DNA of 64,000 bases, taken from positions 1 through 64,000 of the forward strand of contig MERU01000008.1 in the NCBI GenBank assembly GCA_001770725.1, read 5' to 3'. The notes below the pieces were generated by a model that ran no database searches, had not been told where the DNA came from, and was given only the letters and a program-made list of their open reading frames with translations. Below are positions 1-64,000 of the stretch, piece after piece. The position numbers were made by a program, and so were the translations under genes. Numbering within the stretch: position 1 is the stretch's first letter; each line of letters begins with the position of its first letter. Source of the stretch: Burkholderiales bacterium RIFCSPHIGHO2_01_FULL_63_240. GTDB lineage: Bacteria > Pseudomonadota > Gammaproteobacteria > Burkholderiales > Burkholderiaceae_C.

Positions 1-164
1 AACTCCTTGCCACACGGGAGGCGTCCATATAAGCACCGCAGGGCAGTCATGCCAAAGGCATGACCACCCGCTTGGCGCCCGAGCCGATGCCGGCGCAGCC
101 ATGCCCCGCGCTGCCCCGAAAAACCGCTCCCCCCACCGCAGGCAAGGCAAAGCAAAACCAAAAA

Positions 165-452
165 TCAATGCGGCTTGCGCGGCCCCTTGAACGCATCCGG
201 CTTGATCACGTTCCCGTCGCGCTCCACATTCGTCTTGCGCGCCCGCTCGATCGCATCCCGCGCCAAGCGTTCGGCCGCAGCACGGTGCCGCCGCCCATGC
301 CTCAAGGTGTGCCACCGCCGGCTCAGCACCTGGGGCACCCGCTTCAAACCCTGGTCCAGCCGCGCACGCCGCTTCGCCGGCAACACCATCCGCACCAGCA
401 TCAACACACACACGGCCACGACCAACGCCGAAGCCCAACGGGTCAGGTCCAC
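165..452 (-). CDS. Small single-pass membrane protein, unknown function
   Basis: A 95-residue protein that I do not recognise. I chose the GTG start at 452 because a clean AGGAGG sits just upstream; a longer in-frame reading to 509 would run back into the preceding gene. Residues about 4-24 are a hydrophobic segment (ASALVVAVCVLMLVRMVLPA). The rest is strongly basic (RRARLDQGLKR, RRWHTLRHGRRHR) and should lie in the cytoplasm. It is the last gene of a seven-gene operon running from 8523, 25 bases after the PstS-like gene. That position suggests a membrane accessory to the upstream envelope-sensing genes, which is inference. The first 164 bases of the window, downstream of it, hold no convincing gene or terminator. 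Confidence 0.6.
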   Translation of the reverse strand: MDLTRWASALVVAVCVLMLVRMVLPAKRRARLDQGLKRVPQVLSRRWHTLRHGRRHRAAAERLARDAIERARKTNVERDGNVIKPDAFKGPRKPH

Positions 453-477
453 AGCGGCCTCCTGCTCAAAGACTTCG

Positions 478-930
478 TCATGGTGCCGCACCCCCCACCT
501 TCGCGCCACGCGCGACGATGTTCACCCCAGGCGGCACATCGGTCTCTTCCATGTAGCCGATGGCGCCCGGGTTGTGCAGCACGTGCATCACCACCTCGGA
601 GGTGCTGCCCACCTCCTTGGGCGGCGCGCCCTTGCCCACGTAACGGCGCACCGTCCAGTAGGCCAGGTAGCTGGGCTCGTCGCGCTGCATGAAGTCCTTC
701 AAAAAGCGCTGGCGCAGCGGGTGCTGCGGCGGCAGGTTCACCGGCACCACGGGCTGCCCGTCCAGCTCCACCACCTTGCCCGAGTAAATGCGCTCGACCG
801 TGGCCACGTCGAGCTTGCGCATGCCCGGGTGGCCCACCACCACGACCCCGGCGTGCGCCACCACCGGGGCCAGCGGCCCCAGCGCGGCACACAGCAGCGC
901 GGTCAGCAGGAGGTGGGCTTTTTTGGGCAA
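478..930 (-). CDS. PstS-like periplasmic substrate-binding domain protein
   Basis: A 150-residue secreted protein of the short phosphate-binding-protein-like (PBP domain) family. A signal peptide ends near VVAHAG. The body keeps the typical core of these small proteins: KLDVATVERIYSGK, then PLRQRFLKDFM, YWTVRRYVGKG, and the closing PGAIGYMEE. It is about half the length of a true PstS, so ligand binding may differ. I chose the TTG start at 930 because a GGAG lies 6 bases upstream and the preceding barrel gene stops at 941. No ABC permease or ATPase is nearby, which argues for sensing or scavenging rather than classical transport. The real ligand is unknown. Confidence 0.75.
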   Translation of the reverse strand: MPKKAHLLLTALLCAALGPLAPVVAHAGVVVVGHPGMRKLDVATVERIYSGKVVELDGQPVVPVNLPPQHPLRQRFLKDFMQRDEPSYLAYWTVRRYVGKGAPPKEVGSTSEVVMHVLHNPGAIGYMEETDVPPGVNIVARGAKVGGAAP

Positions 931-940
931 CGTCGCTCCT

Positions 941-2218
941 TCAAAAAGCAAAGCTGTAGTTCAGCGACCAGACCTGGACGCTGTCGTCGTGCACGCGCTG
1001 CCCCCTCGGGCTGTCCACCAGGTACGAGCCTTCGCCAATGCGGGTGTGCATCCACTCGGCTTTCAACTGGCTGCGCGCGCCCACGGCCCAGGCCGCGCCC
1101 ACGCCCACACTCGTCTGGTCGTAGAGCTGCACGCCGGTCTCGGCGGCCGCGCGCTGCGCCACCGACAGCTGGTCGGTGCCATCGCCCGCCGCCTGGTACA
1201 GCCGATTGGCGATCATGCGCGCACCACCCATGCTCTGCTGGCGCGCCACCAGCACGTAAGGCGTGACGGCACCCATCTCGTGCAGCAAGGCCACGTAGGC
1301 GCCGGCCGAGTCGGTGCCCAGCGAGGTGCGGCGCTGGAAGACGCGCGCGAACTCGCCCACCAGGCGCCAGCTGGGCGCCACCTCGGCGTCCACGGCCAGG
1401 TTCAGCACCTGGTTGACGACGGTGCGCGTGGTCGGCACCGGCACCGCCCCCGGCAATTCGTCGGAGACGCGGTAGTAGCCCATGCCGCCGCCCAGGTCGA
1501 CAAAGGGAAAGGACGTGGGCAAGGCCTGGCCGTTGGCCGCCTGGGTGCGCGCGTTGTGAAAACCCAGGCGCCAGGTCAGCGCCGGTGCGCGCCAGGTCAG
1601 CACCGCGCCGACCACGTCGGTGTCGGTGGCCAGGTAGCTGCTGCCCAGGTCGCTGCTGTGGCGGCGCACGTTGATCTGAGCTCGCCCGGCGTAGACGTCG
1701 GCTGAAAGCTCGCCGGCGCCGTGCTGCCAGGTGCGCGTCACCGACAGACCGGTGTGGTCGTTGGTGGGCGACAGCGCATAGACCTCCGCCGGCAGGCGCG
1801 CCAGCGCGTAGGTCTGGCCCACGTCGAGGTTCTCGGAGTTCAGGAACATGGGCACGCGCTGCTTGCCCGCGCGCAGCTGCCAGTCGTTGTCGGGGCGCCA
1901 GGCCGCGAAGGCCCAAGCCACCTCGGCGGCCCACTGGCGGTCATGGCGGGTCGAGGGCGAGAGGGTCAGCTGCAGCGTGGCCGACCAAGCCGGGTTCAGG
2001 CGCGCGTCGAGCTGGGCGCCCAGGCGCGTGTCGCGCCACCAGGTGCCGTCGTCGTCGAGGTGGCGCTGGTAGGCCCAGTCCTGGTCGGACACGGCGTAGC
2101 CCAGGGTGCCAAAGCCCGAGAGCGTCCAGTCCACGGCCTGGGCCGAGCCGGCGGCGCTCAGCAGGCCGGCGCAGGCCAGCCGCATCAGCATGGCGCGCAC
2201 GGGGGTGGCGGCGTTCAT
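941..2218 (-). CDS. Outer-membrane beta-barrel (porin-like) protein
   Basis: A 425-residue protein with an N-terminal signal peptide ending at AGSAQA. It is followed by alternating aromatic strands typical of an outer-membrane barrel (WTLSGFGTLGYAVSDQDW at the start of the mature protein, many DARLNPAW-type turns) and it ends in SFAF, the terminal phenylalanine used for BAM-mediated insertion. It resembles putative porins encoded beside PstS-like proteins and response regulators in other Betaproteobacteria. Its ATG overlaps the stop of the HD-GYP regulator by 4 bases, and the PstS-like gene follows 10 bases later. The natural inference is a channel that lets the ligand of the PstS-like protein into the periplasm. 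The substrate cannot be read from the sequence. Confidence 0.75.
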   Translation of the reverse strand: MNAATPVRAMLMRLACAGLLSAAGSAQAVDWTLSGFGTLGYAVSDQDWAYQRHLDDDGTWWRDTRLGAQLDARLNPAWSATLQLTLSPSTRHDRQWAAEVAWAFAAWRPDNDWQLRAGKQRVPMFLNSENLDVGQTYALARLPAEVYALSPTNDHTGLSVTRTWQHGAGELSADVYAGRAQINVRRHSSDLGSSYLATDTDVVGAVLTWRAPALTWRLGFHNARTQAANGQALPTSFPFVDLGGGMGYYRVSDELPGAVPVPTTRTVVNQVLNLAVDAEVAPSWRLVGEFARVFQRRTSLGTDSAGAYVALLHEMGAVTPYVLVARQQSMGGARMIANRLYQAAGDGTDQLSVAQRAAAETGVQLYDQTSVGVGAAWAVGARSQLKAEWMHTRIGEGSYLVDSPRGQRVHDDSVQVWSLNYSFAF

Positions 2219-3318
2219 GACGGCACCTCGGCGTCGGCCCAGGTGCTGGCGATGCGCTCGAACTCGGGCAGGCAGGCTTCGAGCGCGGCCACCACGGCCG
2301 GGTCGAAGTGGCTGCCGCAGCCGTCGCGGATGATCGCCAAGGCCTTGTCCAGGTGCATGGGCGGCTTGTAGGGGCGCGCGCTGATCAGCGCGTCGAACAC
2401 GTCGGCCACGGCCATCAGGCGCGCGGACAGCGGGATCGCCTCGCCCACCAGGCCGTCGGGGTAGCCGCTGCCGTCCCACTTCTCGTGGTGGTGGCGGGCG
2501 ATGTCCATGGCGTGGTGCAGGAAGTCGGCGTCACCGGCCATGCGGTCGGCGGCGCGGCGCAGCATCTCCCAGCCCGCCATGGCGTGCTGGCGCATGATCA
2601 CCGTCTCTTCGGGCGTGTGGCGGCCGGGTTTGAGCAGGATGTGGTCGGGCGTGGCCACCTTGCCCAGGTCGTGCAGCGGCGCCGATTTGGCGATGTGGTC
2701 GATGGAGTTCGCATTGAGCACGTCCAGGTGCCGGCCCTGGTCGAAGAAGTGCTGCGCCAGGGTGCGCACGTACTCCTGGGTGCGGCGCACGTGGTGGCCC
2801 GTGGCCTCGTCGCGGAACTCGGCGAACGAGATCATCACGTGCAAGGTGGCGTCGCGCAGCAGGTCGACCTGCTGCAAGCGCTGGCCGAGTTCGTCTTGCA
2901 GCCAGGCGTTGCGGTCGCGCAGCTGGTCCTGGTAGGCCTTGACCTGCAGGTGGGTGCGCACGCGGGCCTGCAGCACCATGGGGTTGATGGGCTTTTGGAT
3001 GAAGTCGGCGGCGCCCACCTGGAAGCCGCGGGCTTCGTCTTCGGTCTGGGTCATGGCCGTGAGGAAGAGCACCGGGATGGCGCTGGTGGCGGCATCGGCC
3101 TTCAGGCGCCGGCAGACCTCGTAGCCGTCCATCTCCGGCATCATCACGTCGAGCAGGACCAGGTCGGGCGCGGCGCGCTGCACCAGGTCCAGCGCCTTGG
3201 CGCCCGAGGCCGCGAGCTTGACGCGGTAGTCGGCCTGCAGCAGGCCGGCCAGCAGGTTGAGGTTGGCCGGGGCATCGTCGACCACCAGCACGGTCGGCAT
3301 GTCTTCGGAGCGGCTCAT
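2215..3318 (-). CDS. Response regulator with HD-GYP c-di-GMP phosphodiesterase domain
   Basis: A 367-residue RpfG-type protein. Residues about 8-125 are a receiver domain with the acidic pair DD, the phosphoacceptor aspartate in LVLLDVMMPEMDG near residue 59, and the conserved lysine in QKPINP. The C-terminal half is a complete HD-GYP domain: HDLGK near 213, then HHHEKWDGSGYP near 285. HD-GYP enzymes hydrolyse c-di-GMP to pGpG or GMP. Start and stop both overlap the neighbours by 4 bases (ATGA), so it is translated together with the hybrid kinase upstream. That kinase carries an HPt domain and is the obvious phosphate donor. Confidence 0.92.
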   Translation of the reverse strand: MSRSEDMPTVLVVDDAPANLNLLAGLLQADYRVKLAASGAKALDLVQRAAPDLVLLDVMMPEMDGYEVCRRLKADAATSAIPVLFLTAMTQTEDEARGFQVGAADFIQKPINPMVLQARVRTHLQVKAYQDQLRDRNAWLQDELGQRLQQVDLLRDATLHVMISFAEFRDEATGHHVRRTQEYVRTLAQHFFDQGRHLDVLNANSIDHIAKSAPLHDLGKVATPDHILLKPGRHTPEETVIMRQHAMAGWEMLRRAADRMAGDADFLHHAMDIARHHHEKWDGSGYPDGLVGEAIPLSARLMAVADVFDALISARPYKPPMHLDKALAIIRDGCGSHFDPAVVAALEACLPEFERIASTWADAEVPS

Positions 3319-6161
3319 GACACGGGGACTTCCTGATTGGGTTGTTCTGGCAGGTTGTGTGGCCATTCTCCCAGCACGCCGCTGGCGGCGTCGAAGTCGC
3401 AGCGCGCCAAGGCGTCGTCAAGCCGGGCGAAGACGGTGGGCGGCAGGCCGCCGGCGAAGGCGGTGCGGTGACGCTGCCACAGCGACAGCGCCTGCCCATC
3501 GGATTCGGCCACGAACTGGCTGAGCTGGCTCATCATGCCTGCATCCAGGCTCGCCGCGGTGGCCGCCGGGGCCGCGCCACCCTGAACGCAGGCACGCAAG
3601 TCGGGGTCCAGGCGCCGGATGTCGGCCAGCAGGGTGCGCAGGGTGGCCAGCAGGGGCTGGGCGGCCAGTTCGGTGGCGGCCCGGTCGACGCCGGCGGCCC
3701 CGCCCGCCTGCGCGGTGACGAGCTCCAGCACCCGTGCCTGTTCGCTCAGGGCCTCGTGGCCGAGCGTGCGGCCCAGGCCCTTGAGCGTGTGGGCTTCGCG
3801 GTGGACCTCGACCCAGGCCTGGCGGGCCAGGGCGTCGGGCAGCAAAGCCAGCACCGACTGGGCGTGTTCGCCAAAGGCCAGCACGGTCTGCGCGTACAGG
3901 CTGGCGTCGCCCGCGAAGTGCGAGAGGACCTGCCGCACGTCCAGGCCGGGCACGCGGGGCCAGCCCGACGGCTCGGGCGCCACCTCGGCCAGCGTGGGCC
4001 CGGCGGTCGGGGGCTTGCCCGGGCGGCAGAAGGGCCGCAGGGCGGCGTACAGCGTGGCCGGGTCCAGTGGCTTGGACAGGTGGTTCTGCATGCCCAGCGC
4101 CAGGCAGCGCTCGCGCTCTTCCACCATGGCGTGGGCCGTCATGGCCAGCACCGGCAAGGTGCTCAGGCTCGGGTCTTCGCGCATCAGGCGCGTGGCCTGG
4201 TAGCCGTCCATCACGGGCATCTGCAGGTCCATGAGCACGACGTCGAAGGCCGCGCCCGGTGCCCGCAGGCGCTCGAGCGCCGCCTGGCCGTGCGCCGCCA
4301 CGGTGACCTGCGCGCCCTGGCGGCTCAGCAACTCGCTGGCGAGCTGCTGGTTCAACGCGTTGTCCTCGACCAGCAGCACGCGCAGGCCGTCGAGCCGCTG
4401 GCGCTCATCGAGGAGCGCGGCGCGCCGCTGGTCGCGCGCCAGCGTGCCGCCCAGCAGGCGCGCCGGCTGCACCGGCAAGGTCAGGCGAAAACAGCTGCCG
4501 CGCGCCGGCTTGCTCTCGACCTGGATGTCGCCGCCCATCAGGTGGACCAGCCGGCGGGTGATGCTCAGGCCCAGGCCGGTGCCGCCGTAGCGGCGCGTGG
4601 TCGAGCCATCGGCCTGCGTGAACTCGCTGAAGAGCTGGCTCATCTGCTCCTCGCTCATGCCGATGCCGGTGTCCTCGACCTCGATCTGCAGGGTCGCGGC
4701 CTCGGGTTGCCAGGCCAGAAAGCGCACGCGCAGCGTCACGTGGCCGCGCTCGGTGAACTTCACGGCGTTGGACAGCAAGTTGGTGAGGACCTGGCCCAGG
4801 CGCAGGTCGTCGCCATGGATGAGGCCCTGCTCGCCCAGGATCTCGGGCGAGGCGAATTCGCAGCGCAGCTCGATGCCCTGGTCCTGCGCGGGCTGGCGCA
4901 CCATCATCATCGCGTCGTTGACCACGTCGTCGATGCGCATGGGCGCCAGATCGAGCTTGAGCTTGCCGGCCTCGATCTTGGAGAAGTCCAGGATGTCGTT
5001 GATGACGCCCAGCAGCATGGCGGACGCCGACTGCACCTTGCCCAGGTAGTCGCGCTGCTGCGCGCTCAAGGGGGTCTGGAGCGCCAGGTGCGTCATGCCG
5101 ACGATGGCGTTCATGGGCGTGCGGATTTCGTGGCTCATGTTGGCCAGGAACATGGACTTGGCCTTGGTGGCGGCCTCGGCCTGGTCGCGCGCCTCCTGCA
5201 GATCGAGCTGGGCGCGCGCGCGCTGGTTGACGTCGTCCTGCACGGCGTGGGCCATGACGTTGAGCGTCACGCCCAGGGTGTCGAGCTCTTCGGCCCAGTG
5301 GTCGCGGCCCCCGGCGCGGGTGGCGTAGTCGCCGCGCGCCAGGCGCCGCGCCACTTGGCCCAGGCGGTCGATGGGCCGCAGCACCCGGGTGCGCACCACG
5401 TGCATGCCGGCCAGCAGGCCGGGCAGCAGGGCCAGGTCCACCGCCAGGGCCAGCACGATGTAGCGTTGCAGCTCGGTTTCGCTGCGCTGCAGGTGCTCGG
5501 CGGTGCGCTGGTCGGTGATGTGGCTGAGCTTGGACAGGGCCCGCGCCAGCTCGGCGGACTGGGTTTCGTAAGCCGGCGAGTGCACCAGCTGCGACGCGTA
5601 GGCCAGGTCGGGCACGCCTTCGGAGACGTAGGCCTGCGTGCGCCGGTCGTACAGCCCCTGGGTGGCGGCGAAGGCCACCTGCTCGGTCTTCATGAGCCGC
5701 TCGGTGGCGGCCAGCACGCCCTCGGCGGCGTCGATCTCGGCGCGGCCGAAGTCGAGCGCCTGCATGCGCGAGCGCAGCGATCGACCGGGCACGCCCTCGG
5801 GCAGGGCGTGGGGCCGCAGGCCGGCGATCACCTCGTTCCAGTAGAGCAGCGCGTCACCCGTGTCGCCGGTGTCGCCCAGGGACGCGGGCTGGGGCTTGCT
5901 GCCCTCGCGGATGGCCAGCAGGTCGTAGTAGTACAGCAGGTAGCGCGGCGAGGCCGTGCCCGTGTAGGCACTCACCAGCCGACGCAACAGCAGTGACTCG
6001 TTCTGGAGGTCGGAGACGAGGCGCAGGGTTTCGGCCCGCCTCTGGCCCGCCTGCTCGGCCGACAGGTAGGCCGTGCGGATGAGCAGCAGGAAGACGAAGT
6101 TGGCCACCAGGGCGGCCACCACCAGGACGAAAAACCAGCGCGACACCGTTCTGAGTTTCAT
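3315..6161 (-). CDS. Hybrid sensor histidine kinase with receiver and HPt domains
   Basis: A 948-residue membrane kinase. It has an N-terminal membrane segment (FFVLVVAALVANFVFLLLI), a periplasmic region of about 220 residues, a second membrane segment and a HAMP linker. These are followed by HisKA with the phosphorylated histidine in NMSHEIRTPMN near 344, the ATPase domain with DTGIGMSEEQMSQLF and GGTGLGLS, a receiver with LMDLQMPVMDGY near 643, and an HPt domain with HREAHTLKG near 789. The chain His-Asp-His would then pass phosphate to the HD-GYP regulator, whose gene overlaps by 4 bases. The start at 6161 is the ATG just ahead of the first membrane segment, 11 bases after the GGDEF gene stops. 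The periplasmic sensor region matches no ligand domain I can name. Confidence 0.93.
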   Translation of the reverse strand: MKLRTVSRWFFVLVVAALVANFVFLLLIRTAYLSAEQAGQRRAETLRLVSDLQNESLLLRRLVSAYTGTASPRYLLYYYDLLAIREGSKPQPASLGDTGDTGDALLYWNEVIAGLRPHALPEGVPGRSLRSRMQALDFGRAEIDAAEGVLAATERLMKTEQVAFAATQGLYDRRTQAYVSEGVPDLAYASQLVHSPAYETQSAELARALSKLSHITDQRTAEHLQRSETELQRYIVLALAVDLALLPGLLAGMHVVRTRVLRPIDRLGQVARRLARGDYATRAGGRDHWAEELDTLGVTLNVMAHAVQDDVNQRARAQLDLQEARDQAEAATKAKSMFLANMSHEIRTPMNAIVGMTHLALQTPLSAQQRDYLGKVQSASAMLLGVINDILDFSKIEAGKLKLDLAPMRIDDVVNDAMMMVRQPAQDQGIELRCEFASPEILGEQGLIHGDDLRLGQVLTNLLSNAVKFTERGHVTLRVRFLAWQPEAATLQIEVEDTGIGMSEEQMSQLFSEFTQADGSTTRRYGGTGLGLSITRRLVHLMGGDIQVESKPARGSCFRLTLPVQPARLLGGTLARDQRRAALLDERQRLDGLRVLLVEDNALNQQLASELLSRQGAQVTVAAHGQAALERLRAPGAAFDVVLMDLQMPVMDGYQATRLMREDPSLSTLPVLAMTAHAMVEERERCLALGMQNHLSKPLDPATLYAALRPFCRPGKPPTAGPTLAEVAPEPSGWPRVPGLDVRQVLSHFAGDASLYAQTVLAFGEHAQSVLALLPDALARQAWVEVHREAHTLKGLGRTLGHEALSEQARVLELVTAQAGGAAGVDRAATELAAQPLLATLRTLLADIRRLDPDLRACVQGGAAPAATAASLDAGMMSQLSQFVAESDGQALSLWQRHRTAFAGGLPPTVFARLDDALARCDFDAASGVLGEWPHNLPEQPNQEVPVS

Positions 6162-6172
6162 CGTCAGGGTCG

Positions 6173-7387
6173 CTAAACAGCCAAAGCTGGACGGTTGACA
6201 TCTTCGGGGAAAGCAACGGAGGCCACCATCCGGTCCCTCCCTGCCCGCTTGGCCTGATACAGGTTGCGGTCGGCCACCCGCAGGGCCTGGTCGACATCGC
6301 CGTCGACCACCTGGGCCACGCCCACGCTCTGGGTCACCTGAAAACGCTGTCCGTCGGCGTCGAACACCTCGGCCCGCAGGCGAGCGGCGATTTTCTCGGC
6401 CACCAGACACGCTTGGTCCACCCCCGTCTCCGGCAGCAACAACACGAACTCTTCGCCACCGTAGCGCGCGGCCGTGTCGACCTGCTCGCGGGTGTGGGCG
6501 CGCAACAGGTGCCCGATGCGCGAGAGCACCTGGTCACCCACCGGGTGACCCCAGCGGTCGTTGACCTGCTTGAAGTGGTCGACGTCGAACAGCACGATCG
6601 ACAAGGGGCGCCCACCTCGGGCCTGGCGGTGGGCCTCGCGAGCCAGCCGCGTCATGAACTCGCGCCGGTTGCTCAGGCCGGTGAGCGCATCGGTGCTCAC
6701 CAGGGTCTCGAGCTCCTGGCGACGGCGGGCCACCGCCACCGCCAGGCAGAACAGCACCAGGGACATCAGCACCGCGGCAAGCACGAACAGCACCCGCACC
6801 CACATGGCCCACCAGGGGTGGAGCGCGGCCCCGGTGAACACCGGCGCGCTCAGCAAAGGGGCATAGGGCATGCGGCCCGTTGCCGTCAGCAGCTCCGAGG
6901 CCAGCACCAGCAGGACCGACAGCCCCAGCGCCCAGCGCACCTGGCGCCAGGCGAACAGACCGCGAGAAAACACCAGCACGTTGAGGATGAGCATGGGCAC
7001 GGGCGTGTCATGCAGGCCGTGTGCCACACCCAGCAGCACGATGCCGCCCAGGGCAGGCACCAGGGCCAGCTGGACCGCCCAGGGGTGCGCGGCCCGCGCG
7101 TCGCGCACGCGCTTGCCCCAGCTCGCCATGCCCAGCAACCAGGCGATCAGGCCCGCCTGCCACCACAGCGACGTGGCCCACCACCCCGGCCGATACAGCG
7201 CATTCAAGTCTGCCCGCCAGCCCGCCAGCCACTGCAGGCACCACATCACGCCGAGCACGGCCGCAAAGCCCAGGCAGAACACACGCACGTTCGCGGCGTG
7301 CTGGCGCTCGACCAGGTGAGCCTCGATGACGTCGATGCCCTGCCACCACCAGCGGCGCAGCGCACCCAGCAGGCCGGATCGGGTCAT
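6173..7387 (-). CDS. Membrane-anchored diguanylate cyclase (GGDEF)
   Basis: A 404-residue protein with about six N-terminal hydrophobic segments (residues roughly 35-220) and a C-terminal GGDEF domain. The active-site motif is intact as RYGGEEF near residue 308, with upstream FDVDHFKQVND and STDALTGLSNRREF. It should make c-di-GMP from two GTP. The usual RxxD inhibitory site five residues before GGEEF is not in place (EQVD there), so product feedback may be weak. It overlaps the preceding GGDEF gene by 4 bases and is closely related in layout, which suggests a tandem duplication. Confidence 0.9.
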   Translation of the reverse strand: MTRSGLLGALRRWWWQGIDVIEAHLVERQHAANVRVFCLGFAAVLGVMWCLQWLAGWRADLNALYRPGWWATSLWWQAGLIAWLLGMASWGKRVRDARAAHPWAVQLALVPALGGIVLLGVAHGLHDTPVPMLILNVLVFSRGLFAWRQVRWALGLSVLLVLASELLTATGRMPYAPLLSAPVFTGAALHPWWAMWVRVLFVLAAVLMSLVLFCLAVAVARRRQELETLVSTDALTGLSNRREFMTRLAREAHRQARGGRPLSIVLFDVDHFKQVNDRWGHPVGDQVLSRIGHLLRAHTREQVDTAARYGGEEFVLLLPETGVDQACLVAEKIAARLRAEVFDADGQRFQVTQSVGVAQVVDGDVDQALRVADRNLYQAKRAGRDRMVASVAFPEDVNRPALAV

Positions 7388-8523
7388 GGCGTCGCCCTCC
7401 CACCCTCGACCACGCGGTTGCGCCCGGTTTCCTTGGCGCGGTAGAGCGCCTGATCGGCCTGCTGCAGCAGGGCCTGCAGCCCGACGTCGCGCGCCGCCAC
7501 CAGGCCGATGCTGACCGTCACGCGCAGGCGCTGATCACCGTCCTCGAAGACATGGGTGGCGACCTGTTCGCGCAGCCGCTCTGCCACGCGCCGGGCCTCA
7601 CCGAGGTGGGTGTCCGGGAGCACCACGGCGAATTCCTCGCCGCCCAGCCGGGCCGGCAGGTCGGTGGGCGTGCGCACCGAGAGCATCAGGATGCGCGCCA
7701 GGTCGCGCAGCACGGCGTCCCCGGCATGGTGCCCGTGGCGATCGTTGACGTCCTTGAAGTGGTCGGCGTCGATCAGGAGCAGGCACAGCTCGTGGCCGCT
7801 GCGCGCCTGCCTGGCCAGCTCGGCACCCAGCACGTCCATGAACCGGCGCCGGTTGGCCAGCCCCGTCAGGCCGTCGGTGTAGGACAGGCGCGTGAGGTTC
7901 TCGTGCAGGTGGTCCAGGCGCGCCAGCAGGAACAGCAGCAGGCCGATCATCACGGCCCAGCCCGCGTACAGCACGTACTGGCGCCACATGCCGAACCACC
8001 AGGTGGGTTGCCCATCGGGAAACACCCCCTCGCTCAGCGCCGGCGCGTAGGGCAACCACCCCGCCAACACCGCCGCGTCATGCCCGACCAGCAGCGCCGC
8101 GCACACCAGGTAGGCCACGACCATCGGGCGCAGCTCGAACAGCAACAAGCCGATCGCCAGCACGCCCACCAGGATCAGGTTGGTGCCCGAGGTGAAGGTG
8201 CCCGTGAGCATGCACAGCAGGGTGTAGGCCAGCCCGATCGACAGGCAGGCCAGCTGGGTCGGGTCGTCGGCGGGCTCGTTGACCCAGCGCCGGGGCCACA
8301 ACTTCAGGCCAATGCCCAGGTTGACCAGGGAGCAGACGACGAACACGGCCTGCAGCACGAGCATCGGCCCCGCGTTCAGCCCCTGCCGGATCGCCTCGTC
8401 GCGCAAGGCCAGGCCATGGACCACGAAGTAGACGATCAGGAATGGCGTGGCCGAACCCACGGCCACCAGGACCCGGGCGTTCGGTGTGAAGTCCTCAAAA
8501 ATGCGTTCGAGGAGCCGACGCAT
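7384..8523 (-). CDS. Membrane-anchored diguanylate cyclase (GGDEF), first gene of operon
   Basis: A 379-residue protein with several membrane segments in its first 200 residues and a C-terminal GGDEF domain. The active motif is RLGGEEF near residue 294, with IDADHFKDVNDRHGHHAGD before it. As in its neighbour, no canonical RxxD inhibitory site precedes GGEEF. I started it at the ATG at 8523 (MRRLLERIFED); a longer in-frame reading to 8592 adds sequence that does not look coding. It heads the seven-gene signalling operon. The 170-base gap up to the divergent gene at 8694 must hold the promoter, but I could not pick out a clear one. Confidence 0.88.
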   Translation of the reverse strand: MRRLLERIFEDFTPNARVLVAVGSATPFLIVYFVVHGLALRDEAIRQGLNAGPMLVLQAVFVVCSLVNLGIGLKLWPRRWVNEPADDPTQLACLSIGLAYTLLCMLTGTFTSGTNLILVGVLAIGLLLFELRPMVVAYLVCAALLVGHDAAVLAGWLPYAPALSEGVFPDGQPTWWFGMWRQYVLYAGWAVMIGLLLFLLARLDHLHENLTRLSYTDGLTGLANRRRFMDVLGAELARQARSGHELCLLLIDADHFKDVNDRHGHHAGDAVLRDLARILMLSVRTPTDLPARLGGEEFAVVLPDTHLGEARRVAERLREQVATHVFEDGDQRLRVTVSIGLVAARDVGLQALLQQADQALYRAKETGRNRVVEGGRATP

Positions 8524-8693
8524 GCAAAACCTCAATGGGTGGGACCACGTCAACACCCCGGCCACACCCATCCAGTGGCCGGCAGCTTCCATCCTGCTTC
8601 ACCTTCGGCCGAGCCTTCGCAAAGTTGAACCTGCCACGGGTAAACCCGGTCGATTTGCACGGCCCGTGGCACGCCTGGGCTATCCTTGCGCCC

Positions 8694-9071
8694 ATGAAAG
8701 TGATCGTCCGCTGGCTGCTGCTGGCAGCCGCCCTCCTCCTGCTGACCCAATGGAACATCGGCATTTCGGTCAGCACCTTCGGCAGCGCGATGTGGGCCGC
8801 CTTCGTCATCGGGCTGCTCAACGCCTTCGTTCGGCCGCTGCTGATCGTGCTGACCCTGCCGGTGACGGTGCTGACGCTGGGGCTCTTCCTCTTCGTCGTC
8901 AACGCGCTGATGTTCCAGTTCGCGGGTTACCTGCTCGACGACTTCCAGGTGCAGGGCTTCTGGCAGGCGCTGCTGGGCTCGATCCTCTACAGCCTGTGGG
9001 GCATGGTCATCGACGTAGCGCTGGAGCGCCTGATGGGCCCTCGCCTGCCGATCCAGCCGCCCCGGGCCTGA
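8694..9071 (+). CDS. Phage-holin-4-type (YvlD-like) small membrane protein
   Basis: A 125-residue protein of the Phage_holin_4_2 / YvlD family, a chromosomal family of unknown function that is unlikely to be a real phage holin. Four hydrophobic segments fill most of the length. The family signature is visible in GLLNAFVRPLLIVLTLPVTVLTLGLF as N-A-x-x-R-P with LP and TLG, followed by VNALMFQFAGYLL. In many Burkholderiales a gene of this family sits between ahcY and tlyA; here ahcY-tlyA lack it and this copy is elsewhere. No phage genes are nearby. Confidence 0.85.
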   Translation: MKVIVRWLLLAAALLLLTQWNIGISVSTFGSAMWAAFVIGLLNAFVRPLLIVLTLPVTVLTLGLFLFVVNALMFQFAGYLLDDFQVQGFWQALLGSILYSLWGMVIDVALERLMGPRLPIQPPRA

Positions 9072-9107
9072 GGTCCGCCGAGGTCCGGCGGCCGCGGCTT
9101 CACCGCT

Positions 9108-9623
9108 TCACAGCGGCACCAGCCGGTTGCGGACCCCGGCCAGCGCGTGCGCCACGGTGGCGCCCCGCACGGCCTGGCGGTCCCCCGGGAACCACGCCTT
9201 CTCGGCGTGCACGGCCACGGTGTCGTGCGCTTCGTCGCGACCCCGCTCGGCCCAAGCCAGCCACACCGTGCCCACCGGCTTGGCGGGGCTGCCGCCCGTG
9301 GGCCCCGCAACGCCCGTGACGGCCACGGCGATGTCGGCGCGCGAGCGGGCCAGGGCCCCGGCGGCCATCGCCCTGGCCACCTCTTCGCTGACGGCACCAT
9401 GGTCTGCGATGAGCTGCGCGGGCACGCCCAGCAGCTCGGTCTTGGCCTCGTTGCTGTAAGTCACGAAGCCCCGCTCGAACCAGGCGCTGGAGCCAGCCAG
9501 CTCGGTGCAGCTCGCCGCGATCAGCCCGCCCGTGCAGGACTCGGCCGTGGCAAGCGACTGCCCGCGCGCCAGCAACAGGCTGGCGAGCGCTTCGACGGTG
9601 ACGTGCATCGCGGTGGTGTCCAT
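9108..9623 (-). CDS. pncC: Nicotinamide-nucleotide amidase (CinA C-terminal family)
   Basis: A 171-residue stand-alone CinA C-terminal domain. PncC deamidates nicotinamide mononucleotide to nicotinate mononucleotide in the pyridine nucleotide cycle. Family motifs are clear: [13 protein letters not shown] near the N-terminus, [15 protein letters not shown], and [21 protein letters not shown]. Length matches E. coli PncC (YgaD). The start at 9623 (MDTTAMHV) is preferred; a second in-frame ATG lies 5 codons later. It lies 22 bases downstream of pgpA, in an apparent thiL-pgpA-pncC operon that is common in Betaproteobacteria. Confidence 0.93.
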
Positions 9624-9645
9624 GTGACCGACTCCTTGAGTGTGT

Positions 9646-10236
9646 TCAACCCAGCACCCCGGCGGTGACGCCACCCTGGCGCACCACCACGGCCAGCGCC
9701 AGCACGAACAGCGTGCAGGCCGCGGCCACCAGGTCGTCGAACATGATGCCCACGCCCTGGCCCCAACCGATGGCTTGACCCGGCCGGAGCTTGAACAGCC
9801 GATCGGCCCAGCCCACGGGCCCGGGCTTGGCGGCATCGAAGAAGCGAAAGGCCACGAAGGCCAGCGCCTGCCCCACCAGGTCCACCGGCGACATCACCCA
9901 CAGCACCAGCCAGAATGCCCAGATCTCGTCGAACACCACCGAGCCGGGGTCGGCCACGCGCATGGCCTGGGCGGTGCGCGTGCAGGCCCAGCACCCGATC
10001 AACCAGCCGAAGGCCAGGATCAGGGCCCAGGCCACGTCAAGCAACGGGCCCGCCAGGCTGTGTTCCAGCGCCCGCTGGATGACCAGGAAGCTGACCCAGC
10101 CCCACAGCGTGCCGACGGTGCCCGGCGCGATCGGGCTCAGGCCACTGCCCGCGCCAAGCGCCAGCACGTGGGCCGGGTGGGAGAACATCAGGCCAACGCT
10201 GGCTCGACGGGGGGCCATGGGTTCATCGGGGTTCAT
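9646..10236 (-). CDS. pgpA: Phosphatidylglycerophosphatase A
   Basis: A 196-residue integral membrane phosphatase that removes the terminal phosphate from phosphatidylglycerophosphate to give phosphatidylglycerol. The PgpA signature is present: [17 protein letters not shown] near the N-terminus, [10 protein letters not shown] in the middle, and [16 protein letters not shown] followed by [10 protein letters not shown]. Four hydrophobic segments match the family. Its start codon overlaps the thiL stop by 4 bases (ATGA), so the two are translationally coupled, the usual arrangement in Proteobacteria. Confidence 0.95.
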
Positions 10237-11258
10237 GCGCCCGCCTTGAAGTGGTCGAAGGAGGCCCATCGGTCGGGCAAGGGCTGGCCACGGCCCGCAT
10301 CGGTGGGGGCGCCGTCCGCCGCCGCGTCCAGCCCGCTCGGCCAGATGGTGCGACCCGGCTCGGCGCGGGTGCGACCGATGCGGGTCAAGGGCAGGCCCAG
10401 GCTGGCGCCCAGCACGCCGATGGCCGCGCGGTGCGCAGGCGGCGCGGTGAACAGCAGCTCGTAGTCGTCGCCACCGGCGAGGATGCAGTCGAGCTGCTCG
10501 GCACGCGAGCGAGGCAGCAGCCAGGGGCTGCAAGGCAGGGCGTCTGCGAACAGGTCGGCGCCCACGCGGCTGCGCTGGAGGATGTGGCCCAGGTCGCCCA
10601 GCAGGCCGTCGGACACGTCGATGGCCGCGCTCGCCAGGCCACGCAGGCCTTCGCCCAGCGCCACCCGCGGGTCGGGGCACTCCATGGCCATGCGACAGGC
10701 CTCGAAGGCTTCGCTGCCAAGCGGGGGGTGCAGGTTGCCGCGAAAGGCCTCCAGCGCCAGGCGGGCCTCACCCGGGTGGCCGCTGAGCCAGATGTCGTCG
10801 CCCGCCCTCGCACCACCGCGCAACAGGGCCTGCCCCGACGGCACCTCGCCGAAAACGGTGATGCCGATGGCCAGGGGGCCGGCGGTCGTGTCGCCCCCCA
10901 CCAGCTCGCAATCGTGCTCGTCGGCCAGGTCCAGCAGGCCACGCGCGAAGTCGGCCAGCCAGGCCTCGTCGACACGCGGCAGGGTCAGCGCCAGCGTGAA
11001 GCCCAGTGGGCGGGCGCCGCATGCTGCCAGGTCGGACAGGTTGACCGCCAGCGCCTTGTGGCCCAGGCGCGCCGGGTTGACGGTGGACAGGAAGTGCCGG
11101 CCTTCGACCAGGGTGTCGGTCGACAGCGCCAGCTGCATGCCGGCGGCGGGCGCGATGATGGCGCAGTCGTCGCCATTGCCAACGATGGCGCGGCGCGGGC
11201 CGGTGCCGGCGGGGCGCTGAAAGTAGCGGGCGATCAGGTCGAATTCACCGAGGCTCAT
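10233..11258 (-). CDS. thiL: Thiamine-monophosphate kinase
   Basis: A 341-residue enzyme of the AIR synthase/PurM superfamily that phosphorylates thiamine monophosphate to thiamine diphosphate, the last step of cofactor synthesis. It begins with the classical MSLGEFDLIARYF. The metal and ATP sites are recognisable in VGNGDDCAII, STDTLVEGRHF, ELVGGDTTAG, AAIDVSDGLLGDLGHI and GDDYELLFTAP. I chose the ATG at 11258; an upstream in-frame ATG at 11267 adds only three residues. It heads the thiL-pgpA-pncC operon. Confidence 0.95.
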   Translation of the reverse strand: MSLGEFDLIARYFQRPAGTGPRRAIVGNGDDCAIIAPAAGMQLALSTDTLVEGRHFLSTVNPARLGHKALAVNLSDLAACGARPLGFTLALTLPRVDEAWLADFARGLLDLADEHDCELVGGDTTAGPLAIGITVFGEVPSGQALLRGGARAGDDIWLSGHPGEARLALEAFRGNLHPPLGSEAFEACRMAMECPDPRVALGEGLRGLASAAIDVSDGLLGDLGHILQRSRVGADLFADALPCSPWLLPRSRAEQLDCILAGGDDYELLFTAPPAHRAAIGVLGASLGLPLTRIGRTRAEPGRTIWPSGLDAAADGAPTDAGRGQPLPDRWASFDHFKAGA

Positions 11259-11458
11259 GCGAAGCATTGTCGCGCCAATGGTGGGGGACCCGAATCGCCA
11301 CCCGCCGGACCCCGGCAGGTGGCTTCACGAGGGCGGCTGGCGCCGCCGATTCCCTGAGCAGATGCCTTTTTTTGTGTCATTCCGCTTTGCAGCGTGAAGA
11401 AATGTGCATCCACCCCGAACGTTACACCCGCACCCGGGGATCCCCCCTCATCGGATGG

Positions 11459-11474
11459 CTAAACCAACGTTTAG
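11459..11474. promoter_or_regulatory. Inverted repeat upstream of the LuxR-type regulator
   Basis: CTAAAC-CAAC-GTTTAG, two perfect 6-base arms around a 4-base spacer, 39 bases before the regulator gene. The setting is relatively AT-rich compared with its surroundings. It could be an operator for the regulator itself or a short leader hairpin. No run of T follows, so it is not a terminator. Confidence 0.35.
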
Positions 11475-11512
11475 GTCATTTCAACGAAAGGGTCCTTCGG
11501 TAACATCCAGAC

Positions 11513-12214
11513 ATGAATCCCGGCATGCGCGTCCTCCTGATCGATGATCACCCTCTGTTCCGCGAGGGCCTCAAGGGCCTGCTGCTGGGGCTGGAGCCGT
11601 CCGTGCAGGTTGAACAGGCCGGTTCGATCGACATGGCCCTGACCCTGCAAGGCCAGGCATTCGACCTCGTGCTCATGGACCTGAACATGCCTGGCAGCCA
11701 GGGCATGGAAGCGCTGTTGCGCACCAAGGCCCTGTTCGAGGCCGCCGCCGTGGTGGTGGTTTCAGGCGACGAGTCGCCCAGCACCATCCAGAGTGCCATC
11801 CAGCATGGCGCGGCAGGCTATGTGCCCAAGACAACCGACCCAAGCGTGACCATCCAGGCCCTGCGGCTGGTGCTGGCTCAGGGCACCTACCTGCCCCCGG
11901 AGGCGTTGCGTCAGCCTGGTGCCACCGAAACGGCCTCGGCCCCTGCGGCAGCAGCTGCGGCTGCGCCGAGCTGGCCCAAAGAGCTCAGTCCGCGCCAACT
12001 GTCCGTGCTGCGCTGCCTGTTGCAAGGCAAGCCCAACAAGGTCATCGCCAGGGAAATCGGCATCGCCGAAGGCACGGTCAAAGCCCACCTGTGGGCCGTT
12101 TACCAGCTGCTGGGCGTGAGCAACCGCGCCCAGGCCATGTACCGGGCGCACGAGTTGCAACTCTTCAGCGCGCTGGACACCCCGCAACTCGCACCCCTAG
12201 CGCCCCATCCCTGA
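11513..12214 (+). CDS. NarL/LuxR-family response regulator
   Basis: A 233-residue two-domain regulator. The receiver has the acidic pair in LLIDDHPLF, the phosphoacceptor in LVLMDLNMPG near residue 57, and the lysine in GYVPKTT. An Ala-rich linker (residues about 140-152) leads to a LuxR-type helix-turn-helix with LSPRQLSVLRCLLQGKPN and IAREIGIAEGTVKAHL. It is followed 10 bases later by a hybrid kinase that would phosphorylate it, and that kinase gene overlaps a giant enzyme gene. The regulator probably controls that enzyme or this operon. This is inferred from position only. Confidence 0.9.
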   Translation: MNPGMRVLLIDDHPLFREGLKGLLLGLEPSVQVEQAGSIDMALTLQGQAFDLVLMDLNMPGSQGMEALLRTKALFEAAAVVVVSGDESPSTIQSAIQHGAAGYVPKTTDPSVTIQALRLVLAQGTYLPPEALRQPGATETASAPAAAAAAAPSWPKELSPRQLSVLRCLLQGKPNKVIAREIGIAEGTVKAHLWAVYQLLGVSNRAQAMYRAHELQLFSALDTPQLAPLAPHP

Positions 12215-12224
12215 GGCCAAGCGC

Positions 12225-14042
12225 ATGCCCACCTCGCACCAGTCTGGCAACGGGTCCCTGCGCAGCCCCCCCTCCTCCCCGCTCAATGCCGAGGTCGAGG
12301 TCCTGGAGCTGATCGCCCGTCAGGTCGGCAAGGTGCCTTGGCCGGTCGGGTTGTCCGCGTTGTTCGTGCTGGCCATGGCCTGGCACCAGGTGCCTCAGTG
12401 GGCCTTGCTGGCATGGACCATCGCCGTCATCGGCATGCAGGCCGTGCGCTGGACCATGCTGCGAGGCTTGCCCGGATCGGCGCGCTCCCATGCAAACCGC
12501 ATGCGGATCGCCGTTCTGCTCAGCGGGTTCAACGGCCTGGTTCAAGGCAGCGCCGTGCTGTTTTTCTACGGCATGACCGACCTGCAACGTGCGGTGGTCT
12601 CCATCCTGCTGGCAGGCATCACGGCAGGAGCCGTCGGCACCACCAACGGCCACCCGCGCATCTTCAAGGCCTTCGCTTTGCCGGTGATGCTGGGCCTGTC
12701 GCTGGCCTGGGCCGTCACCCCTCACCAGGACGGAAGCCTGCTGGTCGATGGCGCCATGTCCTTCCTGTGCCTGGCCTTCCTGGCCGTGCAGAACGGACTG
12801 GCGCGCGACAACTACCGCGCCCTGGTCGAATCGGTGGAAATGCGCAACGAACAGATCCGCCTCAACGAGCAGTTGCGCACCGCGCTGGAACAAGCAGAGG
12901 AGGCCAATGCAGCCAAGACGCGCTTCCTGGCATCAGCCAGTCACGACCTGCGCCAGCCCCTGCACACCCTGACGCTGTTTTGCGCGGCCCTGATGACGCA
13001 TGAGATCGACCCGTCTGCACGCCGCATCCTCACCCACATGGATGCCGCGCTCAGCGCCCTGCGCTCGCAGCTCACCGCCTTGCTCGACATGTCCAAGCTC
13101 GATGCCGGCATCGTCACCGTGCAGGCGCGCGCCTGCAACGTTGCCCCGATGCTGCAACGCCTGTGCGACGCCAAACGCGAAGAGGCCCACACCAAAGGGC
13201 TGCGACTGACATGTGCCATCGAAGACACCGTGGTCGTGCACACCGACCCCCTGCACCTTGAGCGCATCGTCGGCAACCTGCTCGACAACGCCATCAAGTA
13301 CTGCGATGCGGGCCATGTCTGGCTGCAGGCTCGACGCGTTGGCCATGAGGTTCACCTCATCGTCAAGGACACGGGGCGCGGCATCGCCGAGAAGGACCTT
13401 GGCAAGGTCTTCGAGGAGTTCTACCAGGTCGACAACCCCGAGCGCGATCGCACACGCGGATTGGGGTTGGGCCTGTCCATCGTTCAGCGCCTGAGCCGCC
13501 TGTTGGCGATGCCCCTGAGCCTGGATTCCGAGCTGGGCGTCGGCACCACCGTCTCCCTGACCCTGCCTCAGGCCGAAGCGTCCGACGCACCGCCTGTGGA
13601 GGAAGTGGTCGAGTCGGCCGCCATCCCGCTGTGCCACATGCTCGTGCTCGATGACGAAGCCGGCGTGCGCGTGGCGATGAAGACGCTGCTCGAATCACTG
13701 GGCTGTCGCGTGACGCTGGCCGCCTGCACCGACGAAGCCATGCGCCTGGCCAGCCTCGACCCGCCCGACGTGGTGCTGGCCGACTTTCGCCTGCGCGGCG
13801 AAGAAAGCGGCATCAAGGCCATCCGCAAGCTGCGCCAGCAGCAACCCGATCTACCCGCCATGCTGATCAGCGGAGACACCGCCCAAGACCGCCTGCTGGA
13901 AGCCCAGCAAGCCGGCCTGCGCATGCTGCACAAGCCTGTGTCGGTGGACGTGCTGCTCAAGGCGGTGATGGACACACTGGAGCTAGGAGTACTGGATGCC
14001 CCTGTGGAGTCAAGCGACGAAAGGGTCGCCTCCGGAACCTGA
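12225..14042 (+). CDS. Hybrid sensor histidine kinase with C-terminal receiver
   Basis: A 605-residue kinase. About six membrane segments fill residues 38-190 with little periplasmic sequence, so the signal is likely membrane-borne or cytoplasmic. HisKA follows, with the phosphorylated histidine in SASHDLRQPLH near 240. The ATPase domain has NLLDNAIKYCDAG near 350, DTGRGIAEKD and RGLGLGLSIV. A C-terminal receiver (about 466-585) has VLDDEAG and the acceptor in VVLADFRLRG. There is no HPt, so the attached receiver may act as a phosphate sink while the upstream LuxR-type regulator gives the output. The last 47 bases overlap the next gene in another frame. Confidence 0.92.
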   Translation: MPTSHQSGNGSLRSPPSSPLNAEVEVLELIARQVGKVPWPVGLSALFVLAMAWHQVPQWALLAWTIAVIGMQAVRWTMLRGLPGSARSHANRMRIAVLLSGFNGLVQGSAVLFFYGMTDLQRAVVSILLAGITAGAVGTTNGHPRIFKAFALPVMLGLSLAWAVTPHQDGSLLVDGAMSFLCLAFLAVQNGLARDNYRALVESVEMRNEQIRLNEQLRTALEQAEEANAAKTRFLASASHDLRQPLHTLTLFCAALMTHEIDPSARRILTHMDAALSALRSQLTALLDMSKLDAGIVTVQARACNVAPMLQRLCDAKREEAHTKGLRLTCAIEDTVVVHTDPLHLERIVGNLLDNAIKYCDAGHVWLQARRVGHEVHLIVKDTGRGIAEKDLGKVFEEFYQVDNPERDRTRGLGLGLSIVQRLSRLLAMPLSLDSELGVGTTVSLTLPQAEASDAPPVEEVVESAAIPLCHMLVLDDEAGVRVAMKTLLESLGCRVTLAACTDEAMRLASLDPPDVVLADFRLRGEESGIKAIRKLRQQQPDLPAMLISGDTAQDRLLEAQQAGLRMLHKPVSVDVLLKAVMDTLELGVLDAPVESSDERVASGT

Positions 14043-17000
14043 AATCACGGACCAGCGCGGTGCGGCAAAGCAAGCGCGTTGGTTGTCACAGGACTGGGAG
14101 AGCGTGCTGCATGGCATGCACTCGGGAGAGCTGTCGGCCGACGAGTCGGGCTGTCACTGCGATGTGCTGATCCTGGGCAGCGGCTATGGCGGCGCAGTGG
14201 CTGCGGCCGAACTGGCGGGCAGCCTCCTGCCAGATGGGCGCACGGCTCGCGTGTGGGTGCTCGAGCGAGGTCAGGAGCACCTGCCTGGCGCCTTCCCTTC
14301 CGAGCTGGGCGAGATGCCCGGGCACGTGCGATTGAGCATGGCAGGCAATGCCGCCGTGACCGGCCGGCGCGATGGCCTCTTCGACGTGCGCATCCAGCCC
14401 GACATCTGCGCCCTCGTGGGCAATGGCCTGGGCGGTGGCTCGCTCATCAATGCCGGCGTGATGGACTGGCCCGATGCCGCCGTCTTCGAACAGACGCACT
14501 GGCCCCGCGCGATCCGCGCAGAACACGCCGACCTGGCGCGGCGCGCACATGAACTTGCCAGCGTGCTGGGCGCTCGTCATGCCCCAGGCGATCATCACAG
14601 CAAGTCAGGCCAACCAGACGTGGGCGTGAACGGCGTCGCCTCGGCAGGCTGCGCCCCACAGCGCTTCAAGGCGTTCGAAACGCTGTCGGGCCCCGGTGCC
14701 TTCCGTGAGGCCCCCATCACCGTCGCATTGCAAGCCGGACCCAGCGCGGATGGTGTGCAACTCGATGCATGCCTGCACTGCGGCGACTGCGCCACCGGCT
14801 GCAACCACAACGCCAAGTTGTCGCTTGACACCAACCTGCTGGCCCGCGCCCGGCGCCTGGGCGCACGCGTGGTGACCGGCGCCACCGCATGGCGACTGAG
14901 CCCCTCACCTGGCGGATGGGATGTGGCCGTGCTCCACACCGATGCACAGGCCCAGCAACGCGAGGGGCACCCGCACACCGTGCGCGCAAGGCGCGTGATC
15001 GTGGCCGCCGGCACCCTGGGCTCGACCGAGCTGCTGCTTCGCTCGAGCGGTCCTGATCTGCCGCTCTCGCCAAGAGTCGGCGAACGCTTCTCGGGCAATG
15101 GCGACATGATCGCCGTGCTGCACGATGTACACGACGACCACGGCCACGGCGTGACGATCAACGGTGTGGCGCACGAGGCCCAACCGCCCGCCACCCGTGG
15201 CGTCGGCCCGACCATCACGGGCATCTTCGAGCAGAGGCGCCCGGGCGATCTGCCCCATGTGATCGAGGACCTGGCCGTGCCCGGGCCCATGCGCCGCATC
15301 TTCGAGGAGATCTTCAGCACCGCGCAGGCGCTGCACGCGCTCGGCGAAACCGATGCCAGCGAACACACGGGGCAGCCCGACGAGGCCGATCCCCTGGCCA
15401 CCACCGAGGCCGTGGCCCGTCGCTCGATGGCCGTGGCCCTCATCGGTCACGATGATGCCAACGGTCGACTCAAGCTTCGCGCGAGCAACCCCCTTCAGCC
15501 CCCCTGCGACGGCCAACTCGACATCGCCTGGCCATCCCTGCGCAACGACCCCAGCTTCGAAGCACGCCAGCAGGCCCTGCAGGCGCACTGCCAACGAAGG
15601 GGCTGGCGCACGCGCGTGTTGCCCAACCCGGCCTGGCGCCCGCTGCCCGACACCCTCGAGGACCTCTTCGGAGAACAACGTGGCCCCCTGTTGACCGTGC
15701 ACCCTCTCGGCGGCTGTGCCATGGGCGACGACGTCACACGTGGTGTGGTCAACGATCTGGGCGAGGTCTTCGACCCTCGATGCAGCGATGGCCGCGGCGT
15801 GCACGAGGGCCTGATGGTGCTCGATGGCGCCATCGTGCCCGGCTCTCTGGGCACCAACCCGGCGCTGACCATCGCTGCCTTGGCGCAACGTGGCATCACC
15901 CGGCTGCGCGAACGATGGGGCTGGCAAGCCGCCGACGCCGCCCCCGGCCCGTTGCGACAACGCCCTCGCCTGCGCCTCATGCCCGATCCGGTGCCTCACG
16001 AACGCACCCGCATCGAACTCGGCGAGCGCTTGCGCGGCTGGTGGGGCGACACCGGCATCGAACTCTCGCTGCGCTTCGGTCCGCAAGACCTGCAGGCCCT
16101 GGTGCGCGGCGAAAACGGCGCCCGCACCCTGCGCGTGAGCCCAGGCCACAGCGAGGTCCGTCGCGTGCGCCGCGCGCCCCAGGCCGAGGTCGATGCCCAA
16201 GGCGGCGACCCCTGGCACGAGGCCTTCACCATCGACCGACAACCCTTGCAAGGCCAGCTGCGCGTGCTGCATCGCGAGCCCAGTGGCCCGCTGCGCCGCA
16301 CGGCGCGCGGCCTGTGGGCCTGGTGGCTCAACCGCGGCTGGCGCGACCTGGGCCAGCACGTGGTCGACCGCGCCCGAGGCGATCAACACCACACGAGCCC
16401 CCGGCGTTCGCTGGGCGACGAGGTCACCCGGCGAGCCCGTGGCGCCTGGCGCCTGGCCAGCCGTGCTGGCGAGGTGCGCCGCTTCGACTACGAACTGCAG
16501 GTGCTCGGTGATGGGCCTTGGGCGGGCGAATCCATTCACGGTCACAAGCGGCTGACTTACAACGTGGGCGCCAACCCGTGGCGCCAGCTGATGGATGTGA
16601 GGCTGACCCAGGCACCCGGCCTGCGTCACCCAGACTGGGGTCCGGTGCTCAGCCTCGACCTGGCTGACCTGGCGCAACAAGGCCTGGCATTGCTGCGCGT
16701 GAGCCACCAGCACCACCTGCCCGACACCTGGGTCGAGCTCATCGGACTGGGCCTGTGGACGGCCCGACTGCTGTTGCACACCCACGTCTGGAGCCTGCGC
16801 CTGCCCGATGCGCCCCGCCCCGGCCCCGTCGACCGCCTGCCGCGCAGCACACCCCTTGGCTCGCCCGAGTTGCCCCGACACGAGGTCACCGAACTCAAAG
16901 TGGCCCCCGACCTGCCCGACGGCACCCCCGTGCGCCTGCGCCTGAGCCGCCTGCGCGGCCGCACCGCCGAGGCCCAGCCCATCTTGCTGCTGCACGGCTA

Positions 17001-19752
17001 CAGCGCTGGCGGCACCACCTTCCTGCACCCCTCGGTGCCGCAGGGCCTGGCCCGCACCCTGTGGGACGCCGGTTTCGACGTCTGGGTGGCCGACCTGCGC
17101 ACCAGCCCCGGCCTGCCCACCGCCACCCACCCGTGGACCTTCGAAGACGTCGCCCACCACGACATCCCCCTGGCCATCGACCACATCTGGCGGCACACCG
17201 GCGAGCGCCCCGTCGACGTCTTCGCCCACTGCATGGGCTCGGCCATGCTCTGGATGGGCCTGCTCGGCGACCCGTTGCCCGAGCACGGCGAACACGAGGC
17301 CCTGCGCCAGGCGATGCCCGAGCGCATCCGCCGCATCGGCATGAGCCAGGTCGCGCCGCTGGTCAGCTTCGCGCCCGACAACCTGTTTCGCGCCTTCCTC
17401 GCGCGCAACGCCATGGCCCTGCTGCCGCAAGGCCCCTTCCACTTCCGCCCCCCCTCGCAGGCCAGCTTCGCCGACGGACTGCTCGACCGACTCCTGTCGA
17501 CCCTGCCCTACCCGCGCGACGAATGGCGCCGCGCCAACCCACTGTGGCCGCCTGCCGCACGCACGCCGTGGGTGGGCAGCCGCCATCGCATGGACCTGCT
17601 GTACGGACGAGATTTCCAGCTGGCCAACATCCCCGATCGCGTGCTCCAGGACATCGACGAACACTTCGGCCCGCTCAACCTGGCCACGCTGACCCAGGCC
17701 CTGCACATGGCCCGCGCAGGGGGCCTGGCCAGCCCCGATGGCGAGGCGCGGTGCATTCGCCCCGAACGCCTGGCCAAGGTGCTGCAACGCACCCCGGTGA
17801 TGAGCGTGCACGGGCGCGAGAACGCGCTCTCCAGCGTCACCGGCCTGTTGCGCTTTCGCGCCCTGGTCGACGACCTGGGCCCGGATCTGGCCCAACGCTT
17901 CACGCACCACATCATCGAGGGCCATGGCCACCAGGACTGCCTCATCGGCGTTCACGCACCCAAGGTGGTCTTCCCGCTGGTCCTCGACTTCTTTCAGCGC
18001 GAAGCCCCTGCGCAAGCCCTCCCCAACGCCATGTCGCCCCAGCCCGTGCCCTGGGTCCCCAAGGTCAGCCCGGTGCCCCTGGGGCCCTTCCTGGGCACGG
18101 CTTTTTCGTCGCCGAGCTGGCGCGACGGTGCCCCGCACTGGCCCGTCTCCATCGGTCGCGACCCTGGCCAGCCCGAGCCCGTGCTGGTCGCCTGCGTGCC
18201 ACGCCAGCCCGATGGCCGGCTCGGCGCCCCCCACCTGCTGCCCTGGCCCGCTGCGCTCGCCTTGCGTGACAGCGGTCCCGCCATGGTGCGCACCCTCGCC
18301 GTGCCCGCCAGCTGGTGGCCTGGCCCGCGTCACCAGCTGGGCTTCTTCCTCGTGCAAGGCCCGGCCCGAACGCCCAACCAGGCTGAGCGCCAGCGCATCG
18401 TGGCGGCCGTGCTGGCGGCGGCCACCCCCGCCACCGATCACCAGGACACCGCTGGCCAAGACCGGATCGACGAGCCCTGCTGGGTGCCCTGCCCGCCGTC
18501 GGCCTGCCTGGCCGACGCCCTCGCTGGCACCCTGGCCCCGCCCTCGGCCCAGCCCGAAGCCTCCGCCCCCGCTGGTCAAGCCTGGGTGCTCGCCCTGGGC
18601 AGCTGCCTCTACCCCGGCAGCCTGGCCGAACGCACCCCCCCAGGCCCCGGCTGGCAGGCTGGCCCACCCGACCACGTCTGGCAACGCCTGAGCCAATGGC
18701 GCGCCCAGCCTGATCACCCGCCTCTCGAGCTCGCCATCCTCTCGGGCGACCAGATCTACGCCGACGCCACCGCGGGCCTGTTCGACCCACGCACGGCCAT
18801 CGGCCGCTTCCACCAGCCCCACCAGGCCATGCTGGCGCAATGCCTGCTGCGCCAGGCCCTGGCCGGCGTGCCCGTGCACACCCTCATCGACGACCACGAG
18901 ATCGTCGACAACTGGAGCTGGCAGGACGGCGACCACCCGCGGGCCGACATCCCCTGGGACGACAACCGCCAGCGCCGCGCCGACGGCCTGCGCGCCTACC
19001 GCCACCACCAGCGCTTCGCCCAGCCCGTGCGCCACCCCCTCGACCCGCGCGACCCCACCTCGCGCCCGGCCCGCCTCTGGTACGCCTTCGCCCACCGCGG
19101 CCTGCCCCTGTTCGTGGCCGACACGCGCACCCAGCGCGAACCCCGGGGCATCGCGCGCCTGGAGCAGGCTCAGATCATGGGCCGCACCCAGTGGGCCTGC
19201 CTGCTGCACTGGCTCGCCCACCATGGCCCCGACGATCGCCCCACCTTCGTCGCCAGCCCCTCCATCCTGCTGCCGCGCCGCCTGTTGTCCGACACCCTGC
19301 GCCCGGCCAGCGCCAGCCTCACCGACGCCTGGGAGGCCTACCCGCGCAGCCTGCACGCCCTGCTGGCCCACCTCTGCCGCACGCAGGCGCGCCACGTCGT
19401 CTTCCTGTCGGGCGACGAACACCTCTCGTGCATCGCCCGGCTGCGCATCCGCCGCGAAGGCGATGGCCCCGAGCGCGAGGTGCTGGCCCATTCGGTGCAC
19501 AGCTCGGCCCTGTACGCGCCCTACCCCTTCGCCAACAGCCGCCCGCACGACTTCCATGTGCACGACGCCTTCACCTTCACCGACCGGCACGAGGGCCGGC
19601 TCGAGCACTTCCACTGCCGGGTCGAGACCGATTTCGCCCCGCCGGGCGACGGCATCGCGCTGCTCGAAACCCGCCGGGACCCCGATGGACACTGGCACGT
19701 GGACGTGGGCTGGCAGCGCGAAAGCGGCCTCACCAGGCAAGCACTCTTCTGA
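13996..19752 (+). CDS. Trifunctional GMC oxidoreductase / alpha-beta hydrolase / PhoD-like phosphatase
   Basis: A 1918-residue protein with three enzyme domains. Residues about 50-620 are a cholesterol-oxidase-like GMC flavoenzyme: the FAD loop DVLILGSGYGGAVAAAEL near 54, the cysteine cluster CLHCGDCATGC near 258, HPLGGCAMGD near 569 and the closing NPALTIAALAQR. Residues about 960-1330 are an alpha/beta hydrolase with LLLHGYSAGG near 997 and a nucleophile elbow AHCMGSAM near 1077, where cysteine replaces the usual serine. Residues about 1530-1850 look like a PhoD-type metallophosphatase: LGSCLYPG, GDQIYAD near 1584, DDHEIVDNW near 1632 and LSGDEHLSC near 1804. The start at 13996 has AGGAG 7 bases upstream and overlaps the kinase gene. 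No signal peptide is seen. GMC-hydrolase fusions are known to me; the added phosphatase is not. The substrate is unknown; a sterol-like or ester lipid is a guess. Confidence 0.85.
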   Translation: MPLWSQATKGSPPEPEITDQRGAAKQARWLSQDWESVLHGMHSGELSADESGCHCDVLILGSGYGGAVAAAELAGSLLPDGRTARVWVLERGQEHLPGAFPSELGEMPGHVRLSMAGNAAVTGRRDGLFDVRIQPDICALVGNGLGGGSLINAGVMDWPDAAVFEQTHWPRAIRAEHADLARRAHELASVLGARHAPGDHHSKSGQPDVGVNGVASAGCAPQRFKAFETLSGPGAFREAPITVALQAGPSADGVQLDACLHCGDCATGCNHNAKLSLDTNLLARARRLGARVVTGATAWRLSPSPGGWDVAVLHTDAQAQQREGHPHTVRARRVIVAAGTLGSTELLLRSSGPDLPLSPRVGERFSGNGDMIAVLHDVHDDHGHGVTINGVAHEAQPPATRGVGPTITGIFEQRRPGDLPHVIEDLAVPGPMRRIFEEIFSTAQALHALGETDASEHTGQPDEADPLATTEAVARRSMAVALIGHDDANGRLKLRASNPLQPPCDGQLDIAWPSLRNDPSFEARQQALQAHCQRRGWRTRVLPNPAWRPLPDTLEDLFGEQRGPLLTVHPLGGCAMGDDVTRGVVNDLGEVFDPRCSDGRGVHEGLMVLDGAIVPGSLGTNPALTIAALAQRGITRLRERWGWQAADAAPGPLRQRPRLRLMPDPVPHERTRIELGERLRGWWGDTGIELSLRFGPQDLQALVRGENGARTLRVSPGHSEVRRVRRAPQAEVDAQGGDPWHEAFTIDRQPLQGQLRVLHREPSGPLRRTARGLWAWWLNRGWRDLGQHVVDRARGDQHHTSPRRSLGDEVTRRARGAWRLASRAGEVRRFDYELQVLGDGPWAGESIHGHKRLTYNVGANPWRQLMDVRLTQAPGLRHPDWGPVLSLDLADLAQQGLALLRVSHQHHLPDTWVELIGLGLWTARLLLHTHVWSLRLPDAPRPGPVDRLPRSTPLGSPELPRHEVTELKVAPDLPDGTPVRLRLSRLRGRTAEAQPILLLHGYSAGGTTFLHPSVPQGLARTLWDAGFDVWVADLRTSPGLPTATHPWTFEDVAHHDIPLAIDHIWRHTGERPVDVFAHCMGSAMLWMGLLGDPLPEHGEHEALRQAMPERIRRIGMSQVAPLVSFAPDNLFRAFLARNAMALLPQGPFHFRPPSQASFADGLLDRLLSTLPYPRDEWRRANPLWPPAARTPWVGSRHRMDLLYGRDFQLANIPDRVLQDIDEHFGPLNLATLTQALHMARAGGLASPDGEARCIRPERLAKVLQRTPVMSVHGRENALSSVTGLLRFRALVDDLGPDLAQRFTHHIIEGHGHQDCLIGVHAPKVVFPLVLDFFQREAPAQALPNAMSPQPVPWVPKVSPVPLGPFLGTAFSSPSWRDGAPHWPVSIGRDPGQPEPVLVACVPRQPDGRLGAPHLLPWPAALALRDSGPAMVRTLAVPASWWPGPRHQLGFFLVQGPARTPNQAERQRIVAAVLAAATPATDHQDTAGQDRIDEPCWVPCPPSACLADALAGTLAPPSAQPEASAPAGQAWVLALGSCLYPGSLAERTPPGPGWQAGPPDHVWQRLSQWRAQPDHPPLELAILSGDQIYADATAGLFDPRTAIGRFHQPHQAMLAQCLLRQALAGVPVHTLIDDHEIVDNWSWQDGDHPRADIPWDDNRQRRADGLRAYRHHQRFAQPVRHPLDPRDPTSRPARLWYAFAHRGLPLFVADTRTQREPRGIARLEQAQIMGRTQWACLLHWLAHHGPDDRPTFVASPSILLPRRLLSDTLRPASASLTDAWEAYPRSLHALLAHLCRTQARHVVFLSGDEHLSCIARLRIRREGDGPEREVLAHSVHSSALYAPYPFANSRPHDFHVHDAFTFTDRHEGRLEHFHCRVETDFAPPGDGIALLETRRDPDGHWHVDVGWQRESGLTRQALF

Positions 19753-19898
19753 CACAGACCCTGGTCGTTGCGGACATCCGCACGCCCAGGCCATGCGAAG
19801 TTCCTAGAATGGGCCCCATGGCGCGCGAGCGCCCCCCTGGCTCGACCGGTCAACCCGACCCTTCAGCCAGCCCAGTCAGCCCTAAAAGGCCGCAGAAC

Positions 19899-22193
19899 AT
19901 GACCACCCCTGAAGAAAAACGCGCCGAGCTCAAGAAAGCCGCACTCGAGTACCACGAGTTCCCGACGCCCGGCAAACTGGCCATCAGCGCCACCAAGCAG
20001 CTCACCAACCAGCGTGACCTGGCCCTGGCCTACTCGCCCGGCGTGGCCGCCCCCTGCGAAGAAATCGTCGAAAACCCGGCCAACGCCTTCAAATACACCA
20101 GCCGCGGCAACCTGGTGGCCGTCATCACCAACGGCACGGCCGTGCTCGGCCTGGGCGACATCGGCCCGTTGGCGGCCAAGCCCGTGATGGAGGGCAAGGC
20201 CGTCCTCTTCAAGAAGTTCTCCGACATCGATGTCTTCGACATCGAGATCAACGAAAAGGACCCGGACAAGCTGGTCGAGATCATCGCCAGCCTGGAGCCG
20301 ACGTTTGGCGGCATCAACCTCGAAGACATCAAGGCCCCCGACTGCTTCTACGTCGAGCGCAAGCTGCGCGAGCGCATGAAGATCCCCGTCTTCCACGACG
20401 ACCAGCACGGCACCGCCATCGTCGTGGGCGCCGCCCTGCTCAATGGCCTCAAGGTCGTGGGCAAGGACATCAAGAACGTGAAATTGGTCACGTCCGGCGC
20501 GGGCGCGGCGGCCCTGGCCTGCCTGCAGCTGCTCGTCAAGCTGGGCGTGCCGCGCGAAAACATCTGGGTCACCGACCTGGCGGGCCTCGTTTACGAAGGC
20601 CGCGTCGAACTGATGGACCCCGACAAGGCCCAGTTCGCCCAGAAGACCGATCAGCGCAAGCTGTCCGAAGCCATCGAAGGCGCCGACATCTTCCTGGGCC
20701 TGTCCGCCGGCGGCGTGCTCAAGCCCGAGATGGTCGCCAAGATGGCGGCCAAGCCCATCATCTTCGCGCTGGCCAACCCCACGCCCGAGATCCTGCCCGA
20801 AGAGGTCAAGGCCGTGCGCGACGACGCCATCATGGCCACCGGCCGCACCGACTACCCGAACCAGGTCAACAACGTCCTGTGCTTCCCGTACATCTTCCGC
20901 GGCGCACTCGACTCGGGCGCCACCACCATCACCGATGAGATGGAGATCGCTGCCGTGCACGCCATCGCCGAGCTGGCCCAGGCCGAGCAAAGCGACGTGG
21001 TGGCCGCTGCCTACGTGGGCGCGAACCTGAGCTTCGGCCCCGAGTACCTGATCCCCAAGCCGTTCGACCCGCGCCTGATGATCAAGATCGCGCCGGCCGT
21101 CGCCCAGGCCGCCGTGCTCTCGGGCGTCGCCACGCGCCCGGTCACCGACTACGTGGCCTACACCGAGCGCCTGCTGAGCTTCGTCTACGCCTCCGGCCAC
21201 ACGATGAAGCCCATCTTCAGCGTGGCCAAGCGCGCCAAGAACAAGCGCATCGCCTACGCCGAAGGCGAGAACGAAGGCGTGCTGCGCGCCGCCCAGATCC
21301 TGGTCGACGAGGGCATCGCCCGCCCGATCCTGATCGGCCGCCCCGGCGTCATCGAGCAGCGCATCGAGCGCTTCGGCCTGCGCCTCAAACCCGGCGTCGA
21401 CGTCGACCTGGTCAGCACCGAGAACGACCCGCGCTACCGCGACTACTGGCAGGCCTACCACCGCCTGACCGAGCGCAAGGGCGTGACCGAGCAGATGGCC
21501 AAGATCGAGATGCGCCGCCGCCTGACCCTGATCGGCGCCATGCTGGTGCACAAGGGCGACGCCGACGGCCTGATCTGCGGCACCTGGGGCAACACCGCCC
21601 TGCACCTGCACTACATCGACCAGGTCATCGGCCGCCGCCCGGGTGTCAAGACCTACGCCGCCATGACCGGCCTGATCCTGCCGGGCCGCACGGTCAACAT
21701 CCTGGACACCCACATCAACCACGAGCCCACGGCCGAGCAGCTCGCCGAGATCACCATCATGGCCGCCGAGGAAATGATGCGTTTTGGCCAGCGCCCCAAG
21801 GCCGCGCTGCTGTCGCACTCGAATTTCGGATCGAGCAACCACCCCTCGGCCGTGAAGATGCGCGAGGCCCTGCACCTGATCCAGGAGCGCGCCCCCTGGC
21901 TGGAGATCGACGGCGAGATGCACGGCGACACCGCCCTGGACGCCGCCTACCGCCAGCAGCTGATGCCGCGCAGCACCCTCACGGGCGAGGCCAACTTGCT
22001 GGTGTGCCCGAACATCGACGCCGCCAACATCTCGTACAACCTGCTGAAGGTGGCCGCGGGCAACAACATCGCGCTGGGCCCCGTGCTGCTGGGCGCGGCC
22101 AAGCCGGTGTGCATCCTCACGCCTTCGGCCACGGTGCGCCGCATCGTCAACATGACGGCGATGACGGTGGCGGACGCCAACGCGCTGCGCTGA
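19899..22193 (+). CDS. maeB: NADP-dependent malic enzyme with phosphotransacetylase-like domain
   Basis: A 764-residue MaeB-type enzyme that decarboxylates malate to pyruvate with NADPH formation. The N-terminal malic domain carries YSPGVAAPC, the catalytic lysine region ([16 protein letters not shown] stretch at about 110-125) and [13 protein letters not shown], followed by a Rossmann domain with [12 protein letters not shown] and NPTPEILPE. Residues about 430-760 are a phosphotransacetylase-like domain, which in MaeB proteins is regulatory (acetyl-CoA responsive) rather than catalytic. The ATG at 19899 begins the classical [11 protein letters not shown]. The gene stands alone, 146 bases after the giant enzyme. 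Confidence 0.95.
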
Positions 22194-22342
22194 GGCACGG
22201 GCTTGACCTGGGTCGAACCCGAACCAGGTGCGCCCGGCTGTCGGGGCCCCGCCCCCGAAAAATTCACGCCCACCCGGCCCTGACACAGGTCAGGCGGGCT
22301 TGTCAAACGGCCCCAGTACCCGCTTTCCCCGGGGCTGGGGCC

Positions 22343-22371
22343 TTGAGCTTTTTGGGCTCTTTCTCTACCAT
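22343..22371 (+). promoter_or_regulatory. Candidate sigma-70 promoter of the RNase gene
   Basis: TTGAGC at 22343-22348 and TACCAT at 22366-22371 are separated by exactly 17 bases. Each hexamer matches the consensus at four of six positions. It lies 25 bases before the chosen GTG start, inside a gap of about 200 bases that holds nothing else I can name. Confidence 0.45.
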
Positions 22372-22395
22372 ACCGCCTTTAACGAAGAAGCTGCA

Positions 22396-22866
22396 GTGCT
22401 GAAAAAACACCGGCTCGTTCACTCGCTGACCCGAACAGTCTTTCGAAACTTCGCGCTGGCCCTGGCGACATCGCTGGTTGTGCTGGCGGTGCCCCCGGTC
22501 GAGGCGTTCACCCAGGCGTACAAGCCGTACAGCAGCCAGGGTGCACCCGAGGCAGAGCAGGCGCAGCGAAGTCAGGTCATCGCCTTGAGCGAGCTGCCTG
22601 TTCAGGCACGGGATGTCCACCGGCGCATCCACGAAGGGGGTCCGTTCCGCTACAGCAAGGACGGATCGGTCTTCGGCAACCGGGAACGCCTGCTGCCACG
22701 TCGACCCCGCGGCTTCTATCGTGAATACACCGTGCCCACGCCGGGCGAACGCGATCGCGGGGCGCGACGCATCGTCTGCGGAGGTAAAGAAGTTCGACAA
22801 CCTGAAACTTGTTTCTACACGCGGGATCACTATGCAAGCTTCCAGCAGATCGATCCCCGCCGCTGA
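22396..22866 (+). CDS. Secreted barnase-like (N1/T1) ribonuclease
   Basis: A 156-residue secreted RNase. The first 35 residues are a basic, hydrophobic signal peptide (LALATSLVVLAVPPVEA). The catalytic fold of microbial guanyl-specific RNases follows: LPVQARDVHRRIHEGGPF, GSVFGNRERLLP, then the glutamate in YREYTVPTPG near 109, an arginine in RGARRIVCGG near 123 and the histidine in TRDHYASF near 144. These are the usual Glu/Arg/His of barnase. Two cysteines near the end (IVCGG, ETCFY) may form a disulfide. I used the GTG at 22396, since the reading frame upstream lacks a better start. The barstar gene follows 107 bases later. A role in competition or in nutrient RNA breakdown are both possible. 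Confidence 0.88.
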   Translation: MLKKHRLVHSLTRTVFRNFALALATSLVVLAVPPVEAFTQAYKPYSSQGAPEAEQAQRSQVIALSELPVQARDVHRRIHEGGPFRYSKDGSVFGNRERLLPRRPRGFYREYTVPTPGERDRGARRIVCGGKEVRQPETCFYTRDHYASFQQIDPRR

Positions 22867-22973
22867 CCCTCGCTGACGGGCCCGAATCCGCCCCGACGCA
22901 CACGCTCTTTCTCTGACCCTCAACAGCCCCAACGGTCGCCGAACCTTCGACGCACCGCGGGCCCCAAGCGATC

Positions 22974-23531
22974 ATGTTGTTGCAATCCGTTCGACCCAAC
23001 ATCGTTCAATCCATCCGGGCCTACCGTCCGGAAGACTTGCAACAGGCTGCCAACGCCGCAGGCCACCACTTCCTGTACACCAACCTGGGCGGCGCCCGGG
23101 ACAAGCAGGACGTGCTGGACATCATCGCGCGTGACTTCCTGTTCCCGGACCACTTCGGCAAGAACCTGGACGCCCTCTACGACTGCATCACGGACATGGT
23201 GCACAAATCGGGTCCGCAGCCTGGTTTCGTCGTCGTGCTGGAGCTGATCCCCGGCGGCAACGTCGACCGCGAAACGCGCGAGCAGCTGCTCGACGCCTTC
23301 CGCGACGCGGCCGATTTCTGGGGTGAGCGCAAGATCCCCTTCCGCGTCTTCTACTCGATCGCCGTGTCGGGCAAGGAGTCGGCCGGCAACTGGGACAAGG
23401 CCGAAGTCGCCCAGAACGACCCGAACGTCAAGCCGGTCAAGGTCTCGAAAAACGCCCCGGCCCCGATGATCATGAACCTGCCCCCGATGAGCAGCGTCTT
23501 CGACACCGCGGCCCTGCTGGTCGCGGCCTGA
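22974..23531 (+). CDS. Barstar-family ribonuclease inhibitor
   Basis: A 185-residue cytoplasmic protein of the barstar family. The core is at about residues 25-115: FLYTNLGGARDKQDVLDIIARDF, then FPDHFGKNLDALYDCITDM, where the Asp and neighbouring acidic residues normally plug the RNase active site. A C-terminal extension of about 50 residues, rich in Pro, Asn and Val (NDPNVKPVKVSKNAPAP), is not part of classical barstar (90 residues). It lacks a signal peptide, as expected for a protein that protects the cytoplasm from RNase before export. Confidence 0.9.
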   Translation: MLLQSVRPNIVQSIRAYRPEDLQQAANAAGHHFLYTNLGGARDKQDVLDIIARDFLFPDHFGKNLDALYDCITDMVHKSGPQPGFVVVLELIPGGNVDRETREQLLDAFRDAADFWGERKIPFRVFYSIAVSGKESAGNWDKAEVAQNDPNVKPVKVSKNAPAPMIMNLPPMSSVFDTAALLVAA

Positions 23532-23550
23532 TCACCGCTCCCACCCCCTG

Positions 23551-23579
23551 AAAAGGCTCGCCTGCTGGCGGGCCTTTTT
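23551..23579 (+). terminator. Intrinsic terminator after barstar
   Basis: AAAGGCtCGCC pairs with GGCGgGCCTTT around a TGCT loop and is followed by a run of five T. It sits between convergent genes, 20 bases past the barstar stop, and its symmetry means it may serve both directions. Confidence 0.85.
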
Positions 23580-23583
23580 CATT

Positions 23584-24552
23584 TCACCGCCGGGCGGCCG
23601 CCCGCCAAGCGTCGAGCTGCTCGGCCCAGTTGCGCCGCGTCCCCAGGTACGCCGGCACCACCACCGACATCGCCGCCGGCGAAATGCCCAGCGCCTGCAG
23701 CCCAGGCAGCGCCCCGCTCAACACGTTGGGCACCTTCATCGAATCCAGGTTGTCGGCCGACATCAGCGGCTCACCCGGCAGGCAGGCCATCGCCGCCGCC
23801 TGCATGCGCCCCGCCACCATCGGCAAGGGCAGCACCGGGCGAGCGTGGCCGCTCCAGCGCCCCGCCAGCTTGACCAGTTCCGCCAGCGTGCACACCTCGG
23901 GCCCGCCCAGCTCGAAGGTTCGCCCCACCGACACCGCCGGCTCCGCCAGGCAGCGCACGATGGCGGCCGCCACGTCCTCCACCCACACCGGCTGGAAGCG
24001 CGCATCGCCGCCCGCCAGGGGCATCACCGGGAACACCCGCTGCAGCGCGGCGAACAGGTTGAAGAAGCGATCGTGCGCCCCGAAGATCACGCTCGGGCGC
24101 AGCACCGTCAGGTCCAGGCCATTGACGCGCAAGGCCTGCTCGCCCTCGGCCTTGGTGCGCAGGTAATGCGAAGGCGCGGCGGTCGGGTCATCGCCCACGC
24201 CCAGCGCGCTGACGTGCACCACCCGCTTGACGCCCACCTTCACGCAGTCCTCGGCCAGCCGCTGGCACAGGTCCACGTGCGCGCGCTCGAAGTCATCGGG
24301 CCGCCCATGCAGGATGGCCACCAGGTTGACGACGGCGTCCACGCCGTGGAGCAGGCGCTGCAAGGCGCGGTCCTGGTTGATGTCGGCCTCGATGACATCG
24401 ACCTGGGGCAGCGGCAGCAGGTGGCGGGCGCGCGCGCGGCGGCGGGTCGGCACCACGATGCGGGCGGCGCCCAGCACCGGGTGCGCCGCCAGCTGCTCGC
24501 ACACGGCGCGGCCCACGAAGCCGGAGCCACCAAGAACGAGGATGCGCTTCAT
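23584..24552 (-). CDS. NAD(P)-binding reductase, complex I NDUFA9-like family
   Basis: A 322-residue atypical short-chain dehydrogenase. The Rossmann nucleotide loop GGSGFVGRAVCEQL is at the N-terminus, VDAVVNLVAILHG follows, and the YLRTKAEGE motif supplies the usual Tyr-x-x-x-Lys pair. The overall pattern matches the bacterial proteins annotated as complex I NDUFA9 subunit-like, which also resemble sugar epimerases and NmrA proteins. The true substrate of these bacterial proteins is unknown. It lies next to slt in the same orientation, an arrangement seen in other Burkholderiales. Confidence 0.85.
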   Translation of the reverse strand: MKRILVLGGSGFVGRAVCEQLAAHPVLGAARIVVPTRRRARARHLLPLPQVDVIEADINQDRALQRLLHGVDAVVNLVAILHGRPDDFERAHVDLCQRLAEDCVKVGVKRVVHVSALGVGDDPTAAPSHYLRTKAEGEQALRVNGLDLTVLRPSVIFGAHDRFFNLFAALQRVFPVMPLAGGDARFQPVWVEDVAAAIVRCLAEPAVSVGRTFELGGPEVCTLAELVKLAGRWSGHARPVLPLPMVAGRMQAAAMACLPGEPLMSADNLDSMKVPNVLSGALPGLQALGISPAAMSVVVPAYLGTRRNWAEQLDAWRAAARR

Positions 24553-24613
24553 GGGGAACCTCCTGAAAAGAGCCTACCCGACGCAGCGGGCGCGGCCCTG
24601 GGGCAAATCGGGG

Positions 24614-26983
24614 TCAGGGCAGGTCGGTGTCGGACGCCGGGGCCCCCGACGCACGCGGGCCGACGCAGGCGCCCAGCCGATTCTTGATCGACAGCGGCTT
24701 GCCGTGCAGCAAATGCCCATACACCACGGCGTTCGAAAGCACCTTTTTGACGTAATCGCGGGTTTCGGTGAAGGGCACGTTCTCGACCCAGGCGGCGGCG
24801 TCCACGCGGGCGCCTTCGCGCCATCGACGGGGGCGCCCGGGCCCGGCGTTGTAGGCCGCCGCGGCCAGGGCCTGCGCCCCCTGAAAGTCGTCGAGCACCA
24901 GCTTGAGGTAGCCCGCGCCGATGCGCAGGTTGGTGTCGCGGTCGGTGATGAGGTCGGGCCGGTAGGCGATGTTGAGCTTGCGCGCCGTCCATGAGGCGGT
25001 GGCCGGCATGACCTGCATCAGGCCCGAGGCCCCCACCGTGGACCTGGCCGCCACGATGAAACGCGACTCCTGGCGGATCAGGCCGTACATGTAGGCGGCG
25101 TCCAGGCCGACCTCGTTGGCCGCGCGCAGCACGTCCTGGCGAAAGGGCGTGGGATAGCGCTGGTTCAGGTCGATCTCGGTGCGGGTGCGGTCGCTGGTGT
25201 TGATGCAGCGGTCCCAGATCTCGCGGCGGCAGGCTTCTTCGGCCACGGCCAGCAGCTCGCGGTCGCTCAGGCCGCCAGGCTTGCCGAAGCTCAGGGTGAA
25301 GTTCCACTCGCGCACGCCTTCGCTGCGCCAGCCCAGGGCCATCATGCGCAGGGCGCGGTCGATGCCGGGGATGGCGCGGGCCTGGGCCTGTTCGGCTTCG
25401 GTCAGCGGCGCGGGGCGGGCGGGCTCGCGGGGCGGGGCCTGGTGCAGCTCCTCGGCGGCGAGCTGGCCGTAGAAGGTCAACGGGTGGGCGATGCGGGCCA
25501 GCAGCTGGCGGGCCTGCTGGCGCATGGCTTCGTGCGCCGCCGAGGTGCCACCACCAGCGCGTGCGTGCGCCTGCAGCGACTTGGCCTTCCAGTACTGCCA
25601 GGCGCTGTCTTGCTGCAGCTCGGGCGGCATGGCCTCGATGGCCTGCTCGACCAGGGCCCAGCGCGAAGCATCGCCCGCGGTGGCCGAGCGCAGGCCGGCG
25701 CGCGCCATCCACGTCAGCACATCGGGCGACCAGGCGGCCGCGCCCCGGGTGGCGTCGCCACGGCTGCGGGTGCCAGCGGCCAGGGCGGCTTCGGCCAGGG
25801 CGCGTTCGTAGTGGGCGGGTGCCTCGGCTTGCAGCTTGCCGGCCGACCAGCGCCCGATCACGGCCCAGGCCCAGGCCATGTCCTCGGCGCGCAGGTGCCA
25901 GCGCTCGCGCGCGCCGCTTTGGCCCAGGGCCGCCGCCGCGGCGTCGGGGTCGATGGCGGCCCAGCGCACCAGGGCCAGCAGGTTGAGCGGGCCCTCCACC
26001 TCGGGCGGGAAGGCCACGGGCATGGGGGCCAGGGTGGGCTTGGCGGGCTTTTTCTTGCTGTCCTTGGCTTTGGCCTTGGCCTTGGCGGGCGCGGCCTTCT
26101 TGCCCTTGGCCGGGGTGCCGTTGTCGCGCGGGCCGATGCTCGCGCCGGGCGAGCCCGCCTTGTCCCCCGACTCGACCAGGCTGCTGGCGCCCTTGGGCTG
26201 CAGGAAGGCCTGGGGCTGGCTCATCAGGCGGTTGACGGCCTGGGCCGCCGCGTCGCCCAGCAGGCGGGCCGACTGCTGCACCGCGCGGGGCTTGTCGCCT
26301 TCGATCGAAAACCGCAGCTTGCGCCAGACATCGCCCTGCGTCAGCACGCCCGCCTCCAGCAGCGCGCGCGCCATGGCGTCGCAGCCGCTGTCGGCGTCTT
26401 TCTGGGCCCACCAGAACTGGCGGGCCTGCTCACGCAGGTCGCTCGGGCCCTCCATGGGCGCGCCGGTGCGGTGGCGCGCCAGCACGCCCAGGCAGCTGAC
26501 CTCGCGGTCGTCGTTCATGCGAAAGGCCGGCTGGATGCGCAGGAAGGTCGCCCAGTCCTGGCGGCGACCGAGTTCGAGCAACCAGTCGTTGCGGGCGCGG
26601 TCGGCCACGTAGCTGTCGGGCCAGCGCGCCAGGAACTCATCGACCTCGCCCGCGGGGGCTTCGCCCAGGCGCGACAGGAAGTACCAGTAGGCGGCCCAGG
26701 GCGCCAGCGGGTGCTCCTGGGCGATGAGCTGGTTGCGCAAGGCCAGCAGGCGCGGGCGGTCGCGCAGGCGCCAGGCCTCGCGGGCGTCGCCCAGGAGGCG
26801 GTCGTCGGGGGCTGCGCTCTGGGCCAGGACCGCGCCCGGCGTGAGCAGCAGGGGAACCAGGGGAGCGGCCACCAGCAAGGCAGCCGAAGGCAGCGCCGTC
26901 GGCAACACCGTTGGCAGCAGGCAGGCCGCGCCGGCCACCAGGGCGAGCGCGTGGTGCCGGACTCGGGACGCATACTTGCGCAT
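24614..26983 (-). CDS. slt: Soluble lytic murein transglycosylase
   Basis: A 789-residue periplasmic enzyme that cleaves the MurNAc-GlcNAc bond of peptidoglycan with 1,6-anhydro product. The signal peptide region is long (residues 1-55). A superhelical U-shaped domain rich in Trp/Ala helices follows, then the goose-lysozyme-like catalytic domain with the glutamate in LIRQESRF near 636, and SGLMQVMPATA and AAAYNAGPGR. It is about 140 residues longer than E. coli Slt70. Part of the excess is a lysine/alanine-rich, low-complexity insert near residues 290-311 (KGKKAAPAKAKAKAKD), perhaps a linker that touches anionic wall polymers. Confidence 0.93.
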   Translation of the reverse strand: MRKYASRVRHHALALVAGAACLLPTVLPTALPSAALLVAAPLVPLLLTPGAVLAQSAAPDDRLLGDAREAWRLRDRPRLLALRNQLIAQEHPLAPWAAYWYFLSRLGEAPAGEVDEFLARWPDSYVADRARNDWLLELGRRQDWATFLRIQPAFRMNDDREVSCLGVLARHRTGAPMEGPSDLREQARQFWWAQKDADSGCDAMARALLEAGVLTQGDVWRKLRFSIEGDKPRAVQQSARLLGDAAAQAVNRLMSQPQAFLQPKGASSLVESGDKAGSPGASIGPRDNGTPAKGKKAAPAKAKAKAKDSKKKPAKPTLAPMPVAFPPEVEGPLNLLALVRWAAIDPDAAAAALGQSGARERWHLRAEDMAWAWAVIGRWSAGKLQAEAPAHYERALAEAALAAGTRSRGDATRGAAAWSPDVLTWMARAGLRSATAGDASRWALVEQAIEAMPPELQQDSAWQYWKAKSLQAHARAGGGTSAAHEAMRQQARQLLARIAHPLTFYGQLAAEELHQAPPREPARPAPLTEAEQAQARAIPGIDRALRMMALGWRSEGVREWNFTLSFGKPGGLSDRELLAVAEEACRREIWDRCINTSDRTRTEIDLNQRYPTPFRQDVLRAANEVGLDAAYMYGLIRQESRFIVAARSTVGASGLMQVMPATASWTARKLNIAYRPDLITDRDTNLRIGAGYLKLVLDDFQGAQALAAAAYNAGPGRPRRWREGARVDAAAWVENVPFTETRDYVKKVLSNAVVYGHLLHGKPLSIKNRLGACVGPRASGAPASDTDLP

Positions 26984-27022
26984 TGCTCTCACGTCTGTGA
27001 CCTTTTCTTGTTGTTGTCGACC

Positions 27023-27586
27023 ATGTCCGATGCCCCCACCCGCGGCGATGACCGCGCCAGCTGGCGCCGCCAGTTGCTCCAGTCCCGTCGGGAGTGGGCC
27101 ACCACCGACGCCGCTCAGGTGGCCCAGGCGGGGCTGGAGGCCCGATTGTGGTCGGTGCTCGAGCAATTGGAGCCGATCTGCCTGGGGGTGTATTGGCCGA
27201 TTCAAGGGGAATTTAACCCAAGGAACATCGCCTGCCAGGCGCAGCGGGCATGGGGCACGCGCCTGGCGTTGCCCGAAGCCAGCAAGGACCCGGTGGCCAT
27301 GCGCTTCCTGCCCTGGGATGGTGCCGAGCCCAAGCACCGCGACGGCTGCGGCATCCCGACCGGCGAGGGCACGCCCCTGGTGCCCGACGTGATCCTGGTG
27401 CCCTGCGTCGGCTTCACCGAAGACGGCCATCGGCTGGGCTATGGCGGCGGCTACTTCGACCGCTACCTGGCGGCCCACCCGGAGGTCACTGCGCTGGGCG
27501 TGGCCTGGGCAAGCGCGCAAATGCCGGTCACTGCGTTCAAACCCGAACCCCATGACCAAACCCTGATGGCCATCGTCACCGAATGA
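27023..27586 (+). CDS. fthC: 5-formyltetrahydrofolate cyclo-ligase
   Basis: A 187-residue enzyme that converts 5-formyl-THF to 5,10-methenyl-THF with ATP. The family signatures are LGVYWPIQGEFNPR, PDVILVPCVGFTEDGHRLGYGGGYFDRYLA (the G-x-G-x-G-G-Y-Y/F-D loop) and PHDQTLMAIVTE at the end. It is transcribed away from slt; only 39 bases separate the two starts, so the promoters must be compact and facing. No 6S RNA fits in that gap. Confidence 0.95.
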   Translation: MSDAPTRGDDRASWRRQLLQSRREWATTDAAQVAQAGLEARLWSVLEQLEPICLGVYWPIQGEFNPRNIACQAQRAWGTRLALPEASKDPVAMRFLPWDGAEPKHRDGCGIPTGEGTPLVPDVILVPCVGFTEDGHRLGYGGGYFDRYLAAHPEVTALGVAWASAQMPVTAFKPEPHDQTLMAIVTE

Positions 27587-27751
27587 CCCTTTTTGCGGTG
27601 CACGTCGTGCGTTGTATGCCCCCCAGTCGTGGGGGAGCATCGCGTGAACCCTAGGCCTTCGACCCAAGGCTCGCGGAGAAGATCAAGCCGTCAACCTGAC
27701 CGGGGACATAAAACACCAACCCGGCGTCAACACGAAACAAGGAAACACTCC

Positions 27752-28459
27752 ATGAAGTCCATCAAGCATCTGGCGATCCTGGCTCTCGCTGCTGCTGCCG
27801 GCATGGCGTCTGCCGCCACGCAGCCGATCACCACCGTCACCTCGTCGTTCATCACCCTCGACCCCGCCGCCCTGACCGCGAACTCCTTCACGGCCTCCGC
27901 CCTGGGCAGCTCGACGTACAACACGTCCACGGGCAAGCTGACCGACTCGATCTCGTCGGTTTCGCTGGCCAGCACCCCCGGCTCCGCCCTCGTCCAGTAC
28001 GACACCAACTCGGGCCTGAGCCTGAAGACCTCGATCCTGTTCGTCGGCACGGTGACCCTGAACCTGACCGACCTGGTCTACAACGCCGCTGACAACACCC
28101 TGTACAGCGACCTGCTCGTCAACGCCGGTGGCAAAGACTACATCTACGCCAACCAGTCAATCCTGGTGGCAGGCACCGAGAACGGCACGCTGGGCAGCAC
28201 CAGCCTCGACAACGCCGTGCTCAGCGCCAACCCGCAGTCCCTGAACTACACCCTGACCAACTTCACCCTGTCTTCCGACCTGAGCACCAAGCTCGGCAGC
28301 ACGCTGGTGAACTTCGTGTCCTGGCTGCCCGGCGCCGTCAAGAACGTCACCGTGACCTCGGCCGCCGCACCCGCCGTGCCTGAGCCCTCGACCTACCTCC
28401 TGATGGGCATGGGCCTGGTCGGCATGGGCCTGGTGGCCCGCCGCCGTCGCCAAGGCTGA
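27752..28459 (+). CDS. PEP-CTERM surface protein (1)
   Basis: A 235-residue secreted protein. It has an N-terminal signal peptide (HLAILALAAAAGMASA) and a C-terminal PEP-CTERM sorting tag: VPEPSTYLL, a hydrophobic stretch and a final RRRRQG. Exosortase cuts at such tags after export. The mature middle is rich in Ser, Thr and Leu with SSTYNTSTGKLTDS-like stretches and no known domain. AAGGAAAC upstream sets the start at 27752. A strong terminator follows. The exosortase gene itself is not in this window. Confidence 0.88.
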   Translation: MKSIKHLAILALAAAAGMASAATQPITTVTSSFITLDPAALTANSFTASALGSSTYNTSTGKLTDSISSVSLASTPGSALVQYDTNSGLSLKTSILFVGTVTLNLTDLVYNAADNTLYSDLLVNAGGKDYIYANQSILVAGTENGTLGSTSLDNAVLSANPQSLNYTLTNFTLSSDLSTKLGSTLVNFVSWLPGAVKNVTVTSAAAPAVPEPSTYLLMGMGLVGMGLVARRRRQG

Positions 28460-28481
28460 TCAAGCCCCCGGCTGAACCAGC

Positions 28482-28505
28482 AAAAGCCCCTTCGGGGGCT
28501 TTTTT
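28482..28505 (+). terminator. Intrinsic terminator after PEP-CTERM gene 1
   Basis: AAAAGCCCC-TTC-GGGGGCTTTTTT forms a perfect GC-rich stem with a long T run, 23 bases past the stop codon. Confidence 0.9.
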
Positions 28506-28551
28506 CATGGCCGCGTCGGACCCCGCTGCGCCGGCACACCGCGCGCCCAAC

Positions 28552-28577
28552 AAAAAGGGCCCCTCGTGGGGGCCCTC
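28552..28577 (-). terminator. Intrinsic terminator of ompW
   Basis: Read on the minus strand, GGGCCCCC-ACGA-GGGGCCC is followed by TTTTTG. It lies 32 bases downstream of the ompW stop codon and faces the terminator of the convergent gene. Confidence 0.85.
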
Positions 28578-28608
28578 CTCGTTTGCGCTGCTGCGCCCGG
28601 TGGGGAGA

Positions 28609-29226
28609 TCAGAAGCGGTAACCCACGCCGACGCCCAGCAGCACCGGGTCGACCTTGATGGTGCCCAGCTTCGTGCCGTTGGACTTCAGGTCGGTGCGGA
28701 TGTAGGTCTTCTTGACGTCGAAGTTCAGGAAGATGCCCTTGCTGATTTCGATGTCCACGCCGGCCTGCAGCGAGGGGCCGAAGCTGTTCTTCTCGATGGT
28801 GAAACCTGCGGGCAGGTCCACGCTGGAGAAGCGCGTGTAGTTGATGCCGGCGCCAACGTACGGGCGGATCTGGCCTTCAGGCAGGAAGTGGTACTGCAGG
28901 CTCAGCACCGGGGGCAGGTGCTTGAGGGTGCCGATCTTGCCGCCGTGGGCGCTGGAGCTGACGTCCTGCTTTTGCGGGTAGGTCAGGATCAGCTCGGCCG
29001 CGATGTTGGGCGTGATGAAGTAGCTGATGTCCACCTCGGGCAGCCACTTGTTGTTGATGCTGACGTCGGTGATGTCGATGCTGTCCTTGTTGGCGGCGTC
29101 CAGGTAGACGGCGCGGGCGCGCACCAGCCAGGGGCCGTCGGCGGCCTGCGAGGCCACGGGGGCGGCGAGCGATGCGGCGGCGACAGCGGCCAGGGCGAGG
29201 CGGGTCAGAGCGGAGGTGTTCTTCAT
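28609..29226 (-). CDS. ompW: OmpW-family outer-membrane protein
   Basis: A 205-residue eight-strand barrel. A signal peptide ends at ASQAADG; the OmpW pattern follows with WLVRARAVYLDA, LPEVDISYFITPNIAAELILTYPQ, HLPPVLSLQYHFLP, RPYVGAGINYT and the terminal LLGVGVGYRF, ending in phenylalanine. OmpW proteins form narrow hydrophobic channels and are often stress- or iron-regulated. It is followed by its own terminator and precedes metF by 228 bases of non-coding DNA, so it is probably transcribed alone. Confidence 0.93.
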   Translation of the reverse strand: MKNTSALTRLALAAVAAASLAAPVASQAADGPWLVRARAVYLDAANKDSIDITDVSINNKWLPEVDISYFITPNIAAELILTYPQKQDVSSSAHGGKIGTLKHLPPVLSLQYHFLPEGQIRPYVGAGINYTRFSSVDLPAGFTIEKNSFGPSLQAGVDIEISKGIFLNFDVKKTYIRTDLKSNGTKLGTIKVDPVLLGVGVGYRF

Positions 29227-29454
29227 GGTGTGATCCTTCTTGCAGGTTGCCTTTGGCGACGCGTCCTGCGATTCGCCATGCAGCCATTGCATCAGGGCCA
29301 CCCCGGGTGAAATTTGATTCAGCGCAAGTCGGCGGGGCCGCCCTCCCGGGCGCTCCCCCCGCCGTGGTCCGACCTTGACCAGGATCAGATGGCGCGCACG
29401 CCGCGGCGCGCGCGCGCAACAAAACCGGGCCAGGGGGCTTGTCAGCGCCCCGAT

Positions 29455-30294
29455 TCAGCGGCCAGCCAGCCCCAGCCGCTCGCACAGCGCCTTGACCGTG
29501 CTCGCCTGGTTCATCGTGTAGAAGTGCAGGCCTGGCACCCCCCCGGCACGCAGTTGCTCGCACAGGTCGGTGACCACGTCCAGGCCAAAGGCCTGGATCG
29601 AGGCCTTGTCGTCGCCAAAGCCTTCGAGGCGGGTGCGGATCCACCGCGGCACCTCGGCGCCACAGGCATCCGAAAAACGCAGCAACTGGCTGGCGTTGGT
29701 GATGGGCATGATGCCTGGCACCACGGGGATGGTGGCCCCGGCCTGCTCGGCGTCCTCGACGAAACGGAAGTACGCGTCGGAGTTGAAGAAATACTGCGTG
29801 ATGGCCACGTCGGCACCGGCCTTGACCTTGGTGACGTAGGCCTGCAGGTCGGCCTGCGGGTTGCGGGCCTGCGGGTGCATCTCGGGGTAGGCGCCCACCT
29901 CGATGTGGAAGTGGCTGCCGGTTTCTTCGCGGATGAAAGCCACCAGCTCGCTGGCGTACCTGAATTCGCCAAAAGCGCCGTAACCGCTGGGCAGGTCGCC
30001 GCGCAGCGCCACGATGCGCTTGATGCCATCGGCCTTGAACTGGGCGAGCTGCTCGCGCACGCTGGCGCGGCTCGCGCCGATGCACGAGAAGTGCGGCGCC
30101 GCGTCGAAGCCTTCGGCCAGGATGGCGCGCACCGCCTGGATGGTGCCGTCCTGCGTGGAGCCGCCCGCGCCGTAGGTGACCGAGCAGTACTCGGGCTTGA
30201 GGGCGTAGAGCTGCTGGCGCACGGCGGCGAGCTTGTCCACGCCTTCGGGCGTCTTGGGCGGGAAGAACTCGAAGCTGATGGGCAGGGAGGTCAT
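29455..30294 (-). CDS. metF: 5,10-methylenetetrahydrofolate reductase
   Basis: A 279-residue flavoenzyme that reduces 5,10-methylene-THF to 5-methyl-THF, the methyl donor for methionine synthesis. It starts with the typical SFEFFPPKTPEG, and then SVTYGAGGSTQDGT, CIGASRASVREQL, ALRGDLP and ITQYFFNSDAYFRFV, followed by PGIMPITNASQL. Length is normal. It lies 15 bases downstream of tlyA and closes the riboswitch-controlled ahcY-tlyA-metF transcript, which fits the methyl cycle. The 160 bases between it and ompW hold no gene I can support. Confidence 0.96.
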   Translation of the reverse strand: MTSLPISFEFFPPKTPEGVDKLAAVRQQLYALKPEYCSVTYGAGGSTQDGTIQAVRAILAEGFDAAPHFSCIGASRASVREQLAQFKADGIKRIVALRGDLPSGYGAFGEFRYASELVAFIREETGSHFHIEVGAYPEMHPQARNPQADLQAYVTKVKAGADVAITQYFFNSDAYFRFVEDAEQAGATIPVVPGIMPITNASQLLRFSDACGAEVPRWIRTRLEGFGDDKASIQAFGLDVVTDLCEQLRAGGVPGLHFYTMNQASTVKALCERLGLAGR

Positions 30295-30309
30295 GGGGTC
30301 ACGCAGAGG

Positions 30310-31086
<777 letters not shown>

Positions 31087-31125
31087 TCAATTCCTTTTGC
31101 GCGCGGCCTGTGTGCGCCGCGCGGT

Positions 31126-31218
31126 TTGATCCAGCAACCTCCGCGGATCCGGCTGGGCCGGTCCGCTGGAGGTGCCCCCGGGAGAGGGGGCCGCCGAAGG
31201 CGGTAGGGGGGAGATCAA
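31126..31218. repeat. Palindromic intergenic repeat between ahcY and tlyA
   Basis: The 93-base stretch is bounded by TTGATC and GATCAA in inverted order. Inside are two strong hairpins: GCGGA(T)CCGGC-TGG-GCCGGTCCGC, flanked by CCTCC/GGAGG, and CCCCGGGAGAGGGG next to GCCGCCGAAGGCGG. The layout resembles REP-like units that are spread through many Comamonadaceae/Burkholderiales genomes. It overlaps the ahcY stop codon at its right end and may weaken or stabilise the transcript between ahcY and tlyA. I cannot count other copies without the genome. Confidence 0.5.
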
Positions 31219-32663
31219 TAACGATAGGTGTCGGGCTTGTAAGGGCCTTGCTTGGACACGCCGATGTAGGCGGCCTGCTCGTCGCTCAGCTCGGTGAGCT
31301 GGGCGTTGAGCGTGACCAGCTGCAGGCGCGCCACCTTCTCGTCCAGGTGCTTGGGCAGCACATAAACCTTGCCGTTTTCATACGCGTCAGGGCGGGTGAA
31401 CAGCTCGATCTGGGCGATGGTCTGGTTGGCGAAGCTCGACGACATCACGTAGCTGGGGTGGCCCGTGCCGCAGCCCAGGTTCACCAGGCGGCCCTTGGCC
31501 AGCATGATGATGCGCTTGCCATCGGGGAAGATGACGTGGTCGACCTGGGGCTTGATCTCTTCCCACTTGCACTTGGCTTCGGCCTCGGCCACGTCGATTT
31601 CGTTGTCGAAGTGACCGATGTTGCAGACGATGGCGTTTTCCTTCATCGCCTGCATGTGCTTGTAGGTGATGACGCTCTTGTTGCCCGTGGCGGTCACGAA
31701 GATGTCGGCCTTGTCAGCGGCGTAGTCCATGGTGACGACGCGGTAGCCTTCCATGGCGGCCTGCAGGGCGTTGATGGGGTCGATCTCGGTGACCCACACC
31801 TGGGCGCTGAGGGCGCGCAGGGCCTGGGCCGAGCCCTTGCCCACGTCACCGTAGCCGGCGACCACGGCGATCTTGCCGGCCACCATCACGTCGGTGGCGC
31901 GCTTGATGCCGTCGACCAGGGATTCACGGCAGCCGTAGAGGTTGTCGAACTTGGATTTGGTGACCGAGTCGTTGACGTTGATGGCGCGGAACAGCAGCGT
32001 GCCCTTGGCGCTCATTTCGTTGAGGCGGTGCACGCCGGTGGTGGTCTCTTCGGTCACGCCGATGATCTCGGCGCCCTTGCGGCTGTACCAGGTGCCGTCA
32101 ACGGCCAGCTTGGCCTTGATGGCGGCGAACAGGATGCGCTCTTCTTCGCTGCCGGGGTTGGCCAGCACGGACGGGTCGGTCTCGGCCTTCTTGCCCAGGT
32201 GCATCAGCAGCGTGGCGTCGCCACCGTCGTCGAGGATCATGTTGGGGCCTTCGCCCTTGCTGCCCTTGGCACCGAATTCGAAGATGCGGTGGGTGTAGTC
32301 CCAGTAGTCTTCCAGCGACTCACCCTTGTAGGCGAACACGGGCGTGCCGTTGGCCACCAGGGCGGCGGCGGCGTGGTCCTGCGTGGAGAAGATGTTGCAC
32401 GAGGCCCAGCGCACTTGCGCTCCAAGAGCTTGCAGGGTCTCGACCAGCACGCCGGTCTGGATGGTCATGTGCAGCGAGCCGGTGATGCGCGCGCCCTTGA
32501 GGGGCTGGCTGGCGGCGTACTCGCGGCGGATGGCCATCAGCGCGGGCATCTCGTGCTCGGCGATGGTGAGTTCCTTGCGGCCCCAGTCGGCCAGGGACAT
32601 GTCGGCGACGACACAGTCAACGCCCTTGTGGGAGGTTTCGAGGTTCTTCAACACAGCGTTCAT
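31215..32663 (-). CDS. ahcY: Adenosylhomocysteinase
   Basis: A 482-residue NAD-dependent enzyme that splits S-adenosylhomocysteine to adenosine and homocysteine. Motifs include [21 protein letters not shown], the long bacterial insert near residues 130-170, the NAD loop [17 protein letters not shown], and the family terminus PDTYRY. The ATG at 32663 has GGAG 8 bases upstream. A promoter and SAH riboswitch lie upstream. It heads ahcY-tlyA-metF. Confidence 0.97.
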
Positions 32664-32764
32664 GACTCAGCTCCGAAAAAGTTCAGAAGCCGCCGTGCGC
32701 TGCCGGGAGGAGAAACAACTTCAGCGCCGACGAGACGAAGACGTGGGGACGTGAAGCGGGAATG

Positions 32765-32794
32765 ACTCACCCAGCGGGACACATGCGGGTGAGC
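32765..32794 (-). promoter_or_regulatory. Alternative hairpin of the SAH riboswitch (expression platform)
   Basis: On the minus strand GCTCACCC (32794-32787), part of the 3' strand of the aptamer, can pair with GGGTGAGT (32772-32765) just downstream. The two pairings exclude each other, so SAH binding should prevent this hairpin. No T run follows, and the ahcY start is about 100 bases further on, so it is not a plain terminator or a direct ribosome-site block. How it acts is open. Confidence 0.5.
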
Positions 32795-32884
32795 GCCGTT
32801 GCAAAAGGAGAAGCTTTCGAGCCTGGGGCCAGCGGTTCGCGCCGTGTTCAACGACGGGACGGGCCTTGCAACGCTCCTCGAAAG
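32787..32884 (-). ncRNA. S-adenosylhomocysteine (SAH) riboswitch
   Basis: Minus-strand leader of ahcY. CTTTCGAG (32884-32877) pairs perfectly with CTCGAAAG (32821-32814) as stem P1. The highly conserved GAGGAGCGTTGCAA block follows the 5' strand of P1, and CCCAGGCTCG precedes its end. The tail TTTTGCAACGGCGCTCACC can form the known pseudoknot with GAGCGTTGCA. This is the classic SAH aptamer found upstream of ahcY in Beta- and Gammaproteobacteria, where SAH turns the gene on. Confidence 0.93.
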
Positions 32885-32891
32885 TGGCGCG

Positions 32892-32921
32892 ATTATAGGC
32901 GCAAGGGCTCAATCCTGTCCT
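32892..32921 (-). promoter_or_regulatory. Sigma-70 promoter of the ahcY operon
   Basis: Minus strand: a perfect TATAAT at 32897-32892, with AGGACA (four of six matches to TTGACA) at 32921-32916, 18 bases upstream. Transcription would begin near 32885, exactly at the first base of riboswitch stem P1. The -35 lies inside the 3' end of the upstream diguanylate cyclase gene. Confidence 0.8.
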
Positions 32922-33988
32922 GCCAGAACCACACGGTTTCGACCGGCTTGTTTGCCCTCGTAGAGCGCTCGGTCTGCGCGCATCAGGGCCTGCTCGATGC
33001 TTTCGCCCGAGCGCAGCTCGGCCAGGCCCAGCGTGATGCTCAGGCCAAGCTCGCGCCGGCCCTCGACCTCGACCAGGGCCAGCACGGCAGCGCGCAGGCG
33101 GTCGGCCACCTGTTGCGCCTCGTCCAGCTCGGTGCCGGGCAGCAGCACCAGGAACTCCTCGCCACCCCAGCGCGCGACGTGGTCGACCTCGCGCACGCCT
33201 TCGCGCAACACGCGGGCGATGGCGCGCAGCACCGCATCCCCCACGGCGTGGCCATGGTGATCGTTGATGCGCTTGAAGTGATCGACGTCGCCCAGCAGGA
33301 CGCTCAGGGGCCGCCCGCCCCGCTCGAAGACGGCGGCCTCGTGCTGGGCCACCTCCATCATGAAGCGGCGGTTGCGCAACTGGGTCAGCGGGTCGGTGCA
33401 GGCCAGCTCGTGCAGGCGGCGCTCGGAGCCACGCACCAGGCGGTGGTAGGTCGAGGCCAGCACACCCATGATGGCCAGCATGTTGGCCAGGTTGATGTAG
33501 TGCAGCGAGCTCAGCAGCGGCGCCGGCACCACCACCGAGGGTTCGGCCTGGCGATACAGGTAGTCCAGGCCCATGTAGCCCAGGCCCACCGCCACAGCCA
33601 AGGCAAGCCGGACCGAAATTCGATAGTAAGCACTCACCAATGCAAACGGCAGGGTCAGCACGATGTAGTGGTGAAAGCCGGCGTCCCAGCCGATCATGGC
33701 GGTCGCGACGACGCCGTGCACCAGCACCTCGGTGGCCACCAGCAGCGTGGCGGTGTTCACCCGGCCGCGCCGGATCAGGATGGCCGCCAGCACGTAAATC
33801 AGCACGCTGGCGACGTTGGCCAGGGCCAGCACCGGCACGCCCACGTGCTGAAACAGGAAGATGAACCCGGTGTGCGCCAGACCGGCGACCACGCTGACGA
33901 CAAGCATGAGCCTGGCGAACACGCCGGAGGCCTGACCCTGGGGCCTCACCAACCCCGGCCCCATCGTCGCCAGATCCGTCTCAGCCAT
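32909..33988 (-). CDS. Membrane-anchored diguanylate cyclase (GGDEF)
   Basis: A 359-residue protein with about six hydrophobic segments in residues 22-190 and a C-terminal GGDEF domain with RWGGEEF near 276 and GDVDHFKRINDHHGHAVGD before it. Unlike the two cyclases at 6173-8523 it keeps the inhibitory site RxxD (REVD) five residues before GGEEF, so it should be held back by its own product. The start (MAETDLATM) at 33988 precedes the first membrane segment. It is not part of the ahcY transcript, because the ahcY promoter lies at its end. Confidence 0.9.
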   Translation of the reverse strand: MAETDLATMGPGLVRPQGQASGVFARLMLVVSVVAGLAHTGFIFLFQHVGVPVLALANVASVLIYVLAAILIRRGRVNTATLLVATEVLVHGVVATAMIGWDAGFHHYIVLTLPFALVSAYYRISVRLALAVAVGLGYMGLDYLYRQAEPSVVVPAPLLSSLHYINLANMLAIMGVLASTYHRLVRGSERRLHELACTDPLTQLRNRRFMMEVAQHEAAVFERGGRPLSVLLGDVDHFKRINDHHGHAVGDAVLRAIARVLREGVREVDHVARWGGEEFLVLLPGTELDEAQQVADRLRAAVLALVEVEGRRELGLSITLGLAELRSGESIEQALMRADRALYEGKQAGRNRVVLAGQD

Positions 33989-34179
33989 CCGAATTCCCAG
34001 AACACCCGATCTCGGGTTGTCGACGCCGCCTGCCCGAACTTGAGCCGGCGTGATCCACCTGGCGCGAAACCGGGCCATCCGGTTCACGGCCGATTCACGG
34101 GGCCAACCTAGATTCACCCCACGCGCCCAACGTCCGGGGCACGCCACTTTCTCATCCGCACGCCTGAACGGGAGTTTCC

Positions 34180-34911
34180 ATGAAGTCCTTCGCCTTGTCC
34201 GCCCTGGTGGCCCTTTGCGCCCTGGGCAACGCCCACGCCAACGGCATCACCCAGTGGACCTTCAACTCCACCACGCCCGACGGCAACACCGGCACCGGCA
34301 GCGTCCTGGCCTCGGTGGGCACCGGCAGCCTGAGCCTGATCGGCGGCGTCACCAGCCCCAGCTTCAACAGCGGCGCCGGCTCGTCCGACCTGGCCGCCAG
34401 CGACAACTCTGGCTGGCAGACCACCACCTACGCCGCCCAGGGTGCGGGCAACAAGACCCGTGGCATCGAGGTCAAGGCCAGCTCGGTCGGCTTCGAGAAC
34501 GTCGTCTTCAACTACGACCTGCGCCACAGCAACACCAGCTCGCGCTACGAACTGGCCCAGTACTCGCTCGACGGCGTGAACTTCATCGACTACGCGGTGT
34601 TCGACGGCGGCCAGGGCGACACCTGGTTCAACGCACGCACCATCGACCTCTCCAGCGTGAGCGGCGCCGACAACAACGCCAACCTGACCTTCCGGGTGCT
34701 GGCGACCTTCGCACCTGGCACCACGGGCTACCTGGCCTCCGACGCCACCAAGTCCTACGCCAGCTCGGGCACCTGGCGCTTCGACACGGTCACGGTTTCC
34801 GGCGCCACCCTGACCGTGACCCCGACCGTTCCCGAGCCCTCCAGCACCGTGGCCGCCTTCGCAGGCCTGGCCGCCATCGGCTTCATGGCCCGCCGCCGCC
34901 GCGCCGGCTGA
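34180..34911 (+). CDS. PEP-CTERM surface protein (2)
   Basis: A 243-residue secreted protein. Signal peptide MKSFALSALVALCALGNAHA, a beta-rich middle with ITQWTFNSTTPDGNTGTGS and RYELAQYSLDGVNF that resembles a jelly-roll or LamG-like fold, and a C-terminal tag VPEPSSTVAAFAGLA ending RRRRAG. GGGAG lies 6 bases before the ATG. Upstream, GGGCACG-CCAC-TTTC at 34137-34151 is a weak look-alike of a sigma-54 promoter. The function is unknown; proteins of this form are exported and processed by exosortase, often with exopolysaccharide. Confidence 0.88.
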   Translation: MKSFALSALVALCALGNAHANGITQWTFNSTTPDGNTGTGSVLASVGTGSLSLIGGVTSPSFNSGAGSSDLAASDNSGWQTTTYAAQGAGNKTRGIEVKASSVGFENVVFNYDLRHSNTSSRYELAQYSLDGVNFIDYAVFDGGQGDTWFNARTIDLSSVSGADNNANLTFRVLATFAPGTTGYLASDATKSYASSGTWRFDTVTVSGATLTVTPTVPEPSSTVAAFAGLAAIGFMARRRRAG

Positions 34912-35037
34912 GGCGCAAGGACCCTCGAAGGCCCTCGCAACGCCGCCTTCCCCGGCAAGCAGGGGGCGGCCGCCAACTGGCGCGCGGCCCCCTCATCGGC
35001 TAGCATCGCGGGTTTTCCTCGGCCCGGAGCCTTTGCC

Positions 35038-36663
35038 GTGTCCACCTCGCCTTTTGCCCCCGAAACCGGGCGCCGCCGCACCTTCGCGATCATTTCCCAC
35101 CCGGACGCCGGTAAAACGACGCTGACGGAAAAGCTGCTGCTGTTCTCGGGCGCCATCCACATCGCCGGGGCGGTGAAGGGCCGCAAGGCCTCGCGCCACG
35201 CGACGTCCGACTGGATGGAGATCGAAAAGCAGCGCGGCATCTCGGTGGCATCGAGCGTGATGCAGATGCTCTACCGCGACCACGTGGTCAACCTGCTCGA
35301 CACGCCGGGCCACAAGGACTTCTCGGAAGACACCTACCGCGTGCTGACCGCGGTGGACTCGGCCCTGATGGTGATCGACGCGGCCAACGGCGTGGAAGCG
35401 CAGACCCGCCGCCTGATCGAGGTCTGCCGCCAGCGCGACACGCCCATCATCACCTTCGTCAACAAGATGGACCGCGAAGGCCGCGACCCGCTCGAGCTGC
35501 TGGACGAAGTCGAGCAGGAGCTGGGCATGCCCTGCGTGCCGATGACCTGGCCGGTGGGTCAGGGCAAGCTGTTCGGCGGCATCGTCAACCTGCGATCGAA
35601 GTCGATGCGCCTGTTCGACGCTGGCGCAGACAAGCGCGGCGAAGACGACGAGGTCGTCTCGCTGGACGAGCGCGACAAGCTGGCCGAGCGCTTCGGCCAC
35701 GAGTGGGAGCTGGCCGAGCAGAACATGGAGTTGATGGCCGAAGCCGCGCCCGCGTTCGACCTGGAGCTGTTCCTGGCCGCCAAGCAGACGCCCGTGTTCT
35801 TCGGCTCGGCCGTCAACAACTTCGGTGTGCAGGAGGTGCTCGACGCGCTGGTCGATCTGGCGCCCTCGCCCCGGCCCCGCTTCAGCACCGAAAAGGACGG
35901 CAGCAAGAAGGAGATCGCGCCCGAGATGGAGAACTTCTCCGGCGTGGTCTTCAAGGTGCAGGCCAACATGGACCCGTCGCACCGCGACCGCATTGCGTTC
36001 GTGCGCGTGTGCTCGGGCAAGTACACCCCGGGCATGAAGCTCAAGGTGCAGCGCAACGGCAAGGAGCTGCGCCCCACCTCGGTGGTGACCTTCCTGTCGC
36101 AGCGCCGCGAGGCGGTGGACGAGGCCTTCGCCGGCGACATCATTGGTTTTACCACCCACGGCGGCGTGCAGCTGGGCGACACCATCACCGACGGCGTGAC
36201 CTTGCAGTACACCGGCCTGCCCTTCTTCGCGCCCGAGCTGTTCCAGACGGTGGAACTGGCCAACCCGATGAAATCGAAGCAGTTGCAGGCCGGTTTGCTG
36301 CAATTGGGCGAAGAAGGCGCCATCCAGGTCTTCCGACCCGAGGTGGGGGGCTCGATGCTGCTGGGCGCCGTCGGCCAGCTGCAGTTCGAAGTCGTGCAGC
36401 ACCGCCTGAAAGCCGAGTACAGCGTGGACATCCGCCTGATGCCCTGCCGCTTCACCGGCGCGCGCTGGATCACGGCCGACACGCCCGAGGCCCTCAAGAA
36501 GTTCACCGACGAGAACGCCTCGAAGCTGGCGCTGGACGCGGCCGACACGCTGGCCTACATGATGACCTCGGCCTACGACCTGCGCCTGACCGCCGAGCGC
36601 CACCCGCTGGTGCACTTCCACCCGCTGCGCGAGCACGCGGGCCTGAGCTTGTCGAGCCAGTGA
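35038..36663 (+). CDS. prfC: Peptide chain release factor 3
   Basis: A 541-residue translational GTPase that frees RF1 and RF2 from the ribosome after peptide release. GTP-binding motifs are HPDAGKTTLTEKLL (G1), RGISVASS, DTPGHKDFSED (G3) and FVNKMDRE (G4). The length matches the family (about 530). The start is GTG at 35038. It is a stand-alone gene; a candidate -10 TAGCAT lies about 38 bases upstream. The 336 bases after it hold no gene; two palindromes there are listed separately. Confidence 0.97.
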   Translation: MSTSPFAPETGRRRTFAIISHPDAGKTTLTEKLLLFSGAIHIAGAVKGRKASRHATSDWMEIEKQRGISVASSVMQMLYRDHVVNLLDTPGHKDFSEDTYRVLTAVDSALMVIDAANGVEAQTRRLIEVCRQRDTPIITFVNKMDREGRDPLELLDEVEQELGMPCVPMTWPVGQGKLFGGIVNLRSKSMRLFDAGADKRGEDDEVVSLDERDKLAERFGHEWELAEQNMELMAEAAPAFDLELFLAAKQTPVFFGSAVNNFGVQEVLDALVDLAPSPRPRFSTEKDGSKKEIAPEMENFSGVVFKVQANMDPSHRDRIAFVRVCSGKYTPGMKLKVQRNGKELRPTSVVTFLSQRREAVDEAFAGDIIGFTTHGGVQLGDTITDGVTLQYTGLPFFAPELFQTVELANPMKSKQLQAGLLQLGEEGAIQVFRPEVGGSMLLGAVGQLQFEVVQHRLKAEYSVDIRLMPCRFTGARWITADTPEALKKFTDENASKLALDAADTLAYMMTSAYDLRLTAERHPLVHFHPLREHAGLSLSSQ

Positions 36664-36721
36664 GAAGGCATTGAGGCGACTGGAAGGGCCAGCCCTCATG
36701 GCGATGGATGGCCGAGTGAAA

Positions 36722-36748
36722 ACAGGACGCAACCCAACCCCGTCCTGT
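36722..36748. promoter_or_regulatory. Hairpin downstream of prfC
   Basis: ACAGGACG pairs perfectly with CGTCCTGT across an 11-base loop, 59 bases after the prfC stop. No T run follows, so an RNA 3' end processing stem is more likely than an intrinsic terminator. Confidence 0.4.
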
Positions 36749-36847
36749 CAGACATCGCTGCGCAGCAGCAACCCGGCTTGAAGGCACTTCACGCGCAAGG
36801 TTTGACGAACCCCGTTCGGCCGCGCCGGCAAAGGCCCTGCCTGCACA

Positions 36848-36867
36848 GTGCATTTGTCCAAATGCAC
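36848..36867. promoter_or_regulatory. 20-base perfect palindrome, likely operator of the GNAT/hydrolase pair
   Basis: GTGCATTTG-TC-CAAATGCAC has two perfect 9-base arms and a 2-base centre. It lies 132 bases before the acetyltransferase start in an otherwise empty gap of 336 bases. The geometry suits a dimeric helix-turn-helix regulator. It matches no motif that I know. Confidence 0.5.
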
Positions 36868-36999
36868 AATCAGGTTCGGTGAATCTTCAAGGAGCGGCAT
36901 GAATCGGGTCGGATGGATGGCCTTTGGCAAGTCGGGCGAAGCCGACGCCAGGGTGCTGAGCGCGGCCCCTGGTGTCGTCGATGTGAGGGGAACCTGGGC

Positions 37000-37674
37000 A
37001 TGAGTTCACTGCGCATCAGACCGACTCAGCCGGAGGACATCGACGTCCTGCTGCGTCTGCAGGCGCAGGTGTACCCCACCATTCCCCCCTGGCGGCGGGA
37101 CCAGCTGGCGCACCAGTTGGAGGTCTTTCCGCAAGGCCAGCTGGTGGCAGAACTCAACGGCAGGCTGGTGGGCTGCGCCAGCTCGCTGGTGATCCTGTGG
37201 GACGAATGGGCCGACGAACACACCTGGAACGAGATCACCTCATCGGGCACCTTCGACACCCACAACCCCCAGGGCTTCACCCTGTATGGCGCCGAGGTGC
37301 TGGTCGACCCGAGGCTGCGCGGTCAGCGCATCGGGCACGCGCTCTATGAAGGCCGCCGCAGGCTGTGCAAGGGGCTCAACCTGCGGCGCATCCTCGCCTG
37401 CGGGCGACTTCCGGGCTACCACCGGGTAGCGCATGAGATGCCCATCGAGCTGTACGCCAAGAAGGTGCTTTGGGGTGACCTCACCGACCCGGTGCTGAGC
37501 TTTCAGCTCAAAGAAGGCTTTCGCTACTGCGGCGTGGTGCACGGCTACATCCCCGAAGACATTGAATCAGGCGGGCACGCCGCGTTGATCGCCTGGATCA
37601 ACCCGGACCACGAACCGTCGCGGCCCACGGGGCTACAGGCCACCGCCCTCGCCGAATCACGGAGCCCCGCATGA
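37000..37674 (+). CDS. GNAT-family N-acetyltransferase
   Basis: A 224-residue acetyl-CoA-dependent transferase. The acetyl-CoA loop is VDPRLRGQRIGHALYEGRR near 100-120, and YGAEVLVDP supplies the preceding strand. In many bacteria this domain is fused with a carbon-nitrogen hydrolase in one protein; here the two are separate genes overlapping by 4 bases (ATGA), and the length and order match a split fusion. The start at 37000 (MSSLRIRPTQPED) was preferred to an earlier in-frame ATG at 36913, whose extra 29 residues look non-coding. The substrate is unknown. Confidence 0.88.
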   Translation: MSSLRIRPTQPEDIDVLLRLQAQVYPTIPPWRRDQLAHQLEVFPQGQLVAELNGRLVGCASSLVILWDEWADEHTWNEITSSGTFDTHNPQGFTLYGAEVLVDPRLRGQRIGHALYEGRRRLCKGLNLRRILACGRLPGYHRVAHEMPIELYAKKVLWGDLTDPVLSFQLKEGFRYCGVVHGYIPEDIESGGHAALIAWINPDHEPSRPTGLQATALAESRSPA

Positions 37675-38591
37675 GCACGACCGACCTGGCACAAACGCCC
37701 GAACACCGCCCCAAGCCGACCACCGTTCGCATCGCCGCAGTGCAATACCTGCTGCGGGCCATCGACGACTGGGCCGGGTTCGAGAACCAGGTCCGCTTCG
37801 TGATGAAGGCGGCCGGCGAGTACAAGCCGCAGTTCGTGATGTTCCCCGAGATCTTCACCACGCAACTGCTGTCCTTCATGGACACGCAGGACGTGAGCGC
37901 CGCTGTGCGCAGCCTGCACCAGTACACCGAGGCCTACACCGCGCTCTTTCGCGAGCTGGCCGCGCGCTGGGGCACGCACATCATCGGGGGCAGCCACCCC
38001 ACCATCATCGATGGCCAGCTCATCAACCGGGCCTACCTGTTCACGCCCGAGGGCCGGGTCTTCACGCAAGACAAGATCCACCTGACCCGCTGGGAGCGCG
38101 AGAAGTGGAAGGGCGACCCCGGTCACCACCTCAGTGTGTTCGACACGCCCCACGGACGCATCGCCATCCTGATCTGCTACGACATCGAGTTCCCGGAGCT
38201 CTCGCGCATGGTCTGCGAAAAGGGCGCAGACATCCTCTTCGTGCCCTCCTGCACCGACGATCGTCAGGGCTTCTGGCGCGTGCGCTACTGCTGCCACGCC
38301 CGCGCGATCGAGAACCAGGTCTACGTGGCCGTCACCGGCACGGTGGGCAACCTGGCGGTGGAAGGCCTGGGCCTGCACTTCGGGCAGGCGGCGATCATCA
38401 CACCGTCGGACTTCCCGTTTGCCCGCGATGGCATCGCTGCGGAAGGCGTGCCCAACATGGAGCAGATCGTGATCGCCGACGTCGACCTCAGCAAGTTGGT
38501 CAGCAACCGCATCAACGGCACCACGATCCCCCTGTACGACAAGCGCCACGACGTCTATGACAACGAGGTCGACATCGTGAACACGCGCTGA
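37671..38591 (+). CDS. Carbon-nitrogen hydrolase (nitrilase superfamily)
   Basis: A 306-residue amidase-type enzyme. The Glu-Lys-Cys triad is intact: glutamate in MFPEIFTT near 59, lysine in QDKIHLTRWE near 134 and cysteine in LICYDIEFPE near 169. The neighbour order GNAT-hydrolase copies the known fused proteins of this branch. It may cleave an acylated amine or amide made or modified by the partner. It is convergent with the GntR gene at 38621, 29 bases away. Confidence 0.9.
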   Translation: MSTTDLAQTPEHRPKPTTVRIAAVQYLLRAIDDWAGFENQVRFVMKAAGEYKPQFVMFPEIFTTQLLSFMDTQDVSAAVRSLHQYTEAYTALFRELAARWGTHIIGGSHPTIIDGQLINRAYLFTPEGRVFTQDKIHLTRWEREKWKGDPGHHLSVFDTPHGRIAILICYDIEFPELSRMVCEKGADILFVPSCTDDRQGFWRVRYCCHARAIENQVYVAVTGTVGNLAVEGLGLHFGQAAIITPSDFPFARDGIAAEGVPNMEQIVIADVDLSKLVSNRINGTTIPLYDKRHDVYDNEVDIVNTR

Positions 38592-38620
38592 CGTCCATGG
38601 CCCCAGGGGAGAGCCACCTC

Positions 38621-39397
38621 TCAGGGCTTCATCGCGTGCCGGTAGGCGTAGGCATCGCCCCGGAAGGTGCCTTCGACGTACTCCACCAGCTGCCCGGTGC
38701 TGGCGTAGGTGTGCCGCTTGAGCAGCAGGCAGGGGCCGGGTCGCTCGAAGCCGAAGACGCGGGTCTCCTGCGCGTCGCTCATCACCGCCTCCACGCTTTG
38801 CTCGGCGCGCTCGAGCTCGATGCCGCAGGCGGCCTTGAGCAGGCCATAGGCCGAGCCCTGCCCATCCCAATCGGCCAACTCTGGCGCGAGCGTCAGGTCG
38901 TACCAGGCGACCTCGCGTGACATCGGGCAGCCGTCGGCCAGCCGAACCCGCGTGATCTGCAGGAACTGCGCCGTCGAGGGCCGCGTGAACACCGAGGCCA
39001 TGGTGCGGTCCTGCACGATGCGACGCGACAGCACCTGCGCGCTCGGCGTCATGCCCAGCTCCTGCATCTCCTGAGAAAAGCCTTTGAGCCGCGCCAGCTC
39101 CGGCGCGACCTTGGGGCTTTGGCGAACCACCGTGCCGCCGCGGCCGTGCGTGCTGAGGTTGTGCGCCTCGCGCAGGTGGTCGTAGGCGCGCTTGACCGTG
39201 GTTCGGCTGACCCCGAGCTCGGCCGCCAGCACGCGCTCGGCGGGCAGGTGCTGGCCTTCTGCGAGCACGCCCGAGCTCATCAGGCGCATGAGCGCATCGA
39301 CCAGTTGCAGGTAGACGGGCTGGGCCCGATCCGCGTCCAGCTGGACCAGGCCAGGCCAGCCGCCAGGCGGCACCGAGGAGGGCAAAACAGGGCTCAT
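38621..39397 (-). CDS. GntR/HutC-family transcriptional regulator with UTRA domain
   Basis: A 258-residue repressor-type protein. Residues about 25-90 form a winged helix with VYLQLVDALMRLMSSG, LPAERVLAAELGVSRTTVKRAYDHL. The C-terminal UTRA domain binds the small effector (VVRQSPKVAPELARLKGFSQEMQELGMTPS at its start). I used the ATG at 39397; an in-frame start at 39448 would add 17 residues. The ligand is not evident. It faces the PEP-CTERM and sugar kinase genes across a candidate operator, so these are the likely targets. Confidence 0.88.
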   Translation of the reverse strand: MSPVLPSSVPPGGWPGLVQLDADRAQPVYLQLVDALMRLMSSGVLAEGQHLPAERVLAAELGVSRTTVKRAYDHLREAHNLSTHGRGGTVVRQSPKVAPELARLKGFSQEMQELGMTPSAQVLSRRIVQDRTMASVFTRPSTAQFLQITRVRLADGCPMSREVAWYDLTLAPELADWDGQGSAYGLLKAACGIELERAEQSVEAVMSDAQETRVFGFERPGPCLLLKRHTYASTGQLVEYVEGTFRGDAYAYRHAMKP

Positions 39398-39464
39398 GGC
39401 GTGGCGAAACAAGGGTGCGTCGATTCTAGGGGTGGCCTTCCTGGCCAACGTGACCGATAGTTTG

Positions 39465-39480
39465 GTATCTTTTTGGATAC
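39465..39480. promoter_or_regulatory. Candidate GntR operator
   Basis: GTATC-TTTTTG-GATAC is a 5-base inverted repeat that is also a near-direct repeat (TTTGGTATC, TTTGGATAC). It lies in the only AT-rich stretch between the GntR gene and the divergent PEP-CTERM gene. The GT...AC ends resemble HutC-type sites. Confidence 0.5.
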
Positions 39481-39519
39481 TTTAATGGCATCATGAAACC
39501 AAACCAATCAGGGAGGCCC

Positions 39520-40455
39520 ATGACGATCGGCACCACCCCCCATGGCGCTGTCCATGCCCGCGTCCACGTGGCGTCGGTGCGCCAGGTCCTCGGCCTGGTG
39601 CTTGCCACCGCCACCTTCGCCACGCCCGGCATCGGCCTGGCCGCGCCCTTCCTGCCCAACCCCGCCTACCTCTCTGCAAGCACCCAGACCGACGGGATCC
39701 GCTATGCCCCCAACCCGGACGAGGCACCGGTCGACTCCAAAAGCACCACCATCGAGGGCGCCGACCTGGTGAGCCAGCCGGTGCTCACCCAGCGCTCGGA
39801 CACGGTGCTGAGCAACGGCGCGCAGGCCCACGCCCAGATCGAGGCATCGATGGGTGTGCTCAAAGGCAAGCTGAGCACGCACTACGAGAAAGCCTTCAGC
39901 AGCGACGATGGCTTCGTGGACGCCATCTTCTCGACCTCCTTCGAAGACTTCATCGAGGTCACGGCGCCCGGGCTGGCAGAAGGCACCCCCATCACCTACA
40001 CCTTCTCGCTGACCATCGACGGCACCAGCGGTGTGACCCCGCTGCCTGCCGCCCCCGGGGCACTGAGCGTGGGCTTTGCCGCGTCCATGGGGCCGGCGTG
40101 GCTGTCACCGGTTCCGCGCGTGCGCACGATCGACTGGCAGATGTCGCACGGCGACGGCGTTTTCAGCCAGACCTTCGAGGCCGTGGTGGGCGAGCTGGTG
40201 CGCGTGCGCGGCACGCTTTTCGCCGGATCGCAAGCGGGCTTTCGCAACGGCACCAGCGACGCCTGGGCCGACTACATGAGCACCGCCCGCTTCAACCTGA
40301 CACCGAACGTGGCCGGCGCCAACACCGTGAGCGTGAGTGGCCACGACTACGCCGTGAGCGCGGTGCCCGAGCCGACCACCGCCGTGCTCTTCGTGATGGG
40401 CATGCTGTACGCCATCGCCGCCTGGCGGGGCCGCCTGCCCCACCTCGACAGCTGA
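39520..40455 (+). CDS. PEP-CTERM surface protein (3), tail atypical
   Basis: A 311-residue secreted protein. An N-terminal signal peptide (VLGLVLATATFATPGIGLAAP) is followed by a beta-rich body that includes TDTVLSNGAQAHAQIEAS and YTFSLTIDGTSG. The C-terminal tag reads VPEPTTAVLFVMGMLYAIAAW and ends GRLPHLDS. The usual run of Arg at the end is reduced to a single RGR, so processing may be less efficient. I used the ATG at 39520 because GGGAGG lies 3 bases upstream; an in-frame ATG at 39493 lacks a ribosome site. It may be co-transcribed with the PfkB kinase 36 bases downstream. Confidence 0.8.
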   Translation: MTIGTTPHGAVHARVHVASVRQVLGLVLATATFATPGIGLAAPFLPNPAYLSASTQTDGIRYAPNPDEAPVDSKSTTIEGADLVSQPVLTQRSDTVLSNGAQAHAQIEASMGVLKGKLSTHYEKAFSSDDGFVDAIFSTSFEDFIEVTAPGLAEGTPITYTFSLTIDGTSGVTPLPAAPGALSVGFAASMGPAWLSPVPRVRTIDWQMSHGDGVFSQTFEAVVGELVRVRGTLFAGSQAGFRNGTSDAWADYMSTARFNLTPNVAGANTVSVSGHDYAVSAVPEPTTAVLFVMGMLYAIAAWRGRLPHLDS

Positions 40456-40491
40456 GCCGCCTAGACTGGGGGCCATCGAAAGGCCCCTGAC

Positions 40492-41454
40492 ATGCGCACC
40501 GCAGACCCCCGCCCGGTTTTTGTCGTCGGCAGCTTCGTGATGGCCTGCTGCTGGTTCACCCCGCGCCTGCCGCGCGCGGGTGAGCACGTGCACGCCGACC
40601 GCTTCCTGATGGAGCCGGGTGGCAAGGGCCTGAACCTGGCCGTCGCCCTGGCCCGGCTCGGCACGCCGGTACACCTGCTGCTGGGCGTGGGCGACGACGG
40701 CGCGGCCCGGCAGGCGCTGGCCCTGCTGGACCACGAAGGCATCGGCCGCGAGCACGTGCATGCCTTCGACGGCCCATCCGGACATGGCGTGGGCCTCATC
40801 GATCCATGCGGTGAAAACGCCATCGCCATCCACCCCGGCGCCAACCACCGGCTGACGGCGGAACATGCACAGGCCGCGCATCGGACCATCGCCTCCTCGG
40901 CGCTCGTGCTGGGTCAGTTCGAAGTGGGCGACGAAGTGCTGATCGGCGCCTTCGAGGTGGCGCGACGGGCGGGTGTGCCCACCGTGCTCAACCCCTCGCC
41001 CTGGCGCCCCCTCGACGCGGCCCTGCTTCGCCTGACCGACACCTTGATCCTCAATGAACACGAAGCCGGTGAACTGCTGGGCCAGCGTGGACCGCTGCGC
41101 CCGCAAGACGCCCGGCACCTCGACGCCTTGCGGAGCTGGCAGGTGGCGAACCCGAGCACGCAAATGCTGATCACGCTGGGTGAAGGTGGCTGCCTGAGCT
41201 GGCTGGCGGGGCAAGCCGACCCCGAGCGGCACCCGGCCTTCAGCGTGATCGCACGGGACACCACCGGCTGTGGCGATGCGTTTGCGGCGGCGTGGTGCGA
41301 CGCCCAGGCGCGAGGCAAGGCGCCAAAGCAGGCGATCGACCAGGCCCAGGCCGCAGGGTCCTGGCTCGCACGGCAAGCCGGGGTCCTGGCCGCCTTGCCC
41401 ACACGCGATGAACTGGACGACTGGTTGCGCGCGCTGGGCCGCCAACCCGAGTGA
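40492..41454 (+). CDS. PfkB-family carbohydrate kinase (ribokinase-like)
   Basis: A 320-residue sugar kinase. The N-terminal substrate signature is PGGKGLNLAVALARLG near 43, and the ATP and anion-hole signature is DTTGCGDAFAAAW near 256-268. In that signature Cys takes the place of the usual Ala in D-T-x-G-A-G-D, an uncommon but tolerable change. The best overall match is ribokinase, but the substrate cannot be fixed by reading. It may be regulated by the GntR protein at 38621. It is convergent with the HD-GYP gene, with only one base between stops. Confidence 0.88.
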   Translation: MRTADPRPVFVVGSFVMACCWFTPRLPRAGEHVHADRFLMEPGGKGLNLAVALARLGTPVHLLLGVGDDGAARQALALLDHEGIGREHVHAFDGPSGHGVGLIDPCGENAIAIHPGANHRLTAEHAQAAHRTIASSALVLGQFEVGDEVLIGAFEVARRAGVPTVLNPSPWRPLDAALLRLTDTLILNEHEAGELLGQRGPLRPQDARHLDALRSWQVANPSTQMLITLGEGGCLSWLAGQADPERHPAFSVIARDTTGCGDAFAAAWCDAQARGKAPKQAIDQAQAAGSWLARQAGVLAALPTRDELDDWLRALGRQPE

Positions 41455-41455
41455 A

Positions 41456-42694
41456 TCAGTCTCCGACCTGCTGCAACCAGAGCTCGTCGAGGTTCTTGAA
41501 GCCCCAGGCCGAGGGCACCTCGCGCGAGACGATCTCGTCGCTCGAGCGCCCCAGGTCCAGCAGCTGCGGCACCAGGGGCTCGCTGGCCTTGGTCGAGTAA
41601 AAGACCTTGACCAGCGGCTTGAGCAGCGAAGCGCTGCCCTGCTCGACCACCACGGCCAGCCGCCCCGACTTGAGCTTGACCAGCGAGCCCGTCGGGTAGA
41701 TGCCGATGCTCTTGACGAAGGCCTGGAAGATGCGTTCGTCGAAGTGGCCGTCCTTGGCCCACTGCGCCATCTTCAGGATGGAGTCGGCCGGGTCCCAGCC
41801 CGCCTTGTAGGGCCGGTTCGACGTGATGGCGTCGTAGACGTCGCAGACCGCGCCCATCCTGGCGAACAGGCTGATCTCGTCGCCCTTGAGGCCGTGCGGG
41901 TAGCCCTTGCCGTTGACCTTCTCGTGGTGGTGCAGGCAGACGTCCAGCGGCACCTCGCCCACGCCCTTGCCTTCGAGCAACATGCGGTGTCCGGCCTCGG
42001 GGTGGCCCTTCATGATGGCGAACTCTTCCGAGGTGAGCGCGCCGGGTTTGTTGAGCACGTCGGGCGGCATCAGGGCCTTGCCCAGGTCGTGCACCAGACC
42101 GGCCAGGCCGGCTTCGCGGCAGTCGGCTTCGCCCAGGCCCAGTTGGCGGCCCAGCGACACCATCAGCGCGCACACGGCCACCGAGTGCATGAAGGTATAG
42201 TCGTCGCTGGTTTTCAGGCGCGCCAGGCTGACGATGGCGCCGGGGTTGCGCGCCACCGAATCGGCGATGTCGGCCACCAGCGGCAGGCAGTGCTCGGCGT
42301 CCATCGCCTTGCCCATTCGCGCGTCCTGGAACATGGAGTGCATCGCCACGCGAGACTGCGCGACGATCTTCGAGGCGCGCCTGACCTCGTCGTGGAAGCT
42401 GGCCGGGGCCTGAACGGCCGCCGGCTGCGCGGGCAGCTCGACCTCGTCGGCGTGCGCCCCGGTCAGCTCCACCTCGACGTCATCAAGGTAGGTGGCAGCG
42501 GTGGCCATCTCGACGTCCAGCCCCTTGTCGGTGTCGATCACCACGTGAGCCACCGCCTGACTCAACTGCAAGATCTGCTTTCCGTCGGTCACCTTGAACG
42601 CGGCCCGCCAGAAAGGATGGGACAGCCACGAGCCCGGCACTTCGTGCACGAACATGCCGACTCTGAGCTGGGTGGTGGGGATCTTGCGGAGCAT
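41456..42694 (-). CDS. HD-GYP phosphodiesterase with DUF3391 domain
   Basis: A 412-residue cytoplasmic protein. The N-terminal DUF3391 starts MLRKIPTTQLRVGMFVHE and runs to about 110. The HD-GYP domain then has LVHDLGKALMPPDVLNKPG near 220 and HHHEKVNGKGYPHGL near 270, so both metal-binding and GYP motifs are intact. It should degrade c-di-GMP. The start at 42694 begins the DUF3391 domain. It has no receiver and is not linked to a kinase, so its activity may be set by ligand or partner. Confidence 0.92.
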   Translation of the reverse strand: MLRKIPTTQLRVGMFVHEVPGSWLSHPFWRAAFKVTDGKQILQLSQAVAHVVIDTDKGLDVEMATAATYLDDVEVELTGAHADEVELPAQPAAVQAPASFHDEVRRASKIVAQSRVAMHSMFQDARMGKAMDAEHCLPLVADIADSVARNPGAIVSLARLKTSDDYTFMHSVAVCALMVSLGRQLGLGEADCREAGLAGLVHDLGKALMPPDVLNKPGALTSEEFAIMKGHPEAGHRMLLEGKGVGEVPLDVCLHHHEKVNGKGYPHGLKGDEISLFARMGAVCDVYDAITSNRPYKAGWDPADSILKMAQWAKDGHFDERIFQAFVKSIGIYPTGSLVKLKSGRLAVVVEQGSASLLKPLVKVFYSTKASEPLVPQLLDLGRSSDEIVSREVPSAWGFKNLDELWLQQVGD

Positions 42695-42872
42695 GGGAGG
42701 CAAGGCGCCGGACCCGCCGGCAACGACCCATTCTGGCGGGCTGGACAAAGGCCGATCCCGGAAAAAGTCGGCACTCCAAGCTGAAATTCGCCTTTCAGGG
42801 CCCCACGCGTCGCTTCCCCATCCTCGTTTTACCGAGGCCACACCCGCGAGCAGGGGATCCAAACCGCCTCTC

Positions 42873-42935
42873 AGGCCATGGTCGGTTGGCACAAATCGTG
42901 AAAAATACGTTCACTTGAAACAAAAGGGGGTTCCC
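42873..42935 (+). promoter_or_regulatory. Candidate sigma-54-like promoter before PEP-CTERM gene 4
   Basis: TTGGCAC and GTGA with the 5-base gap of a sigma-54 promoter lie about 45-60 bases before the ATG (TGGCAC-AAATC-GTGA at about 42886-42900). The -24 element is perfect, but the -12 GC is GA. Sigma-54 control of PEP-CTERM genes by PrsK/PrsR is known in Zoogloea. Confidence 0.35.
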
Positions 42936-43865
42936 ATGTCCGGCTTCAACCGTGTGGCACTTGCCGCGCTGGCTTTTTCGGTGTCCTTTGGTGCGGCACA
43001 GGCCCAAGGCCTGTCTTACTCGATCGAGTCATCGCTGACCAACATCCAGTACACCCTCACCGACCTGCGCCCCGATGACGGCATGGACGCCAGCGTGGGC
43101 TTCAGCAACATCGGCACCAACGCCTTCCTGGGCGGCGTGGCTGTGGTCGATGACCTCGTCAGCGGCAACCAGATCGGCTACGACTCGCAGGACTCGGCCG
43201 AACTGGACACGGCCTACCCCTTTGGCACCATGGCGGCCACCAACTTCACCCTGCCCGACAACACCAGCGCGGGCGCCTTCGTCGAAGGCAACCACCTGGC
43301 GACCAGCATCCGGCTGACCCAGATCGGCCAGGGCTACTACGCCGAGGCCGCCGCCGCCGCGATCAACATCGACCTCGAAAGCGACAACCCGCCCGAGCCC
43401 ATCCAGAACACCGTGATCCTGGCCCCGCACAGCCAGTTCACCCTCACCGGCATGGCCAAGTTCGGCCTGGTGCCCCTAGGCGAAGGCAATTGCCAGGATT
43501 GCGGCCTGTTCGTCGAGGCCCATTCGCTGCTGATCAGCAGCGAGCTGTTCCCTGAGTTTTTCGACCCCAGCTCGGAGAGCGAGTTGCTGTTCGAGAGCTC
43601 CGGGCGGGTCGAGGGACTGTACGACTCCTTCGGCATCAACGAGTACTTCGAGCAAGGCCTGAGCGAAAACCTGCACCAGTCCAAGGAAATCAGCCTGACC
43701 TTCGTCAACAACACGGACGAGTTCAAGCGCTTCGGCTTCATCGCCACCACCTGGGTGCAGGCCCAGACCTTCCAGGCCTCGCCCGTGCCCGAACCCGCCA
43801 CCTGGGGCCTGATGTTGACGGGGCTGCTGCTGCTGGGATCCGCCGCACGCCGCCGCCAGCGCTGA
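42936..43865 (+). CDS. PEP-CTERM surface protein (4)
   Basis: A 309-residue secreted protein. Signal peptide ending FGAAQAQG, then a beta-rich body with alternating polar and hydrophobic residues ([19 protein letters not shown]), two cysteines close together (NCQDCG, near 190) and a terminal tag [18 protein letters not shown] ending RRRQR. It is unrelated by eye to the other four PEP-CTERM proteins. A terminator follows 29 bases past the stop. Confidence 0.88.
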
Positions 43866-43893
43866 CCCACCGCTTTCGCGGCAGCGACCTCGG

Positions 43894-43916
43894 GCCCACC
43901 TCGGTGGGCTTTTTTT
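43894..43916 (+). terminator. Intrinsic terminator after PEP-CTERM gene 4
   Basis: GCCCACC-TC-GGTGGGC is a perfect 7-base stem followed by seven T. Confidence 0.9.
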
Positions 43917-43962
43917 GCCCGCAGCGCGCCCTTGGAGCAGCCGCTGTCCGAAAACACCCCGC

Positions 43963-43989
43963 TACAGTCCGCTCAAACCAAGCCGAAAA
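43963..43989 (+). promoter_or_regulatory. Candidate sigma-28 (FliA) promoter of chemoreceptor 1
   Basis: TACA at 43963 and GCCGAAAA at 43982 are separated by exactly 15 bases. The consensus is TAAA-N15-GCCGATAA, so 10 of 12 positions agree. It lies 92 bases before the chosen GTG start, as expected for a flagellar-regulon chemoreceptor gene. Confidence 0.6.
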
Positions 43990-44080
43990 CACGGGTGACG
44001 CAGGCACGGCCTGCCCGCTGGCCTCACCCCGGAACAGGCCCGCGGCCCCTCCTCCGGGAAGCGTTTCGAGGATCGCCCCC

Positions 44081-45622
44081 GTGTTTCGCCACCTGAGCAT
44101 CTCCGCCAAGCTGTGGGCCGCCGTCGCCGCCCTGATCATCGCCATGATGGGCACCGTCGCCATCGCCGCCTGGCGCTCCGTCTCGCAGCAGCAGGCCGCC
44201 GAAGCCGCGCTGCGCATCAGCGACGACAAGCTGCGCTCGGCCTCCGAGTGGGCCGAACTCAGCAAGATCACCATCACCCGCGTGGTGGCCGCCACCCTCA
44301 GCAGCGACCCCTTCGTCGGCCAGACCTTCGCCAAGGGCAACGCCCAGAACATCGCCGACATCACCAAGATGCTCGAGCACATCAAGAGCCTGCCACTGAC
44401 CGCCGCAGACGAGGCCCAGCTCGCCGAGGTGCAGTCGCTGCGCGAACGCGTGCTCAAGCTCAACAAGGAGCTCCAGGCGCTGCGCGATGGCGGGCAGATC
44501 GACGAGGCACGCCAGCGCGTCACGCAGGAGTTCATCCCGCTGACGCAGCAGTACGGTGACGCGCTCAAGGGCTTTCGCACCCTGCAGGAGACCGACGCCG
44601 CCGCCATCCGCGAAAGCATCGCCGCCGGGCGCCGCAACATCACCGCGACCGCCGCCGTCATGGTGCTGGCCGTGCTGGTGGCCACCGCCGTGGGCGCCGG
44701 GTTGCTCATCCGCTCGATCCGCCAGCCGCTGCAGGACGCGATCAACGCGGCATCGCACATCGCCCAGGGCGACCTGACCGTGAAGATCGATGTGCAGGGC
44801 AAGGACGAGATCAGCGAGCTCATGCGCGCCCTCGACGGCATGGCCCGCTCGCTCGGCACCCTGGTGCGCAGCGTGCGCGAGAGCACCGACGCCATCTACA
44901 CCGCCTCCGGCGAGATCGCCAGCGGCAACCAGGACCTGTCCACCCGCACCGAGCAGACGGCGTCGAGCCTCCAGGAGACGGCCTCGTCGATGGAGCAGCT
45001 CACCAGCACGGTGGCGCAGTCGGCCCAGGCCGCCGACGAAGCCAACCAGCTCGCGACCTCGGCCAGCGGCGCCGCCCAGCGCGGCAGCCAGGTGGTCGGC
45101 CAGGTGGTCTCGACCATGCAGGAGATCGCCGACAGCTCGCGCAAGATCAACGACATCATCGGCGTGATCGACGGCATCGCGTTTCAGACCAACATCCTGG
45201 CGCTGAACGCGGCGGTCGAAGCCGCCCGCGCCGGCGAGCAGGGCCGCGGCTTCGCGGTGGTGGCGGGCGAGGTGCGCACCTTGGCGCAACGCTCGGCCAA
45301 CGCCGCGCGCGAGATCAAGTCGCTGATCGCCGCCTCGAGCGAGCGGGTGGAGTCGGGCGCGCGCCTGGTGGGCGACGCCGGCCACGCGATGGAAGAGATC
45401 CTGCAGTCGGTGCAGCGCGTGACGCACATGATGGGCGACATCCGCGCCTCGACTTCGGAGCAAAGCGATGGCATCCGCCAGGTCTCGCTGGCGGTCAACC
45501 ACCTCGACCAGATGACGCAGCAGAACGCGGCGCTGGTGGAAGAGTCGGCCGCGGCCTCGCAGAGCATGCGCGACCAGGCGCAGCGGCTGTCGGGGGCGGT
45601 GAACGTGTTCCAGACGGCTTGA
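44081..45622 (+). CDS. Methyl-accepting chemotaxis protein (1)
   Basis: A 513-residue chemoreceptor. A membrane segment ([19 protein letters not shown]), a four-helix periplasmic ligand domain of about 150 residues, a second membrane segment near 190-210 and HAMP are followed by the signalling rod. The hairpin tip has the invariant [33 protein letters not shown]. The run [15 protein letters not shown] marks the methylation helix typical of Burkholderiales receptors. It starts with GTG at 44081 (AGGA 9 bases before). No C-terminal CheR-binding pentapeptide is present; it ends VNVFQTA. The attractant is unknown. Confidence 0.93.
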
Positions 45623-45644
45623 GGGCTGTCTGGCTCGACAAAGC

Positions 45645-45670
45645 AAAAGCCCCGCAGTGCGGGGCTTTTT
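45645..45670. terminator. Bidirectional intrinsic terminator
   Basis: AAAAGCCCCGC-AGT-GCGGGGCTTTTT is symmetric with A and T runs on both sides. It lies between convergent chemoreceptor 1 and metK and can serve both. Confidence 0.92.
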
Positions 45671-45706
45671 GTTGGGTGCGAAGCTTGGTGGTGCGGTTGC
45701 TGGCCC

Positions 45707-46891
45707 TTACAGCCCAGCCGCTGCACGCAGCGCAGCGGCCTTGTCCGTGCGCTCCCACGTGAACTCCGGCTCCTCGCGACCGAAGTGGCCATAAGCCGCG
45801 GTCTTCGAGTAGATCGGGCGCAGCAGGTCCAGCATCTGGATGATGCCCTTGGGGCGCAGGTCGAAGATGCCACTTTCGGCCACGATCTTCGAGAGCTTGT
45901 CGTCGGAGATGACGCCCGTGCCTTCGGTGTAGACCGTGATGTTCATGGGCTGGGCCACGCCGATGGCGTAGGCCACTTGCACCTGGCACTGCTTGGCCAG
46001 GCCGGCAGCAACCACGTTCTTGGCCACGTAGCGGGCCGCGTAAGCGGCCGAGCGGTCGACCTTGGACGGGTCCTTGCCCGAGAAGGCGCCACCGCCGTGC
46101 GGGCAGGCGCCGCCGTAGGTGTCGACGATGATCTTGCGGCCCGTCAGGCCGCAGTCGCCTTGCGGGCCACCGATCACGAAGCGACCGGTCGGGTTGATCA
46201 GGTAGCGGGTGTTCTGCAGCCACTCCTTGGGCAGCACCGGCTTGATGATCTCTTCGATGATGGCCTCGTTGAACTCGGGCTTCATCTTGTCGCCCAGGCT
46301 CCATTCGGGGCTGTGCTGGGTCGACAGCACCACGGTGTCGATCGAGTGCGGCTTGCCATCGACGTAGCGCATGGTCACCTGGCTCTTGGCGTCCGGGCGC
46401 AGGTAGGGCAGGCGGCCGTCCTTGCGCAGCTGCGCCTGGCGCTCGACCAGGCGGTGCGCGTAGTAGATCGGCGCGGGCATCAGCTCGGGCGTTTCGTCGC
46501 AGGCGTAGCCGAACATCAGGCCCTGGTCACCTGCGCCGATGTTGAGGTAGTCGTCGGAGGCGTGGTCCACGCCCTGGGCGATGTCGTTGGACTGCTTGTC
46601 GTACGCGACCAGCACGGCGCAACCCTTGTAGTCGATGCCGTACTCGGTGTTGTCGTAGCCGATGCGCTTGATGGTGTCGCGCGCGACCTGGATGTAATCG
46701 ACGTGGGCGTTGGTGGTGATCTCACCGGCCAGCACCACCAGACCCGTGTTGCAGAGGGTTTCGGCGGCCACGCGGGACTTGGGGTCCTGCTCGAAGATGG
46801 CGTCGAGGATGGCGTCGGAGATCTGGTCTGCGACCTTGTCGGGGTGGCCTTCAGAGACGGATTCGGAGGTGAAGAGGAAATCGTTCGCCAC
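45707..46891 (-). CDS. metK: S-adenosylmethionine synthetase
   Basis: A 394-residue enzyme that makes SAM from methionine and ATP. It starts [21 protein letters not shown], with the ATP histidine-proline-aspartate motif. [12 protein letters not shown] and [22 protein letters not shown] are the other signatures. The start is GTG at 46891 with GGAG 8 bases upstream; the ORF reads further, but family alignment begins here. The 420-base gap to gltI holds a candidate SAM-II riboswitch for metK and, on the other strand, the control region of the glutamate operon. Confidence 0.97.
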
Positions 46892-46971
46892 GTTGTGTGC
46901 TCCAGTGATGATGTGTTGTGAACCTCGGCGTCGCCGGGGCTGTTGAGGCACATCCTCTGGGCAGCGGCGAA

Positions 46972-47031
46972 CGCTTTAGCGGCATTTGTGGATCGCCCCG
47001 CAAGTTGTCCTGTTAACTCGGCGATGGGCGA
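46972..47031 (-). ncRNA. Candidate SAM-II riboswitch upstream of metK
   Basis: Minus-strand leader of metK. TCGCC (47031-47027) pairs with GGCGA (46997-46993) as stem P1. Between them lies GAGTTAAC and CTTGCGG, comparable with GATTTAAC and TTGCAA of known SAM-II RNAs. After P1 comes ACAAATGCCGCTAAAG, matching the conserved AAATGnnGCTAAA tail; loop GCGG can pair with CCGC in that tail to give the pseudoknot. SAM-II is mainly alphaproteobacterial. It sits about 80 bases from the start codon, further than usual, so certainty is moderate. Confidence 0.5.
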
Positions 47032-47057
47032 AAGTGTAGTGGAAAGCGACCCAGCCC

Positions 47058-47069
47058 GTTCGCTCGAAC
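47058..47069. promoter_or_regulatory. Short palindrome in the gltI control region
   Basis: GTTCG-CT-CGAAC, two 5-base arms. It contains TTCG/CGAA half-sites like the AauR-type site 80 bases further on and may be a weak extra site. Confidence 0.3.
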
Positions 47070-47113
47070 TGCGCCGAAAACACACGCCGTCCGCATCCCA
47101 TTCGCCCACCACC

Positions 47114-47131
47114 CGTCCGACCCATCGGACG
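47114..47131. promoter_or_regulatory. Palindrome next to the AauR-type site
   Basis: CGTCCGA-CCCA-TCGGACG has perfect 7-base arms and a 4-base centre. It is spaced as the TTCGG-N4-CCGAA site but with the half-sites turned round (TCCGA...TCGGA). It lies 17 bases upstream of that site and may bind the same or another regulator. Confidence 0.4.
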
Positions 47132-47147
47132 CGGCGCGACCGCCTCG

Positions 47148-47161
47148 TTCGGAAATCCGAA
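47148..47161. promoter_or_regulatory. AauR-type activator site
   Basis: TTCGG-AAAT-CCGAA matches exactly the inverted repeat TTCGG-N4-CCGAA reported for AauR in Pseudomonas putida, upstream of glutamate uptake and glutaminase genes. It lies 75 bases before the sigma-54 promoter, a normal distance for a bacterial enhancer-binding protein. Confidence 0.8.
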
Positions 47162-47235
47162 CGCCCCTGGCGGCGCCGCGGGTTCCATCCCAATCAAATC
47201 AACCACTTAGCGACGGCATGCTGTGAAATTCACGC

Positions 47236-47250
47236 TGGCACGCCCCGTGC
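47236..47250 (+). promoter_or_regulatory. Sigma-54 promoter of the gltI operon
   Basis: TGGCACG-CCCC-GTGC, with GG at -24 and GC at -12 in correct spacing. Only one base differs from TGGCACG-N4-TTGC. Transcription would begin near 47262, 50 bases before the gltI start. Confidence 0.8.
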
Positions 47251-47311
47251 GATATGAAGGAGGCCGTGGCCCGCGCCACCCCCACCCAGTTCCAACACCG
47301 AGGACCGAGAC

Positions 47312-48223
47312 ATGAACGCCAAGCTGATCCGCCCCCTGCTGCCGAGCTTCCTGCTGAGCCTGATGCTGTCCCCGCTGTCCAACATGGCACATGCCCAGTC
47401 CTCGCCCACCCTCAAGAAGATCGCCGACACCGGCGTGATCAGCCTGGGTCACCGCGAGTCGTCCATCCCGTTCTCGTACTACGACGACAAGCAGCAGGTC
47501 GTGGGCTACTCGCACGAGATGATGCTCAAGGCCGTCGAGGCCATCAAGGCCGAACTCAAGAAGCCCAACCTGGCCATCAAGCTGGTGCCGGTGACCTCGC
47601 AGAACCGCATCCCGCTGGTGCTCAATGGCAGCGTCGACATCGAGTGCGGCTCGACCACCAACAACTCCGAACGCGCGCGCCAGGTCGACTTCTCGACCAA
47701 CATCTTCGTGGTCGGCACTCGCTTGATGACGAAGAAGGACTCGGGCATCAAGGACTTCGCCGACCTCAAGGGCAAGAACGTGGTGGTGACCGCCGGCACG
47801 ACCTCCGAGCGCCTGCTGCGCAAGCACAACGAGCAGACGCAGGCCGGCATGAGCATCATCTCGGCCAAGGACCACGGCGAGAGCTTCCTGACGCTGGAGA
47901 CCGGCCGCGCCGTCGCCTTCATGATGGACGACGCGCTGCTGTATGGCGAGAAGGCCAAGGCCAAGAAGCCCGATGACTGGGTGGTGGTCGGCAAGCCCAT
48001 GTCCGAGGAAGCCTACGGCTGCATGATGCGCAAGGGCGACCCCGCCTTCAAGAAGATCGTCGACGCGGCGCTGACCAAGGCCATGACCTCGGGCGAGGCC
48101 GCCAAGGTCTACGCCAAGTGGTTCCAGGCGCCCATCCCGCCCAAGGGCCTGAACCTGAACTGGCCGATGTCGGACGACGTGCAGGCCCTGTTCAAGGCGC
48201 CCAACGACAAGCCGTTTGAATGA
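47312..48223 (+). CDS. gltI: Glutamate/aspartate periplasmic binding protein
   Basis: A 303-residue lipid-free periplasmic solute-binding protein, equal in length to E. coli GltI (302). A signal peptide ends at NMAHAQ. The start of the domain, ISLGHRESSIPFSYYDDKQQVVGYS, is the hallmark of glutamate/aspartate receptors; NRIPLVLNGSVDIECGSTTNN and AGTTSERLLRK follow. It is the first gene of a nine-gene operon under a sigma-54 promoter. It delivers acidic amino acids to GltJK-GltL encoded downstream. Confidence 0.95.
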   Translation: MNAKLIRPLLPSFLLSLMLSPLSNMAHAQSSPTLKKIADTGVISLGHRESSIPFSYYDDKQQVVGYSHEMMLKAVEAIKAELKKPNLAIKLVPVTSQNRIPLVLNGSVDIECGSTTNNSERARQVDFSTNIFVVGTRLMTKKDSGIKDFADLKGKNVVVTAGTTSERLLRKHNEQTQAGMSIISAKDHGESFLTLETGRAVAFMMDDALLYGEKAKAKKPDDWVVVGKPMSEEAYGCMMRKGDPAFKKIVDAALTKAMTSGEAAKVYAKWFQAPIPPKGLNLNWPMSDDVQALFKAPNDKPFE

Positions 48224-49507
<1,284 letters not shown>

Positions 49508-49508
49508 C

Positions 49509-50561
49509 ATGCAACGCACCCACCACTTCGTTCGCGGCACCGCCCTCGCTGCCATCGCCCTGGCCGCCAGCTTCGGCGCGCAAGCCCAGTCGTCGGTGAC
49601 GCTCTACGGCATCGTCGACATGTTCGTGCAGTACGGCAAAGGCGACGGCACCACCCTGGCCGTGCAGTCCGGCGGCGTCAGCAGCTCGCGCCTGGGCTTC
49701 AAGGGCACGGAAGACCTGGGCGGCGGCCTCAAGGCCAACTTCCAGCTGGAGCAAGGCATCCTGGCCGACACGGGCGCCCTGGGCAACGGTGGCCTGGCTT
49801 TTGGTCGCCAGGCCTGGGTGGGCCTGAGCTCGGCCACCTGGGGCTCGCTGAGCGCCGGCCGCCAGACCATCCCCCAGTACGACATCCTCGACGCCTTCGA
49901 CACCTTCGCCACGGGCGTGGGCTCCTCGGCATCGAGCAGCATCGTCTCGACCACCAGCCGCGCCAACAACAGCGTGAAGTACCGCTCGCCCACGCTGGGC
50001 GGCTTCACCGGCGTGGCCCTGGTCGGCATGGGTGAGACCACGCCGAGCGACACCAACAGCGGCGACAACGCCAACGTGTACGCGCTGGGCGGCACCTACG
50101 CCGCAGGCCCCTTCAGCGCCGGCCTGGCCCTGAACGTGTTCAAGCGCGGCACCAACGCGCAGCAGGATGCCCGCTACGCCCTGGTGACGGCCTCCTACGA
50201 CTTCGGCGTGGCCAAGCTCTCGGGCGCGGTGCAGAAGGTGCGCAACCTGGCCGGCAACGAAGCCAGCGACCGCACCGAGGCCATGGTCGGCGTCAACGTG
50301 CCCGTGGGCGAGCGCAACATCGTCAGCGTGGCCATGGGCCAGGTGCGCACCAACGGCAGCGACGCGCTCAACGCCCGCCAGTGGAGCCTGGGTGCAACCC
50401 ACCTGCTCAGCAAGCGCACCAGCCTCTACGCTGTGCTGGGCCACATCGACAACGGCGCGGCCACCAGCTACACCACCACCACGGCCACCGGCGCCGGCCC
50501 CGTCACCTCGGCGGGCCAGGACGTCCACAGCCTGCAGGTGGGCGTGCGGCACGCGTTTTGA
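49509..50561 (+). CDS. Burkholderia-type outer-membrane porin
   Basis: A 350-residue Porin_4-type trimeric porin. Signal peptide ending FGAQAQ, then SSVTLYGIVDMFVQYGKG, GVSSSRLGFKGTEDLGGGLKANFQLEQG and GRQAWVGLSS, all standard for this family. It ends LQVGVRHAF with terminal phenylalanine. Its place inside the operon suggests that it takes up Glu, Asp, Gln and Asn. It begins one base after ansB stops. Confidence 0.95.
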   Translation: MQRTHHFVRGTALAAIALAASFGAQAQSSVTLYGIVDMFVQYGKGDGTTLAVQSGGVSSSRLGFKGTEDLGGGLKANFQLEQGILADTGALGNGGLAFGRQAWVGLSSATWGSLSAGRQTIPQYDILDAFDTFATGVGSSASSSIVSTTSRANNSVKYRSPTLGGFTGVALVGMGETTPSDTNSGDNANVYALGGTYAAGPFSAGLALNVFKRGTNAQQDARYALVTASYDFGVAKLSGAVQKVRNLAGNEASDRTEAMVGVNVPVGERNIVSVAMGQVRTNGSDALNARQWSLGATHLLSKRTSLYAVLGHIDNGAATSYTTTTATGAGPVTSAGQDVHSLQVGVRHAF

Positions 50562-50615
50562 TTGCGCTGATCGGGTCCGCCCCCGCCGGGCCGGCCTGAT
50601 TTGAAAGGAACGACG

Positions 50616-51353
50616 ATGAGCTACCAATGGAACTGGTCTGTCTTCGGGCAGGAGACGGTGGTCGGAGACGGCGCCACCTACGCCGACTGGATGCTGGCCG
50701 GCCTGAAGATGACGGTGATGGTGTCGCTGAGCTCCTGGGTGCTGGCCCTGCTGCTGGGCGCGGTGGTGGGCGTGCTGCGCACGGTGCCGAACAAAGGCCT
50801 GCGCGCGGTCGCCACGGCCTACGTCGAGCTGCTGCGCAACATCCCGCTGCTGGTGCAGCTCTTCGTCTGGTACTTCATCGTGCCCGAGCTGCTGCCCACG
50901 GCCTGGGGCACGGCCATCAAGCAGCTGCCGCCCGACCTGCAACAGTTCGGCGCAGCGGTGATCTGCCTGGGCCTGTTCACCTCGGCCCGCGTGAGCGAGC
51001 AGGTGCGCGCCGGCATCGAGAGCCTGCCCATCGGCCAGACCCGCGCCGCCCTGGCCCTGGGCCTGAGCCTGCCGCAAGCCTACCGGCTGGTGCTGCTGCC
51101 CATGGCCTTTCGGCTCATCGTGCCGCCGCTGACCTCGGAGTTCCTCAACACCTTCAAGAACTCGGCCGTGTGCTCGACCATCGGCCTGCTGGAGCTGGCC
51201 GCGCAAGGCAGGCAGCTGGTGGACTACACCGCGCAGCCCTACGAGTCCTTCATCGCCGTGACGGTGATGTACCTGCTCATCAACGTCGTCGTGATGACGC
51301 TGATGGGCTGGCTGGAGCGCCGCGTCAAGGTGCCCGGCTACATGGGCCAGTGA
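50616..51353 (+). CDS. gltJ: Glutamate/aspartate ABC transporter permease GltJ
   Basis: A 245-residue inner-membrane permease of the HisMQ type. Start MSYQWNWSVFGQE, several membrane segments and the EAA-loop EQVRAGIESLPIGQTRAALALGLS that contacts the ATPase. AAAGGAAC upstream of the ATG at 50616 sets the start. It pairs with GltK 18 bases downstream. Confidence 0.95.
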   Translation: MSYQWNWSVFGQETVVGDGATYADWMLAGLKMTVMVSLSSWVLALLLGAVVGVLRTVPNKGLRAVATAYVELLRNIPLLVQLFVWYFIVPELLPTAWGTAIKQLPPDLQQFGAAVICLGLFTSARVSEQVRAGIESLPIGQTRAALALGLSLPQAYRLVLLPMAFRLIVPPLTSEFLNTFKNSAVCSTIGLLELAAQGRQLVDYTAQPYESFIAVTVMYLLINVVVMTLMGWLERRVKVPGYMGQ

Positions 51354-51371
51354 ACGAGAAGGAGCACAAAC

Positions 51372-52055
51372 ATGGCTTACGAATTCGACTGGTCCTCCAT
51401 CCCGGGCTCGCTGCCCTTCCTGGCCGAAGGCATGCTGGTCTCGCTGGAGATCACGGCGGTGGCGCTGGTGGTGGGCATGGTGTGGGGCACGGTGCTGGCG
51501 CTGATGCGGCTGTCGCCCGTGGCGCCGCTGCGCTGGTTCGCCACCGGCTACATCAACCTGTTCCGCTCGGTGCCGCTGGTGATGGTGCTGCTGTGGTTCT
51601 TCCTGATCGTGCCGCAGCTGTTCACTCAGCTGTTCAACCTCTCGCCGACCACCGACCTGCGCCTGACCTCGGCCATGGTGGGTTTTGCGCTGTTCGAGTC
51701 GGCCTACTACGCCGAGATCATCCGCGCCGGCATCCAGTCGGTGCCCAAGGGCCAGCTGGCCGCGGCCACCGCACTGGGCCTGAGCCGACTGCAGGCCATG
51801 CGCCTGGTGATCCTGCCCCAGGCCATGCGCAACATGGTGCCGCTGCTGCTGACGCAGGCCATCGTGCTGTTCCAGGACACCTCGCTGGTCTACGTGTCCG
51901 CACTGGCCGACTTCTTCGGCTCGGCCTACAAGGTCGGTGACCGCGATGGTCGCCTGGTGGAGATGCTGCTGTTCGCCGGCGTCGTCTATTTCGTCCTGTG
52001 CTTTGCCTTGTCGCGCCTGGTGCAGGCGCTGCAAAAGCCCAAGGCCCAACACTGA
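51372..52055 (+). CDS. gltK: Glutamate/aspartate ABC transporter permease GltK
   Basis: A 227-residue permease, second subunit of the channel. It has [19 protein letters not shown] at the start and the EAA-loop [24 protein letters not shown]. Length matches E. coli GltK (224). Confidence 0.95.
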
Positions 52056-52073
52056 TCGCAGATGGAGCTCAAC

Positions 52074-52802
52074 ATGATCCAGATCGACAACGTCTCCAAG
52101 CACTACGGCGCCTTCCAGGTGCTCACCGATTGCTCCACCACGGTCAACAAGGGTGAAGTGGTCGTGGTCTGCGGGCCTTCGGGCTCGGGCAAGTCCACCC
52201 TCATCAAGACGGTCAACGGGCTCGAGCCCATCCAGGCCGGTCGCATCGTGGTGGATGGCACCCAGGTCAACGACCCCAAGACCAACCTGAGCAAGCTGCG
52301 CAGCCGCGTGGGCATGGTGTTCCAGCACTTCGAGCTCTTCCCGCACCTGAGCATCACCGAGAACCTCACGCTGGCGCAGGTCCACGTGCTGGGCCGCGGC
52401 CGCGACGAGGCCACCGCCAAGGGCCTGGCCCTGCTCGAGCGCGTCGGGCTCAAGGCCCATGCAGCCAAGCAGCCGGGCCAGCTCTCGGGCGGGCAGCAGC
52501 AGCGCGTGGCCATCGCGCGCGCGCTGTGCATGGACCCGATCGTCATGCTGTTCGACGAGCCCACCTCCGCGCTCGACCCCGAGATGGTCGGCGAGGTGCT
52601 CGACGTGATGACCGAGCTGGCGCAAGAAGGCATGACCATGATGTGCGTGACCCACGAGATGGGCTTCGCGCGCCGCGTGGCCGACCGCGTCATCTTCATG
52701 GACGCCGGCCGCATCGTCGAAGACCGCCCCAAGGCGGACTTCTTCGATCAGCCTCAGTCCGAGCGCGCCCAGCAGTTCCTCGCGCGCATCCTGCACCACT
52801 GA
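52074..52802 (+). CDS. gltL: Glutamate/aspartate ABC transporter ATPase GltL
   Basis: A 242-residue ATP-binding protein. Walker A is [12 protein letters not shown], the Q-loop is [12 protein letters not shown], the ABC signature [15 protein letters not shown], Walker [13 protein letters not shown] and the H-loop THEMGF. The ATG at 52074 has GGAG 7 bases upstream; an in-frame ATG 12 bases earlier is less likely. It completes GltIJKL. Confidence 0.96.
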
Positions 52803-52904
52803 TCCCGCTGCGAGAACCGGCTGTTCGTCCACCGGTCCTCCTGGCCGGTGGGGCCGGCCTCGTCCCTGTCGTTCCAGACCCTGACTGCACACGCCGAGGA
52901 AACC

Positions 52905-54230
52905 ATGAGCCACGACCCCAACCCCAGCCACCCCCACACCGCCAGCCTCAGTGGCGCGCGCCTGCCCTCTTACCTCAACGCGGCGGACCCAGGCCCCTGG
53001 GCCATGTTCCTGCAGCAGCTCGACCGGGTCGAGCCTCACCTGGGCGAGCTGGCCCGCTGGACCGACACCTTGCGCCGCCCCAAGCGCACGCTGGTGCTCG
53101 ACGTGCCCGTGCGCATGGACGACGGCCGCATCGAGCACTTCGAGGGCTTTCGGGTGCAGCACAACCTCTCGCGCGGCCCGGGCAAAGGCGGCGTGCGCTA
53201 CCACCCGGCGGTCAACCTGTCGGAGGTGATGGCGCTGTCGGGCTGGATGACCATCAAGAACGCCGCGGTGAACCTGCCTTACGGCGGCGCCAAGGGCGGC
53301 GTGCGCGTGGACCCGGCCCAGCTCTCGCGCGGTGAGCTCGAGCGCCTGACGCGCCGCTACACCAGCGAGCTGGGCAACTTCATCGGCGCCGAGCGCGACA
53401 TCCCCGCGCCCGACGTGGGCACCAACGAGCAGGTGATGGCCTGGATGATGGACACCCACGCCGTCAACCACGGCGGCATGGAAACGGGCGTGGTCACCGG
53501 CAAGCCCGTCAGCATGGGCGGCAGCCTGGGCCGGCGCGATGCCACCGGGCGCGGCTGCTTCGTGGTGGCCCGCGAGGCCATGCGCCGCCTGGGCATGCAG
53601 GTGGCCGGCGCGCGCGTGACGGTGCAGGGCTTCGGCAACGTCGGCAACGCCGCGGCGCGGGCCTTCCACGACGAGGGCGCGCGCGTCATCGCCATCCAGG
53701 ACGTGCACGGCACGCTGGTCAACGAGGCGGGCATCGACCCGCACGCGCTCTTGCAGCACTTGCACGAAGGCGGCGGCACGTGGTCCGACTTCCCCGGCGC
53801 CACGTTGCTGGACGCCGACGCCTTCTGGTCGGTGCCCTGCGAGGTGATGGTGCCGGCGGCCCTGGAGGGCCAGATCACCCTGGCCAACGTCACCCGCATC
53901 CGCGCCCGCCTGCTCGTCGAAGGCGCCAACGGCCCCACCACGCCCGAAGCCGAGGACATCCTGCACGCCCAGGGCTGCGTGGTGTTGCCCGACGTGCTGG
54001 CCAACGCCGGCGGCGTCACGGTGAGCTACTTCGAATGGGTGCAGAACGCCACCAGCTTCTTCTGGACCGAGCAGGACATCCACGCCAAGCTCGACCGCGT
54101 GCTGTCCGAAGCCTTCGAGGGCATCTGGCGCATGGCCCAGGACAAGGGCGTGAACCTGCGCACCGCCACCTTCATCACCGCCTGCTCGCGGGTGCTGCAA
54201 GCGCGCGCGCTGCGGGGGCTGTACCCTTGA
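52905..54230 (+). CDS. gdhA: Glutamate dehydrogenase
   Basis: A 441-residue enzyme converting glutamate to 2-oxoglutarate and ammonia. Catalytic lysine region [13 protein letters not shown] near 127, the substrate run [12 protein letters not shown], and a Rossmann domain with [15 protein letters not shown]. The length and catalytic run match hexameric Glu/Leu/Phe/Val dehydrogenases of catabolic type. It gives the operon its last step, entry into the TCA cycle. The ATG at 52905 was chosen over an upstream in-frame start that lacks a ribosome site. Confidence 0.94.
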
Positions 54231-54255
54231 GCGCTTGAGCGACACCCGCCCACCC

Positions 54256-56253
54256 ATGCCAACGGCCCCGGAATCCGACTTCCCCTCGCCCGATGAGCCG
54301 CCCTCCAGCCGGGCGGCCATGGCGGCCGAACGCCTGTCGTGGGCCGACATCCTGCTGCGCAGCCGACGCACCCTGGTCAGCGCCCTGGCCTTGCTGACCA
54401 TCGTCGGCGTGGGCGTGGCGGGCTACCAGGCCACCTGGCGCCAGGGCATCACCGAGGTGCGCAGCAACGCCGACCACCGGCTCGACCTCTTCGCTTCGGC
54501 CGTCGAAGGCATGCTCAACCGGCTGGAGCACGTGCCGGCCACCATCCAGCTCAACCGCGACGTGGTGGCCCTGCTCAAGCCGCGCAGCGGCCCGGCCTCC
54601 AGCGAGGCGGTCAACGCCTACCTCAAGCGCCTGAACGCGCAGCTGGGCAGCCTGGCCGTCTACGTGATCGACGAACGTGGCCGGGTGGTCGCTGCCAGCA
54701 ACGCCGACGAGCCTGGCGGCTTCGTGGGTGAAGACCTGTCCTTTCGCCCTTACTTCATCGAGGCGCTGTCGGGCCAGGTCGGCCGCCATTTCGCCATCGG
54801 CAACACCAGCAAGCAGCCGGGCTACTACCTGGCCAACCCCATCCGCGAGGGCGAGCGCGTGGTCGGCGTGGCCGTCATCAAGATCTCGCTGGCGCCGCTG
54901 GACGAGGCCTGGGGCATGCTGGGCGTGCCCGCCTTCATCGCCGACGACAACGACGTGATCATCCTGTCGTCGCAGCCCGACTGGCTCTACCAGATCCTGG
55001 GCGAGCCCGATGTGGACAGGCTGGTCGACTTCCAGATCCGCCAGCTCTACGTGGGACGCCGGCCGGAGAGCTTCGCCGCCAGCAAGGCCTTGTTGCGCCA
55101 GCAAGGGCCCGCCAGCCGCGAGGGCGTGCTCATCCAGGGCCAGCACCTGGGCGCGCACCTCGGCCGCAACGTGCTGGCGCAGTCGCAGTCGCTGCCCAAG
55201 ATGCGATGGCGCCTGTGGGTCTTCACCGACGTCGACGCCGTCGGGAGGCACGCCTTCACGGTGGGCCTGCTGTCGGCCATCGCCGCGGCCTTCGTGGGCC
55301 TGCTGTGGCTGGCCATCGCCCAGCGCCAGCGCATCGTGCGCGACAAGCTGGCCGCTCGGCACATGCTCGAGCAGGCCAACGCCGAGCTCGAAGCCAAGGT
55401 GGCGCGCCGCACCAGCGCGCTGGCGCAGACCAACGAGCGCCTGCGCCACGAGGTGGCCGAGCGCATCCAGGCCGAGCACACCCTGCGCGAGGCGCAAGAC
55501 GAACTGGTTCAGGCCGCCAAGCTGGCGGTGGTGGGCCAGATGTCGGCCGGCATCACCCACGAGATCACGCAGCCGCTGGGCGCCATCCGCACGCTGGCGG
55601 GCAACTCGCAGGCCTTCCTGGCGCGCGGCGACCTGGACACCGTGGGCAGCAACCTGGGCGTCATCACCCGCTTGACCGACCAGATGGGCGACATCGTGCA
55701 GTCGCTCAAGGGTTTCGCGCGCAAGGCCCCGCCCCAGCCGCAGGCCACCGACATCGCCCAGGCCGTGCACAACGCTTTGCTGCTGTTCATGGCCCGCATC
55801 CGCGCCGACGATGTCACCCTCGTCAACGACTGCCAGGAGGGCCTGGCCCAGGCCTGGTGCGAGCCCAACCGCCTGGAGCAGGTGGTCGTCAACCTGATCG
55901 GCAACGCGCTGGATGCCATGCGCGGCCAGCCCGTGCGCACCCTGCGCCTGCACACGGCCCTGGTCGAAACCGAAAGCGGCCCGCGCGTGCAGCTGATGGT
56001 GGACGACACCGGCGCCGGCCTGACACCCGAGCTGCACGAGCGCCTGTTCGCGCCCTTCTTCACGACCAAGCCCCATGGCCACGGCCTGGGGCTGGGCCTG
56101 GCCATTTCGCGTGACATCATCCGCTCGTTCCAGGGCGAGCTGCGCGCCGAGAACCGCCCCGACGGAGGCGCGCGCTTCACCGTGGAGCTGCCCGAGCGCC
56201 ACCCGCACGACCCCAGCACACCGCCTGAGCCCCAGCCCACCCCGCAGCCATGA
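54256..56253 (+). CDS. aauS: Sensor histidine kinase, AauS/DctB-like
   Basis: A 665-residue kinase. A membrane segment near 39-58, a double-PAS (dCache-like) periplasmic domain with GRVVAASNADEPGGFVGE and SFRPYFIEALSGQ, a second membrane segment near 335-355 and a coiled coil are followed by HisKA. The active histidine is in SAGITHEITQPLGAI near 434, and the ATPase has NLIGNALDAMR and DTGAGLTPELHERLF. Periplasmic domains of this kind bind C4-dicarboxylates or acidic amino acids. The partner regulator overlaps by 4 bases. A TTG at 54235 is an alternative start. The name rests on context and on the exact AauR-type site upstream. Confidence 0.85.
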   Translation: MPTAPESDFPSPDEPPSSRAAMAAERLSWADILLRSRRTLVSALALLTIVGVGVAGYQATWRQGITEVRSNADHRLDLFASAVEGMLNRLEHVPATIQLNRDVVALLKPRSGPASSEAVNAYLKRLNAQLGSLAVYVIDERGRVVAASNADEPGGFVGEDLSFRPYFIEALSGQVGRHFAIGNTSKQPGYYLANPIREGERVVGVAVIKISLAPLDEAWGMLGVPAFIADDNDVIILSSQPDWLYQILGEPDVDRLVDFQIRQLYVGRRPESFAASKALLRQQGPASREGVLIQGQHLGAHLGRNVLAQSQSLPKMRWRLWVFTDVDAVGRHAFTVGLLSAIAAAFVGLLWLAIAQRQRIVRDKLAARHMLEQANAELEAKVARRTSALAQTNERLRHEVAERIQAEHTLREAQDELVQAAKLAVVGQMSAGITHEITQPLGAIRTLAGNSQAFLARGDLDTVGSNLGVITRLTDQMGDIVQSLKGFARKAPPQPQATDIAQAVHNALLLFMARIRADDVTLVNDCQEGLAQAWCEPNRLEQVVVNLIGNALDAMRGQPVRTLRLHTALVETESGPRVQLMVDDTGAGLTPELHERLFAPFFTTKPHGHGLGLGLAISRDIIRSFQGELRAENRPDGGARFTVELPERHPHDPSTPPEPQPTPQP

Positions 56254-57599
56254 CCGCGCCCCTGCCCGACACCGTCCTCATCGTCGAAGACGACCCCCAC
56301 GTGCGCCTGGGCTGCGTGCAGGCGATGCAGCTGGCCAACCTGGCCGTCGAAGGCGTGGGCAGCGCCGAAGAAGCCCTCACCCGGCTGGCGCTGGGCCACG
56401 TCGCCGTGGTCGTCACCGACATGCGCCTGCCCAAGGCCGACGGCCTCAGCCTGGTGCGCCTGTGCCAGCAGCAAGACGCCCACCTGCCCGTGGTCATGAT
56501 CACCGGACATGGCGACATCGACCTGGCGGTGGAAAGCATGCGCGCCGGCGCCTACGACTTCATCACCAAGCCCTTCGCGTCGGAGCGCCTGGTCGACGTG
56601 GTGCGCCGCGCGCTGGAAAAACGCCAGCTCACCCGCGAGATCGCCCGCCTGCGCCAGCAGCTGCACCAGGGCGACGACATCGAGTCGCGCCTGATCGGCC
56701 AGTCGCCGGCCATGGTGGCGGTGCGCCGACTCATCCTGGACGTGGCCGACTCGCCCGTGGACGTGCTGGTGCACGGCGAGACCGGCTGCGGCAAGGAGCT
56801 GGTGGCCCAGGCCCTGCACGCTGCCTCGCCGCGCCGCAAGGGCCCCTATGTGGCGCTGAACTGCGGCGGCATGCCCGACAACCTGCTCGACAGCGAGCTT
56901 TTCGGCCACGAGGCCGGTGCCTTCACCGGCGCCCAGAAGCGCCGCATCGGCAAGATCGAGTTCGCGCAAGGCGGCACGCTTTTTCTCGACGAGCTCGAGA
57001 CCATGCCCATGGCCATGCAGATCAAGCTGCTGCGCGTGCTGCAAGAGCGCAAGCTCGAGCGCCTGGGCTCGAACGCGCCCATCGACATCGACTGCCGCAT
57101 CGTCGCCGCCACCAAGGACGACCTGCTCGAGCGCGGCAAGCAAGGCAGCTTCCGCTCCGACCTGTACTACCGACTCAACGTCGTGACCATCACGCTGCCG
57201 CCCCTTCGCGAGCGTCGCGAAGACATCCCGCTGCTGATGGCGCACTTCACGGCCACCGCCGCCCAGCGCTTCAACCGCCCGCCGCCCGAGCTCACGGCGG
57301 CCCAGCTCTCGGCCCTGATGCGCCACGACTGGCCAGGCAACGTGCGCGAATTGCGCAACGTGGCCGACTGCCTGGTGCTGGGCGTGCGCCACGCCATCCT
57401 CGACCCACAGGGCGCGACACCCGCCACGCCAGCCGGCCTGAGCCTGGCCGAGGCGGTCGAACACTTCGAGCGCGAGCTGATCGCCGCCGAGCTCGCTCGC
57501 CAGGGCGGCAACATGGCCAAGACCGCCGAGGCGCTGAAGGTGGCCAAGACCACGCTGCACGACAAGGCCAAGCGCCTGGGCTTGGGGCCGCAGGGCTGA
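56250..57599 (+). CDS. aauR: Sigma-54-dependent response regulator, AauR/DctD-like
   Basis: A 449-residue NtrC-family activator. Receiver domain with LIVEDDPHVR and the acceptor aspartate in VVVTDMRLPKADG near 56; AAA+ domain with Walker A GETGCGKELVAQ near 176 (Cys in place of the usual Thr), the sigma-54 contact loop GAFTGAQ near 223, LFLDELETMP, and RSDLYYRLNVV; a Fis-type helix-turn-helix at about 417-440 (GGNMAKTAEALKVAKTTLHDKAK). It should bind the TTCGG-N4-CCGAA site at 47148 and activate the sigma-54 promoter at 47236, so it would raise its own synthesis. Confidence 0.9.
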   Translation: MTAPLPDTVLIVEDDPHVRLGCVQAMQLANLAVEGVGSAEEALTRLALGHVAVVVTDMRLPKADGLSLVRLCQQQDAHLPVVMITGHGDIDLAVESMRAGAYDFITKPFASERLVDVVRRALEKRQLTREIARLRQQLHQGDDIESRLIGQSPAMVAVRRLILDVADSPVDVLVHGETGCGKELVAQALHAASPRRKGPYVALNCGGMPDNLLDSELFGHEAGAFTGAQKRRIGKIEFAQGGTLFLDELETMPMAMQIKLLRVLQERKLERLGSNAPIDIDCRIVAATKDDLLERGKQGSFRSDLYYRLNVVTITLPPLRERREDIPLLMAHFTATAAQRFNRPPPELTAAQLSALMRHDWPGNVRELRNVADCLVLGVRHAILDPQGATPATPAGLSLAEAVEHFERELIAAELARQGGNMAKTAEALKVAKTTLHDKAKRLGLGPQG

Positions 57600-57654
57600 G
57601 GCGGGTCACAGGCCCGCGCCCGGCGTTCGGTCCGCCAGCCGGCCCTCAGGCAGA

Positions 57655-58575
57655 ATGCAGCCCGTCATGCTCGCCGCCCTTCAACGCCTGAGCCACTGGC
57701 CCCTCGGCCTGCTGCACCCCATCGGGGCAGCGCTCGGCTGGGCGGCCTACCTGGGCTCCCCCAGCTACCGCCGCCGCCTCAAGGCCCACACCGATGCCGT
57801 GGGCCTGAATCGGCGCCAGCGCTGGGCCGCCGTCGGCCACGCCGGCAAGATGGTGGGCGAGCTGCCCCTGATGTGGGGCCGCCCCGCAGGCGAGGCCTTT
57901 GGCGATCGCGTCCAGTGGCGCCACCCCGAGGTCGTCGAACAGGCCCTGAGCGAAGGCAAGGGCCTGCTGCTGCTCACGCCCCACCTGGGTTGCTTCGAGG
58001 TCACGGCCCAGGCCTATGCCGAACGCTTCGGCGCCAAGCAGCCCATCACCGCGCTGTATCGCCCCGCCAAGCAGGCCTGGCTGGCCGACACGATGAAGGA
58101 CTCGCGCAACCGCCCCGGCATGCTCACCAGCCCGGCCACCCTGGGCGGCGTGCGCCAGATGCTGCGCGCGCTCAAATCGGGCCAGACCGTGGGCCTGCTG
58201 CCCGACCAGGTGCCGCCCGAGGGCATGGGCGCCTGGGCGCCTTTTTTCGGCCGCCCGGCCTACACCATGACCATGGCCGCCAAGCTGGTGGCACAAACCG
58301 GCTGCGCCGTCGTGCTGCTGCGCGGCGAGCGCCTGGGCTGGCTGGCGCGCCGCGCCCAGGGCTGCAGCTACGTGGTGCACGCCAGCCGCGTGCCGCAGGC
58401 CACGCACACCATCCTGGCCGGGGGCGATGCGGCACAATCCGCAGCCGCCATCAACCGGCTCATGGAAGAGCTCATCATGCAAGCACCCGAGCAGTACCTG
58501 TGGGGCTACAACCGATACAAAGGACCGCGCGCGGACATCCTGACCTCGGCCGCCCCTCGCGAGGATCAGGCCTGA
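57655..58575 (+). CDS. lpxL: Lysophospholipid/lipid A acyltransferase (1)
   Basis: A 306-residue membrane-associated acyltransferase of the LpxL/HtrB family, which puts a secondary acyl chain on lipid A. The active-site motif HLGCFE (H-x4-E) is near 118, with GLLPDQVPPEG and APFFGRPAYT further on. The usual H-x4-D is replaced by H-x4-E, which is common in this branch. Stop and next start overlap (TGATG). The pair lies upstream of dapF as in other Burkholderiales. Confidence 0.93.
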   Translation: MQPVMLAALQRLSHWPLGLLHPIGAALGWAAYLGSPSYRRRLKAHTDAVGLNRRQRWAAVGHAGKMVGELPLMWGRPAGEAFGDRVQWRHPEVVEQALSEGKGLLLLTPHLGCFEVTAQAYAERFGAKQPITALYRPAKQAWLADTMKDSRNRPGMLTSPATLGGVRQMLRALKSGQTVGLLPDQVPPEGMGAWAPFFGRPAYTMTMAAKLVAQTGCAVVLLRGERLGWLARRAQGCSYVVHASRVPQATHTILAGGDAAQSAAAINRLMEELIMQAPEQYLWGYNRYKGPRADILTSAAPREDQA

Positions 58576-59495
58576 TGGCGACCAAAGCAGGCGAATTGCT
58601 GCAAGAAGGCGCCATCCGCGTCGGACTGGGCCTGCTGTGGACGCTGCACTGGCTGCCCCTGCCCGTGCTGGCTGCTTTCGCGCGCGGCCTGGGCGCCCTG
58701 CTCTACCGCCTGGCCGGCTCGCGCCGCAAGGTGGGCCTGCGCAACCTCGAGCTATGCTTTCCGGACATGCCGCTGGCCGAGCGCAAAGCCCTGCTCAAGC
58801 GCCATTTCCAGTGGCTCACGCAAAGCCTGCTCGACCGCGCCGTGCTGTGGTGGGCGCCCGCCTCGCGCATCCGCCGCCTCATCCAGGTCGAAGGCGACAT
58901 CGGCCTGGCCGAACGCACGTGGCAGCAGGAGCAGCGCGCCACCATGTGGTTGTGCCCGCACTTCGTGGGCCTGGACGTGGCCGGCGCGGCCATCCTGCTC
59001 AAGCAACCGCGCCCTGGCGCCTCCATCTACCAGGCACAGAGCCACCCGCTGATGGACCGCCTGATGAAGCAGGGCCGCCTGCGCTTCGGTGACGCGGAGA
59101 TCTTCCCGCGCCAGGACTCCATCAAGCCCCTGCTGCGGGCCGTGAAGGCCGGCCGGGGCTTTTTCAACCTGCCGGACATGGACTTCGGCATGCAGGACGC
59201 CACCTTCGTGCCCTTTTTCGGCGTGCCGGCGGCCACGCTGATGGCGCCCTCGCGCCTGGCGCGCATGCTGGACATGGTGGTGCAGCCCGTCATCGCCGAG
59301 CTGCTGCCTGGCGGTCGCGGCTGGAAGGTGAAGTTCCTGCCGCCGCTGCAAGGCTTTCCCACCCGCGACGCCGAGGCCGACACCGCGGCGATGAACCGCT
59401 TCATCGAGCAGCAGATCCTGCTGCAGCCCGAGCAGTACCTGTGGGTGCACAAGCGCTTCAAGACCCGGCCCGAGGGCCAACCCGGGCTGTACTGA
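58575..59495 (+). CDS. lpxL: Lysophospholipid/lipid A acyltransferase (2)
   Basis: A 306-residue second LpxL/LpxM-type enzyme. The active-site motif is PHFVGLD (H-x4-D) near 139; YQAQSHPLMDRLMKQGR, NLPDMDFGMQD and FVPFFGVPAATL follow. It overlaps the first copy by one base (TGATG), so both are translated together, presumably adding two different secondary acyl chains. Confidence 0.93.
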   Translation: MATKAGELLQEGAIRVGLGLLWTLHWLPLPVLAAFARGLGALLYRLAGSRRKVGLRNLELCFPDMPLAERKALLKRHFQWLTQSLLDRAVLWWAPASRIRRLIQVEGDIGLAERTWQQEQRATMWLCPHFVGLDVAGAAILLKQPRPGASIYQAQSHPLMDRLMKQGRLRFGDAEIFPRQDSIKPLLRAVKAGRGFFNLPDMDFGMQDATFVPFFGVPAATLMAPSRLARMLDMVVQPVIAELLPGGRGWKVKFLPPLQGFPTRDAEADTAAMNRFIEQQILLQPEQYLWVHKRFKTRPEGQPGLY

Positions 59496-59547
59496 TCGCG
59501 CCGCCCGGCCCAGGCTTGACCCAGGTCAAAACTGACACCGCGGTGAC

Positions 59548-59575
59548 TCAAGTTCCCGCGCCCGCCAGCCGATAC
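59548..59575 (+). promoter_or_regulatory. Candidate sigma-28 (FliA) promoter of chemoreceptor 2
   Basis: TCAAG at 59548 and GCCGATAC at 59568 are about 15 bases apart. The -10 octamer agrees with GCCGATAA at seven of eight places. It lies 62 bases before the start codon. Confidence 0.5.
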
Positions 59576-59636
59576 CCGATGCGAGAGGGGCACCTCATTC
59601 GGCGCCCCATTGCATTCGTACAAGGAGTTCGGGTTC

Positions 59637-61202
59637 ATGAACTGGATCAACTGGTTGCGGGGCTTTTCCATCCGCTCGCGACTGATCGCCTGCATGGCGC
59701 TGGTCGTTGTCATCGGCACCATCGTGGGGGCCGGCATGAGCTGGCGGCTGATGTCGCTCAAGGGCGAATTCGACAATTTCGCACGTGAGGAATTCACCGC
59801 CACCCAGCGCATGGCCGACCTGGCCCTGAACCTGAGCAAGCTGCGCGGGCAGGAAAAGGCCGCCATCATCAACACGGGCGACTCGGTCACGGCCGAAGGC
59901 CACTTCAAGGCCTGGCGCGAAGCCCTGGCCGAGACCGGCAAGGCCAACGATGCCCTGATCGCCGCCGCCCCGAACGACGAGATTCGCCAGGCCGCCACCA
60001 AGCTCAAGGACAAGCTCGAGGCCTACAGCAAGTCGCTGCGCCCGACGCTGGAGCTGATCGCCGGCAACGCCCTGAGCTCGTCGGCCGAGGCTTACCAGTC
60101 GACGGACACCGCCCGCCAGGAGGCCGACCAGGCCGAAGCGCTCGCCGCGCAGCTCAACGCCAGCGTGGTGTCCATCGCCGACGCGCGCCGCAACACCGTC
60201 GAAGGCGAGGTGCAGTCCACCATCGTCTCGCTGTGGGCCCTGCTGCTGTCGCCAGGCATCATCTTCCTGCCGCTGATGGGCGCCACCGTCTACTCGATCA
60301 CCCGCCCGCTGATGCGCGCCGAAGAGATCACCCAGGCCATCGCCCACGGCGACCTGACCCAGACGATCCCCCTGACAGGCCAGGACGAGATCGCCCACCT
60401 GATGAGCTCGATGAAGACCATGCAGGACGGCCTGCGCGACATGGTGGCCTCGGTGCGCGACTCGTCGGAGAGCATGCTGACCGCCTCGACCGAGATCGCC
60501 GCCGGCAACCAGGACCTGTCCACCCGCACCGAGCAGACGGCCTCCAACCTGCAGGCCGCCGCGTCGTCGATGGACGAGATCAGCAAGACCGTGGAGCACT
60601 CGGCCGACTCTGCCACCGTGGCCAACCAGCTGGCCTCCACAGCCAGCCAGCGCGCCGTCGTGGGTGGCGAGGTGGTCTTCAGCGTGGTGCAGCACATGGA
60701 AGACATCAGCGAGGCCTCGCGCAAGATCAACGACATCATCAGCGTGATCGACGGCATCGCCTTCCAGACCAACATCCTGGCGCTGAACGCGGCCGTGGAA
60801 GCGGCGCGCGCCGGCGAACAAGGCCGCGGCTTCGCGGTGGTGGCTGGCGAGGTGCGCTCGCTGGCGCAACGCAGCGCCGAGGCCGCCCGCGAGATCAAGA
60901 CGCTGATCGGCCAGTCCACCGAACGCGTGGACGTCGGCTCGCAGAAGGTGCGCGAGGCCGGCTCGGTGATGAACGAGATCGTCGACGCCATCCAGCGCGT
61001 GTCGCAGGCCATGGGCGAGATCGCCGAGGCCACCCGCCAGCAGTCCAGCGGCATCGGCCAGGTGACGAACTCGGTGACCGAGCTCGACCACATGACCCAG
61101 CAGAACGCGGCCCTGGTCGAGCAGTCCGCCGCCGCCGCCGACAGCCTGCGCCAGCAAGCCATCGACCTGTCGCGAACGGTGCAGCGCTTTCACCTCAGCT
61201 GA
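59637..61202 (+). CDS. Methyl-accepting chemotaxis protein (2)
   Basis: A 521-residue chemoreceptor. Membrane segment ([19 protein letters not shown]), a helical periplasmic domain of about 150 residues with [19 protein letters not shown], a second membrane segment near 195-215, then HAMP and rod. The tip shows [33 protein letters not shown], and the methylation helix [22 protein letters not shown] lies 9 bases before the ATG. The last residues VQRFHLS do not form a CheR pentapeptide. The gene breaks the lpxL-dapF order seen elsewhere. Confidence 0.93.
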
Positions 61203-61257
61203 GGCGCCATCCACCCGGCGCGTCAGGGGCTTCATGACAGGCGGATAATCGCCGGTC

Positions 61258-62121
61258 ATGAAGCTGCGTTTCACCAAGATGCACGGCGCGGGCAACGACT
61301 TCGTCGTGCTCGACGCCACCCGCGGGCCGCTGCCTTTGAGCACGGCCCAGTACCGTTTCATCGCCGACCGGCGCTTTGGCATCGGCGCCGACCAGATCCT
61401 GGTCGTCGAGCCCGGTGACCCAGCGGCCGGCACCGACTTCACCTACCGCATCTTCAACGCCGACGGCGGCGAGGTCGAGCAGTGCGGCAACGGCGCGCGC
61501 TGCTTCGCCCGCTTCGTGCACGACACGGGCCTGACCTCGAAAGACGTGATCCGCGTGCAGACGCAAAAGGCCATCATCGAGCCGCGCCTGCAGGCCGACG
61601 GCCGCGTCACCGTCGACATGGGCGCGCCCTTCCTGGTGCCCGCCGAGGTGCCCTTCGACACCGCTGGCCTCACACCGAAGCGGGTCAACGGCTGCGAGCT
61701 GTGGCCCATCCAGCTGGCCAACCACCCGGTCGACGTGGCGGTGGTGTCCATGGGCAACCCGCACGCCGTCATGCGCGTGGACAGCACCGAACATGCCCCG
61801 GTCGACGAGGTGGGCCCGCAGGTCGAAGGCCATGTGCGCTTTCCGCGCCGGGTCAACGCCGGCTTCATGGAGGTCGTCTCGCGCAATCACATCAAGCTGC
61901 GCGTGTTCGAGCGCGGCACGGGCGAGACCCTGGCCTGCGGCTCGGGCGCCTGCGCGGCCGTGGTCGCCGGCATCCGCCTGGGCTGGCTGGACGGCACGGT
62001 CGACGTCGACATGCCGGGCGGCCGCCTGACCATTTCCTGGGCCGGCCCCGGCCAGAGCGTGCTCATGACTGGCCCGGCCGTCACCGTCTTCGCGGGCGAG
62101 ATCGACGTCCCGGCCCTTTGA
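61258..62121 (+). CDS. dapF: Diaminopimelate epimerase
   Basis: A 287-residue cofactor-independent racemase that turns LL- into meso-diaminopimelate for lysine and cell wall. The two catalytic cysteines are in [12 protein letters not shown] near 75 and [12 protein letters not shown] near 226. The N-terminus [19 protein letters not shown] is typical. It is followed by DUF484 and xerC, the standard order. Confidence 0.97.
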
Positions 62122-62160
62122 CCTCGGCTCTCCCTGCAACCCTCACCCCAAGCTGACACC

Positions 62161-62844
62161 ATGACCCTGCAAGGCATCACCGAAGACGAGATCGCCAACT
62201 ACCTGGTGCACACGCCCGGCTTCTTCGAGCGCAACGCCCAGCTGCTGGCCTCCATCCAGCTCACCAGCCCGCACGGCCAGCGCGCCGTCTCGCTGCAGGA
62301 GCGCCAGATGGAGATGCTGCGCGACAAGATCCGCGGCCTGGAAAAGCGCATCATGGACATGATCCGCCTGAGCCAGGAGAACGAGGCCATCGTCGAGCGC
62401 CTGCACCGCTGGGTGCGCGCCGTCATGCTGTCCCACGACGACCGCGCCCTGCCCGACACCCTGGTCGAGACCCTGCGCCACGAGTTCCTGATCCCGCAGG
62501 TGGCGGTGCGCGTGTGGTCGACGCCTGAGCGCGCCCTGCGCCCCGAGCTGGCCGACCTGCCCCAGGCCGCCGAGGTCAGCGAAGACGCGCGCAGCTTCGC
62601 CGCCAGCCTGAACCAGCCCTACTGCGGCCTGAACGCCGGCTTCGAGGCGGGCAAGTGGCTGGAAGACAGCGCCCACATCACCTCGCTGGCCCTGATCCCG
62701 CTGCACCACGGCGGCGCCTGCTTTGGCCTCCTGGTGCTGGGCTCGCCCGACGCCACCCGCTACACCTCCGACATGGGCGTGGACTTCCTGCTGCAGGTGG
62801 GGGACGTGAGCAGCGCGGCGCTCTCGCGCCTGCTCTCGGCCTGA
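62161..62844 (+). CDS. DUF484-family protein
   Basis: A 227-residue protein of the conserved DUF484 family, found between dapF and xerC in many Proteobacteria. The short helix ITEDEIANYLVHTPGFFERN opens it, then a coiled coil with LQERQMEMLRDKIRGLEKRI, and a GAF-like C-terminal domain ending HGGACFGLLVLGSPD and VGDVSSAALSRLL. The function is not known; the GAF-like part suggests small-molecule sensing. Confidence 0.95.
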   Translation: MTLQGITEDEIANYLVHTPGFFERNAQLLASIQLTSPHGQRAVSLQERQMEMLRDKIRGLEKRIMDMIRLSQENEAIVERLHRWVRAVMLSHDDRALPDTLVETLRHEFLIPQVAVRVWSTPERALRPELADLPQAAEVSEDARSFAASLNQPYCGLNAGFEAGKWLEDSAHITSLALIPLHHGGACFGLLVLGSPDATRYTSDMGVDFLLQVGDVSSAALSRLLSA

Positions 62845-62943
62845 TCTGTTCGGCTCAAAACCCCGGGATGCGACCGTGCAAGTGCTCGACACATGCGTGT
62901 GTCACACTGCCCGCAAGACAAACAAATCCCGGGGAAGACATCC

Positions 62944-63543
62944 ATGTCACGTCGACACATCGCTGCCGTCATCGCCTCGCTTTGCCTGATCGGCCCCTCC
63001 AACGCTGCTTTTCAGATCGATCAGGTCAACATCGGTTGCACCGGTGACCTCATGATCTCCGGCGTCAATGCCCTCAGCATGAGTTGCAGCGGCGACCTGA
63101 GCCTGCATGGCGCGGCGCCAGGCGCCTTCATCGAAGCCAGCGAATCCATTCGTGTGTTTTCGCTCGGTCAACTGAGCGTGGCGGACCTGCACCTGATCTC
63201 GCCGTTCGTCGAGCTGTTGTCGGACAGTGCCGTGGTGATCAACGGCAACATTTCGCTGCTTGCCCCGCCTGGCACGGGGCCAACGGGTCCGGACCTGCAC
63301 ATCGGCGTTGGCGAACAGCGTCTGTCCACCACACCTGAAAACGCAGCCGCTGGCACCATCTCGATCGGCTCCAGAGGAGACATCCGCCTGAGCAACGCAG
63401 GCATCGGTGAAAGCGCAGGCCTCGGCGTGCGAGTCATGGACGGAGGCCAACTGCAGATTTCAGCCGTCCCCGAGCCCTCGACCTGGGCCCTGCTGCTGGG
63501 CGGCATGGGCCTGATGGCTTTCGTGCGCCGCCGCCCCAGCTGA
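62944..63543 (+). CDS. PEP-CTERM surface protein (5)
   Basis: A 199-residue secreted protein. A signal peptide ends at GPSNAAF, and the tag at the C-terminus reads VPEPSTWALLLGGMGLMAF with final RRRPS. Two cysteines (IGCTGD, MSCSGD) and ISGVNALS-type beta repeats in between suggest a stacked beta fold like filamentous surface proteins. It is inserted between DUF484 and xerC, which usually touch, and so looks like a recent arrival at this spot. Confidence 0.87.
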   Translation: MSRRHIAAVIASLCLIGPSNAAFQIDQVNIGCTGDLMISGVNALSMSCSGDLSLHGAAPGAFIEASESIRVFSLGQLSVADLHLISPFVELLSDSAVVINGNISLLAPPGTGPTGPDLHIGVGEQRLSTTPENAAAGTISIGSRGDIRLSNAGIGESAGLGVRVMDGGQLQISAVPEPSTWALLLGGMGLMAFVRRRPS

Positions 63544-63598
63544 GCCTGAGCGCGTCACCTGGCGGCGCTGGGCGCCACTCGGCTGCACAATCACAGCC

Positions 63599-64000
63599 AT
63601 GCCCGCGCCCCAGCCCACCACCCCGCCCGTGCCGCACCCGGCCGAGCCGGATGCGCTGATCACCCGCCACCTCGAGCACCTGCGCGTGCAGCGCCGGCTG
63701 GCCGAGCGCACGCTGGCCATGTACGGCGACGCCCTGGCGCGCCTGCAGTCATTCTGCGAGCGCGACCGCCTGGGCCTGGCCCAAATCAAACCGCACCACG
63801 TGCGCGGCTGGGTGGCCCGCCTGCACAGCCAGGGCCTGGGCCCGCGCAGCCTGGCGATCACCCTGTCGGCCTGGCGGGGCCTGTTCAAGTGGATGGGCGT
63901 CGAGGGCCTGATCGCCCTGAACCCCAGCGACGGCGTGCGCCCCCCGAAAGCGCCCCGGCCCCTGCCCAAGGCCCTGTCGGTGGACCAGGCCGTGGCCCTG
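63599..64000 (+). CDS. xerC: Tyrosine recombinase XerC, partial
   Basis: The first 134 codons of XerC, cut by the window end. The N-terminal SAM-like (core-binding) domain is complete: ITRHLEHLRVQRRLAERTLAMYGDALARL, then GLGPRSLAITLSAWRGLFKWM and NPSDGVRPPKAPRPLPKALS, which leads into the catalytic domain outside the window. XerC with XerD resolves chromosome dimers at dif. The ATG at 63599 was chosen because the family starts here. Confidence 0.9.
   Translation, partial: MPAPQPTTPPVPHPAEPDALITRHLEHLRVQRRLAERTLAMYGDALARLQSFCERDRLGLAQIKPHHVRGWVARLHSQGLGPRSLAITLSAWRGLFKWMGVEGLIALNPSDGVRPPKAPRPLPKALSVDQAVAL

What the first reader, a model, noticed from the sequence alone, without database searches (positions are those of the whole stretch)
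13996..19752. 1918-residue fusion of GMC oxidoreductase, alpha/beta hydrolase and PhoD-like phosphatase
Three complete-looking enzymes lie in one reading frame. All key motifs are visible, except that the hydrolase elbow has Cys (AHCMGS) where Ser is usual. GMC plus hydrolase fusions are known to me for sterol or ester substrates, but the added metallophosphatase is unusual. The gene overlaps a hybrid kinase gene, so it is controlled with a two-component system. A pathway that oxidises, hydrolyses and dephosphorylates one complex molecule is a reasonable but unproven reading.
Basis: partly seen in the sequence, partly recalled or inferred. Interest (0 to 1): 0.75.

Follow-up and report, generated by a model that had tools for sequence, protein, structure and literature searches.

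The report
Fused flavoenzyme, cysteine hydrolase and phosphatase
A bacterium makes one giant protein that joins three enzymes, and its middle enzyme belongs to a widespread, apparently unstudied branch of the hydrolases that keeps a cysteine-histidine-asparagine active site where serine, histidine and aspartate are usual.

Summary
The 1918-residue ORF is one gene, overlaps a hybrid histidine kinase by 47 bases, and carries GMC flavoenzyme, alpha/beta hydrolase (ABH) and PhoD domains, all under purifying selection. The architecture is not unique: relatives occur in Beta-, Gamma- and Alphaproteobacteria, with PhoD fused (16 of 33 loci) or as the next gene (17 of 33). The elbow Cys is no oddity of this gene. 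Cys1079, Asn1276 and His1312 are kept in 234 of 235 listed proteins (the exception is truncated) and in two stand-alone relatives from Actinomycetota. Asn stands where two Ser-type relatives have Asp. The GMC domain has a CxxCxxCxxxC motif, absent from solved cholesterol oxidase, that resembles an Fe-S site. A kinase sits directly upstream in 31 of 33 testable loci, but five same-genus genomes have the kinase without the enzyme. Best reading: a cytoplasmic, probably lipid-directed enzyme in which an Fe-S flavodehydrogenase, a papain-type Cys-His-Asn acyl hydrolase/transferase and a phosphoesterase act in one pathway, expressed with a two-component system. New variant of known kinds.

The parts
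11513..12214 (+). LuxR-type response regulator gene
   Evidence: Pfam Response_reg and GerE; best NCBIfam model ErdR, 127 bits against a cut-off of 390, so not an ErdR member
12225..14042 (+). Hybrid histidine kinase: N-terminal hydrophobic sensor (about residues 1-210, no Pfam family), HisKA, HATPase_c, receiver
   Evidence: nearest NCBIfam subfamily NahK/ErcS, 295 bits against a cut-off of 400
13996..19752 (+). Fusion gene, 1918 aa: GMC - middle domain - alpha/beta hydrolase - linker - PhoD
14143..15915 (+). GMC flavoenzyme domain, residues 50-640; presumed catalytic pair His569 and Asn621
   Evidence: profile match to solved cholesterol oxidases, E 7e-28
14770..14802 (+). Four-cysteine motif C259-x2-C262-x2-C265-x3-C269, candidate Fe-S site
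   Evidence: invariant in 26 of 26 rows of A1; C..CG.C..GCN in 226 of 232 homologues, the 6 others not inspected; absent in the solved cholesterol oxidase aligned
15916..16875 (+). Middle domain, residues 641-960, no known family
   Evidence: no Pfam match at E up to 2; dN/dS 0.17-0.27
16876..18030 (+). Alpha/beta hydrolase domain, residues 961-1345
17230..17232 (+). Cys1079, nucleophile position
   Evidence: C in 235 of 235 listed proteins, the window's own included
17821..17823 (+). Asn1276, in the place of the catalytic acid
   Evidence: N in 234 of 235, 1 gap; Asp in the same column in the Ser-type relatives L060 and L079, the only two weak hits in which it aligned
17929..17931 (+). His1312, catalytic histidine position (GHxD)
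   Evidence: H in 234 of 235, 1 gap
18586..19749 (+). PhoD-like metallophosphoesterase domain, residues 1531-1918
   Evidence: Pfam PhoD 85 bits; profile match to solved PhoD 2yeq, E 2e-15

Best explanation
The gene encodes a soluble cytoplasmic three-enzyme protein that probably works on a lipid-like alcohol or ester in one pathway. Step 1: the GMC domain oxidises a hydroxyl with FAD and the His569/Asn621 pair and passes electrons through an Fe-S cluster held by four cysteines to an external acceptor, acting as a dehydrogenase rather than an oxidase. Step 2: the ABH domain forms a thioester on Cys1079, with His1312 as base and Asn1276 in place of the usual acid, and hydrolyses or transfers the acyl group by a papain-like Cys-His-Asn mechanism. 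Step 3: the PhoD domain removes a phosphate or phosphodiester headgroup from the same molecule or its precursor. The upstream two-component system governs when it is made. Shown by sequence: one gene, the domains, the invariant residues, the PhoD partnership, the kinase adjacency. Inferred: the Fe-S cluster, the catalytic roles, the order of steps, the cytoplasmic place (no signal peptide by eye), the lipid substrate, regulation by the kinase.
For: Domains. The best solved relatives of the GMC and ABH domains are cholesterol oxidase, gastric lipase and lysosomal acid lipase/cholesteryl ester hydrolase; glucose dehydrogenase, PHA synthase and bacterial lipases follow more weakly. Triad C/N/H: 38 of 38 rows at 25-87% identity, 234 of 235 listed proteins, 10 of 10 further loci in three phyla, four of them already seen. 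Control: of 13 weaker hits whose elbow aligned, 12 have Ser and one (L080, which I take from recall of its GFCVGGT motif for a PHA synthase) has Cys; the two whose acid column aligned have Asp. Four Cys. PhoD partnership: 16 fused and 17 next-gene of 33 loci, 14 of the 17 with an ATGA overlap; PhoD-bearing rows form one clade with SH-aLRT 100. Kinase directly upstream in 31 of 33 loci and beside the enzyme in 20 of 27 enzyme-bearing relatives (read). Lipid or acyl-thioester context of distant relatives: phosphoesterase and GT4 glycosyltransferase, metallophosphoesterase in Azospirillum, patatin, PKS and thioester reductase.
Against: No substrate is identified. Among 16 diverse loci, beyond kinase (15), response regulator (11) and PhoD, the widest recurring neighbour within 10 kb is an ABC-transporter-like ORF in 4, at scattered places; neighbours were not annotated systematically. 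The kinase is present without the enzyme in five same-genus genomes, and 2 of 33 loci plus 7 of 27 enzyme-bearing relatives lack it beside the enzyme. The four-Cys motif also occurs in plain GMC enzymes, so it says nothing special about this fusion, and no cluster has been shown. Domains in one protein need not share a substrate.
Confidence: 0.45

Rival explanations
1. Sterol-ester catabolism: the ABH domain is a cholesteryl-ester-type hydrolase and the GMC domain a cholesterol oxidase, as some automatic annotations say; PhoD only scavenges phosphate.
For: Best solved relatives are cholesterol oxidase and gastric/lysosomal acid lipase; a number of homologues are labelled cholesterol oxidase by their source.
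Against: Cholesterol oxidase NCBIfam model scores 120 of a required 850 bits; the four-Cys motif is missing from the solved cholesterol oxidase aligned; the Ser and Asp positions of the lipase triad hold Cys and Asn. Whether steroid genes lie nearby was not tested systematically; in three Halieaceae loci ORFs that read like a thiolase and an acyl-CoA dehydrogenase lie 3-9 kb away (named from reading), which would fit this or any other lipid breakdown.
Confidence: 0.13
2. The Cys-Asn-His domain is an acyltransferase or thioesterase rather than an ester hydrolase, joining or releasing an acyl chain as PHA synthase or a carrier-protein thioesterase does.
For: Cys-nucleophile ABH enzymes in the literature include PHA synthase (PMC11878206, passages); weak profile matches to PHA synthase (E 0.0006; 20 bits against a cut-off of 365); stand-alone C/N/H protein directly after a type I PKS and a thioester reductase in Rhodococcus; CoA-transferase and PHA synthase genes near the Rhizobium relative.
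Against: The known Cys enzymes listed there keep Asp; the closest solved relatives are lipases; context is from a few distant relatives only.
Confidence: 0.3
3. The enzyme makes or removes the ligand that the upstream hybrid kinase senses, like the synthase/kinase gene pairs of quorum-sensing systems (recalled parallel).
For: Conserved pairing of a membrane hybrid kinase with the enzyme over several orders; one genome encodes both in a single open frame.
Against: Kinase present without enzyme in five same-genus genomes; in Ensifer and genome G253 an AAA/cyclase-type protein lies beside the gene and no such kinase sensor was found; the single-frame case is one of 711 hits (120 listed) and has a homopolymer run at the junction.
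Confidence: 0.12
4. Artefact: the three domains share a frame by chance or by an assembly error.
For: None beyond the fact that PhoD is a separate gene in many relatives.
Against: Same continuous frame in independent assemblies L021 and L023 and 15 full-length homologues at 80-96% identity; purifying selection in every part, the linker included.
Confidence: 0.01

Closest known systems
Bacterial cholesterol oxidase (GMC class, e.g. PDB 4rek, 1coy)
   Same: GMC fold family, FAD motif, HPLGGC and NP motifs
   Different: No four-Cys motif in the solved enzyme aligned; no ABH or PhoD; NCBIfam cut-off missed by far
FAD glucose dehydrogenase of Burkholderia cepacia (PDB 8hdd; PMC6719666)
   Same: GMC enzyme with a cysteine-rich loop that holds an Fe-S cluster 12-13 A from FAD (passages read)
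   Different: Its cluster is 3Fe-4S on three cysteines with other spacing, with hitchhiker and multihaem subunits; here the next genes are a kinase and a malic-enzyme-like gene
Gastric and lysosomal acid lipases (PDB 1hlg, 1k8q, 6v7n)
   Same: Best solved match of the ABH domain (62, 57 and 53 bits), including the His-x-Asp motif
   Different: Ser in the aligned elbow; catalytic Asp (recalled) where this family has Asn
Cys-nucleophile ABH enzymes: dienelactone hydrolase, PHA synthase, PhaZ
   Same: Cys at the elbow
   Different: Cys-Asp-His triad (PMC11878206, passages), not Cys-Asn-His
Laboratory-evolved cysteine lipases from CALB (PMC6642262)
   Same: Cys nucleophile on an ABH lipase fold
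   Different: Engineered, Cys-His-Asp; the passages read give Cys-His-Asn only for cysteine proteases such as papain
PhoD alkaline phosphatase (PDB 2yeq)
   Same: PF09423, 85 bits; GDQxY, DDHE, SGDxH motifs
   Different: Fused C-terminally to a redox/hydrolase protein without a signal peptide that I could see

Membership tests
GMC oxidoreductase | GMC_oxred_N and GMC_oxred_C above gathering cut-off, FAD and HPLGGC/NP motifs | tested here: met
   47 and 43.7 bits against 23 and 24.6; all three motif patterns in 220 of 223 proteins of 1600 aa or more
Cholesterol oxidase | NCBIfam equivalog NF058674 cut-off | tested here: not met
   120 bits against 850
Cholesterol oxidase | Oxidation of 3-beta-hydroxysterols | not testable with these tools
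   needs an assay
Fe-S GMC dehydrogenase | Conserved cysteine cluster in the GMC domain | tested here: met
   C259/C262/C265/C269 invariant in 26 of 26
Fe-S GMC dehydrogenase | Bound iron-sulfur cluster | not testable with these tools
   needs purified protein
Alpha/beta hydrolase | Abhydrolase profile and nucleophile elbow | tested here: met
   21.7 bits, below cut-off for this protein; 28.0-37.8 in four relatives; lipase match of the family profile E 4e-16
Serine lipase (gastric/lysosomal acid type) | Ser-Asp-His triad | tested here: not met
   Cys-Asn-His in 234 of 235
Cys-Asp-His ABH enzymes | Asp as third triad member | tested here: not met
   Asn in the acid column; the only invariant acidic residue in the alignment is Asp1314, two after the His
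Cys-Asn-His ABH (proposed here) | The three residues in contact in the structure | not testable with these tools
PhoD phosphatase | PF09423 above cut-off and metal-site motifs | tested here: met
   85 bits against 27; all four motif patterns in 176 of 223, DDHE in 222 of 223 proteins (the motifs' metal role is recalled)
NahK/ErcS kinase and ErdR regulator | NCBIfam cut-offs | tested here: not met
   295 of 400 and 127 of 390 bits

The most novel reading that the evidence does not exclude
A natural family of alpha/beta-fold lipases or acyltransferases has converted the Ser-His-Asp triad into a papain-like Cys-His-Asn triad, spread over at least three phyla, and usually works fused to an Fe-S flavodehydrogenase, so that alcohol oxidation, thioester chemistry and, in one clade, dephosphorylation and kinase-coupled control are one unit.
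Probability: 0.35. Interest if true: 0.8.

Novelty: new variant of a known kind. Interest (0 to 1): 0.58.

Why it matters
The passages I read of a recent ABH classification list Ser-Asp/Glu-His, Cys-Asp-His, Asp-Asp/Glu-His and dyad sites, not Cys-Asn-His, and an engineering paper presents active cysteine lipases as something made in the laboratory. A natural family with an invariant Cys-Asn-His set would give a direct test of how serine and cysteine triads interconvert on one fold, with more than two hundred sequences to work from. The fused redox and phosphatase partners, and the kinase, offer handles on the substrate of a protein family that databases name by default after cholesterol oxidase, choline dehydrogenase or alpha/beta hydrolase.

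Tried and rejected
In-frame TGA codons reported inside many relatives looked at first like selenocysteine; searches show that where they fall between the domains they end the ABH protein before a separate PhoD gene, so this was dropped. A kinase-enzyme single protein in Aquabacterium sp. J223 (2377-2443 aa) would be a striking fusion, but it is one among 711 hits, no other of the 120 listed has kinase domains, and a G run lies at the junction, so I treat it as uncertain. Anti-phage defence: no PADLOC match for the enzyme, one weak kinase-core match (2e-05) for the kinase. No tRNA in the window; the only Rfam match is 13 kb away. A first count of elbow residues by regular expression was spoiled by the oxyanion-loop motif and replaced by the profile count. 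The PhoD rows are void because the query file was concatenated; one search repeats that test properly. One search was too noisy and was redone. One search also lists antisense shadow ORFs, which I did not count. An earlier count gave 11 of 11 Ser for the control; the right count is 12 of 13. Paper searches for the fusion or for a Cys-His-Asn alpha/beta hydrolase found nothing on this family; they cover only open-licence full texts and I judged most hits by the listing alone.

Full report
What is there. Window 13996-19752 (+) encodes one 1918-aa protein. Its start lies in the last 47 bases of the ORF for a hybrid histidine kinase (12225-14042), which follows a LuxR-type response regulator (11513-12214). 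Downstream come a malic-enzyme-like gene (19900-22193, named from its reading, not tested) and a barnase/barstar pair. The protein is GMC flavoenzyme (about 50-640), a middle domain without a Pfam family (641-960), an alpha/beta hydrolase (961-1345), a variable linker and a PhoD phosphoesterase (1531-1918). I see no signal peptide in the N-terminus (by eye), and hydropathy shows only one marginal peak, inside the hydrolase. Between the window and two orthologues (L021, Aquabacterium parvum; L023, a MAG) dN/dS is 0.16-0.27 in all domains and 0.35-0.46 in the linker.

Relatives. A protein search gave 735 hits, 120 listed; 116 of the 120 carry GMC and PhoD families and are 1823-2033 aa long, the other four (P0017, P0066, P0075, P0117) lack PhoD. 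A scan of GTDB genomes gave 45 loci, some of them fragments, from Burkholderiales, Halieaceae, Thiotrichaceae, Granulosicoccaceae, Lysobacteraceae, Paramesorhizobium and others, and Ensifer megaplasmids carry it too. Of the 33 loci where both parts could be placed, PhoD is in the same uninterrupted frame in 16 and a separate downstream gene in 17, of which 14 have an ATGA stop-start overlap (the other 12 loci hold fragments, weak matches or a contig end). A tree of 42 ABH domains puts the eight rows without PhoD in one clade and the 34 with PhoD in another, each with SH-aLRT 100; the tree needs 4 switches between fused and next-gene, 3 of them forced by well-supported branches (quick tree, 14 of 39 inner branches open; L071 and L106 have long branches). 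No PhoD was found by tblastn in the fetched stretches around the eight rows labelled 'no PhoD' (16-19 kb each, but only 4.7 kb for L068). The two states interchange but the partner stays, which argues for a shared pathway or complex.

The hydrolase. In 38 aligned domains, down to about 25% identity, Cys1079, Asn1276 and His1312 are invariant. A profile made from them finds C/N/H in 234 of 235 proteins listed by two protein searches (the window's own and one duplicate included); the exception, P0017, is cut short after the Cys. Ten further loci agree, four of them seen already, including stand-alone proteins of 352-366 aa in Rhodococcus, Pseudonocardia and genome G134, and a two-domain enzyme of Bernardetia (Bacteroidota). 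As a control, 13 weaker hits to the same profile had an aligned elbow: 12 have Ser and one, L080 of the window's own genome, has Cys in a motif (GFCVGGT) that I recall as that of PHA synthase. The Asn column aligned in only two of them (L060, L079), and both have Asp. The best solved relatives are gastric and lysosomal acid lipases. No acidic residue is invariant apart from Asp1314, two residues after the His. Of papers I read passages only: PMC11878206 lists Cys-Asp-His for dienelactone hydrolase, PhaZ and PHA synthase, PMC6642262 describes evolved Cys-His-Asp lipases and gives Cys-His-Asn for cysteine proteases.

The flavoenzyme. Four cysteines (259, 262, 265, 269) are invariant in 26 of 26 aligned proteins; the exact pattern C..CG.C..GCN is in 226 of 232 homologues, the six others not inspected. 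The solved cholesterol oxidase aligned lacks it. It also occurs in stand-alone GMC enzymes L114-L116 and not in the window genome's paralogue L112, so it marks a GMC subgroup. In B. cepacia glucose dehydrogenase a cysteine-rich loop of a GMC enzyme holds a 3Fe-4S cluster near FAD (PMC6719666, passages). An Fe-S cluster here is therefore plausible but inferred. One two-domain relative is followed by a RoxA-like cytochrome gene (L111).

The kinase. In the set plus the window, 34 loci were examined; one (L036) starts at the contig edge; 31 of the other 33 have a hybrid-kinase ORF directly upstream on the same strand, gap -47 to +256 bases; L031 and L051 do not (the ORFs were grouped by BLAST, Pfam was run on the window's kinase only). 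Many of these loci are close relatives, so the number of independent cases is smaller. In 199 relative genomes, 27 have the C/N/H domain; reading the coordinates, a kinase of this sensor family lies beside the enzyme in 20 of them (in G001 and G018 after the PhoD gene, in G151 divergently). Of the seven others five (G105, G109, G118, G132, G134) belong to the clade without PhoD, one is a short contig (G020) and in one (G107) the kinase is on another contig. Against strict coupling: five same-genus genomes (G006, G014, G021, G025, G040; G014 is 53% and G040 86% complete) have a strong kinase-sensor match but no C/N/H domain. In G006 and G040 the kinase stands in the window's gene order, without the response regulator, with another ORF where the enzyme would be; in G014, G021 and G025 the regulator-kinase pair lies a few genes away in the same neighbourhood. 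In Ensifer and G253 a divergent AAA_16/guanylate-cyclase protein lies beside the enzyme and no such kinase sensor was found. The kinase and regulator resemble the NahK/ErcS and ErdR families without reaching their cut-offs; a review places these in alcohol and acetate metabolism of Pseudomonas (PMC12997753, passages), which would fit an alcohol-oxidising target but is only a lead.

Function. Hints point to lipid or acyl chemistry: lipases and cholesterol oxidase as best solved matches; a patatin and an acetoacetate-decarboxylase-family gene beside a stand-alone C/N/H protein (L106); a calcineurin-like phosphoesterase with weak LpxH similarity and a GT4 glycosyltransferase next to the two-domain enzyme of G132; a gene annotated metallophosphoesterase next to that of Azospirillum, without a Pfam match but with the expected motifs by eye; a type I PKS and a thioester reductase before the Rhodococcus protein; CoA-transferase, Fe-alcohol dehydrogenase and PHA synthase genes near the Rhizobium one. 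Phosphoesterase neighbours were seen in 2 of 9 two-domain loci looked at (L104, L105, L107, L108, L110, L111, L118, L119, L122), three of them (L107, L108, L110) only by reading translations. Around the PhoD-bearing relatives the widest further neighbour was an ABC-transporter-like ORF in 4 of 16 diverse loci. None of this names a substrate.

Verdict. The architecture is a family already present in databases under generic names; what seems unreported in the texts I could search is its conserved Cys-Asn-His set and its linked partners.

Noticed in passing
window 22228-23531: Ribonuclease (barnase-type) and barstar genes side by side, downstream of the malic-enzyme-like gene; similar DNA is kept in sister species.
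   Followed up: no
window 32784-32885 (-): SAH riboswitch, 61.8 bits against a gathering score of 37.
   Followed up: no
L074 1003-8334: In Aquabacterium sp. J223 a kinase, receiver, GMC, ABH and PhoD form one open frame of 2443 codons (NCBI protein of 2377 aa); a G run at the junction leaves its reality open.
   Followed up: partly
L095, L097, L098, L099, L100: Same-genus genomes have the kinase in this neighbourhood but lack the fusion gene, a natural with/without comparison.
   Followed up: partly
L121 4947-6020: Stand-alone C/N/H hydrolase one base overlapping a thioester reductase gene after a large type I PKS on a Rhodococcus plasmid.
   Followed up: partly
L109 12386-16465 and L117 4606-8616: Divergent adenylate/guanylate cyclase plus AAA_16 protein beside the enzyme in genome G253 and in Ensifer, where no kinase of this sensor family was found.
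   Followed up: partly
window 15916-16875 and 12225-12927: The middle domain of the fusion and the kinase sensor have no Pfam family at E up to 2.
   Followed up: no
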